A program made the position numbers and the translations under genes. A stretch of DNA of 64,000 bases from Agrobacterium tumefaciens (GTDB lineage Bacteria > Pseudomonadota > Alphaproteobacteria > Rhizobiales > Rhizobiaceae): assembly GCA_025559845.1 (NCBI GenBank), contig CP048470.1, positions 2,093,001-2,157,000 on the forward strand, written 5' to 3'. Positions within the stretch are counted from its first letter, which is position 1. Each line of letters starts with the position of its first letter. This document shows positions 1-64,000 of the stretch, one piece after another. The notes under the pieces are model-generated. The model was not told the origin of the DNA. It worked only from the letters and a program-made list of their open reading frames with translations, and ran no database searches.

Positions 1-1150
1 GATTCGATTTGTGACATGGCGGCGATGGCGTCGCGAACGATGTTTCCGGAGCTTTCTGCGTCGTCTCGCGTGCGGGTAACGAGGTTACCTGCGCGTTCGG
101 CACGAATGCTTGCCGATTTGACTGTTGTGGTGACCTCCTCGAGGGCAGCCGCCGTTTGCTCAATCGATGCCGCCTGCTGTTCAGTGCGCTTTGCAAGATC
201 ATCCGCGGCAAGCTGAACTTCGCTGGCACTGGCTGCAATGGCCTGCGCATTTGATGCGACTGTTTGCATCGCTCCCCGCAGCTTGGCGCTTGCACTGTTG
301 AAGTCGCTGCGCAACCGCTCAAGCGAGGGAATGAAGGGCTTTTCAATCCTGCCGGAGAGATCACCATCCGCCAGACGAGTGAGGCATCCAGCCAGAGCCT
401 CCACGTTTTCGACGCGTCCAGTGACATCAGTCGCGAACTTGACGATCTTGAAGACCGTGCCGTTCATGTCAAAGATGGGATTGTAAGATGCCTGAATATG
501 GACCTCGCGGCCGCCTTTGCCGATGCGCATGAATTCGTCTGCCACAAACTCTCCAGCTGCCAGGCGTTTCCAGAAGCTATTGTAGGCATCAGATGCCACG
601 TAGCTCTCATCACAGAACATCGAATGATGCCGTCCCTGAATCTCTGCGAGCGTGTATCCGAGTGCGGACAGGAAGTTTTCGTTGGCGACCAGTATTTCGC
701 CTGTCGGCGAGAATTCAATGATTGCCTGCGCGCGCGAAAGCGCAAGCAGCTTTCCGGCATCCTCAGCCGCCTTGAGTTTCTGTGCGGTGATATCGGTTGC
801 GATTTTCACAATCTTGACCGGTTTACCGCGGCGAAAAACCGGATTGTAAGATGCCTCGATCCAGACCTCTCTGCCACCTTTCCGATGCGCTTGTATTGAC
901 CCTGGTCGAACTTGCCTGCGGCCAGTTTATGCCAGAAAGAACTGTAAACGGCGGATTTTCCATAGGCGGGTTCAAGGAACATGCTGTGGTGGCGACCAAC
1001 GATCTCGGAAAGCTGATATCCCAGTGTGCGACAGAAATTTTCGTTTGCTGTCATGATTTTGCCGGACAGATCGAATTCGATCGTGGCCTGCGATGCAGAG
1101 AGGGATTCCAGTATCGCTATTGCATTCGCGCCTCGACCGAGCATGCTCAT
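1..1150 (-). pseudogene. Soluble PAS-PAS chemoreceptor (MCP), 5' part, with an apparent frameshift; runs off left edge
   Basis: Methyl-accepting chemotaxis protein read from 1150 towards the left edge. The start ATG follows a strong GGAGGAG site. The first PAS domain (motifs ANENFCRTLGY and GRHHSMF) reads in one frame to about 880. The second PAS domain ([35 protein letters not shown]) and the beginning of the MCP signalling domain (QQAASIEQTAAALEEV) read in another frame. The junction lies in the run at 873-884: adding one G on the coding strand turns KRIGKVAERSG into [20 protein letters not shown], which matches the intact paralogue at 20147-21877. No membrane segment is visible, so the product would be cytosolic. 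Either this is a real inactivating deletion or a base-calling error in a short homopolymer; the clean frame on both sides favours a recent or artefactual event. The 3' part of the gene lies outside the window. Confidence 0.8.
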
Positions 1151-1548
1151 TGCTTTCTCCTCCGAAGATAAAGTATCTTTGAAGGTAAGCTGAAATATTT
1201 ATCAAATTGTTTATGCTTAATTCCAAGTTTATGTGTCGTTTGTGCGTTCTTTTGTTGCCTGCTGGTGCCTTGAGCGGTCATTAAGCTAAGTATATTAGAA
1301 TATTATAATTCAATTTATATTATAAAAGCATTGGCCAATTTGGCTGTCTCTACTGTGGTCCGTGTTGCATGATTGCTACGTCTTTCAATGGTGCACGCCC
1401 CATGCGTGCGTTGTCGCCTTCGGTTTGATCCATCTCAAATATCCAGCGCTCATCCTGATCATAGTGGAGGCAACGGCTGCCGGGTCGAGATTCGTTGCCG
1501 GCAGTTCGGTCCGGGCTATCGCTCGGTGACGGATCAAGGAGATAAGAG
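1151..1548. other. Divergent intergenic region between chemoreceptor and ompW
   Basis: A 398-base spacer with no convincing gene. Bases 1190-1345 are strongly AT-rich and fit promoter DNA for the leftward chemoreceptor. ATTGGCCAAT at 1330-1339 is a perfect 10-base palindrome. A near-consensus FNR/FixK-type site is at 1425-1438 (listed separately). Confidence 0.5.
1425..1438. promoter_or_regulatory. FNR/FixK-like box upstream of the OmpW gene
   Basis: TTGAT-CCAT-CTCAA matches the FNR/FixK consensus TTGAT-N4-ATCAA at 9 of 10 defined positions. It is about 110 bases before the OmpW start. OmpW-family genes are oxygen-responsive in some bacteria, which makes the match plausible, but a single site with one mismatch is weak evidence. 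Confidence 0.3.
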
Positions 1549-2241
1549 ATGTTTTATAATAATCGAAAAGCTGCCGCTCTATTGGCCGGTGTTGCCACCG
1601 TGCTTGTTTCCAGCACTGTAATGGCTGCAGACCTCGCCATACCGGGCGTCGCGCCGACGGCGGAGGAAGCTATTGAGTCAGCAAAGAGCCCCTGGATGTT
1701 GCGTGTGCGCGGACTGGGCGTCATTACCCATGACAGCGGCAGCGTCGATGGTGTTCCAGGGGCTGGGCTGTCCTATTCGGATACGGTCATTCCGGAGCTT
1801 GATGTAAGCTATTTCTTCACCGACAATATTGCAGCCGAACTCATTCTTGGGACCACCTACGCCAAAATAAACGGGGAGGGAGTGCTAGCAGGTACACCCG
1901 TCGGAAAGACGTGGCTCCTGCCGCCAACGGTCACACTACAATATCATTTCACCAATTTCGGCGCGTTCAAACCTTACGTCGGTGCCGGGATCAATTACTC
2001 TCTGTTCTATAACCAGTCCGAACAGCCCGGGTTCAGCAACCTCGATGTCAAAAACAAGTTCGCACCAGCTTTACAGGTCGGTTTCGACTACATGCTCGAT
2101 GAGCATTGGGGCGTGAACTTCGATGTGAAGAAGCTGTTCCTCAAGACAGATTGGACGGCGGAGCTGAACGGCACACCCGTCAGCGGCAAGGCAAAACTGG
2201 ACCCGTGGCTGATTGGCGCGGGTATTACCTACCGCTTCTGA
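1549..2241 (+). CDS. OmpW family outer-membrane protein
   Basis: 230-residue precursor with a signal peptide of about 26 residues ending VMA-ADL and a mature eight-stranded-barrel pattern of alternating hydrophobic residues. OmpW hallmarks are visible: LRVRGLGVITHDSG near the mature N-terminus, VIPELDVSYFFTDNIAAELILG in the middle, LPPTVTLQYHF followed by KPYVGAGINYSLF, and the typical C-terminal PWLIGAGITYRF ending in phenylalanine. OmpW proteins form small channels for hydrophobic compounds in the outer membrane. The ATG follows AAGGAGATAAGAG. The gene stands alone. A FixK/FNR-like site lies upstream. Confidence 0.9.
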   Translation: MFYNNRKAAALLAGVATVLVSSTVMAADLAIPGVAPTAEEAIESAKSPWMLRVRGLGVITHDSGSVDGVPGAGLSYSDTVIPELDVSYFFTDNIAAELILGTTYAKINGEGVLAGTPVGKTWLLPPTVTLQYHFTNFGAFKPYVGAGINYSLFYNQSEQPGFSNLDVKNKFAPALQVGFDYMLDEHWGVNFDVKKLFLKTDWTAELNGTPVSGKAKLDPWLIGAGITYRF

Positions 2242-2435
2242 CGGATAAAGCGTCTTTGACGCCGATCATGTCATGTTGTATACGGACGGCCACGGGTGAG
2301 AGCCCCGGCCGTCCGCAGGCGTCCTCGCCATGGTGAAGCTCTTCATTCAAACTCGGTCATCCCATGTTTTGCATGTCACCGGTGGCAACGCGGGCCCCCT
2401 TCGAAAATCTGGCATGCAGTTGATGGAGAACCGTA

Positions 2436-2879
2436 ATGAACGTTTCCAAACCACTTCCTGCGCTTGAAGGCCTGAAAGAACAAGCAAGGAGGCTGCGCGC
2501 GGCGCTTGAAGGGCAGGGTCAGACAATTTCCCACTCGAAGGCGCTGGAACTGATTGCCGCTCAATATGGCTTTCGCGACTGGAACACCCTTCACGCGACA
2601 GCCGGCAATCGCCCTGCCTTCAATCCCTACATTTTGGGATCGCGCGTGGAAGGACACTATCTAGGCAGGCCGTTCGTGGCGTCGGTACTGGGAGTGCAGT
2701 CGCTCGGTGGCGATCCCGAACGTTATCGACTAACGTTACATTTCGACGATCCGGTCGATGTGGTGAGTTTCGAAAGCTTCTCTGCTTATCGCCAGCGCGT
2801 GCATTGTAATGTCGATGCCTCTGGTAGAACCCTTGAAAAAACTTCCAATGGCCGTCCACAGCTTGAACTGGTCTGGTAA
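2436..2879 (+). CDS. Glyoxalase_8-type domain small protein
   Basis: 147 residues, soluble, no signal peptide. The N-terminal half (LKEQARRLRAALEGQGQTISHSKALELIAAQYGFRDWNTLHA) is the helical motif of the 'glyoxalase-related' small domain common in proteobacteria, where a conserved His-Ser-x-Ala-LE and YGFRDWNTL are characteristic. The C-terminal half is beta-rich (RVEGHYLGRPFVASVLGVQ). Metal-binding residues of true glyoxalase I are not evident, so enzymatic activity should not be assumed. It is monocistronic, preceded by GGAG and followed by a perfect hairpin at 2897-2920. Confidence 0.75.
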   Translation: MNVSKPLPALEGLKEQARRLRAALEGQGQTISHSKALELIAAQYGFRDWNTLHATAGNRPAFNPYILGSRVEGHYLGRPFVASVLGVQSLGGDPERYRLTLHFDDPVDVVSFESFSAYRQRVHCNVDASGRTLEKTSNGRPQLELVW

Positions 2880-2896
2880 CAGGCGTTCGTACTCTT

Positions 2897-2920
2897 ATGC
2901 TCGGCTTTTGAGCCGAGCAT
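2897..2920 (+). terminator. Hairpin after the glyoxalase-domain gene
   Basis: Perfect 10-bp stem ATGCTCGGCT/AGCCGAGCAT around a TTTG loop, 17 bases after the stop codon and 48 bases before the end of the convergent gene. There is no strong T run on either side, so termination may be weak or two-directional. Confidence 0.55.
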
Positions 2921-2968
2921 ATGTTCCTAGGCTTGCTCTTGTGGTTAGGAGAAGGGAGAGTTTGCCCT

Positions 2969-4135
2969 TCAGAAAGTACCAGTAAAGCGAGAGGTCACGG
3001 CAGAGCCTCTATAGGAAAGTTCTTCATCTTCCTCGCCGTGCAGCAAACGGTCGAATTCAAACTCCAGCTTGCTGCTTTTTCCGGTTTCGAGCGACAGAGT
3101 CGCCACAAGGCGCCGTTCGTTGACGTCGTAATCGTAATAGATCCAGTCTTTGTGGACCTGGCGCAAGGCAAGATCGAAGCCGACTTTTTCTGTGAGCTTG
3201 CTTTTCATCACGAACTGCCAGCGACGATGGAATTCGCCAATCGGATCGTCCGGGTCGAACAAAGCATAATCTTGCGAAAAGCCAACGCCAAAAGCCAGGC
3301 GGTCATTTGCTTTCCATTCCGCTTCTGCTCGCAGATATGGGCGCGTATGTTTGATCGCGTCGCTGATCTCATCTCCTTCAATTGTCGTCAGTCCGCCTTC
3401 TGCAAGGATCGCAAGACGATCTGCAAGTTTATAGCCATAGGCTAGTGAGCCACGCAGAGTGCTGGCCTCGAACCGTTCATATTTTTCCTGCTGACCTTGC
3501 GGCACGATGATACGATCGTAGGCAACGGTCACGCCTCCTTCGCCTCCTGCCAGCGGGCGGATATGTTCCGCCTTCAAGGACAGAAGCGCTTCGTTCGCCT
3601 CCAGGCGAGTGGGCATGAAATAGGCCGGTCTGAAACGCGCAGTGCCTTTCATCAGGCTGGTGATCCCGGCTGTCAGCGTATTTTTTCCGCCAAAAACCAG
3701 TAATCCGACGCTCGACGTGGCTTCCAGCTTGTGATCCAGTTGTCGATAGCCGATATCCTGCTCTGGCAGATGCAGAAAGATGTCGCCCGCATCACTGCGC
3801 GTGCCGCGAAGCTCCAGGGCCCATTCCAGTTTTTCCGTCAACCGCTTGGTAAGTCCCAACGTTACAGTGCTGTTGTGTTCATTGGCAAAGCTGTAGCGGG
3901 GGACGCGGACCTCTTCATGATCAAGCGAATATTTTAGTTCTGCGCCTTCCAGGTCGATCTTACCATTCATGCCCAAGCCCGCCCGCAGAGAAATTGCCTT
4001 CAGGCCGTTGGTGTCGCCAAAATAGTTCGTATCGTAGGTGGCGCCGCTCGCATAGGTAAACTCCGGGCCTTCACCGTGCGCAGCAGATGCGACGGCAAGG
4101 CCGAGAGCAAATGTTACATATCCCCCCAGTCGCAT
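2969..4135 (-). CDS. Orphan outer-membrane beta-barrel protein
   Basis: 388-residue precursor with an N-terminal signal peptide (MRLGGYVTFALGLAVASAAHG). The mature part is almost entirely alternating amphipathic strands such as LRAGLGMNGKIDLEGAELKYSL, TVTLGLTKRLTEKLEWALELRG and LVATLSLETGKSSKLEFEFD, and it ends in a C-terminal phenylalanine (SRFTGTF), the usual beta-signal for outer-membrane assembly. I do not recognise a named family; it resembles surface beta-barrel or polysaccharide-associated proteins. The start follows GGAGATAC. It is divergent from the small secreted repeat protein at 4408, so the two could share regulation. Confidence 0.75.
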   Translation of the reverse strand: MRLGGYVTFALGLAVASAAHGEGPEFTYASGATYDTNYFGDTNGLKAISLRAGLGMNGKIDLEGAELKYSLDHEEVRVPRYSFANEHNSTVTLGLTKRLTEKLEWALELRGTRSDAGDIFLHLPEQDIGYRQLDHKLEATSSVGLLVFGGKNTLTAGITSLMKGTARFRPAYFMPTRLEANEALLSLKAEHIRPLAGGEGGVTVAYDRIIVPQGQQEKYERFEASTLRGSLAYGYKLADRLAILAEGGLTTIEGDEISDAIKHTRPYLRAEAEWKANDRLAFGVGFSQDYALFDPDDPIGEFHRRWQFVMKSKLTEKVGFDLALRQVHKDWIYYDYDVNERRLVATLSLETGKSSKLEFEFDRLLHGEEDEELSYRGSAVTSRFTGTF

Positions 4136-4407
4136 CTGTATCTCCGGTCGCTAATTGAGAAATATCTTATATTTAGATGGTTAATAAAGTGCTCGACGTT
4201 GCATTGGTCTTGTATTGCGCCCGCAATGCGTCATTGGGCGTAAGGAAATAGTCTTATGTTTTGTGGAGCTGAGTAAAAAACTATTAAAATTGCAAGTATT
4301 AGTGTTAATCGTTTATTGTAATATTAGGCGTTGCTTGAATTAGCGCTCTCTAAATATACAGTCAAATCACGCCAGACGGCGTTGATCAAACTCAAGAGGA
4401 GAGAGAA
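4136..4407. other. Divergent AT-rich promoter region
   Basis: 272 bases between the beta-barrel gene and the small secreted repeat protein. Very AT-rich around 4165-4190 and 4255-4330, fitting divergent promoters. An imperfect inverted repeat CGCCC...GGGCG frames AATGCGTCATT near 4217-4240. No recognised operator. Confidence 0.35.
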
Positions 4408-4692
4408 ATGATTGTTAAGTTTGCTTGTGTTGCTGCCGCTCTTACTGTCGCTTCCGTTGGCCAGGCCCAGGCCGGCGGCCTTCTGGGTGTTCTGTCCGGA
4501 AACAGCAACAAGAACAGTGCGCTCATCGTTGTGTCGCCGAGCATCGATCTCGGTGTGAACGGTATCCTGTCCAACAACGGGATTTTGAACGGCAACAAGA
4601 CCGGCATCCTCAATGGTGTCCTGAACGGCAACAAGACCTCCGTCGATGTCATTGACAACAAGGACAACGGCCGGAAGAAGAACCGCCACTAA
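4408..4692 (+). CDS. Small secreted Asn/Gly-rich repeat protein
   Basis: 94 residues. A clear signal peptide of about 22 residues ends AQA-GG. The mature protein of about 72 residues is rich in Asn, Gly, Ile and Leu and carries short tandem motifs: NGIL, then GILNGNKT, then the near-copy GVLNGNKT, followed by a charged tail (DNKDNGRKKNRH). AAGAGGAGAGAGAA precedes the ATG, so expression is likely. No cysteines and no known domain. The repeats suggest a structural or surface-assembling peptide, but that is inference. It is divergent from a beta-barrel gene, and its transcript would run into the structured segment starting 38 bases after its stop. Confidence 0.65.
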   Translation: MIVKFACVAAALTVASVGQAQAGGLLGVLSGNSNKNSALIVVSPSIDLGVNGILSNNGILNGNKTGILNGVLNGNKTSVDVIDNKDNGRKKNRH

Positions 4693-4730
4693 GAAGCGGT
4701 AAAACAACGAAAACTGAGGGAAGGCTGACG

Positions 4731-4975
4731 CCCCCTTGAGGGTGGTGACAAATTCCGGGTCGCTCCATAGGCCGCAGGAATGAACCCGCGCCCGTTCCCC
4801 CCCGTATTCTGCCGAGGGGCCAGCACGATCATGTCCCTGATCGCAATAACATTTTGGCCCGCGCAACCGCGCGGTTGCTGGATGCCGGATCAACCATGGG
4901 CCTGACCCGCGGACCGGTGTAAAGGGCAGGGCCTGTCCTGTCATCACTCTCAAGGGGGCTTCGGCCCCCTTCTTT
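4731..4975 (+). ncRNA. Candidate structured RNA / attenuator with 20-bp closing helix and terminator
   Basis: Bases 4731-4750 (CCCCCTTGAGGGTGGTGACA) pair with 4939-4958 (TGTCATCACTCTCAAGGGGG) over all 20 positions, two of them G-U. Inside lie further helices, including the perfect 16-base palindrome GCAACCGCGCGGTTGC at 4863-4878. The 3' strand of the closing helix overlaps a strong intrinsic terminator: AAGGGGGC-TTCG-GCCCCCTT (4952-4971) then CTTTCTTT. The closing helix and the terminator hairpin cannot form together. It could be a free RNA of about 245 nt, a regulated 3' UTR of the small secreted gene, or a leader controlling the transporter at 5105. It has no visible match to RNase P, tmRNA, SRP or 6S RNA core sequences. 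Confidence 0.6.
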
Positions 4976-5104
4976 CTTTGGGGGAGGCCTGCTCTTGCTG
5001 ATTGTCGAACGATGCCCGCAGGCTTGAATAATACATGATTATGATGTGAAGGTGCGTCATCACGCTGCAACCTTCAGTCGATTCCCATGAATGAGAGAAA
5101 GGTT

Positions 5105-6268
5105 ATGCCTGACGGCTTTGATCGTCAGGCCTACATGATTGCGTTGCTGGTCTTTGTTGCTGGCGGCACAAACGCGACTATCGTTCCTCTCATCGGTTTC
5201 TATATTATTCAGGTGCTCGGGCATCCTCCCGCGACAGTTGGTCTCTACAGCGTTGTGGCAATGATCGCGTCGATCGCCGCCAGCCGTTTTTACGGTGAGC
5301 GGGTGGATGCCGGTATCAGAATACGCCCGCTTCTACTTGTCTCCATTACCGGCGCGATGCTTGCGGCTGTTGCTGCGATCTTCGGGCACCTTTTGCTTCT
5401 TGTCGCTGTCACGGCGCCTTCTATGGGACTTGCCAATGCCGCGACGACGCTCGTGTTTAGCTATGGTCGCTATCACGGCCGGCTCAAAGCTCTTGATGCA
5501 GGCGCTTACAACGCCTTCTTGCGGATGATGGTGTCGCTGGCCTGGATGCTGTTTCCGGCCATCGCTTATCTGATCGTCGACGTTGCAGGTGCGAAAGCCG
5601 TGTTCATCAATGCCATCGTCATGGCGACGATCTGGGGCGGACTGGCGCTGGCGTTCATTCCACACGATCAGACCTGTCCAATGGACCGGCAAAACGATGC
5701 CGATGACGGCGGTGGCCGAAACATGCCGTTGCTTCTGGCTGCGGCGGCGAACTTGTGCATGTCCTTTGCCCATTCTCTTTGCGCTTCTGCCTTGCCAATC
5801 TTCCTGGTGCGCGAGGTCGGGCTCCCGGACTACGCGCCTGGCTTGTCTCTCAGTGTGAAGTGCGCGATGGAGGTTTTGCTTATTCTGCTGGCGCCAAGGA
5901 TCATGCGCTTGGTAAGCGTTCGCGTCATACTCGCTGGTGCCGGTGTCGTGGCAATCATTGCATTTAACGTCATTGCCTCAGTACAGACATTGCCGGCAAT
6001 GATATTTGGCGCGGCCATGGAGGGTGCCTATTACGGTCTTTTCGCAGGTACGTCTCTGACGTTCATTCAGGGATTTGCGCGTGGTCGAATGGCGCGGGCA
6101 ACGGCGCTCTATATGAACTCGATTTTTTTGGCAAGCCTTTTCGCAGTGCCCCTGATGGGGATCATTGCACAATATGCAAGCTTCGGCGTCGCAATCCGAC
6201 TTGCTTCTTTGGGCGCTGCTTCGGCTCTGCTCATGCTTTTCCTGACCAGACGTCAGACGAGCACCTAG
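5105..6268 (+). CDS. MFS transporter, sugar-efflux (Set)-like
   Basis: About 387 residues with twelve predicted membrane segments, beginning IALLVFVAGGTNATIVPLIGFYIIQVLG and ending SALLMLFL. The order of segments, a short cytosolic loop with charged residues after the sixth (HDQTCPMDRQNDADDGGG), and the FYGERVDAG loop after TM2 fit the major facilitator superfamily, most like the Set sugar-efflux group. Two in-frame starts exist: 5087 (no ribosome site) and 5105 (preceded by AGAAAGG); I prefer 5105. Substrate is unknown. The terminator at 4952-4971 lies about 130 bases upstream, so this gene needs its own promoter or is attenuated there. Confidence 0.75.
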   Translation: MPDGFDRQAYMIALLVFVAGGTNATIVPLIGFYIIQVLGHPPATVGLYSVVAMIASIAASRFYGERVDAGIRIRPLLLVSITGAMLAAVAAIFGHLLLLVAVTAPSMGLANAATTLVFSYGRYHGRLKALDAGAYNAFLRMMVSLAWMLFPAIAYLIVDVAGAKAVFINAIVMATIWGGLALAFIPHDQTCPMDRQNDADDGGGRNMPLLLAAAANLCMSFAHSLCASALPIFLVREVGLPDYAPGLSLSVKCAMEVLLILLAPRIMRLVSVRVILAGAGVVAIIAFNVIASVQTLPAMIFGAAMEGAYYGLFAGTSLTFIQGFARGRMARATALYMNSIFLASLFAVPLMGIIAQYASFGVAIRLASLGAASALLMLFLTRRQTST

Positions 6269-6343
6269 CAGCCCGCTTGATAAAAACGTCTCAGGCGGAA
6301 AAGATATTTTTTCCAGAAGGTTGTGGAAACGTTTTGATGTGCG

Positions 6344-6364
6344 GCCGGGCTTTTTTAGCCCGGC
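6344..6364. terminator. Hairpin between convergent MFS and WD40 genes
   Basis: GCCGGGCT-TTTTT-AGCCCGGC, an 8-bp perfect stem placed three bases before the end of the leftward WD40 gene and 75 bases after the rightward transporter gene. Most likely a shared terminator; no extended T run follows. Confidence 0.5.
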
Positions 6365-6367
6365 AGT

Positions 6368-7378
6368 TTACGCCGAAATATCGATGACACCGCAGTCACC
6401 AGCTTCAGAGGCGAAGGAAAGAAGCTTGCCTGTGGCGCTCCAGTCCATCGAGGTGATCGCCCCCTTGCCTGGGCGACGAAGCAGCGCTTCCTTGCCGTCA
6501 GCAACACGTACGCCAAGGATCATGCCATCGATAAACCCGATGGCGAGCACTTCTTCCGCCGGGTGAAAGGCGACCGTGGTGACCATGATGTTGGCGCGCG
6601 TGCCGAGTTCCAGAGGTGCTTTGCCCATCGGACCGTCTTTGCCGGAAAAGGGCCAGACGATTGCGGCTGGCGCACCTGATGAGGCAAGCCACTTACCCTT
6701 TGGCGACCAGGACACCGATTTGACCTTTGAAGGGTAACCGGTCATGCGCATGTGGCGAGCTTCCATGCCGCCCTTGGTGGCTTCCATCTTCCAGCCATGC
6801 AGGGCATTTTCCTGCATAGTGGTGACGAGAAATTTTCCATCCGGAGAGAAAGTCACGCCGGTATGCGCACCCTTCCACTCGAGATCAACGGGGTCTCCTG
6901 CCGTTGCCACCCAGTGTAGTGTCACGCCATTATACCGAGCAACGGCAATGCGCATCCCCTTCGGGGCGAAGGCTATGGCTTCGACAGTGCGCTCTTCCTT
7001 GAATTCTTTGACCGTACCATCCGACAGACGTACGAAACTCGACTTTCCGACACCATATGCGACCGCTTTCTGGGGACCGCCAGCGATCACGCTGATCCAC
7101 TTGCGCGGAACATTTGCCAATTCACTGAGGGAACCGTCGTGGCCGATACGCAGAACGCGTCCATCTTCACCGCCTGAAAGCAGGGTGGCACTGTAGGGAT
7201 CGCGAATGCATGTCAGAAGACCCTGATGTGCCTCCGTAACCTTTTCGCCGCCATCCAACCGGTGGATGGTCCCTGCAGCGGTGGCGAAGAGAGGAATGTC
7301 GCCGAGAAAATGGGTCGAGACCACATGGCCTTCGATATCAAGCGGGGCAACAGTCGGCATCGATGATCGGTCTTTCAT
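6368..7378 (-). CDS. WD40 repeat protein, partner of CobW-type zinc GTPase
   Basis: 336 residues made of WD40 blades: HVVSTHFLGDIPLFATAAGTIHRL, LLTCIRDPYSATLLSGGEDGRVLRI, VEAIAFAPKGMRIAVARYNGVTLHW, VTFSPDGKFLVTTMQENALHGW, VKSVSWSPKGKWLASSGAPAAIVW, VTTVAFHPAEEVLAIGFIDGMI and ITSMDWSATGKLLSFASEAG. This makes a seven-bladed propeller, a protein-interaction scaffold, with no signal peptide. The start has GGAGG about 12 bases upstream; a second ATG six codons in is possible. It lies 208 bases downstream of the CobW-family gene on the same strand, an arrangement I know from several alphaproteobacteria, so a role in zinc homeostasis is likely but unproven. Confidence 0.8.
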   Translation of the reverse strand: MKDRSSMPTVAPLDIEGHVVSTHFLGDIPLFATAAGTIHRLDGGEKVTEAHQGLLTCIRDPYSATLLSGGEDGRVLRIGHDGSLSELANVPRKWISVIAGGPQKAVAYGVGKSSFVRLSDGTVKEFKEERTVEAIAFAPKGMRIAVARYNGVTLHWVATAGDPVDLEWKGAHTGVTFSPDGKFLVTTMQENALHGWKMEATKGGMEARHMRMTGYPSKVKSVSWSPKGKWLASSGAPAAIVWPFSGKDGPMGKAPLELGTRANIMVTTVAFHPAEEVLAIGFIDGMILGVRVADGKEALLRRPGKGAITSMDWSATGKLLSFASEAGDCGVIDISA

Positions 7379-7586
7379 GTGTTAAGTGGAGGCCTCCGCG
7401 GCCCCGGGATTGCTGGCACAGTTCTATGTCGGTTAGCGCTTGCAGTCGACCCGTTTAATGTCTTCGATCATTTCTGTGTTGAGTTTGGACCCAATGAAAT
7501 CAAATAAATGACTGAAAACATTTTTGGATAAAAGCAGGCGTTGACGATGCCGCCCCAGGCACAAGCGAGGGGCAGCAAAGGTAGAA

Positions 7587-8687
7587 TTAGGCCGTCACTT
7601 CGCAGGCGCGGAAGCTCTTTTCCAGCTTTTCGCGATCGAGATTACGTCCAATGAAGACAAGCCGCGTCTCACGCTTTTCGCTTTCCTTCCATGGGCGCTG
7701 ATGGTCACCTTCGATGATCATATGAACACCCTGCACGACGTAGCGTTCGGCATCACCCTTGAAAGCAATAATGCCCTTCAGGCGCAGGATGTTCGGACCA
7801 TCGGTTTGGGTCACTTTTTGAATCCAGGGGAAAAAGCGTTCTGGATTCATCTCGCCGCCTCGCAGCGAGATGGACTGCACCGTGACGTCATGGATTGGCG
7901 AGACCGCACCATGGTGATGATGGTGGTGATCATGCCCATGATCGTGACCGTGGTCATGATGGTGATGATCATGGTCGTGATCGTGATGATGGTCGCAGTC
8001 CGGACCGCAGACATGATCGTCATGGCCATGTTCGAGGAAATGCGGGTCGTTTTCGAGCGCACGTTCCAGATTAAAGGCGCCCTGGTTCAGAACGCGGGCA
8101 AGATCAACGCCGGAGCGCGTGGTCTTGTAAATGCGGGCTGACGGATTGATGGCGCGCACGATATCCTCGATGCGAGCAATCTCTTCTGGCGTCACGAGGT
8201 CGGTCTTGTTGATGACAACCACGTCGGCAAAGGCAATCTGATCCTCTGCTTCGCGACTATCCTTCAGACGCAGTGGCAAGTGCTTTGCGTCCACCAGCGC
8301 GACAACAGCGTCCAGTTCTGTCTTGGCCCGCACATCGTCATCCATGAAGAAGGTCTGCGCAACGGGAACCGGATCGGCAAGCCCGGTTGTTTCCACGATG
8401 ATGCCGTCAAAACGGCCGGGACGGCGCATCAGGCCCTCTACAACACGGATCAAGTCGCCACGAACCGTGCAGCAGACGCAACCGTTGTTCATTTCATAAA
8501 TTTCTTCATCGGACTCAACGATCAGGTCGTTGTCGATGCCGATCTCGCCGAACTCATTGACGATAACAGCATATTTCTTTCCGTGGTTTTCGGAGAGGAT
8601 GCGGTTGAGAAGTGTCGTCTTGCCTGCGCCGAGATATCCCGTCAGCACTGTAACTGGAATGGGCTTGGCTGTTGCTGTTTCGGTCAT
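7587..8687 (-). CDS. CobW/COG0523 family GTPase, zinc metallochaperone
   Basis: 366 residues. G-domain motifs are intact: Walker [10 protein letters not shown] (17-25), the metal-binding C70-V-C72-C73 motif, ETTGLADP (switch region) and NKTD (160-163). A very His/Asp-rich stretch runs from about 220 to 259 with repeated HDHDH and HHHHHH. The C-terminal CobW domain begins near [19 protein letters not shown]0523 proteins use GTP hydrolysis to load metals; His-rich members preceded by Zur boxes are zinc-handling (ZigA/ZNG1 group). A Zur-like site lies about 115 bases upstream at 8800-8812. The His-rich coding DNA is a low-complexity stretch (about 7905-8000). It probably works with the WD40 protein downstream. 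Confidence 0.88.
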
Positions 8688-8790
8688 GGAAACCTCGCGT
8701 CAAAACAGGCCCGGAGATGCCGGGCGGAAAGTGTTGCCGTCCATATAGGCGCGTCATCGGAGCAGTTCAAAGAGATTCTGATGAAGTTTT

Positions 8791-9591
8791 TCAAATCCTG
8801 TTATGAAATAACGTTATATCAAAAGCGTGGACGTCTTCGAGGAGCGCGGTAAGTCCTCCGACAGCATGGGAAATCAGGCTTTCCCCTTTTTGTGCGGTGG
8901 CTGCTGCGGCGTTTCCCGCAACGCCGTCGTCGTTCAGGTCCCGCATCATCCAGCCAAACGCGTGCGGCCCGTAGGCGCGAAGATGCTTGAAATCTCTCGA
9001 AAAGTCAGCCTGGCGAGATGCGAAGGCGCGGGCCTTCGACATGTCCACTTTGTCGGGGTGGAGCGCCAGCATTACGGAGGTTTCGATGTCGCCACCATGA
9101 ATGTCGAACGCCTTGTCTTCAGGTGTGATGGTATCTGGCGGCACACCGAAGCGCGTCCAGCTTGTTGCCACGGCCAACATGCCGAAACGCACACGAGCTT
9201 CTGTCGCCACGATGGTCATGAGCGGCGAGTTACCACCATGGGCATTCAGCATGACGAACTTGCGAACACCCTTGTCGTATTCCGATTTGACAATCGTGAG
9301 CCAGCGCTCGACTGCCTCGTCATAACGCAGTGTTTTTGTACCCGGAACGTCCATGTGTTCCACGGAATAGCCCACCGGTTCCACCGGCAGAAACGAGGCC
9401 GGGAAATTTAGGGGCAAGTTTGCTTTCAGGCGCGCAACAATACCTTCTGCAATCAGGGTGTCTGTTTCAAACGGCAGATGCGGACCGTGCTGCTCGTGCG
9501 CGCCGAGTGGAAGAACTGATATCGCTGATGTTGCGGGAAGATGCCGGTCTGTTACGTTTTCGTCGTGATATTGCGTGTATGAGTTTGGCAT
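8791..9591 (-). CDS. Creatininase family amidohydrolase
   Basis: 266 residues from the first ATG (MPNSYTQYHDENV); upstream in-frame codons exist only from a TTG. Family motifs are all present: LPLGAHEQHGPHLPFETD (metal ligands Glu, His, Asp), VKSEYDKGVRKFVMLNAHGGN (metal-binding His) and DIHGGDIETSVML (metal-binding Glu). These enzymes are zinc/manganese cyclic-amide hydrolases (creatininase, formamide-forming steps in cofactor biosynthesis); the substrate here is not evident. The last codons contain the Zur-like box of the next gene, and the position directly before a zinc GTPase suggests it might be a zinc-responsive or zinc-sparing enzyme, which is inference. It is divergent from a MarR regulator 80 bases away. 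Confidence 0.82.
   Translation of the reverse strand: MPNSYTQYHDENVTDRHLPATSAISVLPLGAHEQHGPHLPFETDTLIAEGIVARLKANLPLNFPASFLPVEPVGYSVEHMDVPGTKTLRYDEAVERWLTIVKSEYDKGVRKFVMLNAHGGNSPLMTIVATEARVRFGMLAVATSWTRFGVPPDTITPEDKAFDIHGGDIETSVMLALHPDKVDMSKARAFASRQADFSRDFKHLRAYGPHAFGWMMRDLNDDGVAGNAAAATAQKGESLISHAVGGLTALLEDVHAFDITLFHNRI
8800..8812. promoter_or_regulatory. Zur-like box
   Basis: GTTAT-GAA-ATAAC is a perfect inverted repeat with a 3-base spacer, extended on the coding strand to GATATAACGTTATTTCATAACAG. It resembles the alphaproteobacterial Zur operator (ATGTTATNNNATAACAT type). It lies upstream of the CobW zinc-GTPase gene but inside the last codons of the creatininase-family gene (coding for DITLFHN), so the operator and the coding end overlap. 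Confidence 0.6.
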
Positions 9592-9671
9592 CTGGCGATC
9601 CGCGCGTGCATTCGTTAAGGATTTCCAGCAACATATATCGGTTCCGCCATTCGACAAAAGGCATCTCCGGC

Positions 9672-10208
9672 ATGAGCAAGGACAAAAGCGGCCAGAAAGA
9701 CAAGAGCGCCAAGAAGGACAAGGGCAGCAAAAAGTCTCGTGATGGCAAAAAGAAAGACGAACACTTCAATCCGGAAGAACTCGCGCAATCCATTACGCAA
9801 GCGGCGCGCTCCATGCGCACGGCATTGAGCCATAGCCTTTCCGAAAGCGGGCTCTATGCGGGACAGGACGGCGTGATTCTCGCGCTTGCTCAGGAAGGGA
9901 GCCTAACTCCGGGACAGATTGCGCAGAAGCTTGGCGTGAAGGCTCCGACCATGACACGTACGATTGGCCGCATGGAGGCGCAGGGCTTTGTCGAGCGCAG
10001 TGGCGACGACGGTGACGGCCGCGTAACTTTGGTGAAGCTGACGGAAAACGGCCTGAAAAGCGTGGAGCATATCAACGCGTCCATTGCGTTGTGTGGTGCA
10101 AAGGCAGTCGAGGGGCTTTCTGGCAAGGAAATTAAAGCCATCGTCAAGCTCATGCGGACAATCGATGCCAATCTCCAGACCGCTGACGAAGCAAAGTCTC
10201 GCGATTGA
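9672..10208 (+). CDS. MarR family transcriptional regulator with lysine-rich N-terminal tail
   Basis: 178 residues. The first 30 or so residues are an extremely Lys/Asp/Ser-rich tail (KDKSGQKDKSAKKDKGSKK), followed by a normal MarR fold: dimerisation helices SITQAARSMRTALSHSLSESGL, recognition winged helix LTPGQIAQKLGVKAPTMTRTIGRMEAQGFVERSGDDGDGR and the C-terminal helix. The ATG follows a weak GGAG-like context (TCTCCGGC). Coding could be extended upstream in frame to 9330, but that would run through the promoter of the divergent gene and lacks a start signal. Histone-H1-like tails of this sort may add non-specific DNA or polyanion binding. It is likely to control the divergent creatininase gene. 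Confidence 0.82.
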   Translation: MSKDKSGQKDKSAKKDKGSKKSRDGKKKDEHFNPEELAQSITQAARSMRTALSHSLSESGLYAGQDGVILALAQEGSLTPGQIAQKLGVKAPTMTRTIGRMEAQGFVERSGDDGDGRVTLVKLTENGLKSVEHINASIALCGAKAVEGLSGKEIKAIVKLMRTIDANLQTADEAKSRD

Positions 10209-10283
10209 AATTTTAAATTACAATTATTTGCTGGCGGCTTTTTTCTTAAACAGGTTGCGGCTTTTGTTTAAATTGTTTAATCA

Positions 10284-10295
10284 CGATTTAAATCG
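10284..10295. promoter_or_regulatory. Palindrome upstream of LacI regulator
   Basis: CGATTTAAATCG, a perfect 12-base palindrome, 37 bases before the GTG start of the LacI-family gene within a very AT-rich stretch. Possible autoregulatory operator; it lacks the usual central CG of LacI-family sites. Confidence 0.3.
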
Positions 10296-10332
10296 GTAAC
10301 ATCCGTGGCCGACGTCTGATGGGAGGGGTGCC

Positions 10333-11355
10333 GTGGCCCAAAAGGTCAAACTGTCGACGATTGCCGAAAGTCTAGGTCTTTCGACTGCAACCATTTCTCT
10401 TGCTCTCCGCGACAGTCCGCTGGTCGCCTCCGATACGCGGGAAAAGATCAAGGAGCAGGCGAGGGCGCTCGGATATATCTATAACCGGCGCGCCGCCAGC
10501 CTCCGGACATCGCGGTCCGGTATCGTCGGTGTCGTCTTCCATGATGTGATGAACCCGTTCTATGGCGAAATCCTGAAAGCCATCGAAAGCGAACTGGATC
10601 GCAGCCGCCAGACCTTCATTCTTTCCAACCATTACGACTCGGTCGAAAAGCAGCGGACATTCATTGAGACGCTGCTACAGCTTGGCTCTGACGGCATCAT
10701 CATGTCGCCTGCTATTGGCACGCCAATCGAGGATATGACGCTGGCCGAGGAGAACGGCATGCCGGCCATCCTCGTCGCTCGTTCTATGGAAGGCGTGGAC
10801 ATGCCGACCTACCGCGGTGACGACAGCTACGGTATCTCGTTGGCCACCAACCACCTGATCAGCCTTGGCCATCGCGTTATAGCCATGGTGGGTGGTACCG
10901 ATCAGACCTCCACCGGTCGCGATCGTTATCAGGGTTACGTCAATGCGTTGCGCAAGGCAGGCATAGAGGTCGATCCGAACCTTCGTATTCCGGGTCCGCG
11001 CTCCAAGCAGGGCGGGTTTGAGGCGGCGCTCAACTTTCTGTCCCTGCCGCAGAAGCCAACAGCTGCCGTTTGCTGGAACGATCTGGTCGCGATTGGTCTC
11101 ATGAACGGTATTTCCCGTGCCGGACTTGTGCCCGGTGTCGACGTTTCGGTTACGGGGTACGACGACCTTGAGGAGGCGGCCATTGCGACGCCGGCATTGA
11201 CCACCGTGTCCAACGGTCAGGCCGAAGTGGGACGCCTGGCAGCGCGTGCATTGCTCGACAGGCTGGCAGGCAGCCATGAACCCGATGGTGTCCATCTCAT
11301 CAAGCCTGAGATGCGCATTCGTCAGTCCACAGGGCCGGTTCGCCCGCGCACGTGA
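10333..11355 (+). CDS. LacI family transcriptional regulator
   Basis: 340 residues from a GTG start preceded by GGGAGG. The N-terminal helix-turn-helix is typical (KLSTIAESLGLSTATISLALRDSPLVASDTREKI) with the hinge helix GYIYNRRAASLRT; the periplasmic-binding-protein-like effector domain follows (SGIVGVVFHDVMNPFYGEILKAIE ... VSVTGYDDLEEAAIATPALTTVSNG). Effector unknown. It precedes a 2-hydroxyacid dehydrogenase on the same strand by 153 bases and is the only regulator near the TRAP transporter, so it may control this dehydrogenase/amidotransferase/TRAP region. Confidence 0.9.
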   Translation: MAQKVKLSTIAESLGLSTATISLALRDSPLVASDTREKIKEQARALGYIYNRRAASLRTSRSGIVGVVFHDVMNPFYGEILKAIESELDRSRQTFILSNHYDSVEKQRTFIETLLQLGSDGIIMSPAIGTPIEDMTLAEENGMPAILVARSMEGVDMPTYRGDDSYGISLATNHLISLGHRVIAMVGGTDQTSTGRDRYQGYVNALRKAGIEVDPNLRIPGPRSKQGGFEAALNFLSLPQKPTAAVCWNDLVAIGLMNGISRAGLVPGVDVSVTGYDDLEEAAIATPALTTVSNGQAEVGRLAARALLDRLAGSHEPDGVHLIKPEMRIRQSTGPVRPRT

Positions 11356-11508
11356 AATCCTATCCCTGCTATCTGTCTTTCTCTTTGATGTTAAATGGCG
11401 TGAAAAACGCTGTTTAACCCATTGGATTTTCGTATGGACCTTTTCATTGCCGCCAAGCTTTGAAAAGATCACTGACGATATCTTTGGAATCAGGAGGAAT
11501 ATCAGGAC

Positions 11509-12471
11509 ATGTCAGAAAAGAAGGCCGTCGTTCTCGTTCCGGGCAAGATCAATCCGCGCGTTCTTGAGCGCCTCAACGGCAATGTCGAGATTATTGCCGT
11601 GCCTGCGGGGGCTGATCCGGTGTTGCCGGAGGGTGCGGCCGACCGCGTGAACGCAGTTGCGGTTTCGGGTGTGGTCAATGCAAAATGGATCGATGCTCTG
11701 CCGAAGCTTGAGATCATCGCCAATTTCGGGGTCGGTTACGATGGCGTTGACGCCAAACACGCGGCCAAGCGAGGCATTGTTGTAACCAACACACCCGATG
11801 TGTTGAACGATGAGGTAGCGGATACGACGATTGCGCTGCTGATCAATACTGTGCGTCGTCTCTACCAGGCTGAAACATGGCTGCGCGATGGAAAGTGGGT
11901 TGGTGAGGGGCCATTTGCGCTGTCACCTTTCTCGCTGAGAGGCCGCAAGGTTGGTTTGTTTGGCATGGGGCGCATCGGTCAGGAAATCGCCAAGCGCCTT
12001 GAGCCCTTCAAGGTGGAGATCGGGTATCACACACGCAGCAAACGTGATGGCCTTTCCTACACCTATTATGGTTCGCTGAAGGAAATGGCCGAAACGGTCG
12101 ATATTCTGATCTGCATCGTGCCGGGCACGCCTGAAACCCATAAGGCAATCAATGCCGATATTCTGAAGGCTCTCGGCCCACAGGGTGTCTTCGTGAACGT
12201 TGGACGCGGCTCCAGCGTCGATGAGGATGCGCTGTTGAAGGCGTTGCAGGACGGGACGCTTGGTGCTGCAGGTCTGGATGTGTTTTACGCAGAGCCAAAG
12301 GTGCCGGACGCATTCCTGTCGCTGCCGAATGTTTCACTTCTGCCACATGTTGCTTCGGCATCGATACCAACGCGCAACGCAATGGCCGATCTTGTGGTCG
12401 ACAACATTCTCGGCTGGTTCAAGGATGGCAAAGTGCTGACGCCGGTGCCGGAAACGCCTGTCAAAGCCTGA
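11509..12471 (+). CDS. D-2-hydroxyacid dehydrogenase (glyoxylate/hydroxypyruvate reductase type)
   Basis: 320 residues. The nucleotide-binding motif is KVGLFGMGRIGQEIAKRL. Catalytic residues of the D-isomer-specific family are seen as Arg in NVGRGSSVDE, Glu in DVFYAEPKVP and His in LLPHVASAS. An NTPDVLNDEVADTTIALLI segment matches the glyoxylate/hydroxypyruvate reductase branch. It reduces a 2-oxo acid to a D-2-hydroxy acid with NAD(P)H in the cytosol. The ATG is preceded by AGGAGGAATATCAGGAC. With an adjacent TRAP system for organic acids, uptake and reduction of a small oxo/hydroxy acid is plausible. Confidence 0.87.
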   Translation: MSEKKAVVLVPGKINPRVLERLNGNVEIIAVPAGADPVLPEGAADRVNAVAVSGVVNAKWIDALPKLEIIANFGVGYDGVDAKHAAKRGIVVTNTPDVLNDEVADTTIALLINTVRRLYQAETWLRDGKWVGEGPFALSPFSLRGRKVGLFGMGRIGQEIAKRLEPFKVEIGYHTRSKRDGLSYTYYGSLKEMAETVDILICIVPGTPETHKAINADILKALGPQGVFVNVGRGSSVDEDALLKALQDGTLGAAGLDVFYAEPKVPDAFLSLPNVSLLPHVASASIPTRNAMADLVVDNILGWFKDGKVLTPVPETPVKA

Positions 12472-12490
12472 GGTTCGTGCCAAAAGTCTT

Positions 12491-12515
12491 GCACCCCGGC
12501 ATTGAGTCGGGGTGC
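12491..12515 (+). terminator. Hairpin after the 2-hydroxyacid dehydrogenase
   Basis: GCACCCCG / CGGGGTGC 8-bp stem with a 9-base loop, 20 bases after the stop. No T run, so termination efficiency is uncertain. Confidence 0.45.
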
Positions 12516-12608
12516 ATTGCAATCATGTGACCTTGAGCAGACGGGATGCTCTCACTTTACGCACGTGCCGTGAGACTGACGCTGGTTTGGCTTGCCAGTC
12601 GACTGAAA

Positions 12609-13364
12609 TCAGGCCTTGCTGGCCTGGTACGTGCGTACCGCCTTGCCAAATGCCTCGAACAGCGCACGAGACGGGGCGTCAGTTTCAGCCCAATATTCCG
12701 GATGCCACTGCACGCCAACAGCAAAGCCTCGCGCATCGATAACGGAAACGGCCTCGATAGTGCCGTCCTCTGCCGTTGCTTCCACCTGCAGGCGCGGTGC
12801 GGTCTCAGCGATTGCCTGGCGATGCAGTGAGTTGATCTGGATTTCACCCGACATGCCGAGATGCTGCGCGATGCAGGAGCCCTCACGAACATGAACAGGC
12901 TGGCGGATGGCGAAAGAAACATCGCGATCTTCGTGCTCAGGTTTGCGGTGATCCCAGACGCCAGGCTGTTCCTGGATCTCTGAGGCAAGCGTGCCACCGA
13001 GTGCGACGTTCAATTCCTGTATTCCGCGACAGATGGCGAGCATTGGTATGCCGCGTTCGATAGCGCGCTGGATAAGCGGCAGACTGGTAGCATCGCGGGC
13101 CGGATCGAACGGACCATCACCCTCCGTTGCATCCTTGCCGTAAAGCGACGGATGAACGTTGGTGGCCGAACCCGAAACCAGCAATCCGTCGACGCGATCG
13201 AGAATGGCGTCGACATCGTTGCCGTCCTCGAAGGCCGGAATGATGAAAGACATGACGCCTGCCACCTTGAGTGCGGCAGAGACGTACTGGTTCTGCGCCG
13301 CATGCCAGTCGGCTCCGGTGAAGTGTCGGATATCGGCAGGAACAGCGATAATGGGTTTCGACAT
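12609..13364 (-). CDS. Class I glutamine amidotransferase-like gamma-glutamyl hydrolase (PuuD family)
   Basis: 251 residues from the ATG at 13364 (MSKPIIAVPADIRHF). The Cys nucleophile lies in AICRGIQELNVALGG, and the catalytic His-Glu pair in GVQWHPEYWAET. DRVDGLLVSGSATNVHPSLYG is characteristic of the peptidase C26 / PuuD branch, which hydrolyses gamma-glutamyl-GABA or similar gamma-glutamyl amides after amine glutamylation. No puu pathway partner lies next to it, so the real substrate is uncertain. A purine/hydantoin or polyamine role is possible. The divergent neighbour is the TRAP binding protein. Confidence 0.82.
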   Translation of the reverse strand: MSKPIIAVPADIRHFTGADWHAAQNQYVSAALKVAGVMSFIIPAFEDGNDVDAILDRVDGLLVSGSATNVHPSLYGKDATEGDGPFDPARDATSLPLIQRAIERGIPMLAICRGIQELNVALGGTLASEIQEQPGVWDHRKPEHEDRDVSFAIRQPVHVREGSCIAQHLGMSGEIQINSLHRQAIAETAPRLQVEATAEDGTIEAVSVIDARGFAVGVQWHPEYWAETDAPSRALFEAFGKAVRTYQASKA

Positions 13365-13665
13365 GATGGCTCCGGGAGGGAAATATTCTTGTCTTGTGCG
13401 ACTGGCGAAGAGCCAAGTCAAGCTGCCCGACGGCCTACGCGGTTAAGATGTATTGGTCTAAAGTATAAGGGTTGTGGCCAATATTTTCGTTGCACATAAA
13501 ATGTGACGTTGTCTGCCGGATATTTCTTCAAAAAGCGCGGTTTTTCTATGATTTATTCCCCGTGACACCGCTTGTCAGCCATGCGGCAGCGTGTACCATC
13601 AACCTAATGCCGAAGCAGCGAGGGGATTTAAACTGCCGGCAGGGTTCGTATCTGGGAGGATATAG
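13365..13665. other. Divergent spacer between amidotransferase and TRAP binding protein
   Basis: 301 bases without a gene. TATTGG (13451-13456) and CCAATA (13478-13483) form a spaced inverted repeat. The rightward gene is preceded by GGGAGGATATAG. No recognised operator. Confidence 0.3.
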
Positions 13666-14760
<1,095 letters not shown>

Positions 14761-14789
14761 TTTCTCGGTAACGGCGGACCGAGCAAGAG

Positions 14790-14820
14790 CCCCGAAGATC
14801 AAGGTCTTCGGGGTTTTTGT
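14790..14820 (+). terminator. Rho-independent terminator of the TRAP binding-protein gene
   Basis: CCCCGAAGA / TCTTCGGGG (14790-14798 and 14805-14813), a 9-bp perfect stem followed by TTTTTGTTGT. Confidence 0.9.
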
Positions 14821-14851
14821 TGTGCCCTGAACAGTGTTGCCCGTTTAGGAC

Positions 14852-14881
14852 AGAAAAACGGCGGGGAATGCCCCCCGCCGT
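14852..14881 (-). terminator. Rho-independent terminator of the dctQM operon
   Basis: On the minus strand ACGGCGGGG / CCCCGCCGT (14873-14881 and 14858-14866) followed by TTTTTCTG. It lies 34 bases beyond the dctM stop. Confidence 0.85.
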
Positions 14882-14914
14882 CTGCATGCATTGACTTGCT
14901 TAGTCAGGCAGTCT

Positions 14915-16780
14915 TTACGGTCCGATCTTCGGCGGCTGGCTAAGATCCGTTTGCGGGTTCTGTACCGGTTGTTGCGGCTGTGCGGGCACAGCCGGGCTCG
15001 GCTGCGGTCCGCCAAGGTTGAGCGGCGGCAAGCCGAGAGCTGGTGGTGCAGACGGTGCCGGCTGGCCGCCCGAAGGGCCGCCAAGGTTAAGTGGCGGAAG
15101 TCCCATTTGCGGCGCCTGCGGCGATGATCCACCACCCAGCGGCGGGAGGCTCAGTCCGCCCGGTCCACCCGGGATTTCGATTTTGACATCGTCAGGATTT
15201 ACCGTTGGGTGGCCACTCTTGTAGACCATGACCAGGCCCGGAAATGCGATGACGACCAGGATCATTACGAACTGGATGACGATGTAAGGGAAAACGCCCT
15301 TGTATATCTCCATCGTCTTGACGCCTGGCATGGTTCGACCAGTCACCTTGTCGACCCAGTTGGAATTTGGGGCGATGGAGCGAAGGAAGAATAGCGAGAA
15401 GCCGAATGGAGGTGTCAAGAACGAGGTTTGCAGGTTGATGCCGAGAATGATCCCGAACCAGACAAGGTCAATGCCAAGCTTTTCCGCCACGGGCGCCAGC
15501 AGCGGCACCATGATGAAGGCAATTTCGAAGAAGTCCAGGAAGCAACCGAGGATGAAAATGATGATCGTGACGACAATCAGGAAGCCATACTCTCCGCCTG
15601 GCAGGGCAAGAAGCAGTTCTTCAATCCAGACGTTTCCGTTGATGCCGTAAAAAGTCAGGCCAAAGACGCGGGCACCGATGAGGATCATCATGACGAAGGC
15701 AGAAAGCTTCGTCGTGGCATCCAAAGCGTTCTTGATCGTCGCAATGGAAAGGCGGCCCTTAGCAAGAGCAAGGAGCAACGCGCCAGTCGCACCCATAGCT
15801 CCACCTTCAGTCGGGGTAGCAATGCCCAGGAAGATCGTTCCAAGCACCAGAAAAATCAGTGCCAGCGGTGGTACGAGAACAATGATGACCTGCTCGGCGA
15901 GGCGCGAGATCAGTTTGACATTTGTTGAGGCGTTGAAAAGTGCGACAAGGTAGACGGCAATCACCGCAAAGGCGAGGGCTGCCACAAGTTGCCATTCCGG
16001 GCTGGCGATGCCGGCGAACAACACGTGCATGCCGAGGAAATAAAGTGCGACCGAAATCGCGATCATCACCAGAAGGGAAGTGACACCATTGCCGAGTGTC
16101 CGCGCTTCAGGTGGAAGTGCAGGAACAAGCGCGGGTTTGAAGATCGAGATGGCGAAGATGTAAGCGCAATAGGTCGCCACGATCAAAAGGGCGGGGTAAA
16201 GTGCGCCGACATACATGTCGCCAACAGAACGGCCGAGCTGGTCAGCCATGACGATGAGCACCAGCGATGGAGGAACGATCTGCGCCAGAGTTCCCGAAGC
16301 CGCAATCGTGCCAGCGACGAGTGGACGATTATAGCCGTAACGCATCATGATTGGCAAAGATATCAGGCCCATTGCCATGACGGACGCTGCGACGACACCA
16401 GTTGTGGCGCCGAGCAAAGCGCCGACAAGAATGACCGCATAGGCAAGGCCGCCACGAATTGGGCCGAACAGCTGTCCGATGGTATCCAGAAGGTCTTCGG
16501 CCATGCGCGACCGTTCCAGGATGATACCCATGAAGGTAAAGAACGGGATCGACAGCAGTGTGTCGTTATACATGATCCCGTAGATGCGTTCTGGATGCGA
16601 TTGTAGAAGCGGCCAGAAAAGCCTGATTTCCGGTGAAATCCACGACAGTTCCACGCCCAAAGCAAAATAGATGAGACCGCCTGCGGCCAGCGTGAAGGCA
16701 ACGGGGTAGCCCAGCAGCAGCATGAGCATCACGCTGCTGAACATCACGAGCGGAAGATTGTGTGCAATAAGGTCAATCAT
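14915..16780 (-). CDS. TRAP transporter large permease (DctM) with proline-rich C-terminal tail
   Basis: 621 residues from an ATG one base after the dctQ stop. Residues 1 to about 520 are a many-helix DctM domain (IDLIAHNLPLVMFSSVMLML, FFTFMGIILERSRMAEDLL, GATTGVVAASVMAMGLISLP, IGAVGP-type loops and LGINLQTSFLTPPFGFSLFFLRS). It forms the cation-coupled channel of the TRAP system in the inner membrane. The last 99 residues or so are not part of the usual family: a Pro/Gly/Gln tail with the unit GLPPLNLGGP occurring twice and a related SLPPLGGG. Standard DctM proteins are about 430 residues; the TakM branch is longer, near 520, so this tail is a real extension. Confidence 0.88.
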   Translation of the reverse strand: MIDLIAHNLPLVMFSSVMLMLLLGYPVAFTLAAGGLIYFALGVELSWISPEIRLFWPLLQSHPERIYGIMYNDTLLSIPFFTFMGIILERSRMAEDLLDTIGQLFGPIRGGLAYAVILVGALLGATTGVVAASVMAMGLISLPIMMRYGYNRPLVAGTIAASGTLAQIVPPSLVLIVMADQLGRSVGDMYVGALYPALLIVATYCAYIFAISIFKPALVPALPPEARTLGNGVTSLLVMIAISVALYFLGMHVLFAGIASPEWQLVAALAFAVIAVYLVALFNASTNVKLISRLAEQVIIVLVPPLALIFLVLGTIFLGIATPTEGGAMGATGALLLALAKGRLSIATIKNALDATTKLSAFVMMILIGARVFGLTFYGINGNVWIEELLLALPGGEYGFLIVVTIIIFILGCFLDFFEIAFIMVPLLAPVAEKLGIDLVWFGIILGINLQTSFLTPPFGFSLFFLRSIAPNSNWVDKVTGRTMPGVKTMEIYKGVFPYIVIQFVMILVVIAFPGLVMVYKSGHPTVNPDDVKIEIPGGPGGLSLPPLGGGSSPQAPQMGLPPLNLGGPSGGQPAPSAPPALGLPPLNLGGPQPSPAVPAQPQQPVQNPQTDLSQPPKIGP

Positions 16781-16781
16781 G

Positions 16782-17342
16782 TCAGTTCCCCGCTGTACCC
16801 GTGGTTTCTGATTCAGCCGCGTCCTCACGCGGGTCTTCGATGTAGCCTGCGATCACAGCGTAACGCTTGATGATCTCAGAAAACGCCTGAAGCAGAAGCA
16901 GGGCGAACCCCAGGAGAACGACGAGCTTGGCCGGCCAGATGATCAGACCACCAGCATTGGAGGACATTTCGCCAGAGTTGAAGGACGTCCAGAACCATGG
17001 CCATGCCAGGTAGGTCATCAAAGCGGCAAAGGGGACGAGGAAGATAATGTGAAGCACGAAGTCCACGATGTCGCGGGTGCGTTTCGACCATGTGGAGGAG
17101 AGAACATCGATCCTGACATGTTCGTTTTTCAGAAGTGCATAGGCTGCGGCCATCATGAACACGGTGCCATAAAGGTACCATTGCACCTCAAGCCAGGCAT
17201 TCGACGACACGTCGAATACTTTTCTGACAACCGCGTTTGTGGCGCTGATCAAAACAGCCGCAAGAAGCAGCCAAGACACAGATTTCCCAATGACCGTCGT
17301 GACCGTGTCAACAGCCCGACTGAATCCCAGTAAAAACTTCAC
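16782..17342 (-). CDS. TRAP transporter small permease (DctQ)
   Basis: 186 residues from the GTG at 17342, which sits directly behind a GAGGAGGGGAAA ribosome site; an upstream in-frame ATG at 17390 has no such site. Four membrane helices (SVSWLLLAAVLISATNAVVRKVF, WYLYGTVFMMAAAYALLKNEHVRIDV, IIFLVPFAALMTYLAWPWFW and PAKLVVLLGFALLLLQAFSEIIKRY). EVQWYLYGTVFMMAAAYALLKNEHVRIDV is the diagnostic DctQ signature. The charged tail ends with acidic residues. Translationally coupled with dctM, stop and start separated by one base. Confidence 0.88.
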   Translation of the reverse strand: MKFLLGFSRAVDTVTTVIGKSVSWLLLAAVLISATNAVVRKVFDVSSNAWLEVQWYLYGTVFMMAAAYALLKNEHVRIDVLSSTWSKRTRDIVDFVLHIIFLVPFAALMTYLAWPWFWTSFNSGEMSSNAGGLIIWPAKLVVLLGFALLLLQAFSEIIKRYAVIAGYIEDPREDAAESETTGTAGN

Positions 17343-17770
17343 TTTCCCCTCCTCAAGGACCAAATCCAGGGTCCGAAATGTCGCGCTCATCCTTTTGCGG
17401 CAATCTTGGCCTGTCGACGGTAAGCGCGGTATTTTTCTTGTTGCAGGTGCTTATTCAGTCGTTACCAAAAAAGCAATCTCAAGTGGCGGCCACACCTCCC
17501 AGACCACCACGTAAGCCATGCCTGCAAGGCATTATCGTGCACTGGTTTTCTGTTTCGCGCTACGGCATTGACCTGCTGCAATGCATTAAATTTTACTTTT
17601 CCACGGCCAATGAAACCCTTCTGCAGCCGAGGGCGGTGGATTGCACTTTTGCCGACGTTCGTGTTACCTCTGGTGCCGGAGAATTCGGCTGATCGGGGAT
17701 CGCCGGGAGGGAGCGTCATTATCCGTTGGAGAAGGCGTTATCGAGGGAAATGGTAGAGGGAAAGAAACAC
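17343..17770. other. Intergenic region, dctQ to oxidase subunit IV
   Basis: 428 bases upstream of two divergent genes. No supported gene. Short reading frames here lack ribosome sites and family features. Several GGAGG-like purine runs precede 17771. Confidence 0.35.
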
Positions 17771-17995
17771 ATGAGCGAACACCACACGGGTCCTGTCGAA
17801 GTTGGCGCACCAATGGATTACGCGCAGCACGAAAAGACCTATTCCGGTTTTCTCGCGCTGACGAAGTACGGCACGATGCTGTTGTGTGTCCTGATGCTTG
17901 CCATGGTGGCGGGTTTCTTCACCACAGCAGGTTTCCTCGGTGGTCTGGTGGTCTTTCTCGTGCTTTCTGTCGCTGGCTTCGTTCTGCTGCGTTGA
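17771..17995 (+). CDS. aa3-type cytochrome c oxidase subunit IV
   Basis: 74 residues from the ATG behind GAGGGAAAGAAACAC. After a hydrophilic N-terminus the motif MDYAQHEKTYSGFLALTKYGTMLLCVLMLAMV is the signature of the small bacterial aa3 oxidase subunit IV family. Two membrane helices follow (MLLCVLMLAMVAGFF and LGGLVVFLVLSVAGFVLL). It is an accessory peptide of the inner-membrane terminal oxidase; the catalytic ctaCDE genes are not in the window, which is usual. Confidence 0.85.
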   Translation: MSEHHTGPVEVGAPMDYAQHEKTYSGFLALTKYGTMLLCVLMLAMVAGFFTTAGFLGGLVVFLVLSVAGFVLLR

Positions 17996-18069
17996 TAGCC
18001 AGTCGCGACCGTGACGCGCGCGCCTCTTAGAAGACGACGCGGTTGTCTTCCATGCGCAGGAGCTGTTTC

Positions 18070-18603
18070 ATGCGATTGGTTGTGTTTCTCGTGGCCTTGT
18101 TTGCAATCTTGGCCCAAGCCGTACATGCACGTGATTTCTCTGAGGGGGAGCGTTCCGCTCTGAAAGATCGGGTCTCCCATTTTGAGGCCGCGCTGAAGGG
18201 GAATGACTTCGACACGGTCGGCGAGACGATACCGCCGAAAATCCTGGAATCCATCGCAGCGGGTGCAGGTGTAACCGTTCCGACGCTTCGTGGTGCCCTG
18301 AAAACGCAAATGCAGATGACGCTCGCATCTGTCAAACTCGTTGAGTTTGACATGGACACCGGCACTGCCCGATTCGAGCAGACAACGGACGGAACGCCTT
18401 ATGCATTGATCCCGACAAGAACATTGATGGAAACGGATGGGCAAAAAATCGAGGCGAAGTCACACACACTCGCCCTGATCGAAGACGGCAACTGGTATCT
18501 GTTGCGCGTCACCGACCAACAGCAGGTGGCAATTTTACGCAAGGTCTATCCAGCTTTCGCAAGTGTCCAATTCCCGGAAGGGTCCGTAGAGCCCGTGAAG
18601 TAA
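18070..18603 (+). CDS. Secreted protein of unknown function
   Basis: 177 residues from the ATG at 18070 behind AGGAGCTGTTTC. A signal peptide is clear (MRLVVFLVALFAILAQAVHA). The mature domain is a mixed alpha/beta protein with an N-terminal helix (FSEGERSALKDRVSHFEAALKGNDF), IPPKILESIAAGAGVTVPTLR and a C-terminal sheet (TLALIEDGNWYLLRVTDQQQVAILRKVYPAF). This order, a helical start then a strand-rich TDG...LIEDGNWYLLR end, resembles periplasmic DUF-type proteins with a NTF2-like fold. No catalytic motif seen. It follows the oxidase subunit by 74 bases. Confidence 0.65.
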   Translation: MRLVVFLVALFAILAQAVHARDFSEGERSALKDRVSHFEAALKGNDFDTVGETIPPKILESIAAGAGVTVPTLRGALKTQMQMTLASVKLVEFDMDTGTARFEQTTDGTPYALIPTRTLMETDGQKIEAKSHTLALIEDGNWYLLRVTDQQQVAILRKVYPAFASVQFPEGSVEPVK

Positions 18604-18657
18604 ATCGGCCCACGTGAATGACGCGTGGACCCCGATATCCTCTCCGGGGTTCCGTCG

Positions 18658-19911
18658 TCAGGAGAAGCGACCTGCCCGGAAGGGATCTATGGAAATCGAC
18701 GGTTCCTCGCCGTTGGCAATCTGCGTGACAAGGCGGGCGGTTGCCGCTGATTGCGTCAGCCCCAGATGGCCGTGACCGAACGCATAGATGACTGAGGGCG
18801 CATTCCGTGCCGGACCAATGACCGGCAGACAGTCAGGCAAAGACGGGCGGAAGCCCATCCATTGTTTGCCACCTTCCGTTTTCAGACCCGGCAGGAACCG
18901 GCCTGCCTTTTTCAGCATCGCTTCCGAACGTTTGAAATTTGGCTTCAACTCGAGGCCGCCAAGTTCCACAGCGCCGCCGACGCGAATGCCAGAGGAGAGC
19001 GGGGTCACGACAAAACCGTGATCGTTGAAATAGAGCTGGCGGGTAAGGTTGAACGATCCTGCAGGCAGAGTGGTATTGTAACCGCGCTCAGTTTCAAGCG
19101 GTACGACATTCCCAAGTGTCGCAGCCAGCGGGCGCGACCACGCGCCACCAGCGATGACAACCTTGTCGGCGTCGATCTTGTCGCCGTTATCGAGTGTTAC
19201 GATGGTGCTTTCCCCGACCGCATCAATGCGTTTTGCTTCGCCCTTGCGCAGTGTGGCGCCACGGCTGACGACAAGATCGTATATTGCCCGAGTAAAATCT
19301 CGGGGATCGGACACTTGAAGGCCATCCGGCGAGAACATCGCATGCCGGAATTGGGGAGCAAGACCCGGTTGCAGTGTCTCGATTTCGTCTCGACCGACCC
19401 GCTGAAAGTCAAAGCCGGCCTTGTGCTTCTCGTCCCAATCCTTGCTGGCAGCATTAAAGCTTGTCTCGCTGTCATAGAGATCGAGCGTACCGGTCTTTGC
19501 AATGAAGGCGGCAAGCTCGGGCATGGTTGCAACATGCGCCATTTCAGCAGCGGCAAGCAGATTGATGTCGCGCAGCGTTCTCAGACAATGGCGAAATGCT
19601 GGCTCGGAACTGGCGCGCCAGAATCGCCACAACCACGGAGCAATCCGGTGCGCGTAGGCAGGCGGCACGCTCAAAGGACCGAGCGGATCAATCAGCCATC
19701 GCGGTGCCTTTTTTATGATTCCGGGGGCAGGGATGGGAATGATTTCCGGGAATGCGAGAATACCGGCATTGCCTGCACTCGCGCCGCCAGCGATCTCACC
19801 GCGTTCAAGAAAGACGATCTGCCGTCCGGCGTTTTGCAAATAAAGCGCCGACATCGAACCAATGATGCCGGTGCCGACCACCAGCACATCGCATTTGAGG
19901 GTTTTGGCCAT
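18658..19911 (-). CDS. FAD-dependent D-amino acid dehydrogenase-like oxidoreductase (DadA family)
   Basis: 417 residues. The dinucleotide-binding motif is VLVVGTGIIGSMSALYLQNAG with the second FAD motif at ERGEIAGGASAGNAGIL. The C-terminal FAD motif is GFRPSLPDCLPVIGPARNAPSVIYAFGHGHLGLTQS, typical of DAO/DadA flavoproteins. It probably oxidises a D-amino acid or related amine to the keto acid, with electrons to the quinone pool through the membrane periphery. Residues contacting substrate cannot be assigned, so sarcosine-oxidase-like alternatives remain. Monocistronic. Confidence 0.85.
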   Translation of the reverse strand: MAKTLKCDVLVVGTGIIGSMSALYLQNAGRQIVFLERGEIAGGASAGNAGILAFPEIIPIPAPGIIKKAPRWLIDPLGPLSVPPAYAHRIAPWLWRFWRASSEPAFRHCLRTLRDINLLAAAEMAHVATMPELAAFIAKTGTLDLYDSETSFNAASKDWDEKHKAGFDFQRVGRDEIETLQPGLAPQFRHAMFSPDGLQVSDPRDFTRAIYDLVVSRGATLRKGEAKRIDAVGESTIVTLDNGDKIDADKVVIAGGAWSRPLAATLGNVVPLETERGYNTTLPAGSFNLTRQLYFNDHGFVVTPLSSGIRVGGAVELGGLELKPNFKRSEAMLKKAGRFLPGLKTEGGKQWMGFRPSLPDCLPVIGPARNAPSVIYAFGHGHLGLTQSAATARLVTQIANGEEPSISIDPFRAGRFS

Positions 19912-20146
19912 CGATGCTCCTGCAAGACAAAATCTTTCAAGAGCGCCATAACAACGAATGCTGCCCTATTGGAAGGTCACATCTTGTTGCAAAGGCAGAA
20001 ATATCAGCACTGTGGCAAATAAGCGAAGGTATGTACCTCGCGATGTAATGCTTATGTTTAATAGCTATTTAACGGTGTCTCAATAGTGTCTCGCCAAGGC
20101 ACGACGATGCGTCCGAATGCCTCTTCTGGTTGGGGACCCAAAGATT

Positions 20147-21877
20147 ATGACACGCTTTTCCAAATTCGGTCTGGACGCTTCGTCGGTGCTCGAAGCCCTT
20201 AGCCGGTCGCAGGCGATCATCGAATTCGATCTCAGTGGAAACATTCTGACGGCGAACGAAAATTTCTGCAAAGCGGTAGGATATCGACGCGAGGATATTA
20301 TCGGTCGTCATCATAGCCTGTTCGTGCTGCCGGAAGAGGCATCGTCTCCCGCCTACAAGGCTTTTTGGGCAAAGCTTTCGCGTGGTGAGTACGATCAGGG
20401 CCAGTATTGCCGCCGGACAAAGGGCGGAGAGGAAATCTGGATCGAGGCGTCCTACAACCCGGTTTTTCGTTTCGGAAAGCCATACAAGGTTGTGAAAATT
20501 GCTACCGACATTACCGCAATCAAGCATAGAGCCGCTGAGGATGGTGGCAAGCTTGCTGCTCTTTCGCGCGCGCAGGCCATGATCGAATTTACGCCCGACG
20601 GCACAATCCTTGGTGCAAACGAGAATTTCCTCGCAGCGCTCGGCTATACGGCCGATGAGATTGTCGGCAAGCATCATGCAATGTTCTGTGAGCAGGATTA
20701 TACTCGTTCGCCCGACTATCGCGTATTCTGGGAAGAGCTTCGTGGCGGAAAATTCTCGACCGGGCAATTCATGCGACTTGCAAAGGGCAACAGACGCATT
20801 TTTATTCAGGCGTCGTACAACCCGATCTTTGACGACAGGGGCAGGGTGTTCAAGGTCGTGAAGTTTGCGTTGGATGTGACGGATCGTATGCATGCGGTCG
20901 AAGAGCTTGGTGCGGCATTGGCCCGCCTTTCGGAGTGCAACATCCGTGTGACCTTGGACAATCCGTTTGTTGGTGAGTTCGAAACACTGCGACGCAACTT
21001 CAACAAGTCGATCGGTGAATTTCAGAAGACGCTGGTGAACGTTCTGGGTCAGACCGGTGATCTCAGCAAGAGCAGCCAGGAAGTGCGCGAGGCTTCTGAA
21101 AACCTTGCGGCGCGATCCCGCGAGCAAGCATTGGCACTGGAAGAGACCTCTGCGGCCCTTGGCGAAATTACCTCAAGCGTGCGCACTTCGACCGAGAATA
21201 CCAGAGAAACACGTAAACTCGTGCAAAGCGCGCGTACATCGACAGCAACCTCTACTGAGGTTGTCGGACAGACCGTGAATGCCATGCAACGGATCGAGAC
21301 GGCATCGCGCGAGATCAGTCAGATCATCGGAGTGATCGACGAGATTGCGTTCCAGACCAATCTTCTCGCACTCAATGCCGGGGTGGAGGCCGCACGTGCG
21401 GGTGAGGCGGGCAAGGGGTTTGCTGTCGTCGCACAGGAGGTGCGCGAATTGGCACAACGGTCTGCTACCGCCGCCAAGGAAATCAAGGTGCTCATCAACA
21501 ATTCCGGAACGGAAGTGCTTGAAGGCGTGCGACTGGTGGGGGCTACCGGCGAGGCCTTGAAGGAGATCGATGCGCTGGTGCGACAGATCGACGGCAATGT
21601 CGACAAGATCGCCAAGGCTGCTGACGAACAAACTCTCGGCATCGGCGATATTGGCAAAGCGGTCGATCGCCTCGATCGTATGACCCAGGAAAACGCAGCC
21701 ATGAGCGCGCGAACAACTCTCATCAGCAATACGCTTGCCCAGGGTGCGGAAGCACTCTCCCAGCTTGTCAGCCTCTTCAAGCTTAATCGCCGCGCGGTTC
21801 AGCGCGATGACGGGTCTTCTATTCCAAGCAAATTTTCGCGTGCTGCAGCGACCAAGATTGACCGGACCGCAGCGTAA
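20147..21877 (+). CDS. Soluble PAS-PAS methyl-accepting chemotaxis protein
   Basis: 576 residues without membrane helices. PAS1 is about residues 5-125 ([24 protein letters not shown]), PAS2 about 130-245 ([24 protein letters not shown]), then a linker and a full MCP signalling domain with the conserved hairpin tip [41 protein letters not shown]. Start chosen at 20147 by alignment with the paralogue at 1150; an upstream ATG at 20117 adds ten residues. There is no CheR-tethering pentapeptide at the C-terminus. The PAS domains may bind flavin, haem or small ligands and report cytosolic redox or energy state to CheA. Intact copy of the frameshifted gene at the left edge. Confidence 0.92.
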
Positions 21878-21975
21878 CAGGTCAGTCCTTTTACTATCTC
21901 TTGCCTGCACGAACATTCAAGAGTGCGAACACGTCACCCGTTACGTTGTTGCTCCAACCAAGGAGCAACAACGAC

Positions 21976-22356
21976 ATGCACGCTACAGGACAGGCACATC
22001 GCGCAATCAGTTTTGCTGACAAGACTGCCAAACTCACAGAGTATTGGCAGCCGCGTGTTATCGCCGAGATGAACGACTACCAGTTTAAAGTTGTTCGTAT
22101 CGAAGGCGACTTTATCTGGCATGATCATCCTGAAACGGATGAGACTTTTATCGTTTTGCAAGGGTGTCTGAGGATCGATTTTCGCGATGGTGCGGTAACC
22201 GTTGGCCCCGGCGAAATGTTTGTCGTACCTCGGGGCGTCGAGCACAAGCCCTATGCTGGAAACGAAGTGCAACTCCTCCTGATCGAGCCCCGTGGGGTGC
22301 TGAATACGGGCCACGCAGGCGGTGATCGCACGGCACAAAATGATCTCTGGATATAG
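21976..22356 (+). CDS. Cupin domain protein
   Basis: 126 residues from the ATG behind AAGGAGCAACAACGAC. A single cupin barrel: motif 1 GDFIWHDHPETDETFIVLQGCLRIDF contains the metal-ligand pattern H-x-H...E, motif 2 GPGEMFVVPRGVEHKPYA contains the final His. Such small cupins are metal-binding and may be isomerases, dioxygenases or binding proteins; substrate unknown. It lies 99 bases after the chemoreceptor gene and convergent with GltS. Confidence 0.85.
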   Translation: MHATGQAHRAISFADKTAKLTEYWQPRVIAEMNDYQFKVVRIEGDFIWHDHPETDETFIVLQGCLRIDFRDGAVTVGPGEMFVVPRGVEHKPYAGNEVQLLLIEPRGVLNTGHAGGDRTAQNDLWI

Positions 22357-22382
22357 TGCTTTTCCGAGGCCTCTCGGGCGCG

Positions 22383-23588
22383 TCAGCGCATCATGAAGCC
22401 GATCACCAGGGCATTGGCGATGTCGATGAAAAATGCCGAGACAAGCGGGAGAATGATAAAGGCCGTTGGTGCCGGGCCATAGGCTTTTGTCACTGCGGTC
22501 ATGTTGGCGATTGCTGTCGGGGTTGCGCCGAGACTGATGCCACTGAAGCCAGCCGACAGCACCGCCGCCTGATAGTCCCGGCCCATAAAACGAAACACGA
22601 TGAAGATCATATATAACACAGCCACAATCGTCTGGATGCCGAGGACGATGATCAGTGCCAGTCCAAGACCTCCAAGCGTCCACAACTGCATGCTCATCAA
22701 CGACATTGCCAGAAAAACACTCAGCGAGAGATCTGAAATCAAAGCCAGTGACCGTGAACGGGCGGGCCAGTACATCTGCGGAAGCAGTCGCGGCACTGTG
22801 TTTGTCATGACAATGCCCACGAGAAGGCAGACCACGAAAAGCGGCAATTTCACAGCGGTTTCCGAAAGTACCTCGTCAAGTGCGGTGCCCACGAGAATTG
22901 CGACGTTGAGGATCAGGACCGTTCGCAACAGATTGACATAGTTGATGGTCGACGCCTGTTCAGTGGCCGGAGAAGAGGGCAATCCGATGCTTGGCAGTTC
23001 GGCGGTCTCCCCCTTCAACTGATAGCGGTTTATCAGGATACGGGCGACAGGACCGCCAACCAGACTTGCAATGACAAGGCCGAGCGTCGCGGATGCAATG
23101 CCGATCTCAAGTGCGTTGCCCAGGCCGAAACGGTTGGTAATCAGAGGTGCCCAGGCAATCGTTGTCCCGTGCCCACCGATCAACGACACTGATCCAAGTA
23201 ATGGTGCAATTCCGTCCGGTAAACCAAGCAACGCCGCGCTGCCAAGAGAGACGGCGTTCTGAATGACCAAATAGCATAAAGTCAGGATAAGCAGCACGAC
23301 CAGTGGGCGGCCACCGGCCTTCAAGTCGGCGAGACGTGCGTTCAGGCCAATGCCGGTGAAAAAATAGAGCAGCAGCATATCTCGCGCATCGAGATCGAAA
23401 ATGATTTCGATATTGAAGAACCGGTAAGCGATTAGTGTGGAGAGTGCAGCAACCAGCCCCCCGGAGACAGCTTCCGGGATGTTCCAGCGATTGAGGGGCG
23501 CAATGATCGCGTTAAGACCTGACCCCATGAAAAAGACGACGATCGCAATGGTGAAGGTCAGGAAACCCGGCGTCTCGAACGTCGTCAT
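22383..23588 (-). CDS. gltS: Sodium/glutamate symporter GltS
   Basis: 401 residues with ten or more membrane segments, start at the ATG behind GGAG (MTTFETPGFLTF). GltS hallmarks: MGSGLNAIIAPLNRWNIPEAVSGGLVAA, DMLLLYFFTGIGLNARLADLKAGG, the SLIGGHGTTIAWAPLI reentrant loop in the first half and the symmetrical GFSGISLGATPTAIANMTAVTKAYGPAPTAFIILPLVSAFFIDIANA in the second. It imports glutamate with Na+ through the inner membrane. Confidence 0.92.
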   Translation of the reverse strand: MTTFETPGFLTFTIAIVVFFMGSGLNAIIAPLNRWNIPEAVSGGLVAALSTLIAYRFFNIEIIFDLDARDMLLLYFFTGIGLNARLADLKAGGRPLVVLLILTLCYLVIQNAVSLGSAALLGLPDGIAPLLGSVSLIGGHGTTIAWAPLITNRFGLGNALEIGIASATLGLVIASLVGGPVARILINRYQLKGETAELPSIGLPSSPATEQASTINYVNLLRTVLILNVAILVGTALDEVLSETAVKLPLFVVCLLVGIVMTNTVPRLLPQMYWPARSRSLALISDLSLSVFLAMSLMSMQLWTLGGLGLALIIVLGIQTIVAVLYMIFIVFRFMGRDYQAAVLSAGFSGISLGATPTAIANMTAVTKAYGPAPTAFIILPLVSAFFIDIANALVIGFMMR

Positions 23589-23804
23589 CAAAAGCGCTCC
23601 ATCTGGTGGCGGTTTGCCCTGCAATGCAGCAAACCTCACCCATGGAAGTTGACGTGTATCGAGACGGTTGTCATCCTGAAATATCAGCGGGAAGTTGTTA
23701 TTTCTCGAACGGTACCTCGATTGGGTACCCGCTGTTTTCAACGGCTGCGAGACGTGAAAATTGCAAGCAGCGCTACCGATTGCGGAGCGCTACCGACGAC
23801 GTGT

Positions 23805-23835
23805 TAAAAGGCCGCAGTCAGAGTGCGGCCTTTTA
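23805..23835. terminator. Two-directional intrinsic terminator
   Basis: TAAAAGGCCGCA / TGCGGCCTTTTA, a 12-bp perfect stem (23805-23816 and 23824-23835), 15 bases beyond the stop of the leftward flavin monooxygenase gene. It closes the six-gene leftward operon that starts at 29880 and is preceded by A and followed by T on both strands. Confidence 0.85.
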
Positions 23836-23850
23836 GAGCGTGCGGTAAGC

Positions 23851-25161
23851 CTAAGCTTCCAACGACGGGCGTGTGATACCAAGATGGTCGCGCAGGGTCG
23901 AGCCTTCATATTCCGTGCGGAACAGGCCACGTTCCTGCAGCAATGGCACGACCTGGCTGTTGAATTCCTCGAGGCCTGCAGGGAAATAGGGCGGCATGAC
24001 GTTGAAGCCGTCGGCTGCACCGTTCTCAAACCACTCCTGCATACGGTCTGCAACATCCTTGGCCGTGCCCATGACGATGTGGTGGCCTCGGCCTGCGGCA
24101 ACACGCAAGGCGAGTTCCCTGATCGTCAATTTCTCGCGCTTGGCAAGTTCGGTCAGGAGTTCGGCGCGACTGCGAAGCTGATCGGAAAGCGGCAGGTCCG
24201 GTAGAGGGCCGTCAAGATCATACTCGGTCAAACTGTGACCGATACGTTCCTCAAGCAGCGGCATCGCGCTCTTGATATCAGTCCAGCGATTGAGTTCCTT
24301 GAGCTTGTCTGCCGCCTCTTCGAAAGTTCTGCCAATGATCGGCATGAAGCCCGGCATGACAGCGACGCTCGATGGAGCGCGGCCGAACTTCTCAACCCGT
24401 CCCTTCAGGCTGGTGTAAAATGCCTGCGCTTCAGAAAGCGCCTGCTGTGCAGTGAAGACGATGTCGGCAGTACGGGCAGCAAGATCCTGCCCCGGTCCGG
24501 AGGAGCCTGCCTGAATGAGGACGGGGTGCCCTTGTGGTGAGCGTGGAATGTTCAACGGTCCTTTGACCGTGAAGTATTTACCCTCGTGGTTGAGCACATG
24601 AACCTTGTCGGGATCGACATAACGACCGCTCTCTTTGTCCTTGATGAAGGCGTCATCATCCCAACTGTCCCAGAGACCGCGGACCACATTCACGAACTCT
24701 TCAGCGACCGCATAACGCTCGTCATGCTCCGGATGACCTTTGGAAAAGTTCGCCGCTGTGCGGGCGTAAGACGTGGTGACGATGTTCCATGCGGCGCGGC
24801 CGTGGCTCAAATGATCAATCGAAGCGAAAGCGCGGGCGAGATGATATGGCTCGCCGTACGTGGTGGACGCGGTCGCTGCAAGACCAATCTTGTCCGTGAC
24901 CATCGAAAGCGCAGCAAGGAGTGTCAGTGGTTCGAAACGGGCTATCATGGATGGGTGAGCGTCAACGCCACTGGTGAGGCCATCCGCCAGAAACACCATG
25001 TCGAATTTTGCTGCCTCGGCCATCCGCGTGACGCGACCGAGCAGGTCGAAATTCTCGCTGCCAGCTTCTGCAGCCGGATGACGCCAGCCGGAAACATGGT
25101 GGCCGGCACCTTGCAAAAATAGGCCGAGATGCATCTGTCTTTTACGGGACGCGTTGGTCAT
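23851..25161 (-). CDS. LLM-class flavin-dependent monooxygenase (NtaA/DszA family)
   Basis: 436 residues. Family features: LGLFLQGAGHHVSGWRHP at the N-terminus (the NtaA-type TGHH-W-R pattern), FDMVFLADGL, LTLLAALSMVTDKIGLAATASTTYGEPYHLARAFASIDHLSHGRAAWNIVTTSYARTAANF and the C-terminal DGFNVMPPYFPAGLEEF. These enzymes use FMNH2 from a separate reductase to oxidise C-N or C-S bonds (nitrilotriacetate, dibenzothiophene sulfone, long-chain thioethers). No reductase gene is nearby. Twelve bases after the MmgE/PrpD stop, last gene of the ABC operon. Confidence 0.9.
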   Translation of the reverse strand: MTNASRKRQMHLGLFLQGAGHHVSGWRHPAAEAGSENFDLLGRVTRMAEAAKFDMVFLADGLTSGVDAHPSMIARFEPLTLLAALSMVTDKIGLAATASTTYGEPYHLARAFASIDHLSHGRAAWNIVTTSYARTAANFSKGHPEHDERYAVAEEFVNVVRGLWDSWDDDAFIKDKESGRYVDPDKVHVLNHEGKYFTVKGPLNIPRSPQGHPVLIQAGSSGPGQDLAARTADIVFTAQQALSEAQAFYTSLKGRVEKFGRAPSSVAVMPGFMPIIGRTFEEAADKLKELNRWTDIKSAMPLLEERIGHSLTEYDLDGPLPDLPLSDQLRSRAELLTELAKREKLTIRELALRVAAGRGHHIVMGTAKDVADRMQEWFENGAADGFNVMPPYFPAGLEEFNSQVVPLLQERGLFRTEYEGSTLRDHLGITRPSLEA

Positions 25162-25173
25162 GGAATCATGCCT

Positions 25174-26529
25174 TCATTTCGATTGTGTTGTCTGGGCGAG
25201 AAGCGCTTCAAGCGCCCGTAGATCCGCAGCGGTGCTCATGGATCTAATCAGCGCCGGTATTTTTGCAAACTTTTCGCTTCCACCGGTCGCGTCGATGAAT
25301 TTGTCGGTCGGGTCTGAAATGCTCGGCAGACCGTCGATACGTCGAGAAAGCACCGTTCCGTCTGTTCTAGTCACGTCGATGACCACAAAACGGGTTGTCG
25401 GATCAGGTGAAAGGCGACGAGCGGTACCATCGTGGCTGCGGCTGACCTTCGCGGACAGATCAACGAGATCGCTTCTTACTGGGCGTTCGTCAAAATGGCT
25501 GATCAGAAGTGCGCCGTCGATCAGTGCCGCTGCAAATACATATTCAGCGCTGAAGCGGGCGTCGATGCCGGTCGATGGGATAGCGGAACCAATTAGCGCC
25601 GCATCGCCGCCTGGAGGGAAGGTAATGTTGACGGCTTTGACCTCTTCGGGCGCCAGACCGCTTTCGTTACGAAGCAAGAGCGCACCAACCGCGACCGGGT
25701 GGCTTGCCGTGCAGCAGGGAAACGCTTTGAGCGTCAGGCCTGGTGTTATGATTTGCCAAGGGGCGCCCCAGCCTTGCAGTACACGATCGGGCTGCTCAGC
25801 ACCAAATGCAAAGGCCGAATAAAAGCCGATTGGATTTTCCAGGAAATCCGGTGCGCCCTGAAATCCCGCTCTGGCAAGCCGCGCTGCGGTCAGACCAGCC
25901 CGTGACGCTAACCCGGCATGGAGCGGCTTGGCGTCAAACCCGAATTGCAGGCGTAACCCAGCCGATTGCGTGGCCGCGAGACCGAGTGCGGTTGCGGTGG
26001 TTGACGTGTCGAATTTAAGGAGATGGGCGATGGCTGCTGCTGTGCCGATGGTGCCGAGCGTGGCAGTAGCATGGAAGCCGTTTTCATAGTGTTTTGTGCC
26101 AAGTGACAGTCCGAGCCGCGCCATCGCTTCCAGCCCGACAATGTAGGCGGCAATAAAGGCATCCGCGCTTGCTTCTTCCTCAATTGCGACAGCAAGCAGG
26201 GCAGGGATGATCGCAACGGTGGGATGGCCGCGCACACTGCCATGCACATCATCATAATCAAGCACGTGGCCAGAATGGCCGTTAATAAGGGCAGCGGTAA
26301 AGGCATCTGTACGGAGATTGCTGCCGATAATAGCCGACGAGCCCGAAGTGCCAGGTGTAAAGGTGTCAATCAGGATTTGAGTGCTTCGGTCTGCCGCGCC
26401 ACCGAGGACACAAGCAAAAAAATCGATGAGCGCGGTGCGTGCAATTGCGATCGCCTGCAGTTCCTTCTGTGGATCGGAAGCGACAATCGTGTGCGCAAGA
26501 CGGAGCGTCAGCTTTTCCAGGTCGGCCAT
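25174..26529 (-). CDS. MmgE/PrpD family protein (possible iminodisuccinate-epimerase-like)
   Basis: 451 residues, with the all-helical core LIDFFACVLGGAADRS, then GHSGHVLDYDDVHGSVRGHPTVAIIPALLAVA (Asp-Asp/His active-site region), GFHATATLGTIGTAAAIAHLL and the C-terminal alpha/beta part with TLKAFPCCTASHP. The family holds 2-methylcitrate dehydratase and iminodisuccinate epimerase, the latter known from Agrobacterium. No prpBC genes are adjacent, arguing against the methylcitrate cycle. Five bases after the ABC ATPase and next to an NtaA-type monooxygenase, so an epimerase or dehydratase for a chelator-like amino acid conjugate is a good guess. Confidence 0.85.
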   Translation of the reverse strand: MADLEKLTLRLAHTIVASDPQKELQAIAIARTALIDFFACVLGGAADRSTQILIDTFTPGTSGSSAIIGSNLRTDAFTAALINGHSGHVLDYDDVHGSVRGHPTVAIIPALLAVAIEEEASADAFIAAYIVGLEAMARLGLSLGTKHYENGFHATATLGTIGTAAAIAHLLKFDTSTTATALGLAATQSAGLRLQFGFDAKPLHAGLASRAGLTAARLARAGFQGAPDFLENPIGFYSAFAFGAEQPDRVLQGWGAPWQIITPGLTLKAFPCCTASHPVAVGALLLRNESGLAPEEVKAVNITFPPGGDAALIGSAIPSTGIDARFSAEYVFAAALIDGALLISHFDERPVRSDLVDLSAKVSRSHDGTARRLSPDPTTRFVVIDVTRTDGTVLSRRIDGLPSISDPTDKFIDATGGSEKFAKIPALIRSMSTAADLRALEALLAQTTQSK

Positions 26530-26533
26530 GGCA

Positions 26534-27349
26534 TCAGATCCCTTCGCCGTCGCTGACCCTCGCGATCTGTCCGCCCAGACCCTTTACGAAAGCGTTGATG
26601 CGTGGATTGGTCGACTTGTAGAAGATGTGCTCCGGTGTACCCTGATCGACGATGAGCCCATTTTCGGTGAAGACGATCTTGTCGCTGATTTCTTCGGCGA
26701 AGCGCATCTCGTGGGTGACAAGAATGCTGGTCATGCCATCGTTGACGAGGTCGCGAATGACCGAGAGAACTTCACCCACTGTTTCAGGATCAAGCGCCGA
26801 TGTGACTTCATCGAAGAGTACGAGTTCGGGCCGCATGGCCAAGGCCCGGGCAATCGCCACACGCTGCTGCTGGCCACCGGAAAGCTGGCCGGGGTAGGCG
26901 TCAACCTTCTGCGACAACCGTACTTTTTCCAGCAACTCGCGGGCGTGACGCTCTGCGTCTGCTTTCGGAGTTCCGAGAATTTTGATCGGCGCGATCGTAA
27001 TGTTTTCCATTACCGTCAGGTGCGGAAACAGATTGAACTGCTGGAATACGATGCCGATACGCTTGCGCAAAGCGATGCGCTCGGCTTCGGTTTTCAAAAG
27101 ATCGACACGGGTGCCGCCGACGCTGATCTTGCCCGACTGCGGGATCAACAATCCGTTGATACAGCGCAAAATCGTTGATTTGCCCGAGCCCGATGGTCCG
27201 ATGATCGATACGGCATCGCCCTTGTTCACCGAAAGATCGATGCCTTTCAGGACCTGATTGTCACCGAAGGACAGGTGTACACCTTCCAGTTCAACAAGTG
27301 CGCTTGTCCCGGAGGCGAGGGCGTTGGTTTCTGTTACGGATGCGGACAT
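26534..27349 (-). CDS. Polar amino acid ABC transporter, ATP-binding subunit
   Basis: 271 residues from the ATG at 27349. Walker [11 protein letters not shown]-loop in [19 protein letters not shown], signature [34 protein letters not shown] with the Walker B aspartate-glutamate, and the switch His in [18 protein letters not shown]. It energises the polar-amino-acid (HAAT) type importer encoded by the two permeases and the binding protein upstream. Starts 12 bases after the upstream permease stop. Confidence 0.93.
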
Positions 27350-27361
27350 GGCAATTTCCAA

Positions 27362-28144
27362 TCAGCGGGAAGCGAAGCGTCGTTCGAGACGCTGCGTGAA
27401 ACGGGACACCGGATAGCAGAACAGGAAGAATGCCATCAGGACGGTGAGGTAGACGACCACAGTGAAGTCATTGCGCTGTACGGCGGTGCTTGCATCTGTC
27501 GCAGCATGAAGGAGTTCATGCACGCCAACGAGGGACGCGAGTGCCGTGCCCATGGTGATCGACGCGTAAAGATTCATCCACGGCGGCAACGAGCGTTTCA
27601 CGCATTGCGGAAGGATGATCCAACGAAGTGTCTGGTTACGGGAAAAACCAAGACCTTGTGCAGCTTCCCATTGAGCGGTCGGGATGGATTGAATCGCACC
27701 GCGGGTGATTTCGGCGATGTGGGCACTTGCCGGGATCGCAAGACCAACCACCGCCTTGATCCAGTCGGGGAAGGGAATGTAGTTGCCGAAAATGACCAGT
27801 TCGAAAGGGAAGATGTACGTTGCCGCGAAGATCAACACCAGATGCGGCGCGTTACGGAAGATCTGCACATAGGTGAGCGCTGGTGCCCGTACGATTTTGT
27901 AGGGTGCAAGCTCCATGATGCCGAGCATGACCCCGATGAATGTGCCAATCGCGATCGCAAGAATACTGATCAGCACGTTCATCATGAAGCCGGTGGCGAG
28001 ATAGGGGAGCCACTGCAGCAGCACCTGTCCGAGCGAGGGGTCGAGGATCAGCCACAGGACGACAGCGATGATGACGCCGGATACCAAAAGCGTCCCGAAC
28101 GGCAGCTTTTTGCCGCCTGGATGTTGTGAGACGACTGCGCTCAT
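27362..28144 (-). CDS. Polar amino acid ABC transporter, permease subunit 2
   Basis: 260 residues. HisM/GlnP-type membrane domain: LLQWLPYLATGFMMNVLISILAIAIGTFIGVMLG, LTYVQIFRNAPHLVLIFAATYIF and the coupling EAA loop AAQGLGFSRNQTLRWIILPQCVKRSLPPWMN. The start ATG overlaps the stop of permease 1 (ATGA), indicating coupled translation. It forms half of the inner-membrane channel. Confidence 0.92.
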   Translation of the reverse strand: MSAVVSQHPGGKKLPFGTLLVSGVIIAVVLWLILDPSLGQVLLQWLPYLATGFMMNVLISILAIAIGTFIGVMLGIMELAPYKIVRAPALTYVQIFRNAPHLVLIFAATYIFPFELVIFGNYIPFPDWIKAVVGLAIPASAHIAEITRGAIQSIPTAQWEAAQGLGFSRNQTLRWIILPQCVKRSLPPWMNLYASITMGTALASLVGVHELLHAATDASTAVQRNDFTVVVYLTVLMAFFLFCYPVSRFTQRLERRFASR

Positions 28145-28884
28145 TGGCCAAATCCCGGAACTGCAAGGCGACGTTCAAGCCATAGGCCAGCTCTAGCGAC
28201 GATCAGATTGATAACGCTGAAGAAGATCAGAATGACCAACATCAACTCGACGACGTTGTCCCGCTGGGTCCAGATCAGAATAGACGCGTAGGTGATTTCA
28301 CCAACGGCAATTGCCGAGCCGACCGTGGTCAACTTCACCAGATTGACAAGGTTGTTGATGATCGATGGCAATGCCGTGCGGATTGCCAGAGGAAACTCGA
28401 CGTAGCGCAGGATCTCCAGCGAACTGAAGCCGATGGCTCGCGCTGCCTCGATGGTGGTGGCTGGAACAGCTTCGATACCGCCACGCAATGCTTCCGCGTG
28501 GAAGGCCGCGATGTGAAGGCCTGTGATGGCAACAACCCAGAAGAATGGTGTCAGAGGGTTGTTTTGGGCACCTCCAAGCGCGTTGGAAATCAGCATGTTC
28601 AAGACGAGAAAGCCACACATCAGTTGTACGAGCGTGGGCGTGTTTCTTGTCAGTTCCACATAGGCGCGAACCGGCGCGGCAAGCCATGGCCTGCCGGAAG
28701 TCAGCATCGCTGCGAAAATGAAGCCGAAAACAAGACTGAGTGGCAATGTGACTGCGACAAGGATCAACGTCATCTTCATGCCGCTGAGCCAAATCTGAAG
28801 CTCGTAACCACTGTTCAGAAAGTCGTAGTTGAGGCCGATCTTGGCCGCCAGTTCTATGAAGCGCGCAATAAAGGCGTCCTGCAT
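28141..28884 (-). CDS. Polar amino acid ABC transporter, permease subunit 1
   Basis: 247 residues from the ATG at 28884 (MQDAFIARFIELAAKIG). HisQ-type domain: LSGMKMTLILVAVTLPLSLVFGFIFAAML, AYVELTRNTPTLVQLMCGFLVLNML, and the EAA coupling loop EAARAIGFSSLEILRYVEFPLAIRTALPSI. A hairpin between this gene and the binding-protein gene (28929-28957) probably reduces read-through so that more binding protein than permease is made. Confidence 0.92.
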   Translation of the reverse strand: MQDAFIARFIELAAKIGLNYDFLNSGYELQIWLSGMKMTLILVAVTLPLSLVFGFIFAAMLTSGRPWLAAPVRAYVELTRNTPTLVQLMCGFLVLNMLISNALGGAQNNPLTPFFWVVAITGLHIAAFHAEALRGGIEAVPATTIEAARAIGFSSLEILRYVEFPLAIRTALPSIINNLVNLVKLTTVGSAIAVGEITYASILIWTQRDNVVELMLVILIFFSVINLIVARAGLWLERRLAVPGFGQ

Positions 28885-28928
28885 CGCAAATCCAATGATG
28901 TTGTCGCGGTTGCCGCTACAAAGCATAA

Positions 28929-28957
28929 ACGAACGGCCGGGGAAACCTGCCGTTCGT
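28929..28957 (-). terminator. Intercistronic hairpin between binding protein and permease genes
   Basis: ACGAACGGC / GCCGTTCGT, 9-bp perfect stem with an 11-base loop. Located between the two genes of one operon, without a clear T run; likely a partial terminator or mRNA-stabilising hairpin. Confidence 0.5.
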
Positions 28958-29040
28958 CACGTTGAAGATAAAACATCACACTTTCCTGCTGACATCTCCT
29001 GGCTGCATGCCGAGGGATGGGAAGGTGGAGTGCTGCTCGC

Positions 29041-29880
29041 TTACTGAGCGGCAGAAAGTTTCTTCTGCTGTTCTTCCATGTAGCCAATGCTCGGAAGTCG
29101 GTTCGACTTTGCGAATTCGATCATCTTCCCGGAAGCATGCAAGTCCTTGACGATCTTGTCGAGTGCCGCCTGTGTGTCGCTTTCGCCCTTGCGCAGCCAG
29201 ATAACCGAATCTGATGGGATAAGGTCGGTGGGGATCAGAATCCCGTAGTCCTTCCACTCGTCAGCGCGGTCCTGAAGCATCAGGCTGATCGTGCCATTGA
29301 CGTGAACGGAGACATCGCAGTTGCCACCCTTCAATGCTAGGAGCGATTCAGGCTGGCTCGGTAGTGCCTTGACCTCTGCGCCGTATTCTTCGATGAGCGG
29401 CTGGGTGTAGTTGGAGCCCTGCGATACGCAAGCGATCTTGCCCTTCAGGTCCGACCAGTCCTTGATGCCGGAATCCTTGCGCCCGATCGCTGCGCCACCC
29501 TGACGGTCGTAAGGTGTTGGTACATAGTCGAGTGTCTTGGCGCGTTCTTCCGTGTACTGCATGTTTGCAATGAGGATATCGACCTTGCCCTGCTGCAGAA
29601 ACTGCACGCGGTTGGGCGGGGTTACAGTCTCAGTGACAAGCTCGACACCGAGACCGGCCGCAAGCGCCTTGGCGACATCGATGTTGAGGCCTTTTTGCTC
29701 CTGGGTTTTCGGATCAATGAAACCGAAGGGAGCGCCGGACAGGATCACACCGACGGTCAGCTTGCCGCGTCCCTTGATGCGGTCAAGGGTTGCATCAGCG
29801 TGGGCGGCGGTGGCCATGGAAGCGATAATGACGCCACCAGCGACGAGTTGCGCGGCAAATTTGGAGAAAGTGAAGGCCAT
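29041..29880 (-). CDS. Polar amino acid ABC transporter, substrate-binding protein
   Basis: 279 residues with a signal peptide (MAFTFSKFAAQLVAGGVIIASMATAAHA). The mature domain is a solute-binding family 3 protein: LTVGVILSGAPFGFIDPKTQEQKGLNIDVAKALAAGLGVELVTE, VDILIANMQYTEERAKTLDYVPTPY and DLKGKIACVSQGSNYTQPLIEEYG. The expected Arg ligand of standard amino acid receptors (TxxR near the third strand) reads as TEER, so an acidic or amino acid-like substrate is likely. Start behind AAGGAAATACCC. First gene of the leftward operon. Confidence 0.9.
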   Translation of the reverse strand: MAFTFSKFAAQLVAGGVIIASMATAAHADATLDRIKGRGKLTVGVILSGAPFGFIDPKTQEQKGLNIDVAKALAAGLGVELVTETVTPPNRVQFLQQGKVDILIANMQYTEERAKTLDYVPTPYDRQGGAAIGRKDSGIKDWSDLKGKIACVSQGSNYTQPLIEEYGAEVKALPSQPESLLALKGGNCDVSVHVNGTISLMLQDRADEWKDYGILIPTDLIPSDSVIWLRKGESDTQAALDKIVKDLHASGKMIEFAKSNRLPSIGYMEEQQKKLSAAQ

Positions 29881-30196
29881 GGGTATTTCCTTTTGCGTGT
29901 CGTTGGAAACTACATGACAGTCCCTGCGAGAGCGAGAATTGGCATTGCGCAAAAAATGACCGGGATAAAATTACGTTCCAATAAAATTCTTGGACCGAAA
30001 AAATATCCTAATTTTTGTAAATCGTAGAATCTTGTTCTTCAATTTGGAGATGAGCCTGCTCTTGCAGGAAGCCAAAATGCGTCATGGATCAGCTATGATC
30101 TCTGACCAAGCCAGAAGCAAGGGCGGCATTTGCGAAATTCTGGATGGAGGTAAGGCGCGGTCGACCTTCCAGTGACCGCGCCCCCCTCGGGCTGTT
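29881..30196. other. Intergenic region, malic enzyme to ABC operon
   Basis: 316 bases. It holds the hairpin at 30154-30182 and a strongly AT-rich promoter stretch (about 29960-30070) for the leftward ABC operon. No gene supported. Confidence 0.4.
30154..30182 (-). terminator. Probable terminator of the malic enzyme gene
   Basis: GGCGCGGTC / GACCGCGCC, 9-bp perfect stem, 15 bases beyond the malic enzyme stop. Only a short T tract follows on the minus strand. Confidence 0.5.
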
Positions 30197-32485
30197 TTAG
30201 CGACCGGCGTTGTACGCAGCAATTGCCGCCATGTTGACGATATCGCTGTCCTTCGCGCCCATGGCTGTGATCTGGACGGACTTGTCTAGGCCAACGAGAA
30301 GCGGACCGATGACCGTTGCGCCACCCAACTCCTGCAGCATCTTGGTGGAGATCGATGCGGAGTGAATGGCAGGCATGACCAGAACGTTGGCGGCGCCAGA
30401 AAGGCGGGCGAAGGGGTACTGGCTTTGCATGCGATGGTGGTTCAGCGCCACATCAGCGGACATTTCACCGTCCACCTCGAAGTTCACGTTGCGCTTGTCG
30501 AGGATCTTCACCGCTTCGCGGACCTTGTCGGAGCGTTCACCAGTCGGCTGGCCAAAGGTGGAGTAGGCAAGCATCGCCACACGTGGCTCGTACCCGAAAC
30601 GGCGAGCAAGACCGGCTGCTTCTTCGGCAATATCGGCGAGATCTTCGGCTGACGGCATGTCGTGGACAGCCGTGTCGGCTACGAAGACCGTGCGGTTGCG
30701 CGACACGACGAGTGACACGCCGATGACGCGGTGACCGGGCTTGGTGTTGATGCAGCGACGAATGTCTTCCAGTGCCGTCGAGTAGTTGCGGGTGACACCG
30801 GTCACAACTGCGTCCGCATCGCCCATCGCGACCATGCAGGCCGCGAAATGGTTGCGGTCGTTGTGAATGAGGCGCTGTACGTCGCGCAAGAGGAAGCCGC
30901 CGCGTTGCAGACGGGCATAGAGATAGTCGATGTAGGCATCAACGCGCGTGGAAAGGCGCGCATTGGTGATCTCGATATTGGCACGATCAAGGTCGATGCC
31001 CGCCTTCTCGGCATTTGCTTTAATGATGTCGTCACGACCGAGAAGAATGGCCGTACCAAGTCCCTGCGCGGTAAATGAGATCGCCGCGCGCATGACCTGT
31101 TCTTCTTCCGCCTCTGCGAAAACCACGCGCTTTGGCGAACGGCGTACGCGCTCGTAGAGCCGTTGGGTTGTCGATGCCATTGGGTCGCGGCGGGCGGACA
31201 GCTCACGCGCATAAGCGTCGAGATCCGGCAATTCACGGCGCGCCACACCTGTTTCAATCGCGGCCTTTGCGACGGCAACTGGGATGGCCGAGATCAGCCG
31301 CGGATCGAACGGAACCGGGATGATGTATTGCGAGCCGAAACGCGGGCGATTGCCCTGATAGGCTGCTGCCACGTCGTCGGGCACGTCTTCACGTGCCAGA
31401 TCGGCAAGTGCCTGCGCGGCTGCGATCTTCATGGCGTCGTTGATCTGGCTGGCGCGAACATCGAGTGCGCCACGGAAGATGTAAGGGAAACCAAGAACGT
31501 TGTTGACCTGGTTCGGATAGTCGGAGCGACCGGTCGCCATGATCGCGTCGTCGCGAATGCGCGCAACCTCTTCCGGCGTAATTTCCGGATCTGGGTTGGC
31601 CATGGCGAAAATGATCGGCTTCGGTGCCATCGAACGGATCATCTCTTCAGTGAAGGCGCCCTTTTGCGAAAGCCCGAACACGACGTCGGCACCCTTCATA
31701 GCTTCCACCAGCGTGCGATTGTCAGTCTTGACCGCATGCGCCGACTTCCACTGGTTCATGCCTTCCGTGCGGCCCTGATAGATTACGCCCTTGGTGTCGC
31801 AAAGCGTGATGTTTTCGGGGTTGAAGCCCATGGCCTTGATGAGGTCCATACAGGCGATGGCGGCAGCGCCAGCCCCGTTGCAGACAAGCTTTGTTGTCTT
31901 GAAGTCGCGACCTGTCAGTTCAATGGCATTGATCAGACCGGCTGCAGCGATGATGGCGGTACCATGCTGGTCGTCATGGAAAACGGGAATGTCCATCAGC
32001 TCGCGCAGACGGCTTTCAATGATGAAACATTCCGGTGCCTTGATATCTTCGAGGTTGATCCCTCCAAAGGACGGGCCGAGATAACGCACACAGTTGATGA
32101 ATTCGTCGGCGTTTTCGGTGTCGACCTCAAGGTCGATGGAATCGACGTCGGCGAACCGCTTGAACAGAACTGATTTGCCCTCCATGACAGGCTTGGAAGC
32201 CAATGCGCCGAGGTTGCCTAGACCGAGGATAGCCGTGCCGTTTGAAATGACTGCAACCATGTTGCCGCGCGTCGTATAGTCATAGGCGGTTGCGGGGTTT
32301 TCGGCGATCGCTTTGACGGGGACGGCAACACCAGGCGAATAGGCCAACGAAAGGTCACGCTGGGTTGCCATTGGCTTGGTGGGAGTGATCTCCAGTTTGC
32401 CCGGTCTGCCGATTGCATGGAAATCCAGTGCTTCCTGATCGGTGACCGATGTTCTGTTGCTTGCTGGCTTCGTCGTGTCGGACAT
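30197..32485 (-). CDS. maeB: NAD(P)-dependent malic enzyme, PTA-domain hybrid type
   Basis: 762 residues, the usual length of the hybrid enzymes. Malic N-domain with [24 protein letters not shown] and the metal-binding [19 protein letters not shown], then an NAD(P)-binding domain ([18 protein letters not shown]), then from about residue 430 a C-terminal phosphotransacetylase-like domain ([30 protein letters not shown]). It converts malate to pyruvate plus CO2 with NAD(P)H in the cytosol; the PTA-like domain is regulatory in rhizobial enzymes. Whether it is the NAD (Dme) or NADP (Tme) form cannot be told here. The ribosome site is weak. Confidence 0.92.
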
Positions 32486-32641
32486 GAGAGGTGCTTGCTT
32501 TCTGTCAATCGTTCAAAATGTTTGCAGTTGTTATTGTATTTTTTGCACGCCTGCCAAGTCTTGAATGTTGTTCACTGCAGCAAAAGTGTCGAGGACGATT
32601 TTTCCGTGCGATTCAATCGATTAAGTCGACAAGTTGGCAAT

Positions 32642-33526
32642 TCACATATCCCGCGCCATGCTGAGAAAAGATTGCAAGTGCTTTCCCGGAACGCCACGCC
32701 TGACGAGAATGACGCTTTCCGAAACAGTGTCCAGATTGGTGAAAGGAACACCGGTCACGCCCCTTGTGGCGCGGACGGTCTTTTCCGGGAGGATGGCGAT
32801 GCCAGCGCCTGCTTCAACGAGCGCGAGAATGGTGTTCACATTTGCAATCCGCATGCCGATATCTGGTTCTAGCCCCCTGTCAATGAAGAGCGAAAGCGCA
32901 CTGTGGCTGAGACCGACACCTGTCTCATCGACAGGTAACAGAAGTTTTTCCTGGCAGATTTCCTCGATCGACAAGGTACGCCGAGATGCCAGTTCATGTC
33001 GTTCGCTGAGCGCAACACAAAGCCTTGATCCATCGAACGCAACTGCGCGCAAGGTCTGCGGTAGCTGCGGTAATGGCGCCCTCACAAATGCGACGTCTGT
33101 CTGGCGGGTCGCGACATCCTTGATGAGTTGATCCATGGTGGTGCCCGGCATGAGTTCCAGCTTGGTGCTCACGTTCGCACCGATGAATTTTGCGATCAGA
33201 GCAGGCAGTTTCTGATCGGCCATGACGCTGGTGCCGAAACCGATCCGCACAATTCCGAATTCACCGCGTCTGATCTGGTCCGCCTTCTCTTGAGCCACTT
33301 TGGTGCGGGCGAGTATTTCTTCCGCCTCAACGAGCATGGCTTGCCCAGCAGGTGTCAGTTCGACGCCGCGATTGATCCGGCGAAACAGTGGGAAACCCAG
33401 GCTTTCTTCGAGTTGCCTGATCCTTTGGGTGACGGCGGGCTGCGCGATACCAAGCTGGGCGGCTGCTGCCCGGAAATTCCTTGTTCGGGCGGCTTCCACG
33501 AAAATCGTGAGTTGACGCGTATCCAT
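32642..33526 (-). CDS. LysR family transcriptional regulator
   Basis: 294 residues from the ATG at 33526 (MDTRQLTIFVEAARTRNF). The N-terminal winged helix-turn-helix is canonical (AAAAQLGIAQPAVTQRIRQLEESLGFPLFRRINRGVELTPAG); the effector domain follows (IVRIGFGTSVMADQKLPALIAKFIGANVSTKLELMPGTT). Longer in-frame extensions to 33649 have no start support. It is divergent from the glucose dehydrogenase gene with 394 bases between, so that is a likely target. The malic enzyme is 156 bases downstream. Confidence 0.9.
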   Translation of the reverse strand: MDTRQLTIFVEAARTRNFRAAAAQLGIAQPAVTQRIRQLEESLGFPLFRRINRGVELTPAGQAMLVEAEEILARTKVAQEKADQIRRGEFGIVRIGFGTSVMADQKLPALIAKFIGANVSTKLELMPGTTMDQLIKDVATRQTDVAFVRAPLPQLPQTLRAVAFDGSRLCVALSERHELASRRTLSIEEICQEKLLLPVDETGVGLSHSALSLFIDRGLEPDIGMRIANVNTILALVEAGAGIAILPEKTVRATRGVTGVPFTNLDTVSESVILVRRGVPGKHLQSFLSMARDM

Positions 33527-33920
33527 CGCTGAAAAGCCTACGTATTTTTTGATATTATGATATAAGGTTAGCTTATCAAACTTGCTTGCATCGTGCATTG
33601 TCATAGTGTCGCACGCGACGTTATACCGCGACCAGAGTTTTGATCGCACTTGCCCATCGGGGCTGCACCGCGATTGAAACCGGGAGGATTTGTTCTAGCG
33701 CTTGCGGCTGCCCGCCAGGGTCGTCGTGGGGTTTTGCATTGAATGGTCAACCATGAAGTTCACTACGGATTTCCTCCTACCCAAACCTCCGCGTTCAGCA
33801 ATACCGCCATTATGCCGTCTTTGTCGTCCCATCGGGGCCGACTGTCCCTGTTGTGCGGGACATTGAACTATTATCGGGCGTCGCCTTACAGGCAGCCCTC
33901 AAAAACTGGACATTAAATCA
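33527..33920. other. Divergent promoter region lysR / gcd
   Basis: 394 bases. TGTCCC/GGGACA at 33843-33862 is a 6-bp hairpin 60 bases before the gcd start. The AT-rich part at 33538-33590 contains several TTATGATAT-like elements suitable for the leftward gene. No small gene supported. Confidence 0.35.
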
Positions 33921-36350
33921 ATGAGCCATCCACAAGTCTCCACGTCACTTCCAGCCAGATTGTGGCTGTTTGTGCTCGGGGCCGTCATTCTTCTGGCGGG
34001 CCTGTTCTTTGCTGTCGGAGGAGGCAAGCTTGCCACTCTCGGCGGCAGCCTCTACTTCGTCATCGCGGGCGTTGCGCTCGTCATTTCCGGCTTGCTCGTG
34101 ATCCTGCGCAAGCCTGCTGGAGCGTTACTGTTTGGTCTTACCGTCGTTCTGACGGTCATCTGGGCAATCTGGGAAGTCGGTCTCGATTTCTGGCCTCTGA
34201 TCTCTCGCCTTCTGGCGATTGGCGTCGGAGCGGCGGTTGTTGCGGCATCCTTTCCGCTACTGCGTCGTGCGGTCGGCAAAACACCGGCCTACGGTGTTTC
34301 GTTTGCGGTGGCCGCGGTCATGGCACTTGTCTCAGGTGCGGGTTTCGCCGGTATGTTTGTCGCTCACCCGACCGTCAGTTTCAGCGGTGAAGCCGCCGCG
34401 CTGACGCCGGTCTCGCCTGCGACAGAGCAGAAGAACTGGGAGCATTACGGTAATACTGCAGGTGGTAGCCGGTTCGTGGCGCTTGATGACATCACGCGCG
34501 ACAATATCAAGAATCTGGAGGTTGCCTGGACCTATCACACCGGTGACACACCGATCAGCCCCGGTGCGAACGGGGCAGAAGATCAGCAGACCCCGCTGCA
34601 GGTGGGCGACACGGTGTTCCTGTGCACTCCCCATAACAATGTCATCGCTCTCGACGCAGACACCGGCACTGAAAAGTGGAAGACCGAAATCAACGCGAAA
34701 TCATCCGTCTGGATGCGTTGCCGCGGCCTTGCCTATTTCGATGCCACACAGCCGCTCAAGCAGCCAACTGCGCCAGGCTCTACGCCTGTTACACCTGCTG
34801 TCGTTGCCGACGGTGCACTTTGCCAGCGCCGCATTTTGATGAACACCATCAATGCAGAACTGATCGCGCTGGATGCCGACACGGGTGCATATTGCCCCGA
34901 TTTCGGTACGAATGGCCGTGTTGATCTGACGATTGGTCTTGGTGATGCGCCCGATCCGCAATATGTGTTGACGTCGGCTCCAACGCTTGCCGGCACAACG
35001 GTCGTCGTCGGCGGGCGTATCGCCGACAACGTTCAGGTGGATATGCCTGGTGGTGTCATGCGCGGGTTCGATGTCATAACTGGGCAGTTGCGCTGGGCTT
35101 TCGATCCAGGCAATCCTGATATCACGCTTCTGCCGCCTCCCGGCCAGACATACACGCGTTCCACTCCTAACGTCTGGGCAGCGATGTCCTACGATCCGGA
35201 CATGAACACTGTCTACATGCCGGTCGGCAGCCCATCGGTCGATCTTTACGGCGCGACACGCACCCCGCTCGACCATAAATATGGCGCGTCCATGCTAGCA
35301 CTTGATGCCACCACCGGCCGTGAAAAGTGGGTCTACCAGACGGTTCATAATGATCTCTGGGACTTCGATGTGCCGATGCAACCGAGCTTCATCGATTTTC
35401 CGAAGGCAGACGGGACCACGGTTCCGGCTCTTGTCTTCGGGACAAAGGCGGGTCAGCTCTACGTGCTGGACCGTGCTACGGGTCAACCTTTGACCCAAGT
35501 CGATAATGTGCCGGTCAAGGCGGCAAACATCCCCAATGAGCCTTATTCGCCGACCCAGCCGCGTTCCGTCGGTATGCCGCAAATTGGTGCGCAGACGCTC
35601 ACTGAAGCCGACATGTGGGGCGCTACACCGTTCGATCAGCTTCTTTGCCGCATTGCCTTCAAGGGCATGCGTTATGAAGGGCTCTATACGGCTCCAGGCA
35701 CCGATGTGTCGCTCAGCTTCCCGGGTTCGCTCGGCGGTATGAACTGGGGCGGACTTTCGACTGATCCGACCACGAATACGATCTTCGTGAACGATATGCG
35801 CCTTGGTCTTTGGATTCAGATGAAGGAAGCCGCACCGAGCAACGTCACTGCAAGTGGCGGCGAAAGCGTCAACACCGGCATGGGCCTTGTGCCAATGAAG
35901 GGTACGCCTTACGCGGTTGACAAGAACCGGTTCCTCTCGGCGCTCGGCATCCCATGCCAGGCTCCGCCATATGGTACGATGACTGCCATCGACATGAAAA
36001 CGCAGAAGATCAAGTGGCAGGTTCCCGTCGGCACAGTCGAAGACACTGGTCCGTTCGGCATCAAGATGGGTCTTCCGCTCCCGATCGGCATGCCAACCCT
36101 CGGCGGCACATTGGCGACCCAGGGCGGCCTGGTCTTTATCGCCGGTACGCAGGACTATTATCTGCGGGCTTTCGATACTGCTACTGGCAAGGAAGTCTGG
36201 AAGGCACGCCTTCCGGTCGGTAGCCAGGGCGGTCCAATGAGCTACAAGTCTCCGAAAACCGGCAAGCAGTATGTCGTGATTTCGGCAGGTGGTGCCCGCC
36301 AGTCACCGGATCGTGGTGACTATGTGATCGCATACGCTTTGCCGAATTGA
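33921..36350 (+). CDS. gcd: Membrane-bound PQQ-dependent glucose dehydrogenase
   Basis: 809 residues. Five N-terminal membrane helices span about 12-150 (LWLFVLGAVILLAGLFFAV ... VAAVMALVSGAGFAGMFVA). The PQQ propeller follows with WEHYGNTAGGSRFVALDDITRDNIKNLEVAWTYHTGD, W-docking repeats (ALDADTGTEKWKTEI, ALDATTGREKWVYQ, AFDTATGKEVWKARL) and the catalytic region HNDLWDFDVP, whose Asp corresponds to the proton acceptor of the family. It oxidises glucose to gluconolactone in the periplasm and passes electrons to ubiquinone. PQQ synthesis genes are not in the window. Followed by a very strong terminator. Confidence 0.93.
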   Translation: MSHPQVSTSLPARLWLFVLGAVILLAGLFFAVGGGKLATLGGSLYFVIAGVALVISGLLVILRKPAGALLFGLTVVLTVIWAIWEVGLDFWPLISRLLAIGVGAAVVAASFPLLRRAVGKTPAYGVSFAVAAVMALVSGAGFAGMFVAHPTVSFSGEAAALTPVSPATEQKNWEHYGNTAGGSRFVALDDITRDNIKNLEVAWTYHTGDTPISPGANGAEDQQTPLQVGDTVFLCTPHNNVIALDADTGTEKWKTEINAKSSVWMRCRGLAYFDATQPLKQPTAPGSTPVTPAVVADGALCQRRILMNTINAELIALDADTGAYCPDFGTNGRVDLTIGLGDAPDPQYVLTSAPTLAGTTVVVGGRIADNVQVDMPGGVMRGFDVITGQLRWAFDPGNPDITLLPPPGQTYTRSTPNVWAAMSYDPDMNTVYMPVGSPSVDLYGATRTPLDHKYGASMLALDATTGREKWVYQTVHNDLWDFDVPMQPSFIDFPKADGTTVPALVFGTKAGQLYVLDRATGQPLTQVDNVPVKAANIPNEPYSPTQPRSVGMPQIGAQTLTEADMWGATPFDQLLCRIAFKGMRYEGLYTAPGTDVSLSFPGSLGGMNWGGLSTDPTTNTIFVNDMRLGLWIQMKEAAPSNVTASGGESVNTGMGLVPMKGTPYAVDKNRFLSALGIPCQAPPYGTMTAIDMKTQKIKWQVPVGTVEDTGPFGIKMGLPLPIGMPTLGGTLATQGGLVFIAGTQDYYLRAFDTATGKEVWKARLPVGSQGGPMSYKSPKTGKQYVVISAGGARQSPDRGDYVIAYALPN

Positions 36351-36372
36351 TCGGCTGGCCGACGAGAGAAAC

Positions 36373-36410
36373 AAACCCCGGATCTTTTGATCCGGGGTTT
36401 TTCTTTTTTG
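36373..36410 (+). terminator. Strong intrinsic terminator of gcd
   Basis: AAACCCCGGATC / GATCCGGGGTTT, a 12-bp perfect stem (36373-36384 and 36389-36400) with a TTTT loop, followed by TTCTTTTTT. Confidence 0.95.
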
Positions 36411-36447
36411 AGCTGGCATCCACGGATTTTGAATGGCCGAGAAAAAT

Positions 36448-36472
36448 GGAACCACGCGGAACATGCCGCGTT
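36448..36472 (+). promoter_or_regulatory. EcfG-type general stress promoter upstream of manC
   Basis: GGAAC (36448-36452), 16-base spacer, CGTT (36469-36472). This matches the alphaproteobacterial EcfG/RpoE2 consensus GGAAC-N16/17-CGTT at all nine positions. It starts 38 bases after the gcd terminator and points towards manC, whose GTG is 175 bases further on. An inverted repeat CACAAGC/GCTTGTG follows in the presumed leader. Confidence 0.55.
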
Positions 36473-36646
36473 CGCAGAAAGGGTCGACCTCATATCTGGG
36501 AATGTCGCCGCCGTTCACCATGCTTTCACAAGCCTTATTTATGAGCTTGTGCTGGCCTGCCCGTAAACGGATGATGGCGATATTTCAGGAACTGTATATT
36601 CTCCGGCCCGCCGGGAAATCGATTTGGCATACGGAAAGGTAAAATT

Positions 36647-38077
36647 GTGACATCACAGGTACGAAAGATCACGCCGGTTCTTCTAGCAGGGGGAGCGGGT
36701 TCGCGGCTTTGGCCAGTGTCACGCGATCAGTTGCCAAAACAGTTCCAGCCGTTGGTCGGTGATCTTTCCACCTATCAGCAGACCTTGCAGCGCGTATCCG
36801 ACCCCGCATTGTACGCGGGCCCGCTGGTTGTCACCAATGAGGATTTCCGTTTTTTTGCCCGTCGTCAGGCAGAAGAAATTGGGCTGTCGGCGACTGTGGT
36901 GCTCGAGCCTGCGCGTCGTGACAGTGCTGCCGCAATGGCCGCTGCCGCTGTCCTTGCTGAGCGGCGCGAGCCAGGCTCTCTGGTTCTGGCACTGGCCGCT
37001 GACCATGTGGTGCTGGATGCCGACAAGTTTTCCGACGCTGTCAAACTCGGTGCCAAGGCAGCCGATCAGGGTTCTATCGTCGTATTCGGGCTTGTGCCAA
37101 CCGAGCCTAGAACCTCATATGGCTACATCAAGCCGGGTGAAGCGATTGACGGCGAAAAGGATCTGAGCGCCGTTGATGCTTTTGTTGAAAAACCCGATGT
37201 GAGGACCGCGATCTCTTACCTCGAAAAAGGGTATCTGTGGAACTCCGGCAACTTCCTGTTCCGCTCCGATGTGATGATTGCCGAACTCAAGACCTACGCG
37301 CCGGAAATCCTGGCCGCGGTGACCAAAGCCGTCGATCAGCATGAGAGCGATCTCGGTTTCGTGCGCCTTCATCAGGAAAGCTTCGAGGCATCTCCGAAAA
37401 ACTCGATTGACTATGCTGTGATCGAGAAGACCCAACATATGGCGGTCGTGCACGGCCATTTCCGCTGGTCGGATATCGGGAGCTGGGACGCGATCTGGGA
37501 AATCGCCGACAAACGCGACAATGGCAACGCCGTGGAAGGCGACGGTGTCTTCATCGATTCCGAGGGCTGCCTCATCCACTCCACAAGTCTTCTGACCACA
37601 GTCGTCGGTGCCAAGGATCTTGTGGTGGTGGCAACCAAGGATGCGGTCCTGGTCGTGCCGAAAAACAAGGTGCAGGATGTGAAAGGGCTGGTGGAAACGC
37701 TAAAGGATAGCGGTCACGCCCCCCGCACTCAGACGCACAAGCGCGTGCATCGCCCTTGGGGATCGCTGGAGCACATGGATGTCGGCCAGCGTTACCGCGT
37801 CGGGCATATCAAGGTTGAGCCGGGCCACCGCATTTCGTTCCAGAAGCACTATCATCGCTCCGAACACTGGATTGTGGTCAAGGGCACTGCAACGGTAACG
37901 ATTGGCGAAGAAACGAAGCTGCTGACCGAAAACGAGTCGGTGTACATTCCGATCGGCCAGCCTCACCGCCTTGCCAATGAGGGTCAGATCCCACTTGAAC
38001 TGATCGAAATCCAGACTGGCGCCTATATCGGTGAAGACGACGTCGTTCGCATCGAGGACGATTACAGACGCCCCTGA
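36647..38077 (+). CDS. manC: Mannose-1-phosphate guanylyltransferase / mannose-6-phosphate isomerase
   Basis: 476 residues from a GTG preceded by GGAAAGG. Nucleotidyltransferase domain: LLAGGAGSRLWPVSRDQLPKQF (the GxGxRLWPxSRxxxPKxF signature) and AFVEKPD. C-terminal type II PMI cupin domain: GQRYRVGHIKVEPGHRISFQKHYHRSEHW with metal-ligand His. It makes GDP-mannose for exopolysaccharide or LPS and can isomerise fructose-6-P to mannose-6-P. Monocistronic, with the EcfG-like promoter upstream. Confidence 0.92.
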   Translation: MTSQVRKITPVLLAGGAGSRLWPVSRDQLPKQFQPLVGDLSTYQQTLQRVSDPALYAGPLVVTNEDFRFFARRQAEEIGLSATVVLEPARRDSAAAMAAAAVLAERREPGSLVLALAADHVVLDADKFSDAVKLGAKAADQGSIVVFGLVPTEPRTSYGYIKPGEAIDGEKDLSAVDAFVEKPDVRTAISYLEKGYLWNSGNFLFRSDVMIAELKTYAPEILAAVTKAVDQHESDLGFVRLHQESFEASPKNSIDYAVIEKTQHMAVVHGHFRWSDIGSWDAIWEIADKRDNGNAVEGDGVFIDSEGCLIHSTSLLTTVVGAKDLVVVATKDAVLVVPKNKVQDVKGLVETLKDSGHAPRTQTHKRVHRPWGSLEHMDVGQRYRVGHIKVEPGHRISFQKHYHRSEHWIVVKGTATVTIGEETKLLTENESVYIPIGQPHRLANEGQIPLELIEIQTGAYIGEDDVVRIEDDYRRP

Positions 38078-38394
38078 TGGTTAGCAGCCCAGCAGCGAAA
38101 CGGGTGCGATCAGGCGTCGTGAGGCCCTACACGGGGATCGGTGAAATTCCTGAAAATTTCGATCCTCGCCCAAGGGCGAGGACCGCATGCCTTGGAGGCC
38201 GGGGCCTTCGAGGCCGATAAAGGATTAGATCTGATTTCGGGATTGCAAAGCCGTGAATGCGTAAAATAACTTATTATTATCAGTTGCTTGTGGCATCTCT
38301 CGCTGCCGTGGCCAGATTCGTCTTTTAGGCTGTTGCACATTCAAAAATCTTCGCATACGTTTTCACTGCAACGTTTCAGTGAGGGAGGAGACTC
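38078..38394. other. Intergenic region with hairpin and LacI-type operator
   Basis: 317 bases after manC. TCCTCGCCC-AA-GGGCGAGGA at 38163-38182 is a 9-bp stem with a two-base loop, perhaps the manC terminator though without T run. The LacI-type operator at 38364-38381 is listed separately. Confidence 0.4.
38364..38381. promoter_or_regulatory. LacI-type operator before the sugar ABC operon
   Basis: CACTGCAACGTTTCAGTG is an 18-base palindrome matching at 8 of 9 pairs, with the AACGTT centre usual for LacI-family operators. It ends three bases before the ribosome site of the binding-protein gene. No LacI gene is adjacent, so the regulator is elsewhere or is ThuR or the 10333 protein. Confidence 0.55.
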
Positions 38395-39630
38395 ATGCGC
38401 ATGCGTGCAATTTCTATGGCTTTTGCGGCCAGTGTTATGATTCCGGCCGGGATGGCCGGTGCTACCGATTTGGAAGTAACCCATTGGTGGACATCGGGCG
38501 GTGAGGCCGCTGCGGTTGCCGAACTCGCCAAAGCTTTTGATGCAACCGGCAACAAGTGGGTGGACGGTGCCATCGCCGGTTCCGGCGGCACGGCTCGTCC
38601 GATCATGATCAGCCGTATCACCGGCGGTGACCCGATGGGCGCCACGCAATTCAATCATGGCCGCCAGGCAGAGGAACTTGTTCAAGCAGGGTTGATGCGC
38701 GATCTGACAGATGTTGCTGAAAAGGGGAAGTGGAAAGACGTCATCAAGCCCGCAAGCTTGCTCGATAGCTGCACCATCGACGGCAAGATCTACTGCGCGC
38801 CTGTGAATATCCATTCGTGGCAATGGCTGTGGCTTTCCAACGAAGCCTTCAAGAAGGCCGGCGTCGAAGTTCCAAAGAACTGGACAGAGTTCGTCGCAGC
38901 GGCGCCCGCGCTGAAAAAGGCCGGCATACAGCCGCTGGCACTCGGCGGTCAGGCGTGGCAGGCGAACGGTTTGTTCGACACTTTGACGATCTCGATTGGT
39001 GGAAAGGATCTCTACCAGAAAGTCTATGCTGACAAGGATTCAGAAGCAGCGGCAGGTCCAGAGATGGCCAAGATTTTCGCCGCAGCCGTTGAAGCGCGCG
39101 ATATGGCCAAAGGCACGAACGTTCAAGACTGGAACCAGGCTACCAACATGGTCATTACCGGAAAAGCCGGCGGCCAGGTCATGGGTGACTGGGCGCAGGG
39201 GGAATTCCAGCTTGCCAATCAAAAAGCCGGTACAGACTATAGCTGCCTTCCTGGTCTCGGGCTCAACGAATATCTGACGACAGGCGGCGATGCCTTCTAC
39301 TTCCCGGTGTTGAAGGATGAAGCGAAATCAAAGGCCCAGGATGTTCTGGCCGAAGTCATCGTTGATCCGAAGACACAGGTCGCCTTCAATCTGAAAAAAG
39401 GATCACTGCCGATACGCGGCGACGTGGACCTTAATGCGGCCAACGACTGCATGAAAAAGGGACTTGCTATTCTCGCCAAGGGCAACGCTCTCACCAGTAC
39501 CGACCAGCTGATTTCTGCCGACACGCAGAAACAGAAGGAAGATCTGATGGCGGAATTCTTTGCGAGTTCATCCATGACCGCCGAGGATGCGCAAAAGCGT
39601 TTTGCTGACATCATCGGTTCGGCGGACTGA
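38395..39630 (+). CDS. Carbohydrate ABC transporter, substrate-binding protein (CUT1)
   Basis: 411 residues with a signal peptide (MRMRAISMAFAASVMIPAGMAGA). The mature part, DLEVTHWWTSGGEAAAVAELAKAF, then GGTARPIMISRITGGDPMGATQFNHGRQAEELVQAG and the sugar-stacking YCAPVNIHSWQWLWLSNEAFKKAGV, is the family of glucose/mannose-type CUT1 receptors (similar to GtsA). Preceded by GGGAGGAGACTC and by a LacI-type operator. Periplasmic receptor for the permeases downstream; the sugar is not certain. Confidence 0.88.
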   Translation: MRMRAISMAFAASVMIPAGMAGATDLEVTHWWTSGGEAAAVAELAKAFDATGNKWVDGAIAGSGGTARPIMISRITGGDPMGATQFNHGRQAEELVQAGLMRDLTDVAEKGKWKDVIKPASLLDSCTIDGKIYCAPVNIHSWQWLWLSNEAFKKAGVEVPKNWTEFVAAAPALKKAGIQPLALGGQAWQANGLFDTLTISIGGKDLYQKVYADKDSEAAAGPEMAKIFAAAVEARDMAKGTNVQDWNQATNMVITGKAGGQVMGDWAQGEFQLANQKAGTDYSCLPGLGLNEYLTTGGDAFYFPVLKDEAKSKAQDVLAEVIVDPKTQVAFNLKKGSLPIRGDVDLNAANDCMKKGLAILAKGNALTSTDQLISADTQKQKEDLMAEFFASSSMTAEDAQKRFADIIGSAD

Positions 39631-39724
39631 TCGATACCGCTGGCGCGGGGGTTGGCTTACCTGCCCCCGTAACTCCCACCCTGCCGATGGCGCTCGTTCG
39701 CGCTAAGCAGGGCGACACGCGAGC

Positions 39725-39793
39725 GGGCAGGTTTCCTGCCCTCCGCGATGGAACGCTCATGCCGCTTTTGTCCTGTGAATGTAACCGTTTACA
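39725..39793 (+). promoter_or_regulatory. Hairpin and second LacI-type operator inside the sugar operon
   Basis: GGGCAGG-TTT-CCTGCCC (39725-39741) is a 7-bp stem and TGTAACCGTTTACA (39780-39793) is a LacI-type palindrome with one mismatch around a central CG. Both lie in the 249-base gap between the binding-protein gene and the first permease gene. They may attenuate, or control separately, the downstream part of the operon. Confidence 0.4.
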
Positions 39794-39879
39794 CAATGCG
39801 CATGAATTCAAGCTGTTACGGCGCTTTTCGTATGTTCCATGGAATGTGCAGCGCTGTCGTGTTCGAGGAGGAGAGAACC

Positions 39880-40782
39880 ATGGCGGGTCAAGCGCATTCC
39901 GGCCGCCCCAACCAGCTTTTTCGCAATCTTAATTCGAAGATTGCCTCCATTCCCATGATCCTGACGGCTGTCGTGATCTTCCTTGGCGGAACGATCTGGA
40001 CAGTCGTTTACTCCTTCACCAATTCGAAACTGCTGCCGCGCGCGACATTCATCGGTTTTGAACAGTATGAACGCCTGTGGGCGGCGCCGCGGTGGATTGT
40101 GTCCATCCAGAACCTTGCGATCTACGGCATTCTTTCGCTGATTTTCAGCCTGGTGATCGGATTTGTCCTCGCCGCACTGATGGACCAGAAAATCCGCTTC
40201 GAAAACACATTCCGAACCATCTTCCTCTATCCCTTCGCACTGTCGTTCATTGTGACGGGCCTGGTATGGCAGTGGCTGTTGAACCCAGAATTTGGCATTC
40301 AGTCGGTGGTCCGATCACTCGGCTGGGAAAGCTTCACCTTCGATCCCCTCTACAACTCCCAGATTGTCATTTACGGCATCTTGATTGCCGCCTTGTGGCA
40401 GGGGACGGGGCTGGTGATGTGCCTCATGCTCGCTGGTCTTCGTGGCATCGATGAGGACATCTGGAAGGCTGCACGCGTCGACGGCATTCCCATGTGGAGA
40501 ACCTATATCCAGATCATCATTCCCATGATGCGGCCGGTTTTCATCACGACGCTTGTCATTATCGCCAGTGGCATCGTCAAGGTCTACGATCTGGTCGTGG
40601 CGCAGACGAGCGGGGGGCCAGGCATCGCGTCTGAGGTGCCCGCGAAATACGTCTACGACTACATGTTCCAGGCGCAGAACCTCGGGCAGGGCTTTGCCGC
40701 CTCGACCATGATGCTTTTGACGGTGGCTATCATCATCATTCCGTGGGCCTACCTTGAATTTGGAGGCAAAAAACGTGGCTAA
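39880..40782 (+). CDS. Carbohydrate ABC transporter, permease subunit 1 (CUT1)
   Basis: 300 residues from the ATG behind GAGGAGGAGAGAACC; an in-frame extension to 39748 crosses an operator and has no ribosome site. MalF-type six-helix domain: IPMILTAVVIFLGGTIWTVVYSFTNS, IYGILSLIFSLVIGFVLAALMD and the EAA loop DEDIWKAARVDGIPMWRTYIQIIIPMMRPVF. Inner-membrane channel half. Its 3' end overlaps the next gene by eight bases. Confidence 0.9.
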   Translation: MAGQAHSGRPNQLFRNLNSKIASIPMILTAVVIFLGGTIWTVVYSFTNSKLLPRATFIGFEQYERLWAAPRWIVSIQNLAIYGILSLIFSLVIGFVLAALMDQKIRFENTFRTIFLYPFALSFIVTGLVWQWLLNPEFGIQSVVRSLGWESFTFDPLYNSQIVIYGILIAALWQGTGLVMCLMLAGLRGIDEDIWKAARVDGIPMWRTYIQIIIPMMRPVFITTLVIIASGIVKVYDLVVAQTSGGPGIASEVPAKYVYDYMFQAQNLGQGFAASTMMLLTVAIIIIPWAYLEFGGKKRG

Positions 40783-41716
40783 TATCAGCACATTGAACAC
40801 GGTTGCCGCAGGCGTCGACCCGGTCGCAAAACAACTGTCCGGGCCTCGGGGAAAAAAACCGAGAAAGAGGCTCTCGCGCCGTAATATCATCCTCTATGGC
40901 ACACTCTTCGTCGCCGCCGCTTATTACCTCTTGCCGCTTTATGTAATGGTCGTCACGTCCCTGAAGGGCATGCCGGAAATACGCATTGGCAACATCTTTG
41001 CTCCACCTGTGGAGATCACGTTTGAACCCTGGGTCAAAGCCTGGGCAAATGCCTGCACCGGCTTGAACTGTGATGGGCTATCGCGTGGCTTCTGGAACTC
41101 CGTACGCATTCTTGTTCCGTCTGTGGTGGTGTCCATCGTCATCGCCTCTGTCAGCGGTTACGCGATGGCAAACTGGAAGTTCAAGGGTTCGGAACTGTTC
41201 TTTTCCATTCTCATCATCGGCGCGTTCATCCCTTACCAGGTGATGATCTATCCGATTGTTATCGTCCTGCGGGAACTCGGTGTTTATGGCACTTTGACCG
41301 GCCTCGTCATCGTACACACGATCTTCGGCATGCCGATCTTGACGTTGCTGTTTCGAAACTACTTTGCGTCATTACCGGAGGAGTTGTTCAAGGCGGCGCG
41401 CATAGACGGTGCGAATTTCTGGCAGATCTATTTCCGCATCATGCTGCCAATGTCATTGCCTATTTTCGTAGTGGCGATGATCCTGCAGGTGACGGGTATC
41501 TGGAACGACTTCCTGTTCGGGGTCGTCTTTACCAGGCCTGAATATTACCCGATGACCGTGCAGCTCAATAACATCGTCAACTCCGTGCAGGGCGTGAAGG
41601 AATACAACGTCAACATGGCGGCCACACTCCTGACCGGAGCAGTTCCCCTGATCGTCTATTTCCTTTCCGGCCGGCTTTTTGTCCGCGGTATTGCCGCCGG
41701 CGCAGTCAAAGGTTGA
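40775..41716 (+). CDS. Carbohydrate ABC transporter, permease subunit 2 (CUT1)
   Basis: 313 residues from the GTG at 40775 behind TTGGAGGCAAAAAAC; it overlaps the previous stop by eight bases. MalG-type domain: IILYGTLFVAAAYYLLPLYVMVVTSLKG, the EAA loop PEELFKAARIDGANFWQIYFRIMLPMSLPIF and a C-terminal basic-rich helix. There is an unusual hydrophilic stretch of about 30 residues before the first helix (RGKKPRKRLSRRN). Confidence 0.9.
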   Translation: MANISTLNTVAAGVDPVAKQLSGPRGKKPRKRLSRRNIILYGTLFVAAAYYLLPLYVMVVTSLKGMPEIRIGNIFAPPVEITFEPWVKAWANACTGLNCDGLSRGFWNSVRILVPSVVVSIVIASVSGYAMANWKFKGSELFFSILIIGAFIPYQVMIYPIVIVLRELGVYGTLTGLVIVHTIFGMPILTLLFRNYFASLPEELFKAARIDGANFWQIYFRIMLPMSLPIFVVAMILQVTGIWNDFLFGVVFTRPEYYPMTVQLNNIVNSVQGVKEYNVNMAATLLTGAVPLIVYFLSGRLFVRGIAAGAVKG

Positions 41717-41720
41717 GCAT

Positions 41721-42809
41721 ATGAACAAAAGCGTTTCCATTCGCGATCTTTCCCTGTCCTTCGGCGCAGTCAGCGTGTTGAAAGACCTCAATCTCGACAT
41801 CTATGACGGCGAGTTCCTTGTGCTTCTGGGCTCTTCAGGCTGCGGAAAATCGACATTGCTCAATTGCATAGCGGGACTTCTGGAGCCGACGGACGGACAG
41901 ATTTTCATCAAGGACCGTAACGTTACATGGGAGGAACCAAAGGATCGCGGTATCGGAATGGTTTTCCAGTCCTATGCGCTTTATCCCCAGATGACGGTTG
42001 AAAAAAATCTGTCATTCGGTTTGCAGGTCGCCAAGGTACCAAAAGAGGAGATCGACCGGCGCGTCGCGCGTGCGGCGGGCATCTTGCAGATTGAGCCCCT
42101 CCTGAAGCGCAAGCCGGCCGAGCTTTCCGGAGGGCAACGCCAACGTGTTGCAATCGGCCGGGCTCTCGTGCGCGATGTCGATGTGTTTCTGTTCGATGAG
42201 CCGCTCTCCAATCTTGATGCCAAGCTTCGCTCGGAACTGCGTGTTGAAATCAAGCGTCTGCATCAGTCGCTGAAGAACACCATGATCTACGTCACTCACG
42301 ATCAGATCGAGGCGCTCACGCTGGCAGATCGAATCGCGATCATGAAAAGCGGCGTCATCCAGCAACTCGCCGATCCGGTCACGATCTACAACAAACCAAG
42401 AAACCTTTTCGTGGCGGGTTTCATCGGTTCGCCCTCGATGAACTTTCTTCGCGGCGAGCTGGCCGAGAAAGACGGAAAGACTGTTTTTGTTACCAATGGC
42501 GTGAGTTTTTCGCTGGATGGCTACACGGCCGAACAGCCGCTTGTTCCAGGCAGCGCAGTTGTCCTCGGCGTCCGTCCAGAGCACGTGCGCGTGGACGCCG
42601 ATATCACCGGTGGTGAAGTGCACGACGCGGTGGTCGATATCGAGGAGCCGATGGGAGCAGACAACCTCATCTGGCTCAAACACGCCGGGCACACGCTGTC
42701 AGTACGCGTTGGCGGCCACAGGCGTTTTTCTCCCGGCACCAAAGTACGCCTGGCCTTCGACATGGCGATGGCCTCGCTGTTTGACGCCGAAAGTGAAGAG
42801 CGGCTCTGA
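41721..42809 (+). CDS. Carbohydrate ABC transporter, ATP-binding subunit (CUT1)
   Basis: 362 residues. Walker A LGSSGCGKST, signature [36 protein letters not shown] and switch His in YVTHDQIEALTLADRIAIM, followed by a C-terminal TOBE/OB domain (LVPGSAVVLGVRPEHVRVD) typical of MalK/UgpC proteins. Four bases after the permease stop. Energises sugar uptake. Confidence 0.93.
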   Translation: MNKSVSIRDLSLSFGAVSVLKDLNLDIYDGEFLVLLGSSGCGKSTLLNCIAGLLEPTDGQIFIKDRNVTWEEPKDRGIGMVFQSYALYPQMTVEKNLSFGLQVAKVPKEEIDRRVARAAGILQIEPLLKRKPAELSGGQRQRVAIGRALVRDVDVFLFDEPLSNLDAKLRSELRVEIKRLHQSLKNTMIYVTHDQIEALTLADRIAIMKSGVIQQLADPVTIYNKPRNLFVAGFIGSPSMNFLRGELAEKDGKTVFVTNGVSFSLDGYTAEQPLVPGSAVVLGVRPEHVRVDADITGGEVHDAVVDIEEPMGADNLIWLKHAGHTLSVRVGGHRRFSPGTKVRLAFDMAMASLFDAESEERL

Positions 42810-42866
42810 CGAAACAAATCCTCACCAATCCCATAGTCCCAAGACAAACATCTCATGGAGGAGACA

Positions 42867-43631
42867 ATGACTGAACTTGGCTTCCAGCTTTACAGCGCTC
42901 GTAACTTTTTACCTTTTTCAAATATATTCAAGAAATTGGCTGAGGCTGGTTACAAACAGGTGGAGGGATACGGTGCCATGTACGCCTCACTGGATGAGGC
43001 GGATCTGAAAGCACTTCGCGAGGAACTAGACGCGAATGGTCTTTCGATGCCAACAGGACATTTTGGTCTGGACCTCTTGGAAGGCGATCCCAAAAAAGCT
43101 CTCAACATCGCAAAGGTTCTCGGTGTGGAGGCAATCTATTGCCCCTACCTGATGCCGGACCAGCGGCCGGCCGACGCGGCTGGATGGTTCGCGTTTGGTA
43201 AGCGCTTGCAGGAGGTCGGAAAGCCTTTCGTTGATGCGGGGCTTACGTTTGGATGGCACAACCACGATTTCGAGTTCAAGACGCTCACAGACGGTTCCAC
43301 GCCGCAGGAACAGATTCTTGCTGGTGGTCCTGACCTCAAGTGGGAAGCAGATATCGCCTGGATCGTGCGTGGTGACGCCGATCCGTTTTCCTGGATTGAA
43401 AGCTACGGAAAACGGATCACCGCTGTTCACGTCAAGGATATCGCTCCCAAGGGTGAAAATACCGATGAAGATGGCTGGGCGGATGTCGGTCATGGTACGC
43501 TGGATTGGAAGGGCTTGATTGATGCCCTGAAGAGCAAAAGTGCCACGCAAAACTTCGTCGTTGAACACGATAATCCCAAAGATATCGATCGACTGATCAG
43601 CCGTTCGATCGCTTCTTTCAAATCCTACTGA
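42867..43631 (+). CDS. Sugar phosphate isomerase/epimerase family protein (TIM barrel)
   Basis: 254 residues behind GGAGGAGACA. Xylose-isomerase-like TIM barrel: LGFQLYSARNFLPFSNIFKKLAEAGYKQVEGYGAMY, then GLTFGWHNHDFEFK and ITAVHVKDIAP carry the metal-binding His, Asp and Glu residues, and NFVVEHDNPKDIDRLI the last Glu. Such proteins next to Gfo/Idh/MocA dehydrogenases act as epimerases or as 3-keto-glycoside lyases. Fifty-seven bases downstream of the ABC ATPase gene, hence the same operon. Confidence 0.85.
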   Translation: MTELGFQLYSARNFLPFSNIFKKLAEAGYKQVEGYGAMYASLDEADLKALREELDANGLSMPTGHFGLDLLEGDPKKALNIAKVLGVEAIYCPYLMPDQRPADAAGWFAFGKRLQEVGKPFVDAGLTFGWHNHDFEFKTLTDGSTPQEQILAGGPDLKWEADIAWIVRGDADPFSWIESYGKRITAVHVKDIAPKGENTDEDGWADVGHGTLDWKGLIDALKSKSATQNFVVEHDNPKDIDRLISRSIASFKSY

Positions 43632-43656
43632 TGACCATTCTTTTGGAGTAACCAAC

Positions 43657-44790
43657 ATGGCCAGAGAACTTGGCGTCGGCATCATCGGATGCGGCAATAT
43701 CTCTACCACCTATTTTTCACTGGCACCGCTCTTCAAGGGCCTGAAGGTGCTGGCTTGCGCTGACCTCAACCGGAATGCCGCCGAATTGAAAGCGGAAGAA
43801 TATGGTGTGAAGGCACAGTCCATAGAGGAACTGCTTTCCAACAGCGAGATCGACGTGGTGGTGAACCTCACCATTCCCGCTGCGCATTTCTCCGTTTCAA
43901 AAGCCGCGCTGGAAGCAGGCAAGCACGTCTATTCGGAAAAACCACTGGTTCTTTCGATGGAAGAAGGAGAAGAGCTTCGCCGTATCGCGAGAGAGAAGAA
44001 GCTCTCCGTCGGTTGCGCACCGGATACTTTCCTTGGCGGCGCGCACCAGCTCGCCCGCAAGTACGTCGATGAGGGCAAGGTTGGGCGCATTACCTCCGGC
44101 ACCTGCCACGTCATGAGCCCCGGTATGGAAATGTGGCATCCCAATCCGGGTTTCTTTTTTCTGAAGGGTGGTGGGCCGATCCTCGATCTCGGTCCTTACT
44201 ACATCGCCAACCTCATCAATTTGATTGGTCCGGTAAAACGTGTTGGCGCCTTGACGACGATGGCCAATCCAACTCGTACCGTCACCAGCCAACCGCTGAA
44301 CGGTCAGGTCATCCCGGTTGAGACGCCGACCAATATCCATGCCCTGCTGGAATTCGTGAATGGCGCAACCATCACGCTTTCGGCGAGTTGGGATGTCTGG
44401 TCACACCGTCACGCGAATATGGAGCTTTACGGTACCGAGGGCTCGATTTATGTGCCCGACCCGAATTTCTTTGGCGGTATTGTTGAGGCCAGCGGTCGCG
44501 ACAAGGATATACAGCCGCTTGAGAACTGGGCGCACCCCTTTGGCGTCTCCAATCAGGAAAGTCCGAACGGCCCGCGTGCCAACTACCGCACTGCTGGTCT
44601 CGCCGATATGGCGCAGGCGCTGATCGAGGGACGCGATGCCCGTTGCTCGCTCGACCGTTCATTGCATGGGATCGATGTCATGACGTCAATCCTCAGGTCT
44701 GGCGAGGAGGGACGTTTCATCGAAATGTCAACGACATGCACGCAGCCTGCCGCACTTGGTATCGAGGAGGCCCAGGCACTGCTGCGCTAA
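43657..44790 (+). CDS. Gfo/Idh/MocA family oxidoreductase
   Basis: 377 residues. NAD(P)-binding motif GVGIIGCGNISTTYFSLAP, EKPLVLSMEEGEELRRIA (the conserved Lys of EKP) and the C-terminal sheet domain with GGGPILDLGPYYIANLINLIGP, whose Asp and the following His-type residues bind sugar. NAD-dependent oxidation or reduction of a sugar or polyol carbon is the usual activity. Last gene of the sugar operon. Confidence 0.9.
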   Translation: MARELGVGIIGCGNISTTYFSLAPLFKGLKVLACADLNRNAAELKAEEYGVKAQSIEELLSNSEIDVVVNLTIPAAHFSVSKAALEAGKHVYSEKPLVLSMEEGEELRRIAREKKLSVGCAPDTFLGGAHQLARKYVDEGKVGRITSGTCHVMSPGMEMWHPNPGFFFLKGGGPILDLGPYYIANLINLIGPVKRVGALTTMANPTRTVTSQPLNGQVIPVETPTNIHALLEFVNGATITLSASWDVWSHRHANMELYGTEGSIYVPDPNFFGGIVEASGRDKDIQPLENWAHPFGVSNQESPNGPRANYRTAGLADMAQALIEGRDARCSLDRSLHGIDVMTSILRSGEEGRFIEMSTTCTQPAALGIEEAQALLR

Positions 44791-44881
44791 GTCGAAGACA
44801 GGCGGCGAGGGCAACTTTGCCGCTTGACGTCTTAAAGTCTGCCAGGCAAGAACGCCGCTCTTACAATCGAGTTATGAGGAA

Positions 44882-44919
44882 CGAAAAAGGCCCGGCGCAC
44901 TGCCAGCGAGCCGGGCCTT
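44882..44919 (-). terminator. Intrinsic terminator for the small-gene pair
   Basis: Minus-strand AAGGCCCGGC / GCCGGGCCTT, 10-bp perfect stem (44910-44919 and 44887-44896), followed by TTTTTCG. It lies 63 bases beyond the stop of the 52-residue membrane peptide and shows that this interval is transcribed leftward. Confidence 0.9.
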
Positions 44920-44981
44920 GCCGCAAGCGACCGTTTCAGGATCGGGCGGCGATCCGGCGGTCGTTGCTTTTTGTGTGGCTG

Positions 44982-45140
44982 CTACAGACCCAGCCAGTGT
45001 GGGATTGTTTTAAGCAGCCAAATGAGGAACACGACGGGTGCGACCCCAACCGCTGCGACAATAGCCGCCAATGCCACAAGAATGACGAGGCCGAGATTCT
45101 TGCCGACACGCTGGCGCTTGGTAGCGAGTGCACTAGTCAC
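44982..45140 (-). CDS. Small membrane protein B (52 aa), unknown function
   Basis: GTG start at 45140, 52 residues. A basic N-terminus (TSALATKRQRVGKN) is followed by one long hydrophobic span (LGLVILVALAAIVAAVGVAP, VVFLIWLLK) and a short HWLGL tail. Its GTG overlaps the stop of the upstream small gene by 8 bases (GTGACTAG), a sign of translational coupling. Together with the strong terminator downstream this supports a true two-gene operon. No known family recognised. Confidence 0.55.
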   Translation of the reverse strand: MTSALATKRQRVGKNLGLVILVALAAIVAAVGVAPVVFLIWLLKTIPHWLGL

Positions 45141-45270
45141 GATCTGACACGCTCACGAGGCCGTGGATCGTCAGTGCGACATAAAGGCTGCCAGAAAGCG
45201 CCATGAGCGCTGCTACGCCGACGGTTGTCAGATCGCCGGCCAAACTCATCAAAATGTCAGCCGCCTTCAT
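45133..45270 (-). CDS. Small membrane protein A (45 aa), unknown function
   Basis: ATG start at 45270, 45 residues, with one membrane span (LTTVGVAALMALSGSLYVALTI). GAAGGGG lies about ten bases upstream. Ends in a charged SVSDRD. Overlaps gene B. It is divergent from queC with 214 bases between. Function unknown; possibly a subunit or regulator of a larger membrane complex, or a toxin-like peptide. Confidence 0.5.
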   Translation of the reverse strand: MKAADILMSLAGDLTTVGVAALMALSGSLYVALTIHGLVSVSDRD

Positions 45271-45484
45271 TCGGTCCGACCCCTTCGTTCATCATGTTGA
45301 GCTTGTTCTAGATCGGGTCCGTTGCCGCCCTATGTCCCGATTGTTTCGAGTTGTTGCTGCGATACAGAAAAATCGTGATGCAACCGACATAGCCGAAAAG
45401 ACTTCCCTTGACGGACGCTTTGCGCTAAAAGCCGCGCCGTTATCCGGTCGCAGCCCACCCGGTCAAAACAAGGGATCTCAAATT

Positions 45485-46195
45485 ATGAAGACTATCGTCA
45501 TCTGCTCAGGCGGATTGGACTCTGTTTCGCTTGCGCATAAGATTGCCGCGGAACACGAACTCATTGCTCTCGTGTCCTTCGACTATGGTCAAAGGCACAA
45601 AAAGGAACTGGACTTCGCGGCCGCCTGTGCGGGGCGTCTTCGCGTTCCGCATCACATCATCGACATTCGCACCATCGGGGCGCATCTGACTGGTTCGGCA
45701 CTGACCGATGACGTGGACGTGCCGGACGGTCACTATGCCGAAGAAACCATGCGTTCAACCGTCGTGCCGAACCGCAATGCGATCATGCTGACCATTGCCT
45801 TCGGGCTAGCTGCAGCTCAGCATGCCGATGCTGTGGCCATTGCCGTTCACGGCGGCGACCACTTTATCTATCCCGATTGTCGTCCCGGCTTCATTGACAG
45901 CTTCAATGCCATGCAGGCGCATGCGCTGGAAGGTTATGCCAGCGTCGAGCTTTTCGCACCATACGTGACGGTCTCGAAGGCTGCGATCGTGACGGATGGA
46001 ACGAAATACGGCACGCCGTTCGGCGAGACCTGGTCCTGTTACAAGGGAGGGCTTCGACACTGCGGTCGGTGTGGCACCTGTGTCGAGCGGCGTGAGGCAT
46101 TTCATCTGGCCGGCGTAACTGATCCGACCGATTACGAAGACCCTGATTTTTGGGTGTCGGCAACGCATGCTTATGCGGCTCAGGAGGTGCGATAG
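45485..46195 (+). CDS. queC: 7-cyano-7-deazaguanine synthase QueC
   Basis: 236 residues from the ATG at 45485. ATP-pyrophosphatase P-loop CSGGLDSVSLAHKIA, SFDYGQRHKKELDFA, NRNAIMLTIAFGLA and the zinc-binding Cys cluster SCYKGGLRHCGRCGTCVERREAF. It converts 7-carboxy-7-deazaguanine to preQ0 with ATP and ammonia. First of queCDE; overlaps queD by one base (TAGTG). Confidence 0.95.
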   Translation: MKTIVICSGGLDSVSLAHKIAAEHELIALVSFDYGQRHKKELDFAAACAGRLRVPHHIIDIRTIGAHLTGSALTDDVDVPDGHYAEETMRSTVVPNRNAIMLTIAFGLAAAQHADAVAIAVHGGDHFIYPDCRPGFIDSFNAMQAHALEGYASVELFAPYVTVSKAAIVTDGTKYGTPFGETWSCYKGGLRHCGRCGTCVERREAFHLAGVTDPTDYEDPDFWVSATHAYAAQEVR

Positions 46196-46551
46196 TGTTT
46201 CGTATCACCAAGGAGTTTCATTTCTCGGCATCACATCAGCTCAAAAGCCTCCCTGCCGAACATCAATGCGCGCGTCTTCACGGGCACAACTACGTCGTGG
46301 AGGTTGAGCTTGCCGGTGCGGAGCTAAATGAGCACGGCTTTGTTCGGGACTATCACGAGCTTTCTCCGCTAAAGCATTATATCGACGATCATTTTGACCA
46401 TCGTCACCTGAACGATGTGTTGGGTCACGACCGCGTAACAGCAGAATGTCTGGCAAAGCACTTTTACGAATGGTGCAAGGAGCGGCTGCCGGAAACCAGT
46501 GCCGTACGCGTCAGTGAGACAGCAAAGACATGGGCGGAATACCGGCCATGA
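46195..46551 (+). CDS. queD: 6-carboxytetrahydropterin synthase QueD
   Basis: 118 residues from the GTG behind CAGGAGGTGCGATA. Zinc-ligand His in FHFSASHQL and [11 protein letters not shown], catalytic Cys in [33 protein letters not shown]. It converts dihydroneopterin triphosphate to 6-carboxytetrahydropterin. Confidence 0.95.
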
Positions 46552-47303
46552 GCCTGGCCGCCACGAAAACCGCGACCAAGGAAACGACGATCCGCATCAG
46601 TGAAATCTTCGGCCCAACGATACAGGGCGAGGGCTTGCTGATTGGTGTGCCGACCGTATTTGTTCGCACCGGTGGCTGCGATTATCGCTGCTCCTGGTGC
46701 GATACGCTGCATGCCGTTGATAGCGAGTATCGCGATACGTGGGCGCCCATGTCGGTTGACGCGATCTGGTGCGAGGTGAGACGGCTTTCTGGCGGTGTAC
46801 CCCTGACGGTCTCGCTTTCTGGCGGCAATCCGGCCATTCAACCGTTCGCAGAACTCCTTACGAGGGGACATGCGGACGGGTATCGTTTCGCGCTAGAAAC
46901 GCAAGGCAGTGTCGCGAAGAACTGGTTCGGTGCTCTCGACTATCTGGTGCTCAGTCCCAAGCCGCCTTCGAGCGGTATGGAAACGGACTGGAATGCATTT
47001 GAGCAATGTCTCGTCGCAGCCGGTAAGCATCCACAGCTGGCTTTGAAGATCGTTGTTTTCGATGATGCGGATTACGCTTATGCGAAAGATGCCGCCGCCC
47101 GCTTTCCGCATCTCCCAATCTATCTGCAACCTGGTAACCACACCCCACCACCACCTGACGATGACAACGCTCGCGTCGATATCGATGGTGTGATGGACCG
47201 AATGTTGTGGCTGGTGGACAAGGTCTCGGCCGATCGTTGGTTTGCAGCCCGCGTGTTGCCGCAGCTCCATGTGCTTTTGTGGGGAAACAAAAGGGGCGTG
47301 TGA
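46548..47303 (+). CDS. queE: 7-carboxy-7-deazaguanine synthase QueE
   Basis: 251 residues. Overlaps queD (ATGA). Radical-SAM Cx3CxxC cluster in [32 protein letters not shown] and SLSGGNPAI are QueE-type. It uses SAM and an iron-sulfur cluster to contract the pterin ring to 7-carboxy-7-deazaguanine. The folE step is encoded elsewhere. Confidence 0.93.
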
Positions 47304-47472
47304 GCAGCGCCACGTACCTTCTCCCTTTTGGTGAGGAGGTAGAGGCAGCAGAATGAGGGGGTGAGACGAGCAATAAAATCGCCGCTCTCCCCCTCATCAC
47401 TTTCATTAAACGGTCGTCTTATCGCATGGGAGCGATCGAGGTGGCGATGTCGCTTCGCCACCCGTTCACAAC
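47304..47472. repeat. Intergenic inverted repeats between queE and thuB
   Basis: TGAGGGGG(TG)AGA at 47355-47367 is complementary to TCTCCCCCTCA at 47389-47399, and GGTGGCGA / TCGCCACC (47440-47447, 47455-47462) is an 8-bp hairpin just beyond the thuB stop. The purine/pyrimidine-rich phrases resemble the mosaic intergenic repeats of rhizobia; one hairpin may terminate thuB transcription. Confidence 0.4.
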
Positions 47473-48522
47473 CTATGCCGAAACGGCTAGCTCCCGGCGT
47501 TCTCGATCTGCAATGATGGAAAGGTCGAGAACCTTTTGCAAATTCGCTGCATGGCGGAAATTCGGGTCAGCCGGGCCGCCGTCCATCACTGCCTTTGCGA
47601 ACTTTTCGTAGTTTGTCGACACTGGATCGACCTCGACAGTCGTCCAGATCGCCTTCTCGACATCCTCTCCAAGGCAGGTTCGCAGGCTGGAATATTCCGG
47701 CGTATGAATGACTTCGATCGCGCCCTTGTCGCCGTGGACTCGCAGACGAAGTTCATTCAGGTGGCCGGTTGCCCAGCGGCTGGCATGAATGACGCCCATC
47801 GCGCCATTTTCCAGCTCCGCAGTCATGGTGAAGCTGTCATTGGCATCGAGGTCGTAGACCCCGATCTTGTTGCCTTCATATTTGTCGAAGGTTTTCAGAC
47901 GCGTGAAAATCCGCTCCACATCGCTGCCGGCGCCGTAGGATGCGAAGTCGAGAATATGAATGCCAACATCGCCAAGAACGCCGTTGGAGCCATGTTTGGT
48001 CGAAAGCCGCCACAGCCATTTGCTCTCCGTCATCCAGTCGCCCCACGCTTTGGAAACCAGCCAGCTCTGGAGATAGGAGGCCTCAAGGTGCCGCACCTTG
48101 CCGATCTGGCCCGAAAGCACCATCTGCCGTGCCGCCTGCAATGGGGCGACATTGCGGTATGTGAGATTGACCATTGCGACGAGGCCGGCTTTTTCCGCCG
48201 CATCGGCCATTTCAGCGGCTTTGGCGTAGTTTTCCGCCAACGGCTTTTCGCAAAAGACGTGTTTGCCGGCTGCCAAAAGCTTGAGGCTGGTCGGATGGTG
48301 GATGCTGTCGGGTGTGACGTTTGCCGCCGCATCGAATTCACCCCACGCAATCGCATCGTCAAGCGATGTGAAGGTAAGCGGAATATTGTGGCGAGCCGCG
48401 AAGGCTCGCACAATCACGTCATCCACATCCACGGCTGCGACCAGTTCGACGCCGGGGATTTCAGAGAAATACGTGGCATGGTTATTGGCCATGCCGCCAG
48501 TTCCGAGAATAAGAAGTCTCAT
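47473..48522 (-). CDS. thuB: Trehalose utilisation oxidoreductase ThuB (Gfo/Idh/MocA)
   Basis: 349 residues. Nucleotide-binding LLILGTGGMANNHATYFSEIPGV, HVFCEKPLAENYAKA (EKP motif) and the C-terminal NGVLGDVGIHILDFASYGAG. In Sinorhizobium, ThuA and ThuB together oxidise trehalose to 3-ketotrehalose. Last gene of thuEFGKAB, six bases after thuA. Confidence 0.9.
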   Translation of the reverse strand: MRLLILGTGGMANNHATYFSEIPGVELVAAVDVDDVIVRAFAARHNIPLTFTSLDDAIAWGEFDAAANVTPDSIHHPTSLKLLAAGKHVFCEKPLAENYAKAAEMADAAEKAGLVAMVNLTYRNVAPLQAARQMVLSGQIGKVRHLEASYLQSWLVSKAWGDWMTESKWLWRLSTKHGSNGVLGDVGIHILDFASYGAGSDVERIFTRLKTFDKYEGNKIGVYDLDANDSFTMTAELENGAMGVIHASRWATGHLNELRLRVHGDKGAIEVIHTPEYSSLRTCLGEDVEKAIWTTVEVDPVSTNYEKFAKAVMDGGPADPNFRHAANLQKVLDLSIIADRERRELAVSA

Positions 48523-48528
48523 GGCTGA

Positions 48529-49320
48529 TTACCTGTAACCTGCTTCGCCTGCCTTGTGCAGCTTGGGACCGCGTTCTTCAATCGGTTCCAGCGCCTGTTC
48601 GACTGGGACGTTGGGGGCGTTGTGAATGCTCGTCAGTGCACCGGCCGGATTATAAGCCCATTTCACCGAATTGCTGATGACCTTCTGTACGTTCGCATCG
48701 TGATAGGTCGGGTAGGTCTCGTGGCCGGGACGGAAATAGAAGATGTTGCCAGCGCCGCGACGCCAGGTGAGACCCGAACGGAACACTTCACCGCCCTGGA
48801 ACCAGGAGATGAAGACGGTTTCGAGCGGCTCCGGCACGGAGAACTGTTCGCCATACATTTCTTCGTTTTCAAGTTCGAAGTGCTCTGGAAGGCCTGCGGC
48901 AATCGGATGGCGGGGATTGATTGTCCACAACCGCTCGCGTTCACCTGCCTCGCGCCACTTCAAGGCGCAGGGGGTGCCCATCAGCCGCTTGAACGGTTTT
49001 GAGAAGTGACCGGAATGCAGCACGATGAGGCCCATCCCTTCCCAAACCCGTTTCGCGACACGTTCGACAATTTCGTCCTGAACAGCGCCATGATCCTTGT
49101 GGCCCCACCACACAAGAACATCGGTCTTGTCGAGGCGATCCGGCGATAGGCCGTGTTCGGGTTCCTGAAGAGTAGCTGTCGTGGCATTGATGCCGTCGAC
49201 CGTGTTCAGCGCGTCGGCGATGGTGTTGTGCATGCCGTTTGGATAGATCGAACGCACCGTCTCATTGATGTGCTCGTGGATGTTTTCGCCCCATACAACC
49301 GTGTTGATGGTCATCTTCAT
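48529..49320 (-). CDS. thuA: Trehalose utilisation protein ThuA
   Basis: 263 residues of the ThuA family with a class I glutamine-amidotransferase-like fold: [68 protein letters not shown] and [25 protein letters not shown] second ATG two codons in has better spacing to AAGGAGC. Acts with ThuB in oxidising trehalose/sucrose. Confidence 0.92.
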
Positions 49321-49369
49321 GCTCCTTGCTAATAGCCGGTACTTGGGTGTTTCCGGCGAATGGATTGGA

Positions 49370-50398
49370 TCAGGCTGCGCCGCGGCTCAGGTTGCGGCTG
49401 AGCGCGCGCCCCTCGGTATCGAAACGGTGGATATTGTCTGCGGTCGGTGCAATGACGATACGCTCGCCCGTCTTGCGACTGGAAACGCCTTCTTCGCGCA
49501 CGACAATGGGTTCCGAAGCGCCGATCTCGACATAGATATAGCTGTCCGACCCCAGCATTTCTGAATGAACGATCTCACCGGCCCAGCCATTTTCACCGGC
49601 CGAAATGGTAATGTGCTCGGGGCGTATGCCAATCGTTTTTGCGCCTTCTGCGTCGGCATACTTGCCGGTCAGGAAATTCATTTTCGGTGAGCCGATGAAG
49701 CCGGCTACAAACGTGTTGACCGGGTTTTCGTATAGCTCGAGTGGCGTGCCAATCTGCTCGACACGACCATCTCGCAGCACGCAGATCCGGTCCGCGAGTG
49801 TCATGGCCTCCACCTGGTCGTGGGTGACGTAAATCATTGTCGTGCCATGCATGGAGCGATGCAGCTTGGCAATTTCGAGCCGGGTTGCAACGCGCAACGC
49901 GGCATCGAGGTTGGACAGCGGCTCATCGAACAGAAACACCTTGGGATCACGCACGATGGCGCGACCGATTGCGACGCGCTGGCGCTGGCCACCGGAAAGC
50001 TGTTTTGGCAGACGATCGAGATAGGGCGTCAGCTGCAGCATTTCAGCAGCTGCTTCAACGCGTTTTCGACGCTGGTCCTTATCCGCACCCGCCAGCTTCA
50101 TTCCAAACGCCATGTTTTCGAACACGGTCATGTGCGGGTAGAGGGCGTAGGATTGAAAGACCATGGCAACGCCGCGTTTCGCGGGCGGCAGGCGGTTGAC
50201 TGCCTCGCCATCGAACGAGAGCGTGCCGCCAGATATCTCTTCAAGACCACAGATGAGGCGCAACAATGTCGACTTGCCGCAGCCGGATGGTCCAACGAAG
50301 ACCATGAATTCGCCGGAGCGGATATCCATGTCGATGCCCTTGATGACATCGAAGGCCCCGAAAGATTTACGAAGATCGCGCAGTTGGATTTTGGTCAT
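49370..50398 (-). CDS. thuK: Trehalose ABC transporter ATP-binding protein ThuK
   Basis: 342 residues from the ATG at 50398 behind TAGGAGTTTAACC. Walker [11 protein letters not shown]-loop [23 protein letters not shown], signature [36 protein letters not shown] and switch [30 protein letters not shown]; the C-terminal TOBE part ([10 protein letters not shown]) is present. Energises ThuEFG. Confidence 0.92.
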
Positions 50399-50408
50399 GG
50401 TTAAACTC

Positions 50409-51242
50409 CTAGCCTTTGACGCCACCGGCGGTGAGGCCGGAAATGATGCGTCGCTGGAAGATCAGGACGAGGACGACGAGCGGGGCAGTGACAATGACGG
50501 ACGCTGCCATGATCGATCCCCAGGGGATTTCGAACTGCGAGCCTCCCGACAGGAGCGCAATCGCCACGGGTACCGTGCGCTGCTCGTTCGATGACGTGAA
50601 GGTGAGCGCGAAAAGGAACTCGTTCCATGCCGCGATGAAGGCAAGCAATCCGGTGGTCACAAGAGCAGGCCACATCAGGGGCATGAAGACCTGTGTAATG
50701 ATGACCCAGGGCGTTGCTCCATCAACGATGGCCGCTTCCTCGATCTCGATTGGCAGATCGCGCATGAATGTTGTCAGTACCCAGACTGTAAAGGGCAAGG
50801 TGAAGATCATGTACGAGAAGATCAGAGCCAACGGTGTGTTGAAGATACCGGCCCAACGGATGAGTTCGAAGAGGCCTGCAAGAACAGCGATCTGCGGAAA
50901 CATCGAGACAGACAGGATGGTCAGAAGCAGAAGTGCACGGCCGCGAAAGCGAACGCGGGCAAGTGCATAGGATGCCGTAACGGCCAGAAACAGCGACACG
51001 ACGACGACAGAGGACGCGATCATCAGCGAGTTGCCGAGATTGCGCAGGAAACTCCCGTTGCCCAGCACGAAACTATAGTTGGCAAAGGAGAAGTCCCGCG
51101 GCCAGTAATTGATCTGGAAGAGTGCTGTTCCGGATTTGAGGCTCGTCAGGATGGCGTAGTAGAACGGGAAGACGGAGATGACGATAATGACCGCAACCAG
51201 GGCATAGAAGGCTGACGTCTTGAGAATATTGGGAAAGGTCAT
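50409..51242 (-). CDS. thuG: Trehalose ABC transporter permease ThuG
   Basis: 277 residues from the ATG at 51242, overlapping the thuF stop by 4 bases (ATGA) behind GGAGCGGCG. MalG-like six-helix domain with the EAA loop [31 protein letters not shown]. Confidence 0.92.
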
Positions 51243-52219
51243 CGCGCCGCTCCATCTGTGTTGACGCGCCCGAGCCACATATAAACAACCGTGATCGAGG
51301 CGATGATCAGGAACAGCATCGTGGATGCTGCAGCGCCGTAGGCGAACTTGTCGAAATCGAACAGGTTTTCGCGCGCCAGCACCGACATCGTGCGGGTCTG
51401 AGCATTGTTTGGCGTCAGAATATAGATGAGGTCGAAGACGCGCAGGGCATCCAGCATGCGGAAGATCACGGCGACCATCAGAGCGGGCCGGATCATCGGC
51501 AGAGTGACTCGGAAGAAGACCTTAACCGGATGGATGCCATCGACCTTGGCGGCCTCGTACATATCCTTGGGCACCATTTGAAGGCCGGCGAGAATAAGCA
51601 GCGCCATGAATGGTGTCGTTTTCCAGACGTCGACGATCAAGACCGCAATCATGGCCGTATCAGGATTGGCCGTCCAGGCGATCTTGTTTGAGATCAGGCC
51701 GAGATTGAGGAACAGGTCGTTGAGGATACCGAACTGGTCGTTCAGCATCCACGCCCACATCTGAGCGGAAACGATGGTCGGAATAGCCCACGGCACGAGG
51801 ATTGCAGCGCGGACAATACCTCGCCCTTTGAACTCGGCATTGAGAACGAGGGCAACGACCAGGCCGAGGACTGTTTCTATGCTGACGGAGACAATCGTGA
51901 ATTTTAGCGTGTTAAGAACAGCGCCCCACCAAGCTGGGTCTGCCAACAGGCCACGGTAGACCGTGCGGCCGCTGCCAAGCGTTATCCAGGAAAGATAATT
52001 CTTGAACCCGACGAATTGTGCGCCGGAAAGATTGGTGAGTGATGCATCAGTCAGGCTGAACCAGATGGTTCGTACAAGCGGCCAGCCGGCGACGAGGGCA
52101 AGGACGAAAAGCGTTGGGGCGAGGAACAGCCAAGCGGATCGGAGGCGTTCCGATTGAAGGTCGGAGCCTGATGCTTTGGTGGATGTTGCACCCGGTCTTT
52201 CAAGGGCGATATCATTCAT
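51239..52219 (-). CDS. thuF: Trehalose ABC transporter permease ThuF
   Basis: 326 residues. MalF-like permease: AWLFLAPTLFVLALVAGWPLVRTIWFSLTDASL and the EAA loop PKDMYEAAKVDGIHPVKVFFRVTLPMIRPALMVAV. Second gene of the thu operon, 65 bases after thuE. Confidence 0.92.
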   Translation of the reverse strand: MNDIALERPGATSTKASGSDLQSERLRSAWLFLAPTLFVLALVAGWPLVRTIWFSLTDASLTNLSGAQFVGFKNYLSWITLGSGRTVYRGLLADPAWWGAVLNTLKFTIVSVSIETVLGLVVALVLNAEFKGRGIVRAAILVPWAIPTIVSAQMWAWMLNDQFGILNDLFLNLGLISNKIAWTANPDTAMIAVLIVDVWKTTPFMALLILAGLQMVPKDMYEAAKVDGIHPVKVFFRVTLPMIRPALMVAVIFRMLDALRVFDLIYILTPNNAQTRTMSVLARENLFDFDKFAYGAAASTMLFLIIASITVVYMWLGRVNTDGAAR

Positions 52220-52284
52220 GGGGATGTCTCACGGTTGGGGCATCTGAAGCGGACATGTCCAGTCCGCTCCAGATGCGAGCCGGA

Positions 52285-53550
52285 TTACCAGCCGTTGCCT
52301 TTGAGGTCGGTCAGCTCGACCTCGAGGAGCTCGAGATTGTCGGCTGCGGAGCCATTGCCGGACAGCGTGTTATGAACGGCACCCCAGAATTTGGCGGACA
52401 CCTCGTTATACTTTACCTTTGCAGCAGCCGATGGGCGCGGAACTGCGGTCTGGAAGATCGGTTTCCACGTTGGCATGAAAGGCTGTGCCTCGGCGACATC
52501 CTTGTCATCATAGAGCGAGGCGATCGTCGGCATGTTGGAAAGCTGAACCGCACGCTTCTTCTGTGTTTCCTTGGATGCCAGGAATTTCACGAGTTGGATC
52601 GCGGCTTCCTGATCGTCTGAATATTTTGAGACGGCAAGGTTCCAGCCGCCGAGTGTCGAGGCAGGATCCGCACCTGCTTCGCCAGCCGGTAGTGGTGTTA
52701 CGCCGAACTTGCCCTTGATGGCGCTGTCATCGCCATTGCCGAGTGCATAAGCATAAGGCCAATTGCGCATGAAGACGGAATTTCCGGTTTGCCACACGCC
52801 GCGAGCTTCTTCTTCCTTGTAGGCGAGAACGCCCTGTGGCGCGATGGAGCCGACCCAACCCTTGACGGTTTCGATGGCCGCCGCCGCCTTTTCGTTGTTG
52901 ATGGAAATGTCGCCGTTGGCTTCGATAATATGGCCGCCGCCAGCGGATGCGATCCATTCAAGTGCGTTACAGGTCAGACCTTCATAGGCGCTGCCCTGAA
53001 AGACAAAACCCCAGAGATCCTTCTGACCGGCGGCGCGTTCTTTTTCCTGAATTTCCTTGGCGGTCTCGCTGAGTTCCACCCATGTTTTCGGTGGCTGCTT
53101 GCCGTATTTTTCGAGCAGATCCTTGCGGTAGAACAGTGCTGGAGCATCGGTGAACATCGGCATTGCAACAAGTTTGCCGTCAACAGTCTGCGAAGCGACG
53201 ATCGATGGGAAGTGGTCGGCGATCACGTCTTTTGTTGCTGCAGAGAGATCGACAAACTGGTCGGAAAGCTGTGGCGCCCACACCACGTCTGTCTGATAGA
53301 CGTCCACGTCCTTGTTGCCTGCCGCGAGCCAAAGCCGGTACTGGCTGAACTGTTCGCTGGAAGACGATGGCATGGTGACAAGATTGACCTTGTGGCCGGT
53401 TTCCTTTTCGAAAGCGGCAATGCGTTCCTTGAAAAACGCGACATTCTTGCCGGTCGAGTTAGCCGCAATCGACAGTTCTGCTGCCTGTGCGGAAACCGCG
53501 GCAGACAAGACGCTACCGCACAGCAATAAGGTTTTGATTGAAATATTCAT
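52285..53550 (-). CDS. thuE: Trehalose ABC transporter substrate-binding protein ThuE
   Basis: 421 residues with a signal peptide (MNISIKTLLLCGSVLSAAVSAQA) and the start behind GGAGGAGTTTGACA; an upstream in-frame ATG at 53643 lacks a ribosome site. CUT1 receptor fold: LSIAANSTGKNVAFFKERIAAFEKETGHKVNLVTMPS, VYQTDVVWAPQLSDQFVDL and AMPMFTDAPALFYRKDLLEKYG. It binds trehalose, maltose or sucrose in Sinorhizobium. Confidence 0.9.
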   Translation of the reverse strand: MNISIKTLLLCGSVLSAAVSAQAAELSIAANSTGKNVAFFKERIAAFEKETGHKVNLVTMPSSSSEQFSQYRLWLAAGNKDVDVYQTDVVWAPQLSDQFVDLSAATKDVIADHFPSIVASQTVDGKLVAMPMFTDAPALFYRKDLLEKYGKQPPKTWVELSETAKEIQEKERAAGQKDLWGFVFQGSAYEGLTCNALEWIASAGGGHIIEANGDISINNEKAAAAIETVKGWVGSIAPQGVLAYKEEEARGVWQTGNSVFMRNWPYAYALGNGDDSAIKGKFGVTPLPAGEAGADPASTLGGWNLAVSKYSDDQEAAIQLVKFLASKETQKKRAVQLSNMPTIASLYDDKDVAEAQPFMPTWKPIFQTAVPRPSAAAKVKYNEVSAKFWGAVHNTLSGNGSAADNLELLEVELTDLKGNGW

Positions 53551-53817
53551 TGTCAAACTCCTCCGTTTGCGCATCCAACCTTCCTCAAAATTGAAAGCGC
53601 TTTTGACTGTGCAGAGGCTGTCAAAAGCGAACCTTTCTGTCAATACCCTATATTAATGGCGGAAAATCAGGCGAATTAGTGTGATTAATTTAGGCGTTTG
53701 CCAATTCACATGACCAACTGTAAGGTTTCAGGTGATGAAAATTGAAAACGATTTCAAATTTTGTCGGCTTGAAAATTCTGCGGCCACAACGCATGCAGAG
53801 AGAAACTGGCAAATCAG
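53551..53817. promoter_or_regulatory. thuE-thuR divergent control region with LacI-type operators
   Basis: Two similar palindromes lie between the genes: TTGAAAGCGCTTTTGA (53591-53606) and TTGAAAACGATTTCAA (53742-53757), both built from TTGAAA half-sites around a central CG. They are the best candidates for ThuR operators. The second is flanked by AAAA/TTTT, and an additional TCAAAAGCG half-site is at 53621-53629. Confidence 0.55.
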
Positions 53818-54831
53818 ATGAAGCTCAAGGAATTCGCAGAAAAGGTGGGTCTTTCTCCCACCACCGTCAGCAGGGCGCTGGGTGGCTATCCGGAGGTGCG
53901 TGAAGAGACGCGCCAGCGGGTGGCCGAGGCTGCGCGCAAATATGGCTACAGACCCAATGCGAATGCGGTTCGACTTGCCACCGGCAGAGCAGGCGCCATC
54001 GGTGTCGTGATGGGGCGATCAGGCGGCGGGCACTTCTTTTCTGAATTTATGGGTGGGATGGCGACCCGGCTGGAGCGGGAAGAAACGGATATTCTCGTCA
54101 GCGTCACCGTGGACAACAATCTCGATGAAGAGCAGGCGATTTTCAGCCGTCTGGCCGCGAGCGGCCGTGTCGACGGCATCATCGTACATTCACCTCGCCC
54201 CGAAGACGAACGTATCGCGCTCCTGCATCGGTTAGGTGTACCGTTTATCGTTCATGGCCGCTCCAAGACGCCATTTGCCCATGCGTGGCTCGATATCGAC
54301 AATTATGAAGTAACCTATCGTCCGACGATCCATTTCCTGGAGCGCGGGCACAGGCGCATAGCCCTCATCAATGGACCGACAGGGCGTACCTTCGTGAAGG
54401 ATCGCGAACAGGGTTTCATTGATGCGCTCGAAACCCATGGCATTTCGCCTGATCCGCGCTTCATGTTGAGCGAGCAATTCAGCGAGGATACGGCCTTCCG
54501 CTTCGCTCGCTCGCTCCTGGAGCAGTCGCCACGCCCAACGGCCTTCGTGGCAGGTGCGATGATGACGGCGCAAGGCGTCTATCGTGCGGCGAGCCATCTC
54601 GGCCTGGTCATCGGTAAAGATGTCTCCGTCATCGCCCATGATGACGTTTTCCCCTACCTTACTCCCGAGAGCATGATGCCGCCGCTTTCCACGACGCGCT
54701 CTCCCATGCGTATGGCCGGTATTCGCGTGACAGACCTTTTGTTGCAGATCATTGGCGGGAGGCCGGTGAGCGAGGTGCAGGAGCTCTGGCCCGTGGAGCT
54801 CATCTTACGGGAATCGGTCGGCCCTGCGTGA
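53818..54831 (+). CDS. thuR: LacI family regulator ThuR of the thu operon
   Basis: 337 residues. Helix-turn-helix MKLKEFAEKVGLSPTTVSRALGGYPEVREETRQRV, hinge GYRPNANAVRLATGRAGAIGV, then an effector domain (FIVHGRSKTPFAHAWLDIDNYEVTYRPTIHFLERGHRRIALI, DVSVIAHDDVFPYLTPESMMPPLSTTRSP). Divergent from thuE, the position of thuR in Sinorhizobium. Probably represses thuEFGKAB until a disaccharide appears. Confidence 0.88.
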   Translation: MKLKEFAEKVGLSPTTVSRALGGYPEVREETRQRVAEAARKYGYRPNANAVRLATGRAGAIGVVMGRSGGGHFFSEFMGGMATRLEREETDILVSVTVDNNLDEEQAIFSRLAASGRVDGIIVHSPRPEDERIALLHRLGVPFIVHGRSKTPFAHAWLDIDNYEVTYRPTIHFLERGHRRIALINGPTGRTFVKDREQGFIDALETHGISPDPRFMLSEQFSEDTAFRFARSLLEQSPRPTAFVAGAMMTAQGVYRAASHLGLVIGKDVSVIAHDDVFPYLTPESMMPPLSTTRSPMRMAGIRVTDLLLQIIGGRPVSEVQELWPVELILRESVGPA

Positions 54832-55005
54832 GGTTTTGAAGATAGTTCACTGATTCCATTCTATTTTGTGAACGCTCAGTGAAAGATGTTCGCGGTTGGC
54901 CCACTATACGCAAGGGTCGTCTTGTGTATAATCAAAACATGTCCGGCGTATTGAACCAAAACCAGGGCAAGCGCGTTTGGGAGACGCGTCGAAGGAGGGT
55001 AATGC

Positions 55006-55203
55006 ATGTTCGAGTTCTTGAAATCGCAACCGCAAAACGTGATCGATGATGTCGAGGCGACCGGCACCTATGCCGATGCTCTGCTGAATGTGCCTCAGCC
55101 CGAGATTTCTCGTTCAACGGCGCGTGAGCAAGGTCACGAAGCCCATCAGCGTGATTACCGCGAAGACCGCGACGTTTCGCGCAGTGCTCTCGGTTTTGCC
55201 TGA
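55006..55203 (+). CDS. Small hydrophilic protein (65 aa), unknown
   Basis: 65 residues behind a strong GAAGGAGGGTAATGC. Soluble and acidic/basic mixed; the second half is rich in Arg, Asp, Gln and Glu (STAREQGHEAHQRDYREDRDVSRSALGFA). A plausible -10 (TATAAT) lies at 54923-54928. No known family. Confidence 0.55.
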   Translation: MFEFLKSQPQNVIDDVEATGTYADALLNVPQPEISRSTAREQGHEAHQRDYREDRDVSRSALGFA

Positions 55204-55233
55204 CTGTGCAATATGATTTTCCCTAAATAGTTT

Positions 55234-55258
55234 GGAACGCACGGGCGTGTACGCCGTT
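55234..55258 (+). promoter_or_regulatory. EcfG-type general stress promoter
   Basis: GGAAC (55234-55238), 16-base spacer, CGTT (55255-55258): an exact match to the alphaproteobacterial EcfG/RpoE2 consensus. It is 122 bases upstream of the 52-residue acidic Pro-rich protein and just after the previous gene. Confidence 0.65.
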
Positions 55259-55281
55259 TGCCTTTTGTCCGAAATGATTTG

Positions 55282-55355
55282 ATGGACGGCGCAGACAGAC
55301 CGGAAGGACCTGTCCGGCAATTGACCGGCAAGCAAATCCGTTAAGCGCCGTCCAT
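55282..55355 (+). repeat. Leader inverted repeat before the 52-aa gene
   Basis: ATGGACGGCGC (55282-55292) and GCGCCGTCCAT (55345-55355) are perfectly complementary over 11 bases and enclose a GGCAATTGACCGGCAAGC-type loop with smaller CCGG pairs. The stem would form in the transcript from the EcfG promoter and end 15 bases before the ribosome site (AGGAGGTG), so it may protect or regulate the mRNA. Confidence 0.45.
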
Positions 55356-55379
55356 AAATCGAGAACAGGAGGTGGGCCA

Positions 55380-55538
55380 ATGCCGATCGTTCCCGTCGAA
55401 CCTTATCCCGATGTGCCGATGCCGGTACCGCCTCAACCCGAATTTCCTCCCATCGACGAACCGGAGCCAGATAGACTCCCGGATGAGGCACCTAACCCAA
55501 ACCCGGATGAAAACGACGATCCGCCACGCGTCCTGTGA
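55380..55538 (+). CDS. Very small acidic proline-rich protein (52 aa)
   Basis: 52 residues from an ATG behind an excellent AGGAGGTGGGCCA. Of 52 residues 18 are Pro and 13 are Asp or Glu (EPYPDVPMPVPPQPEFPPID). No membrane span and no cysteine; almost certainly unstructured. The EcfG promoter and leader hairpin upstream suggest stress-induced expression. It is too short for most gene finders. Homologues unknown to me. Confidence 0.6.
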   Translation: MPIVPVEPYPDVPMPVPPQPEFPPIDEPEPDRLPDEAPNPNPDENDDPPRVL

Positions 55539-55564
55539 GGCGTTCGGTTTTAGTTTCGGTTCGT

Positions 55565-56137
55565 TTATGTGTCGTCGAAGCGCTTGCTTACAAATTTCGA
55601 TCCGGCAAGTCCGAAACGCCAGGGATAATCCTGTGCACGACTGATTCCGATCCGTCGACCAATTGCCAAAGACGCCTGTTGTCCGGGCAATCTGATCAGG
55701 AATGGTGATTTATCAAGTGGAGCGCCATCGAGTTCAGCCGTAATCCCCAGCGACTGACAAAGCCTGCCCGGTCCGGAGCAGAGCAGTTTCTCGTTATCTG
55801 TGCCCCGGCGCAGTTTCATCATATCAATGCCAGTTTTCGGTTGGATCGCACGCAGGAGCACTGCGGATCCGGGAGCGCAGACAACATTCGCACACCAGTG
55901 AATGCCATAGGAACGGTAGACGTAAAGATGACCAGCAGAACCGAACATTGCCTTGTTGCGCGGCGTTTCACCCTTGAAGCTGTGTGATGCCGGGTCATCG
56001 GGCGTGTAGGCTTCCGTTTCCACGATAATACCGCCTACGCCACCGACCCTGAATTCTGCACCTATCAAGGCACGAGCAACATCGACCGCGTCGCGTTGAA
56101 AGGTGCTTTTTTCCAGTCCGTGGAGCGGGAGGTTCAT
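55565..56137 (-). CDS. DNA-3-methyladenine glycosylase (AAG/MPG family)
   Basis: 190 residues. FQRDAVDVARALIGAEF, IIVETEAYTPDDPASHSFKGETPRNKAMFGSAGHLYVYRSYGIHWCANVV (catalytic Glu and the DNA-intercalating Tyr/Ile region) and GPGRLCQSLGI are diagnostic of the AAG family. It removes alkylated purines in base excision repair. Monocistronic. Confidence 0.93.
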   Translation of the reverse strand: MNLPLHGLEKSTFQRDAVDVARALIGAEFRVGGVGGIIVETEAYTPDDPASHSFKGETPRNKAMFGSAGHLYVYRSYGIHWCANVVCAPGSAVLLRAIQPKTGIDMMKLRRGTDNEKLLCSGPGRLCQSLGITAELDGAPLDKSPFLIRLPGQQASLAIGRRIGISRAQDYPWRFGLAGSKFVSKRFDDT

Positions 56138-56647
56138 CTAGAGTGACTCGCGGTGCTGTCTACATTGTCATACAGGAGGCGATGCCATCTTGCCTTTCGC
56201 ACGCTTTGTAAAATGGGACGGCCAGATTGTCTTGGTTGAATTCATCGCGGTGGCGGCGAAAGGGTAGTCACATGTCGCTAGCCGACATCCACATATGCAG
56301 TCGTCTTGCTCGTCGGTGCTTACGGAATTCACAAAATCCGCAGCCTCCTCTGATGCGTTCCAGATGTACCTCAGTTCGCGAGGTGCTGGAAACCGCGAAT
56401 TTTCAGAAGAGGCGTTGAGTATTCCTGCACGCGACCCTGTTGCTAACGTCTGTTGCTCGTGTGACAGGCGGAATTGAGAGCCTTGTCAGCGGCTGATGGA
56501 AATTACCCCTTTCCTGCTGCTCACAGCCTTGTGTCCCTATGATTAATGAAACGGTAACGGCTATTCACGAAGCTTTGTCCGTGCGGATGGTTGCCGCTAT
56601 ATGGCCACCTTCGCTAGTTAAGCGTCAACTAAATCAGGCTGGACGTC
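56138..56647. other. Intergenic region without a supported gene
   Basis: 510 bases upstream of the L,D-transpeptidase pair. Two rightward reading frames of about 60 codons (56227-56418 and 56295-56477) have no ribosome site or family features. No promoter motif stood out. Confidence 0.35.
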
Positions 56648-57703
56648 ATGAGAATCAAGGTATTGCCGAGGACCGCTTCAACGGACCTTTGGCATAAAGT
56701 AAAGACGGGACTACGGGTGGCCGCGATCGTTGCGATCGGTGGCGGCCTTGCTGCGTGCACCTCTATGGGGCTCGAGAGCGTGAAGAAGGACCCTCCTAAG
56801 CTATCCTCAAAGATGTTGGCTCAGATGTCGGCCAAAAGCATGCGACCTGAGAGCCCGGTTCTTGTTCGGATCTTCAAGCAGGAAAGCGAACTGGAGGTCT
56901 GGAAGGTCGACAAGACAGGCAGCTACGCGCTTCTTAAGACCTATCCAATGTGTCGTTGGTCAGGAAAACTTGGGCCCAAAATGGCATCCGGCGACCGTCA
57001 GGCGCCCGAGGGTTTCTATCATGTGTCCGCCGGCATGCTGAACCCGAATTCTCAGTATTACGTTTCTTTCAATCTTGGTTATCCGAACAGGCTTGAATCC
57101 GCACTCGGTTATACCGGAGAAGCACTGATGGTTCACGGTGCCTGCTCCTCGTCTGGCTGTTATGCGATGACCGACGCCCAGGTTGGTGAAATCTACGCTG
57201 TTGTCGCAAAGGCACTCCAGGGTGGCCAGGATCGTTTTCAGGTCCAGGCCTATCCCTTCCGGATGTCGGCAAAAAACATGGCAGCACATCGGAGCGATCC
57301 GAACATGCCGTTCTGGCGGACGCTGAAAGACGGTTACGATTATTTTGAGGTAACGCGCCGGCAGCCGAAGGTTTCGGTCTGTGGACGTCGTTACGTTTTT
57401 AACAGTGAGTTCGCCGATGGCGAGCCTGCCGATCCGCTGGCGGCGTGCCCGCCCACCGTCAACCAGCCGGATGCGGCTGTGGCGTCGAAACTTGCGGACG
57501 AACAGCAGAAACTTGCCGCTGCGATGAGCGAGGGAACTTCCATCCCGGTTAACGCTTATGTCGATGGCGGCATGCATCCAAGCTTCCGGGCCATTTTGAA
57601 AACCAGTGGCGCCAAGTCCATGGCGGCGAAGGTTTCTGGCACGAAGTACCCGATCAGTCGCCCAGAGGCGGCGCTGGCAGATCCTTTTGCCAGTGTAAGA
57701 TGA
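56648..57703 (+). CDS. L,D-transpeptidase family lipoprotein
   Basis: 351 residues. A lipobox (IAIGGGLAAC) follows a short basic N-terminus and a hydrophobic span, so the protein is anchored in a membrane. The catalytic motif HGACSSSGCYAMTD is the HG-(x)-SGC-x of YkuD/ErfK-like (YafK-type) L,D-transpeptidases, with Ser-Ser in place of the usual spacer. FKQESELEVWKVDKTGSYALLKTYPMCRWSGKLGPKMASGDRQAPEGFYHV is the N-terminal strand region. Cross-links peptidoglycan or anchors proteins to it. Translation precedes the next gene by 16 bases. Confidence 0.85.
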   Translation: MRIKVLPRTASTDLWHKVKTGLRVAAIVAIGGGLAACTSMGLESVKKDPPKLSSKMLAQMSAKSMRPESPVLVRIFKQESELEVWKVDKTGSYALLKTYPMCRWSGKLGPKMASGDRQAPEGFYHVSAGMLNPNSQYYVSFNLGYPNRLESALGYTGEALMVHGACSSSGCYAMTDAQVGEIYAVVAKALQGGQDRFQVQAYPFRMSAKNMAAHRSDPNMPFWRTLKDGYDYFEVTRRQPKVSVCGRRYVFNSEFADGEPADPLAACPPTVNQPDAAVASKLADEQQKLAAAMSEGTSIPVNAYVDGGMHPSFRAILKTSGAKSMAAKVSGTKYPISRPEAALADPFASVR

Positions 57704-57719
57704 CGTAGAGGTTTTTCAA

Positions 57720-58526
57720 TTGAACGACACGACGACAACCCGGCGGGGTTTCTTGCTTGGTGCAGGCGGATTGGCGCTGGCCGGTCTTGCTGGCTGCAAC
57801 ACAACCGCGCGCGAGACCGCACGCCCTGCGCCACCGGCAGAAGATCCGATGTTTGCGCAGATGTACGGTCCGAAGCCTGACGAGCAGTTTCCGCTGCCCG
57901 AAATTCCCTATCAGAAGATTCCGCGACGTTTTCTGCGGCAGATGGTTGCCAACCCGACCGGAGAACGGCCCGGCGTAATTGTTGTCGATGTTGCGAACCA
58001 CTTCCTGTATCTGACATACGAAGACAATCAGGCTATGCGATATGGCGTCGGTCTCGGACGGGCTGGTTTCGAGTGGTCAGGCCGCGGGGTGATCCAATAC
58101 AAGCGGCAATGGCCACGTTGGACGCCGCCAGATGAAATGATTGCCCGCCAGCCCGAACTGGAACCTTATAGCTCGCGAAATGGCGGGATGGAGCCGGGGT
58201 TGAAGAACCCGCTCGGTGCGCGCGCACTTTACATCTTCAAAGACGGCAAGGACACGATCTATCGTCTGCATGGATCACCGGAATGGTGGACAATCGGAAA
58301 GTCGGTTTCGTCCGGCTGCGTTCGATTGCTGAACCAGGATATCATCGATCTCTATAATCGTGTTCCGGATGGTACGCCGATTGTCGTGACGTCGCTGTCG
58401 CCGGCGCAGCAGGGCGTGCCGATCGGTCCGGCCGGCGTTCCCGTGAGCGGAGAAAGCTACCCGGTCTCGCAATATGGCGGCGGCGTTGTGGGCGATGGGT
58501 TGCCCCAGCCGGTCAGCTCTTACTGA
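57720..58526 (+). CDS. L,D-transpeptidase (YkuD) lipoprotein
   Basis: 268 residues from a TTG start behind AGAGG. Tat-like RRGFLLGAGG run into a lipobox (LAGLAGC). The YkuD domain includes IVVDVANHFLYLTYEDNQAMRYGVGLGRAGF, and the catalytic HGSPEWWTIGKSVSSGCVRLLNQDIIDLYNRV. It forms 3-3 cross-links in peptidoglycan, an important reaction in Agrobacterium polar growth. A second transpeptidase directly after the first. Confidence 0.9.
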   Translation: MNDTTTTRRGFLLGAGGLALAGLAGCNTTARETARPAPPAEDPMFAQMYGPKPDEQFPLPEIPYQKIPRRFLRQMVANPTGERPGVIVVDVANHFLYLTYEDNQAMRYGVGLGRAGFEWSGRGVIQYKRQWPRWTPPDEMIARQPELEPYSSRNGGMEPGLKNPLGARALYIFKDGKDTIYRLHGSPEWWTIGKSVSSGCVRLLNQDIIDLYNRVPDGTPIVVTSLSPAQQGVPIGPAGVPVSGESYPVSQYGGGVVGDGLPQPVSSY

Positions 58527-58544
58527 CGATCTAAATCATGAAAC

Positions 58545-58588
58545 AACAAAGGCCGCGCTGCCATCCAGGGAGCGCGGCCTTTGTTTTA
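58545..58588. terminator. Strong two-directional terminator
   Basis: AACAAAGGCCGCGCT / AGCGCGGCCTTTGTT, a 15-bp perfect stem (58545-58559, 58571-58585) with TTT after the 3' arm. Lies between the convergent transpeptidase and aminotransferase genes. Confidence 0.92.
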
Positions 58589-58596
58589 TGTGGGTC

Positions 58597-59931
58597 TTAC
58601 TGGGCCCGTTTCAGGGCATCTCCAAGGATCGAGACGATGTCGTCGAAGTGAGATTTATCCGCAATCAATGGTGGTGAAAGTGCGATGATGTCTCCGGTAA
58701 CGCGGATAAGGAGGCCTCGCTCGAAGCAATCCACGAAGACGTCGTAGGCACGGGCGCCTGCAGCGCCGTCTCGCGACTGGAGTTCGATGCCTGCGATAAA
58801 GCCGATGGTGCGGATATCGATGACGTTTGGAAGCCCCTTGAACGAATGGATGGCGTCGTGCCAAGCGTCCTGCAGCTCTGCAGCGCGTGTAAACAGGCCC
58901 TCGTCGCGATAGATATCAAGGGTCGCGATGCCGGCTGCGCAGGCGACAGGATGGCCGGAATAGGTATAGCCATGGAAAAGCTCGATGGCGTTGTCCGGGC
59001 CATGCATGAGGGCATCATGGACTTTGCGGCTGGTGAAGACGGCACCCATCGGGATCGCGCCATTGGTCAATCCCTTGGCTGTGGTGACGATATCGGGCGT
59101 CACGCCAAAGTAATTGCTGGCGAAAGACGTGCCCATGCGGCCGAAACCAGTGATGACCTCATCGAAGATCAGGAGAATGCCGTGTTTGTCGCAGATGGCC
59201 CGCAGGCGCTCCAGATAACCTTTAGGCGGAACGAGAACACCGGTTGATCCGGCGACCGGCTCGACGATGCAGGCAGCGATGGTTTCCGCGCCATGCAAGC
59301 CGACGAGGCGCTCCAGATCATCTGCCAGATCCGCGCCGTGTTCGGGTTGGCCCTTGATGAAGCTGTTCCTGACCGGATCGTGGGTGTGGCGAAGATGATC
59401 TGCCGGTATCTGCGGGAAGACGCGACGGTTGTTGACGAGGCCACCAACGGAAATGCCGCCAAAGCCGACGCCGTGGTAACCGCGCTCACGGCCGATCAGG
59501 CGTGTGCGCGTGCCTTGCCCGATGGCGCGCTGGTAAGCGATCGCGATCTTCAGAGCTGTATCAACGGATTCCGAGCCTGAGCCGGTGTAGAAGACCCGGT
59601 CGAGTTTGGCGCCGTCGGGGCCAGGAGCAATTTCCGCCAGCCTTTCTGCAAACTCAAACGCTATCGGATGCCCCATCTGGAAGGAAGGGGCATAATCCAT
59701 CGTTGAAAGCTGGTGCTTAACGGCATTTGCAATCTGCTGGCGGCCGTGGCCGGCATTGACGCACCAAAGACCTGCTGTTCCGTCGAGAACCTGCCGGCCG
59801 TCATTGCTGGTGTAGTACATGCCCTCAGCACTCGTCAGAAGGCGCGGATTGGCCTTGAACTGTCGATTGGCGGTGAATGGCATCCAGTAGCTATCGAGGG
59901 AAATGGAATTGGATCGGTTCGGGTTATCCAT
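58597..59931 (-). CDS. Omega-aminotransferase (beta-alanine:pyruvate type)
   Basis: 444 residues, class III PLP aminotransferase. GMYYTSNDGRQVLDGTAGLWCVNAGHGRQQIANAV (substrate pocket), YTGSGSESVDTALKIA, RERGYHGVGFGGISVGGL, LIFDEVITGFGRMGTSFAS and the PLP-lysine in TTAKGLTNGAIPMGAV. Most similar in pattern to beta-alanine-pyruvate transaminases; taurine, putrescine or other omega-amines are alternatives. Divergent from its likely regulator. Confidence 0.9.
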   Translation of the reverse strand: MDNPNRSNSISLDSYWMPFTANRQFKANPRLLTSAEGMYYTSNDGRQVLDGTAGLWCVNAGHGRQQIANAVKHQLSTMDYAPSFQMGHPIAFEFAERLAEIAPGPDGAKLDRVFYTGSGSESVDTALKIAIAYQRAIGQGTRTRLIGRERGYHGVGFGGISVGGLVNNRRVFPQIPADHLRHTHDPVRNSFIKGQPEHGADLADDLERLVGLHGAETIAACIVEPVAGSTGVLVPPKGYLERLRAICDKHGILLIFDEVITGFGRMGTSFASNYFGVTPDIVTTAKGLTNGAIPMGAVFTSRKVHDALMHGPDNAIELFHGYTYSGHPVACAAGIATLDIYRDEGLFTRAAELQDAWHDAIHSFKGLPNVIDIRTIGFIAGIELQSRDGAAGARAYDVFVDCFERGLLIRVTGDIIALSPPLIADKSHFDDIVSILGDALKRAQ

Positions 59932-60076
59932 GCGGGTCTCCTGTTCGCTGACGACGATTGAAAGCTATTTTTCAGTCTGAACAAGCCCTTTTCTCTCGCC
60001 TGCCAAGCTATTGAAAAGGCTATGGGCGTGCTAGAGAGTTTGCGATATTTCGAACAATACAAACAGGGATACGGTC

Positions 60077-60625
60077 ATGGAAGTCGATATCGGCGGACGG
60101 CTTCGTCATTTGCGGATGCGTCATAACATCTCCCAGCGCGAGTTGGCCCGACGAGCCGGCGTGACCAATTCAACCATTTCGCTGATTGAATCGAACACCT
60201 CCAACCCTTCGGTCGGCGCGCTAAAGCGCATCCTTGATGGTATCCCTATCGGCCTTGCCGAGTTTTTCGCCTTCGAGCCGGAAACAAGCCGCAAAGCATT
60301 CTATCGAGCAGACGAACTCGTTGAAATTGGTAAGGGGCCAATCTCCTTTCGCCAGGTCGGCGACAATGTCTTTGGGCGAAGCCTGCAAATTCTCAAGGAA
60401 TGTTACCAGCCCGGTGCCGACACCGGAAAGGTGCCGCTGATCCATGATGGCGAGGAGGGGGGCATTATTCTTTCCGGACGGCTGGAAGTGACGGTCGATG
60501 AAGAGAGGCGGATATTGGGGCCGGGAGACGCTTATTATTTTGAAAGTCGACGACCGCACCGCTTCCGCTGTGTCGGGCCGGTGCCGTGCGAGGTTATCAG
60601 TGCTTGCACACCTCCCACATTCTGA
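60077..60625 (+). CDS. XRE-cupin transcriptional regulator (PuuR-like)
   Basis: 182 residues. HTH IGGRLRHLRMRHNISQRELARRAGVTNSTISLIESNTSNPSVGALKRILDGI, then a cupin domain (GEEGGIILSGRLEVTVDEERRILGPGDAYYFESRRPHRFR). Preceded by an AT-rich promoter and divergent from the aminotransferase by 145 bases, fitting an amine-responsive repressor. Confidence 0.9.
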   Translation: MEVDIGGRLRHLRMRHNISQRELARRAGVTNSTISLIESNTSNPSVGALKRILDGIPIGLAEFFAFEPETSRKAFYRADELVEIGKGPISFRQVGDNVFGRSLQILKECYQPGADTGKVPLIHDGEEGGIILSGRLEVTVDEERRILGPGDAYYFESRRPHRFRCVGPVPCEVISACTPPTF

Positions 60626-61239
60626 ATGTCGATTCTCTGCATAACTCGGTTCGATTGCCTGTTTCAGTCTCTCTCGAAAACGCAGTTCTCTGAAATGTGC
60701 GGAATTCTCTCGAAATTTTGAGTGGCAAAAAACATAGTTTTGCCGTATTTGAGCCACTTTTCCGACCGCTTTCCAACTTCTCCATCGCTTTTTCTTGGTT
60801 GATGAACATTTTCCCAAGAGATCAGCACGGCCGATATATCAAATTTTATATGCATTGCCGCAATCATGTTGCGATGCAAAAAAAATTAAACGCCGGTTAT
60901 ATTGTAGATGTTCTGCAGGATTTTGCTTTGGTTCATTAAGTTACAAGAAACATATAAGAAAAACTCGGGAAAAGAGAAAAGCAGTATACATGATATCGCG
61001 CCAGCCATGCTCTGAAGTCATGGCAGTGAGCACATTTGTTTCTTTTTTATGCAACCATTAATACTGCCCAAAAGTCGTTCGTAGGGCGTTGCAAGAAATC
61101 GCATAGACGACGATGCGCAAACTGCCTTACAAAAAATTCAAAAGCATCAAATTCCGAACACAGACTTGTTATCTCCTTTGGGAGACAAAGACGCGCCTTA
61201 GGGCACCGACCATCGCAAAACATAAATGGAGTTTTCTCT
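60626..61239. other. Long AT-rich leader region upstream of exoY
   Basis: 614 bases without a supported gene, AT-rich from about 60815 to 61000. TCTCTCGAAA occurs at 60670-60679 and 60706-60715 with a close relative TTCTCTGAAA at 60686-60695: three similar direct repeats about 16 to 20 bases apart, a possible regulator array. An inverted repeat TGCAT(TGC)CGCAA...TTGCGATGCA spans 60851-60878. No exoX-like inhibitor gene is visible. Confidence 0.45.
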
Positions 61240-61920
61240 ATGAAGTCCGCGACACGATCGGCTGGTTCAGCACTCAGCAACTCCGAAGATTTCGATGTCA
61301 GTTTTCCTATCGGGGGGATCGCAAAACGAAGTTTCGACGTAACGTCGGCCTTGCTTGCGCTTCTCATATTCAGCCCGATCTTCCTTTTGATCGCAGCTCT
61401 CGTGAAAATGTCCGATCGCGGCCCGGTGTTTTATGGACACCGCCGTATCGGCCATAACGGTCGCTATTTCCATTGCCTGAAATTCAGGACGATGGTGATG
61501 AATGGCGATGACATGATGCGTCAGTATCTCGCGGCCAATCCAGAAGCTGCCGAGGAATGGCGTACAACGCGCAAGCTCAAGAACGATCCCCGTGTGACGG
61601 TGGTCGGAACGGTGTTGCGCAAGCTCAGCCTTGATGAACTGCCGCAGCTCATCAATATCATCCGTGGCGAAATGAGTGTCGTTGGTCCGCGACCCGTCGT
61701 AGACGAGGAACTGACCTATTACGAATCTGCCGCTTCCTATTACCTCAGCACCCGTCCAGGCCTTACCGGCCTGTGGCAGATCAGCGGTCGTAACGACGTC
61801 TCCTACAAGACCCGCGTCGCATTCGATACGCAATATGTCCAGAACTGGTCGATGATGCGTGATGTCTCCATCATCGTGAAGACCATTCCTGCCGTCTGCC
61901 TTTCTCGCGGAAGCTACTAA
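61240..61920 (+). CDS. exoY: Exopolysaccharide glycosyl-1-phosphate transferase ExoY
   Basis: 226 residues behind GGAGTTTTCTCT. One membrane anchor (SALLALLIFSPIFLLIAALVKM) then the bacterial sugar transferase domain: GPVFYGHRRIGHNGRYFHCLKFRTMVMNGDDMM, LRKLSLDELPQLINIIRGEMSVVGPRPVVDEE and RPGLTGLWQISGRND. In rhizobia ExoY transfers galactose-1-P to undecaprenyl phosphate, the first step of succinoglycan. The in-frame extension to 61036 lacks start support. Confidence 0.92.
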   Translation: MKSATRSAGSALSNSEDFDVSFPIGGIAKRSFDVTSALLALLIFSPIFLLIAALVKMSDRGPVFYGHRRIGHNGRYFHCLKFRTMVMNGDDMMRQYLAANPEAAEEWRTTRKLKNDPRVTVVGTVLRKLSLDELPQLINIIRGEMSVVGPRPVVDEELTYYESAASYYLSTRPGLTGLWQISGRNDVSYKTRVAFDTQYVQNWSMMRDVSIIVKTIPAVCLSRGSY

Positions 61921-61960
61921 ATCCGATAGTCTATTGCCGTTGCCGTTCTTTGTTGTGCCA

Positions 61961-62000
61961 CGCATCCTGCTCGAAACCTTTGGGTTTTCAGGATGCGTTT
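61961..62000 (+). terminator. Hairpin between exoY and exoF
   Basis: CGCATCCTG / CAGGATGCG (61961-61969, 61989-61997), a 9-bp stem with an inner AAACC/GGTTT helix, followed only by TTT. Possibly attenuating or separating exoY from exoF in one operon. Confidence 0.45.
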
Positions 62001-62136
62001 CGGGTCCTGCCGTTGCTGAACGGATCTGAAGGCGAAAATCATGTTGACCGCTCCGGCGGGTTTTAGCGACCGGTTCTGCCCGGTCGCCCTATCGGTTGAT
62101 CGCCGGCATGGCGATCCGAAAACAGGGAGTTTCCCG

Positions 62137-63396
62137 ATGAACGGCTTTTTCGCCGCTACCAACCGTCCGTTTGCCGCACTTGTGCTCGCAGCTTCAGTCG
62201 CACTCACGGCACCGCTCTCCGCAATGGCGGAGGGGCAGGGCCACTACAAGCTCGGGACGGCCGATAAGCTTCGGATTCGTGTCGCCGAGTGGCAGCCTGC
62301 TGACGGCAGCATCCGCAACTGGGATGTCATCAACGGCGACTATTCCGTGGGCCCCTCCGGCACACTCTCACTGCCATTCATAGGCCAACTTGAGGTTGGC
62401 GGAAAAACGCCTGCAGAAGTTGGCGAGGCGATCGGCGCGCAGCTGCAGAGCAAGTTCGCCCTGCGCAACCTTCCCTCGGCTTCGGTCGAGATTGCCCAGT
62501 TTCGTCCGGTCTTCCTTGCCGGAGATGTCCAGACACCGGGTGAATACCCATACGCACCAAACCTCAGCGTCTTGAAGGCTGTCAGCCTTGCAGGTGGTCT
62601 GCGCCGCTCTGATGCAGGACAGCGCTTTGCGCGCGACTTCATTAACGCGCGCGGTGACGCAGCGGTATACGACAACCAGCGTGCACGCCTGCTGGCGCGT
62701 CAGGCGCGACTGATTGCGGAGGTCAAAGGCGACGAGTCCATCGCAAAAACCCCAGAGATGGAAAAGATTTCCGACATCGATGCGCTACTGGCAAGCGAAG
62801 GCGCGCTGATGAAATCGCGCACCGAACGCTATACGTTGCAGATGAAGGCGTTGACGGATCTGCGCAATCTTCTCGAAAGCGAAGTGGAATCGCTTCAGAA
62901 GAAAACCGAGACCCAGAACCGCCAGCTTCAGCTTGCCAATGAGGATCGTGACCGGGTGAACCGTCTGAACGAGCAGGGCCTCGCGTTGTCGCAACGCCGT
63001 ATTTCGGCAGAGGAACGGGCTGCGGAAGTGGAATCCAACCTTCTCGACATCGACACTGCCGCCTTGCGTGCCAAGCAGGATATCAACAAGGCGACGCAGG
63101 ACGAGATCAACCTGCGCAACGATTGGGAGGCCCAGCGCTCGAAGGAGTTGCAGGACACCGAAGCTGAGCTGGAAAAGCTGAACCTGCAACTGACGACAAG
63201 CCGTGAGCTCATGTCTGAAGCGCTCGCACAGTCCGCAGAGGCGATCAAATTCGACCCGTCGGGCAAAGCCGCCAACATCACATACGTCATCGTTCGTGAT
63301 GAAGGTGGCAAGCCGAAGGAGCTGAAGGTCGATGAAAATGCGATGCTGCAGCCGGGCGATGTCATCAAGGTCGCATCCGAAATCCTGATGCAGTGA
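62137..63396 (+). CDS. exoF: Exopolysaccharide export protein ExoF (OPX / Wza family)
   Basis: 419 residues from the ATG at 62137 behind CAGGGAGTTTCCCG; the longer frame to 62041 lacks a ribosome site. Signal peptide (ends PLSAMA). Polysaccharide export domain YKLGTADKLRIRVAEW, GTLSLPFIGQLEVGGKTPAEVGEAIGAQLQSKFAL, SLBB-like FLAGDVQTPGEYPYAPNLSVLKAVSLAGGLRR, then a long coiled coil from about residue 190 to 370 (LRNLLESEVESLQKKTETQ) and PGDVIKV at the end. Outer-membrane/periplasmic part of the succinoglycan secretion machinery. Confidence 0.9.
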   Translation: MNGFFAATNRPFAALVLAASVALTAPLSAMAEGQGHYKLGTADKLRIRVAEWQPADGSIRNWDVINGDYSVGPSGTLSLPFIGQLEVGGKTPAEVGEAIGAQLQSKFALRNLPSASVEIAQFRPVFLAGDVQTPGEYPYAPNLSVLKAVSLAGGLRRSDAGQRFARDFINARGDAAVYDNQRARLLARQARLIAEVKGDESIAKTPEMEKISDIDALLASEGALMKSRTERYTLQMKALTDLRNLLESEVESLQKKTETQNRQLQLANEDRDRVNRLNEQGLALSQRRISAEERAAEVESNLLDIDTAALRAKQDINKATQDEINLRNDWEAQRSKELQDTEAELEKLNLQLTTSRELMSEALAQSAEAIKFDPSGKAANITYVIVRDEGGKPKELKVDENAMLQPGDVIKVASEILMQ

Positions 63397-63403
63397 GGCG
63401 CGA

Positions 63404-64000
63404 ATGCGGATTGCCAAATCGGCACTGATCGATCCTGAGAAGAACGAAATCTATGGAATGGCGGCAATTGCGCTGTCGTTCTTCGTTTTTGCCTATTCGT
63501 CGCGTTTCGGGCAGATCTCGATCCTGGCCTATTATGGCGTCTGGTTTCCGCTGGTGGTGGTGAACTACCGGCAGGTCCTTGGAAACTATGTCCGCTATCT
63601 CTGGATATTTGCGTTCGGTATTCTGGCAATGCTGTCGACCTTTTGGTCGGACGCGGCGTCCGTGACGATGCGTGCATCTATTCAGTACCTCACACATATC
63701 GTCTGCGCGCTGATTGCCATGCGGCTTATCTCGATCCAGACGCTGACGCGTGGTGCTTTGATCGGTATTACGGTCGTATTGCTCTATTCTTTGCTGTTCG
63801 GCATTTATCTCTTTGATGCATTGGACGGGACGTACAGCTTCGTCGGTGCCTTTTCCTCCAAGAACCAGCTCGGTTTTTATGCATCGCTCGGCGTCATATT
63901 CGCTGTCGCGTCAGTTGTCGTTCTGAGGCAGAAGGGCATTTGGTTGCCGGTTGCTGGGGTGACCGGGCTACTGTCCGCCTACAGTTTGCTTGCATCGCAA
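63404..64000 (+). CDS. exoQ: Exopolysaccharide polymerase ExoQ (O-antigen-ligase-like), partial
   Basis: 199 codons from the ATG at 63404, running off the right edge. Hydrophobic polytopic protein: IYGMAAIALSFFVFAYSSRF, ILAYYGVWFPLVVVNYRQVL, LWIFAFGILAMLSTFWSDAAS and SFVGAFSSKNQLGFYASLGVIFAVASV, typical of Wzy/WaaL-type polymerases (the SKNQLG loop is shared by ExoQ). It follows exoF by seven bases, giving the exoY-exoF-exoQ order of Sinorhizobium. Confidence 0.88.
   Translation, partial: MRIAKSALIDPEKNEIYGMAAIALSFFVFAYSSRFGQISILAYYGVWFPLVVVNYRQVLGNYVRYLWIFAFGILAMLSTFWSDAASVTMRASIQYLTHIVCALIAMRLISIQTLTRGALIGITVVLLYSLLFGIYLFDALDGTYSFVGAFSSKNQLGFYASLGVIFAVASVVVLRQKGIWLPVAGVTGLLSAYSLLASQ

Follow-up and report, generated by a model that had tools for sequence, protein, structure and literature searches.

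The interval at 4731-4975 of the window (the whole stretch of Agrobacterium tumefaciens DNA that was analysed, 64,000 nt) is best explained as belonging to the small secreted-protein gene at 4408-4692, as its 3' UTR and intrinsic terminator; part of the loop is a REP relic, and a helix closes the UTR. We give this reading a probability of about 0.65. The DNA itself shows the helix, a terminator sequence and a REP relic, and in relatives the UTR is separated from the MFS transporter gene that follows it in the window. Judged by sequence comparison, the window UTR is a species-specific 3' UTR with its terminator. The features are as follows.

4408..4692, + strand: small secreted-protein gene, 94 aa (27 homologous proteins at E <= 0.001; homologues also in Agrobacterium loci)
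4716..4737, + strand: local hairpin GAGGG..GGC-UGAC-GCC-CCCUU, predicted to form before the 3' arm is made (prefix fold to 4938)
4730..4750, + strand: 5' arm of the 21-pair helix (inverted-repeat scan and folding), exact only in the source species
4816..4893 (envelope 4796-4913), + strand: decayed head-to-head dimer of CGTC-tagged REP (profile of 26 dimers)
4939..4959, + strand: 3' arm of the 21-pair helix (inverted-repeat scan and folding)
4952..4979, + strand: intrinsic terminator, UUCG hairpin at 4952-4971, then CTTTCTTT at 4972-4979 (terminator scan)
5018..5054, + strand: conserved block CTTGAA ... TG.TG.GA ahead of the MFS gene (12 aligned upstream regions)
5087..6268, + strand: MFS transporter gene, the downstream neighbour (Pfam MFS_1, E 1.1e-14)

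Long-range helix and terminator

The two arms form a helix of 21 pairs, 19 of them Watson-Crick and two G-U (4741/4948 and 4745/4944), around a 188-nt loop. The initial annotation had paired 4731-4750 with 4939-4958; all 20 positions pair as described, and G4730-C4959 adds one pair more. By length, the helix ranks first among the uninterrupted inverted repeats of the whole window (loop of at least 60 nt, span up to ~320 nt), the runner-up having 17 pairs (9 Watson-Crick). The longest inverted repeat in 15 dinucleotide shuffles of the window had 19 pairs (14 Watson-Crick), and shuffling the 394-nt intergenic region 2000 times gave 20 pairs once and never 21, in agreement with the claim that such a helix is very unlikely by chance. 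We also considered whether the left side arose from the entire terminator by copying and inversion; the 46-column alignment of the two beats 5000 shuffles but includes the arms, and the idea is unproven.

A 296-nt fold had z = -3.40, with equal stability in 1 of 200 shuffles. The UTR itself (~4693-4975) gave z = -5.16, compared with +0.29 for its first 252 nt, which end at 4944 and so contain no terminator and only a small part of the 3' arm (60 shuffles each); the excess stability therefore sits in the long helix and the terminator. A scan of the window against Rfam returned no match at the gathering cut-off, the best sub-threshold hit being STnc290, which scored 25.8 bits (E 0.036; cut-off 60) at 4918-4977, so the failure of the initial annotation to match the RNA to a known family is borne out at that cut-off.

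The terminator hairpin, AAGGGGGC-UUCG-GCCCCCUU, has eight pairs, six of them GC. It is followed by the T-rich tract CTTTCTTT, which runs just beyond 4975, the end first given for the interval, and which is broken by a C. A GC-rich UUCG hairpin with a T-rich tract behind a gene is what the intrinsic terminator of a long bacterial 3' UTR looks like; unlike in a plain 3'-UTR terminator, a 21-pair long-range helix here overlaps the 5' stem by 8 nt. Within 4140-5120, it is the sole terminator-like site on the + strand. Terminator-like sites in that region number seven altogether against a shuffle mean of 1.0, and a minus-strand terminator-like hairpin lies at 4735-4720 (-), within the left arm region and beside T-rich sequence.

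It had been claimed that the 3' arm doubles as the 5' arm of the terminator and that the two helices are mutually exclusive. A UUCG terminator does stand there and folding places it in conflict with the helix, but only 4952-4959 are shared, and the remaining 13 pairs of the helix are compatible with the terminator and can coexist with it; exclusion is thus partial. The competition itself is borne out by equilibrium folding, which favours the long helix by ~13-14 kcal/mol. The fold with the long helix reaches -136.2 kcal/mol, whereas forcing the terminator gives -121.9. Pair probabilities are 0.0 for the terminator and at least 0.99 for the long helix, except at the outermost-loop pair. With 4960-4979 held unpaired the long helix reaches only -116.8 kcal/mol, and hence wins only by pairing the 3' side of the terminator too. 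In prefix folds the long helix is present by 4951, and at five lengths ending at 4966-4980 the best structure with the terminator lies 12.8-14.3 kcal/mol above the minimum. This modelled preference weighs against simple, efficient termination, as a statement about equilibrium. In general, a local UUCG hairpin would be expected to form first. Given the equilibrium preference, the long helix might still interfere with termination.

Arm conservation and a REP relic inside the loop

At up to three mismatches, the arm pattern was found in 19 of the 39 genomes of the genus. Only two carry the inverted pair without mismatch, the source genome and one of the same species (G218); the hits in the remaining 17 have three mismatches each. 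One other allele of the UTR (the same in L039 and L068) differs from the window by two substitutions, a 3-nt indel and a 1-nt indel, none of them in the arms. In the comparison of the arms in relatives, proposed in the initial annotation as a check, the arms are unchanged in the second allele and exact in no other species of the genus. Each arm occurs once in its own genome, with no further copy, and so does not belong to a multi-copy element. A MITE would recur with identical inverted repeats at its ends; here the arms are single in the source genome and matched elsewhere only by three-mismatch hits, unlike a MITE.

Searching 199 genomes of the family with 4690-4985 gave matches in 26, including the source genome (E <= 0.01). 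These consist mostly of two pieces, ~4816-4893 and a generic terminator, with a few other short ones. A 23-nt exact match in one genome (G189, locus L020) is probably due to chance. The ~4816-4893 piece was found many times over in relatives, where each copy is a dimer in head-to-head arrangement, 113-150 bp long and bounded by variants of CCGTCAT ... ATGACGG, as read from 65 distinct sequences with both orientations counted. Di Nocera et al. 2013 (PMC3733652) describe A. tumefaciens dimers, assigned to CGTC-3, whose spacer holds two stem-loops. The relatives' copies share with the CGTC-REP dimers of that paper the CGTC tag, palindromic stem, CCA-like tail, head-to-head layout and two-stem-loop spacer. 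By eye, their unit has an 8-bp stem and a 5-nt loop, which fits the wording used there for family 2, as opposed to its CGTC-3 label for A. tumefaciens.

A profile of 26 such dimers, picked by a length of at most 120 bp and a single orientation, matched 4816-4893 at E = 1.2e-11 (40.6 bits, 79 of 115 profile positions), as expected of a homologue. The match spans model positions 23-101 only. Unlike intact CGTC-REP dimers, the window copy lacks the terminal CGTC tags, most of the left unit is unrecognisable and there are no two palindromic units; with these parts lost, it is a relic and not a working member. On the strength of the profile match, we take part of the long-helix loop to be a decayed CGTC-REP dimer. 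A second, weak profile match lies at 12492-12571 (+) of the window (E = 8.4e-4, 15.3 bits).

Of the 39 genus genomes, 29 contain the exact one-unit REP pattern, with a maximum of 44 occurrences in a single genome. Several relatives carry dozens of exact units, compared with none in the source genome and one in G204, which is likely to be C58. With up to three mismatches allowed per unit, the sole other CGTC-REP pair of the source genome lies at C1:1590778-1590891 (L111, L112).

The small gene, its 3' UTR and the MFS neighbour in relatives

The small gene ends at 4692 with its stop codon, 38 nt before 4731, exactly as first described. Its product belongs to no Pfam family, a plasmid search with the protein found nothing, and the label 'secreted' reflects a signal-like N-terminus judged by eye. 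A close homologue of the protein, labelled Agrobacterium tumefaciens, is 94% identical to it. Beyond the source species, a genus search retrieved the gene from 19 genomes at 83-86% DNA identity (L040-L058) and from nine at 67-73% (L059-L067). The named relatives comprise strains of Agrobacterium and of Rhizobium rhizogenes, together with Rhizobium sp. RM, which is 99% identical in the MFS gene.

The UTRs that follow the small gene in these relatives are unlike that of the window. A review (PMC7821165) describes orthologous genes of related species with unrelated 3' UTRs, and fast turnover of bacterial 3' UTRs; the orthologous small genes with their differing UTRs show the pattern described there. 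In L040-L058 the UTR contains a conserved structured segment, R1, closed by the helix CGATGCGC/GCGCATCG. A core model of R1 (99 positions) matched 19 of the 39 genus genomes once each, and in 297 family genomes it scored a strong hit in G190 and two further hits that were weak. The R1-region alignment (18 rows, L051 left out) has 41 predicted pairs including the terminator, six of them with two-sided changes. Trimmed before the terminator, the R1-bearing UTRs show z values between -1.11 and -4.34. R1 pairs are formed in 96.2% of cells, compared with 17-52% in slid controls. Five cells are changed on both sides, a value reached by none of 500 shuffles; pairs changed on both sides number two, which 214 of 500 shuffles reach. 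Taken together, these pairing tests lend moderate support to a conserved R1 structure. No Rfam family matched nine of the R1-bearing loci at the cut-off.

The window UTR is not a recognisable R1. Homology had been suspected from a shared CCGG..AACGAAGG motif and was rejected on both HMM and covariance-model searches. The R1 profile HMM found nothing below E = 0.33 in the window UTR, in the same UTR with the REP flanks joined or in L068, the matches being to the terminator; the covariance model, with hits allowed up to E = 10, matched none of 12 loci, nor did it match the source genome at E <= 0.01. R1 and the window helix are alike in following the orthologous gene and in closing a structured segment before a terminator with a long-range helix. 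They differ in that the closing helix of R1 (P1) has its end upstream of the terminator, with no overlap between the two. An identity of R1 with the C58 sRNA C2_1831446F (162 nt), which appears in PMC3738593, was likewise rejected, G204 having neither the small gene nor R1; this presumes that G204 is C58 or its twin, as its coordinates suggest, with TPP riboswitches at the places printed for C58.

The MFS gene starts at 5087, leaving 111 nt after 4975 and not the 130 nt first claimed. Orthologues at >=75% identity were found in 22 of the 39 genus genomes, a count that excludes a 36% match in G233; G204 is a genome with the MFS gene and neither the small gene nor R1. In all 12 aligned MFS upstream regions, the CTTGAA and TG.TG.GA block lies downstream of the terminator, and 5018-5054 is likely to be the MFS promoter or operator. 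A sigma-70 consensus scan called no promoter at 5018-5054, so this assignment comes from conservation; the consensus scan found no promoter-like + strand site anywhere in 4140-5120.

Among the 19 relatives with R1, the distance from R1 to the MFS gene is 1194-1322 nt in 13 and 136-211 nt in six. A gene of 215-223 aa, outer-membrane-like by eye and missing from the window, fills the gap between UTR and MFS gene in L070, L072 and L073, the three long-gap loci inspected. At all nine outgroup loci the small gene is present and flanks of ~1.5 kb contain a WD40 gene and no MFS homologue. In four loci (L060, L063, L064, L067), the WD40 gene (window 6368-7378) directly follows the small gene with no MFS gene between, so the MFS gene was gained or lost at this locus. 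A terminator also occupies the corresponding place after the small gene in relatives; together with the absence of the MFS gene from 9/9 outgroup loci, this indicates that the terminator belongs with the small gene. A 3'-UTR element, the reading we prefer, was among the options that the initial annotation offered.

Weighing the alternative readings

In the preferred reading, transcription from the small gene would run through the UTR and end at the UUCG hairpin and U-rich tract (4952-4979). A head-to-head CGTC-REP dimer would once have inserted in the UTR, leaving the part now in the loop as a relic. After release, the 21-pair helix would fold the UTR into one long duplex, which may shield the 3' end of the mRNA or be cut by a double-strand RNase, in a stabilising or processing role. 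Some observations sit less easily with this. Both differences between the arms keep pairing, as G-U, which selection could explain. The modelled victory of the long helix over the terminator at equilibrium, the interrupted U tract and the lack of a consensus promoter at the MFS block also count against it.

The arms and the relic might instead be a by-product at the DNA level, left by a mobile-element-like insertion or by an inverted duplication of the terminator region, with no role as RNA and the terminator working alone. The REP relic in the loop, the confinement of the arms to one species and the first 252 nt of the UTR, no stabler than shuffles, all fit such an origin, as does the local alignment of the left side with the inverted right side, which beats 5000 shuffles. 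The arms are single-copy in their genome, however, no target-site duplication was seen by eye, and beyond the 21-pair arms the similarity lacks significance, being equalled by 15171 of 20000 shuffles when unanchored and by 657 of 3000 when anchored; we regard this origin as unlikely. Quite unlikely, in our view, is a 3'-UTR-derived sRNA acting in trans, either released from the mRNA by cleavage or transcribed from a start of its own. The UTR is long and structured and ends in a terminator, relatives keep a structured UTR in the same place (R1, 19/39 genomes, 96.2% of cells paired), and 4918-4977 resembles, below threshold, the Hfq-binding sRNA STnc290. Yet the window UTR has no match to R1 and is not conserved beyond the species, and the consensus scan gave no promoter-like + strand site in 4140-5120 for an independent start.

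Were the long helix an attenuator or antiterminator, it would, with 4716-4729 pairing the 3' arm of the terminator, block termination and allow conditional read-through into the MFS gene, which lies on the same strand as the small gene. It shares with attenuators and riboswitches the alternative pairings of long helix and terminator; it differs from them in having no tied regulated gene, no conserved sensor domain and no Rfam match at the cut-off. The interval does not lie in an MFS leader downstream of a promoter, on comparative grounds, since the conserved MFS block comes after the terminator and 1194-1322 nt separate UTR and MFS gene in 13 of 19 relatives. Nor is a sensor domain conserved, with arms exact in 2/39 genomes of one species and a loop that is partly repeat relic. 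In relatives, moreover, P1 stops short of the terminator. The transporter-leader, attenuator or riboswitch interpretation is thus not supported, and read-through control is the least probable of the readings; it retains a small probability because folding models point that way, by ~13-14 kcal/mol. Hardly more credible is a broader version in which the small-gene 3' UTR is a lineage-specific regulatory site, kept as R1 in 19 relatives and replaced in the source species by a terminator-competing helix that sets termination or read-through into the transporter.

The preferred reading implies that a striking fold in a single genome can bring together, within a 3' UTR that changes fast, a terminator and the remains of a repeat, and that synteny and repeats should be checked ahead of a riboswitch claim. 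R1, with its 19 related genomes, is the better target for work on a 3'-UTR RNA. The better riboswitch candidate lies elsewhere in the window, at ~2285-2434, as a conserved structured leader upstream of a Glyoxalase_8 gene (2436-2879, +; Pfam PF20066). This leader has no Rfam match at the cut-off and no match that we found in the literature; its DNA was matched in five of 121 family genomes, including the source genome. Seven aligned loci share invariant GAGAG, GCCGTCCGC, TGGTGAA and GCATG...CATGC elements, and six of 32 predicted pairs show two-sided changes, making it a candidate riboswitch-like element.
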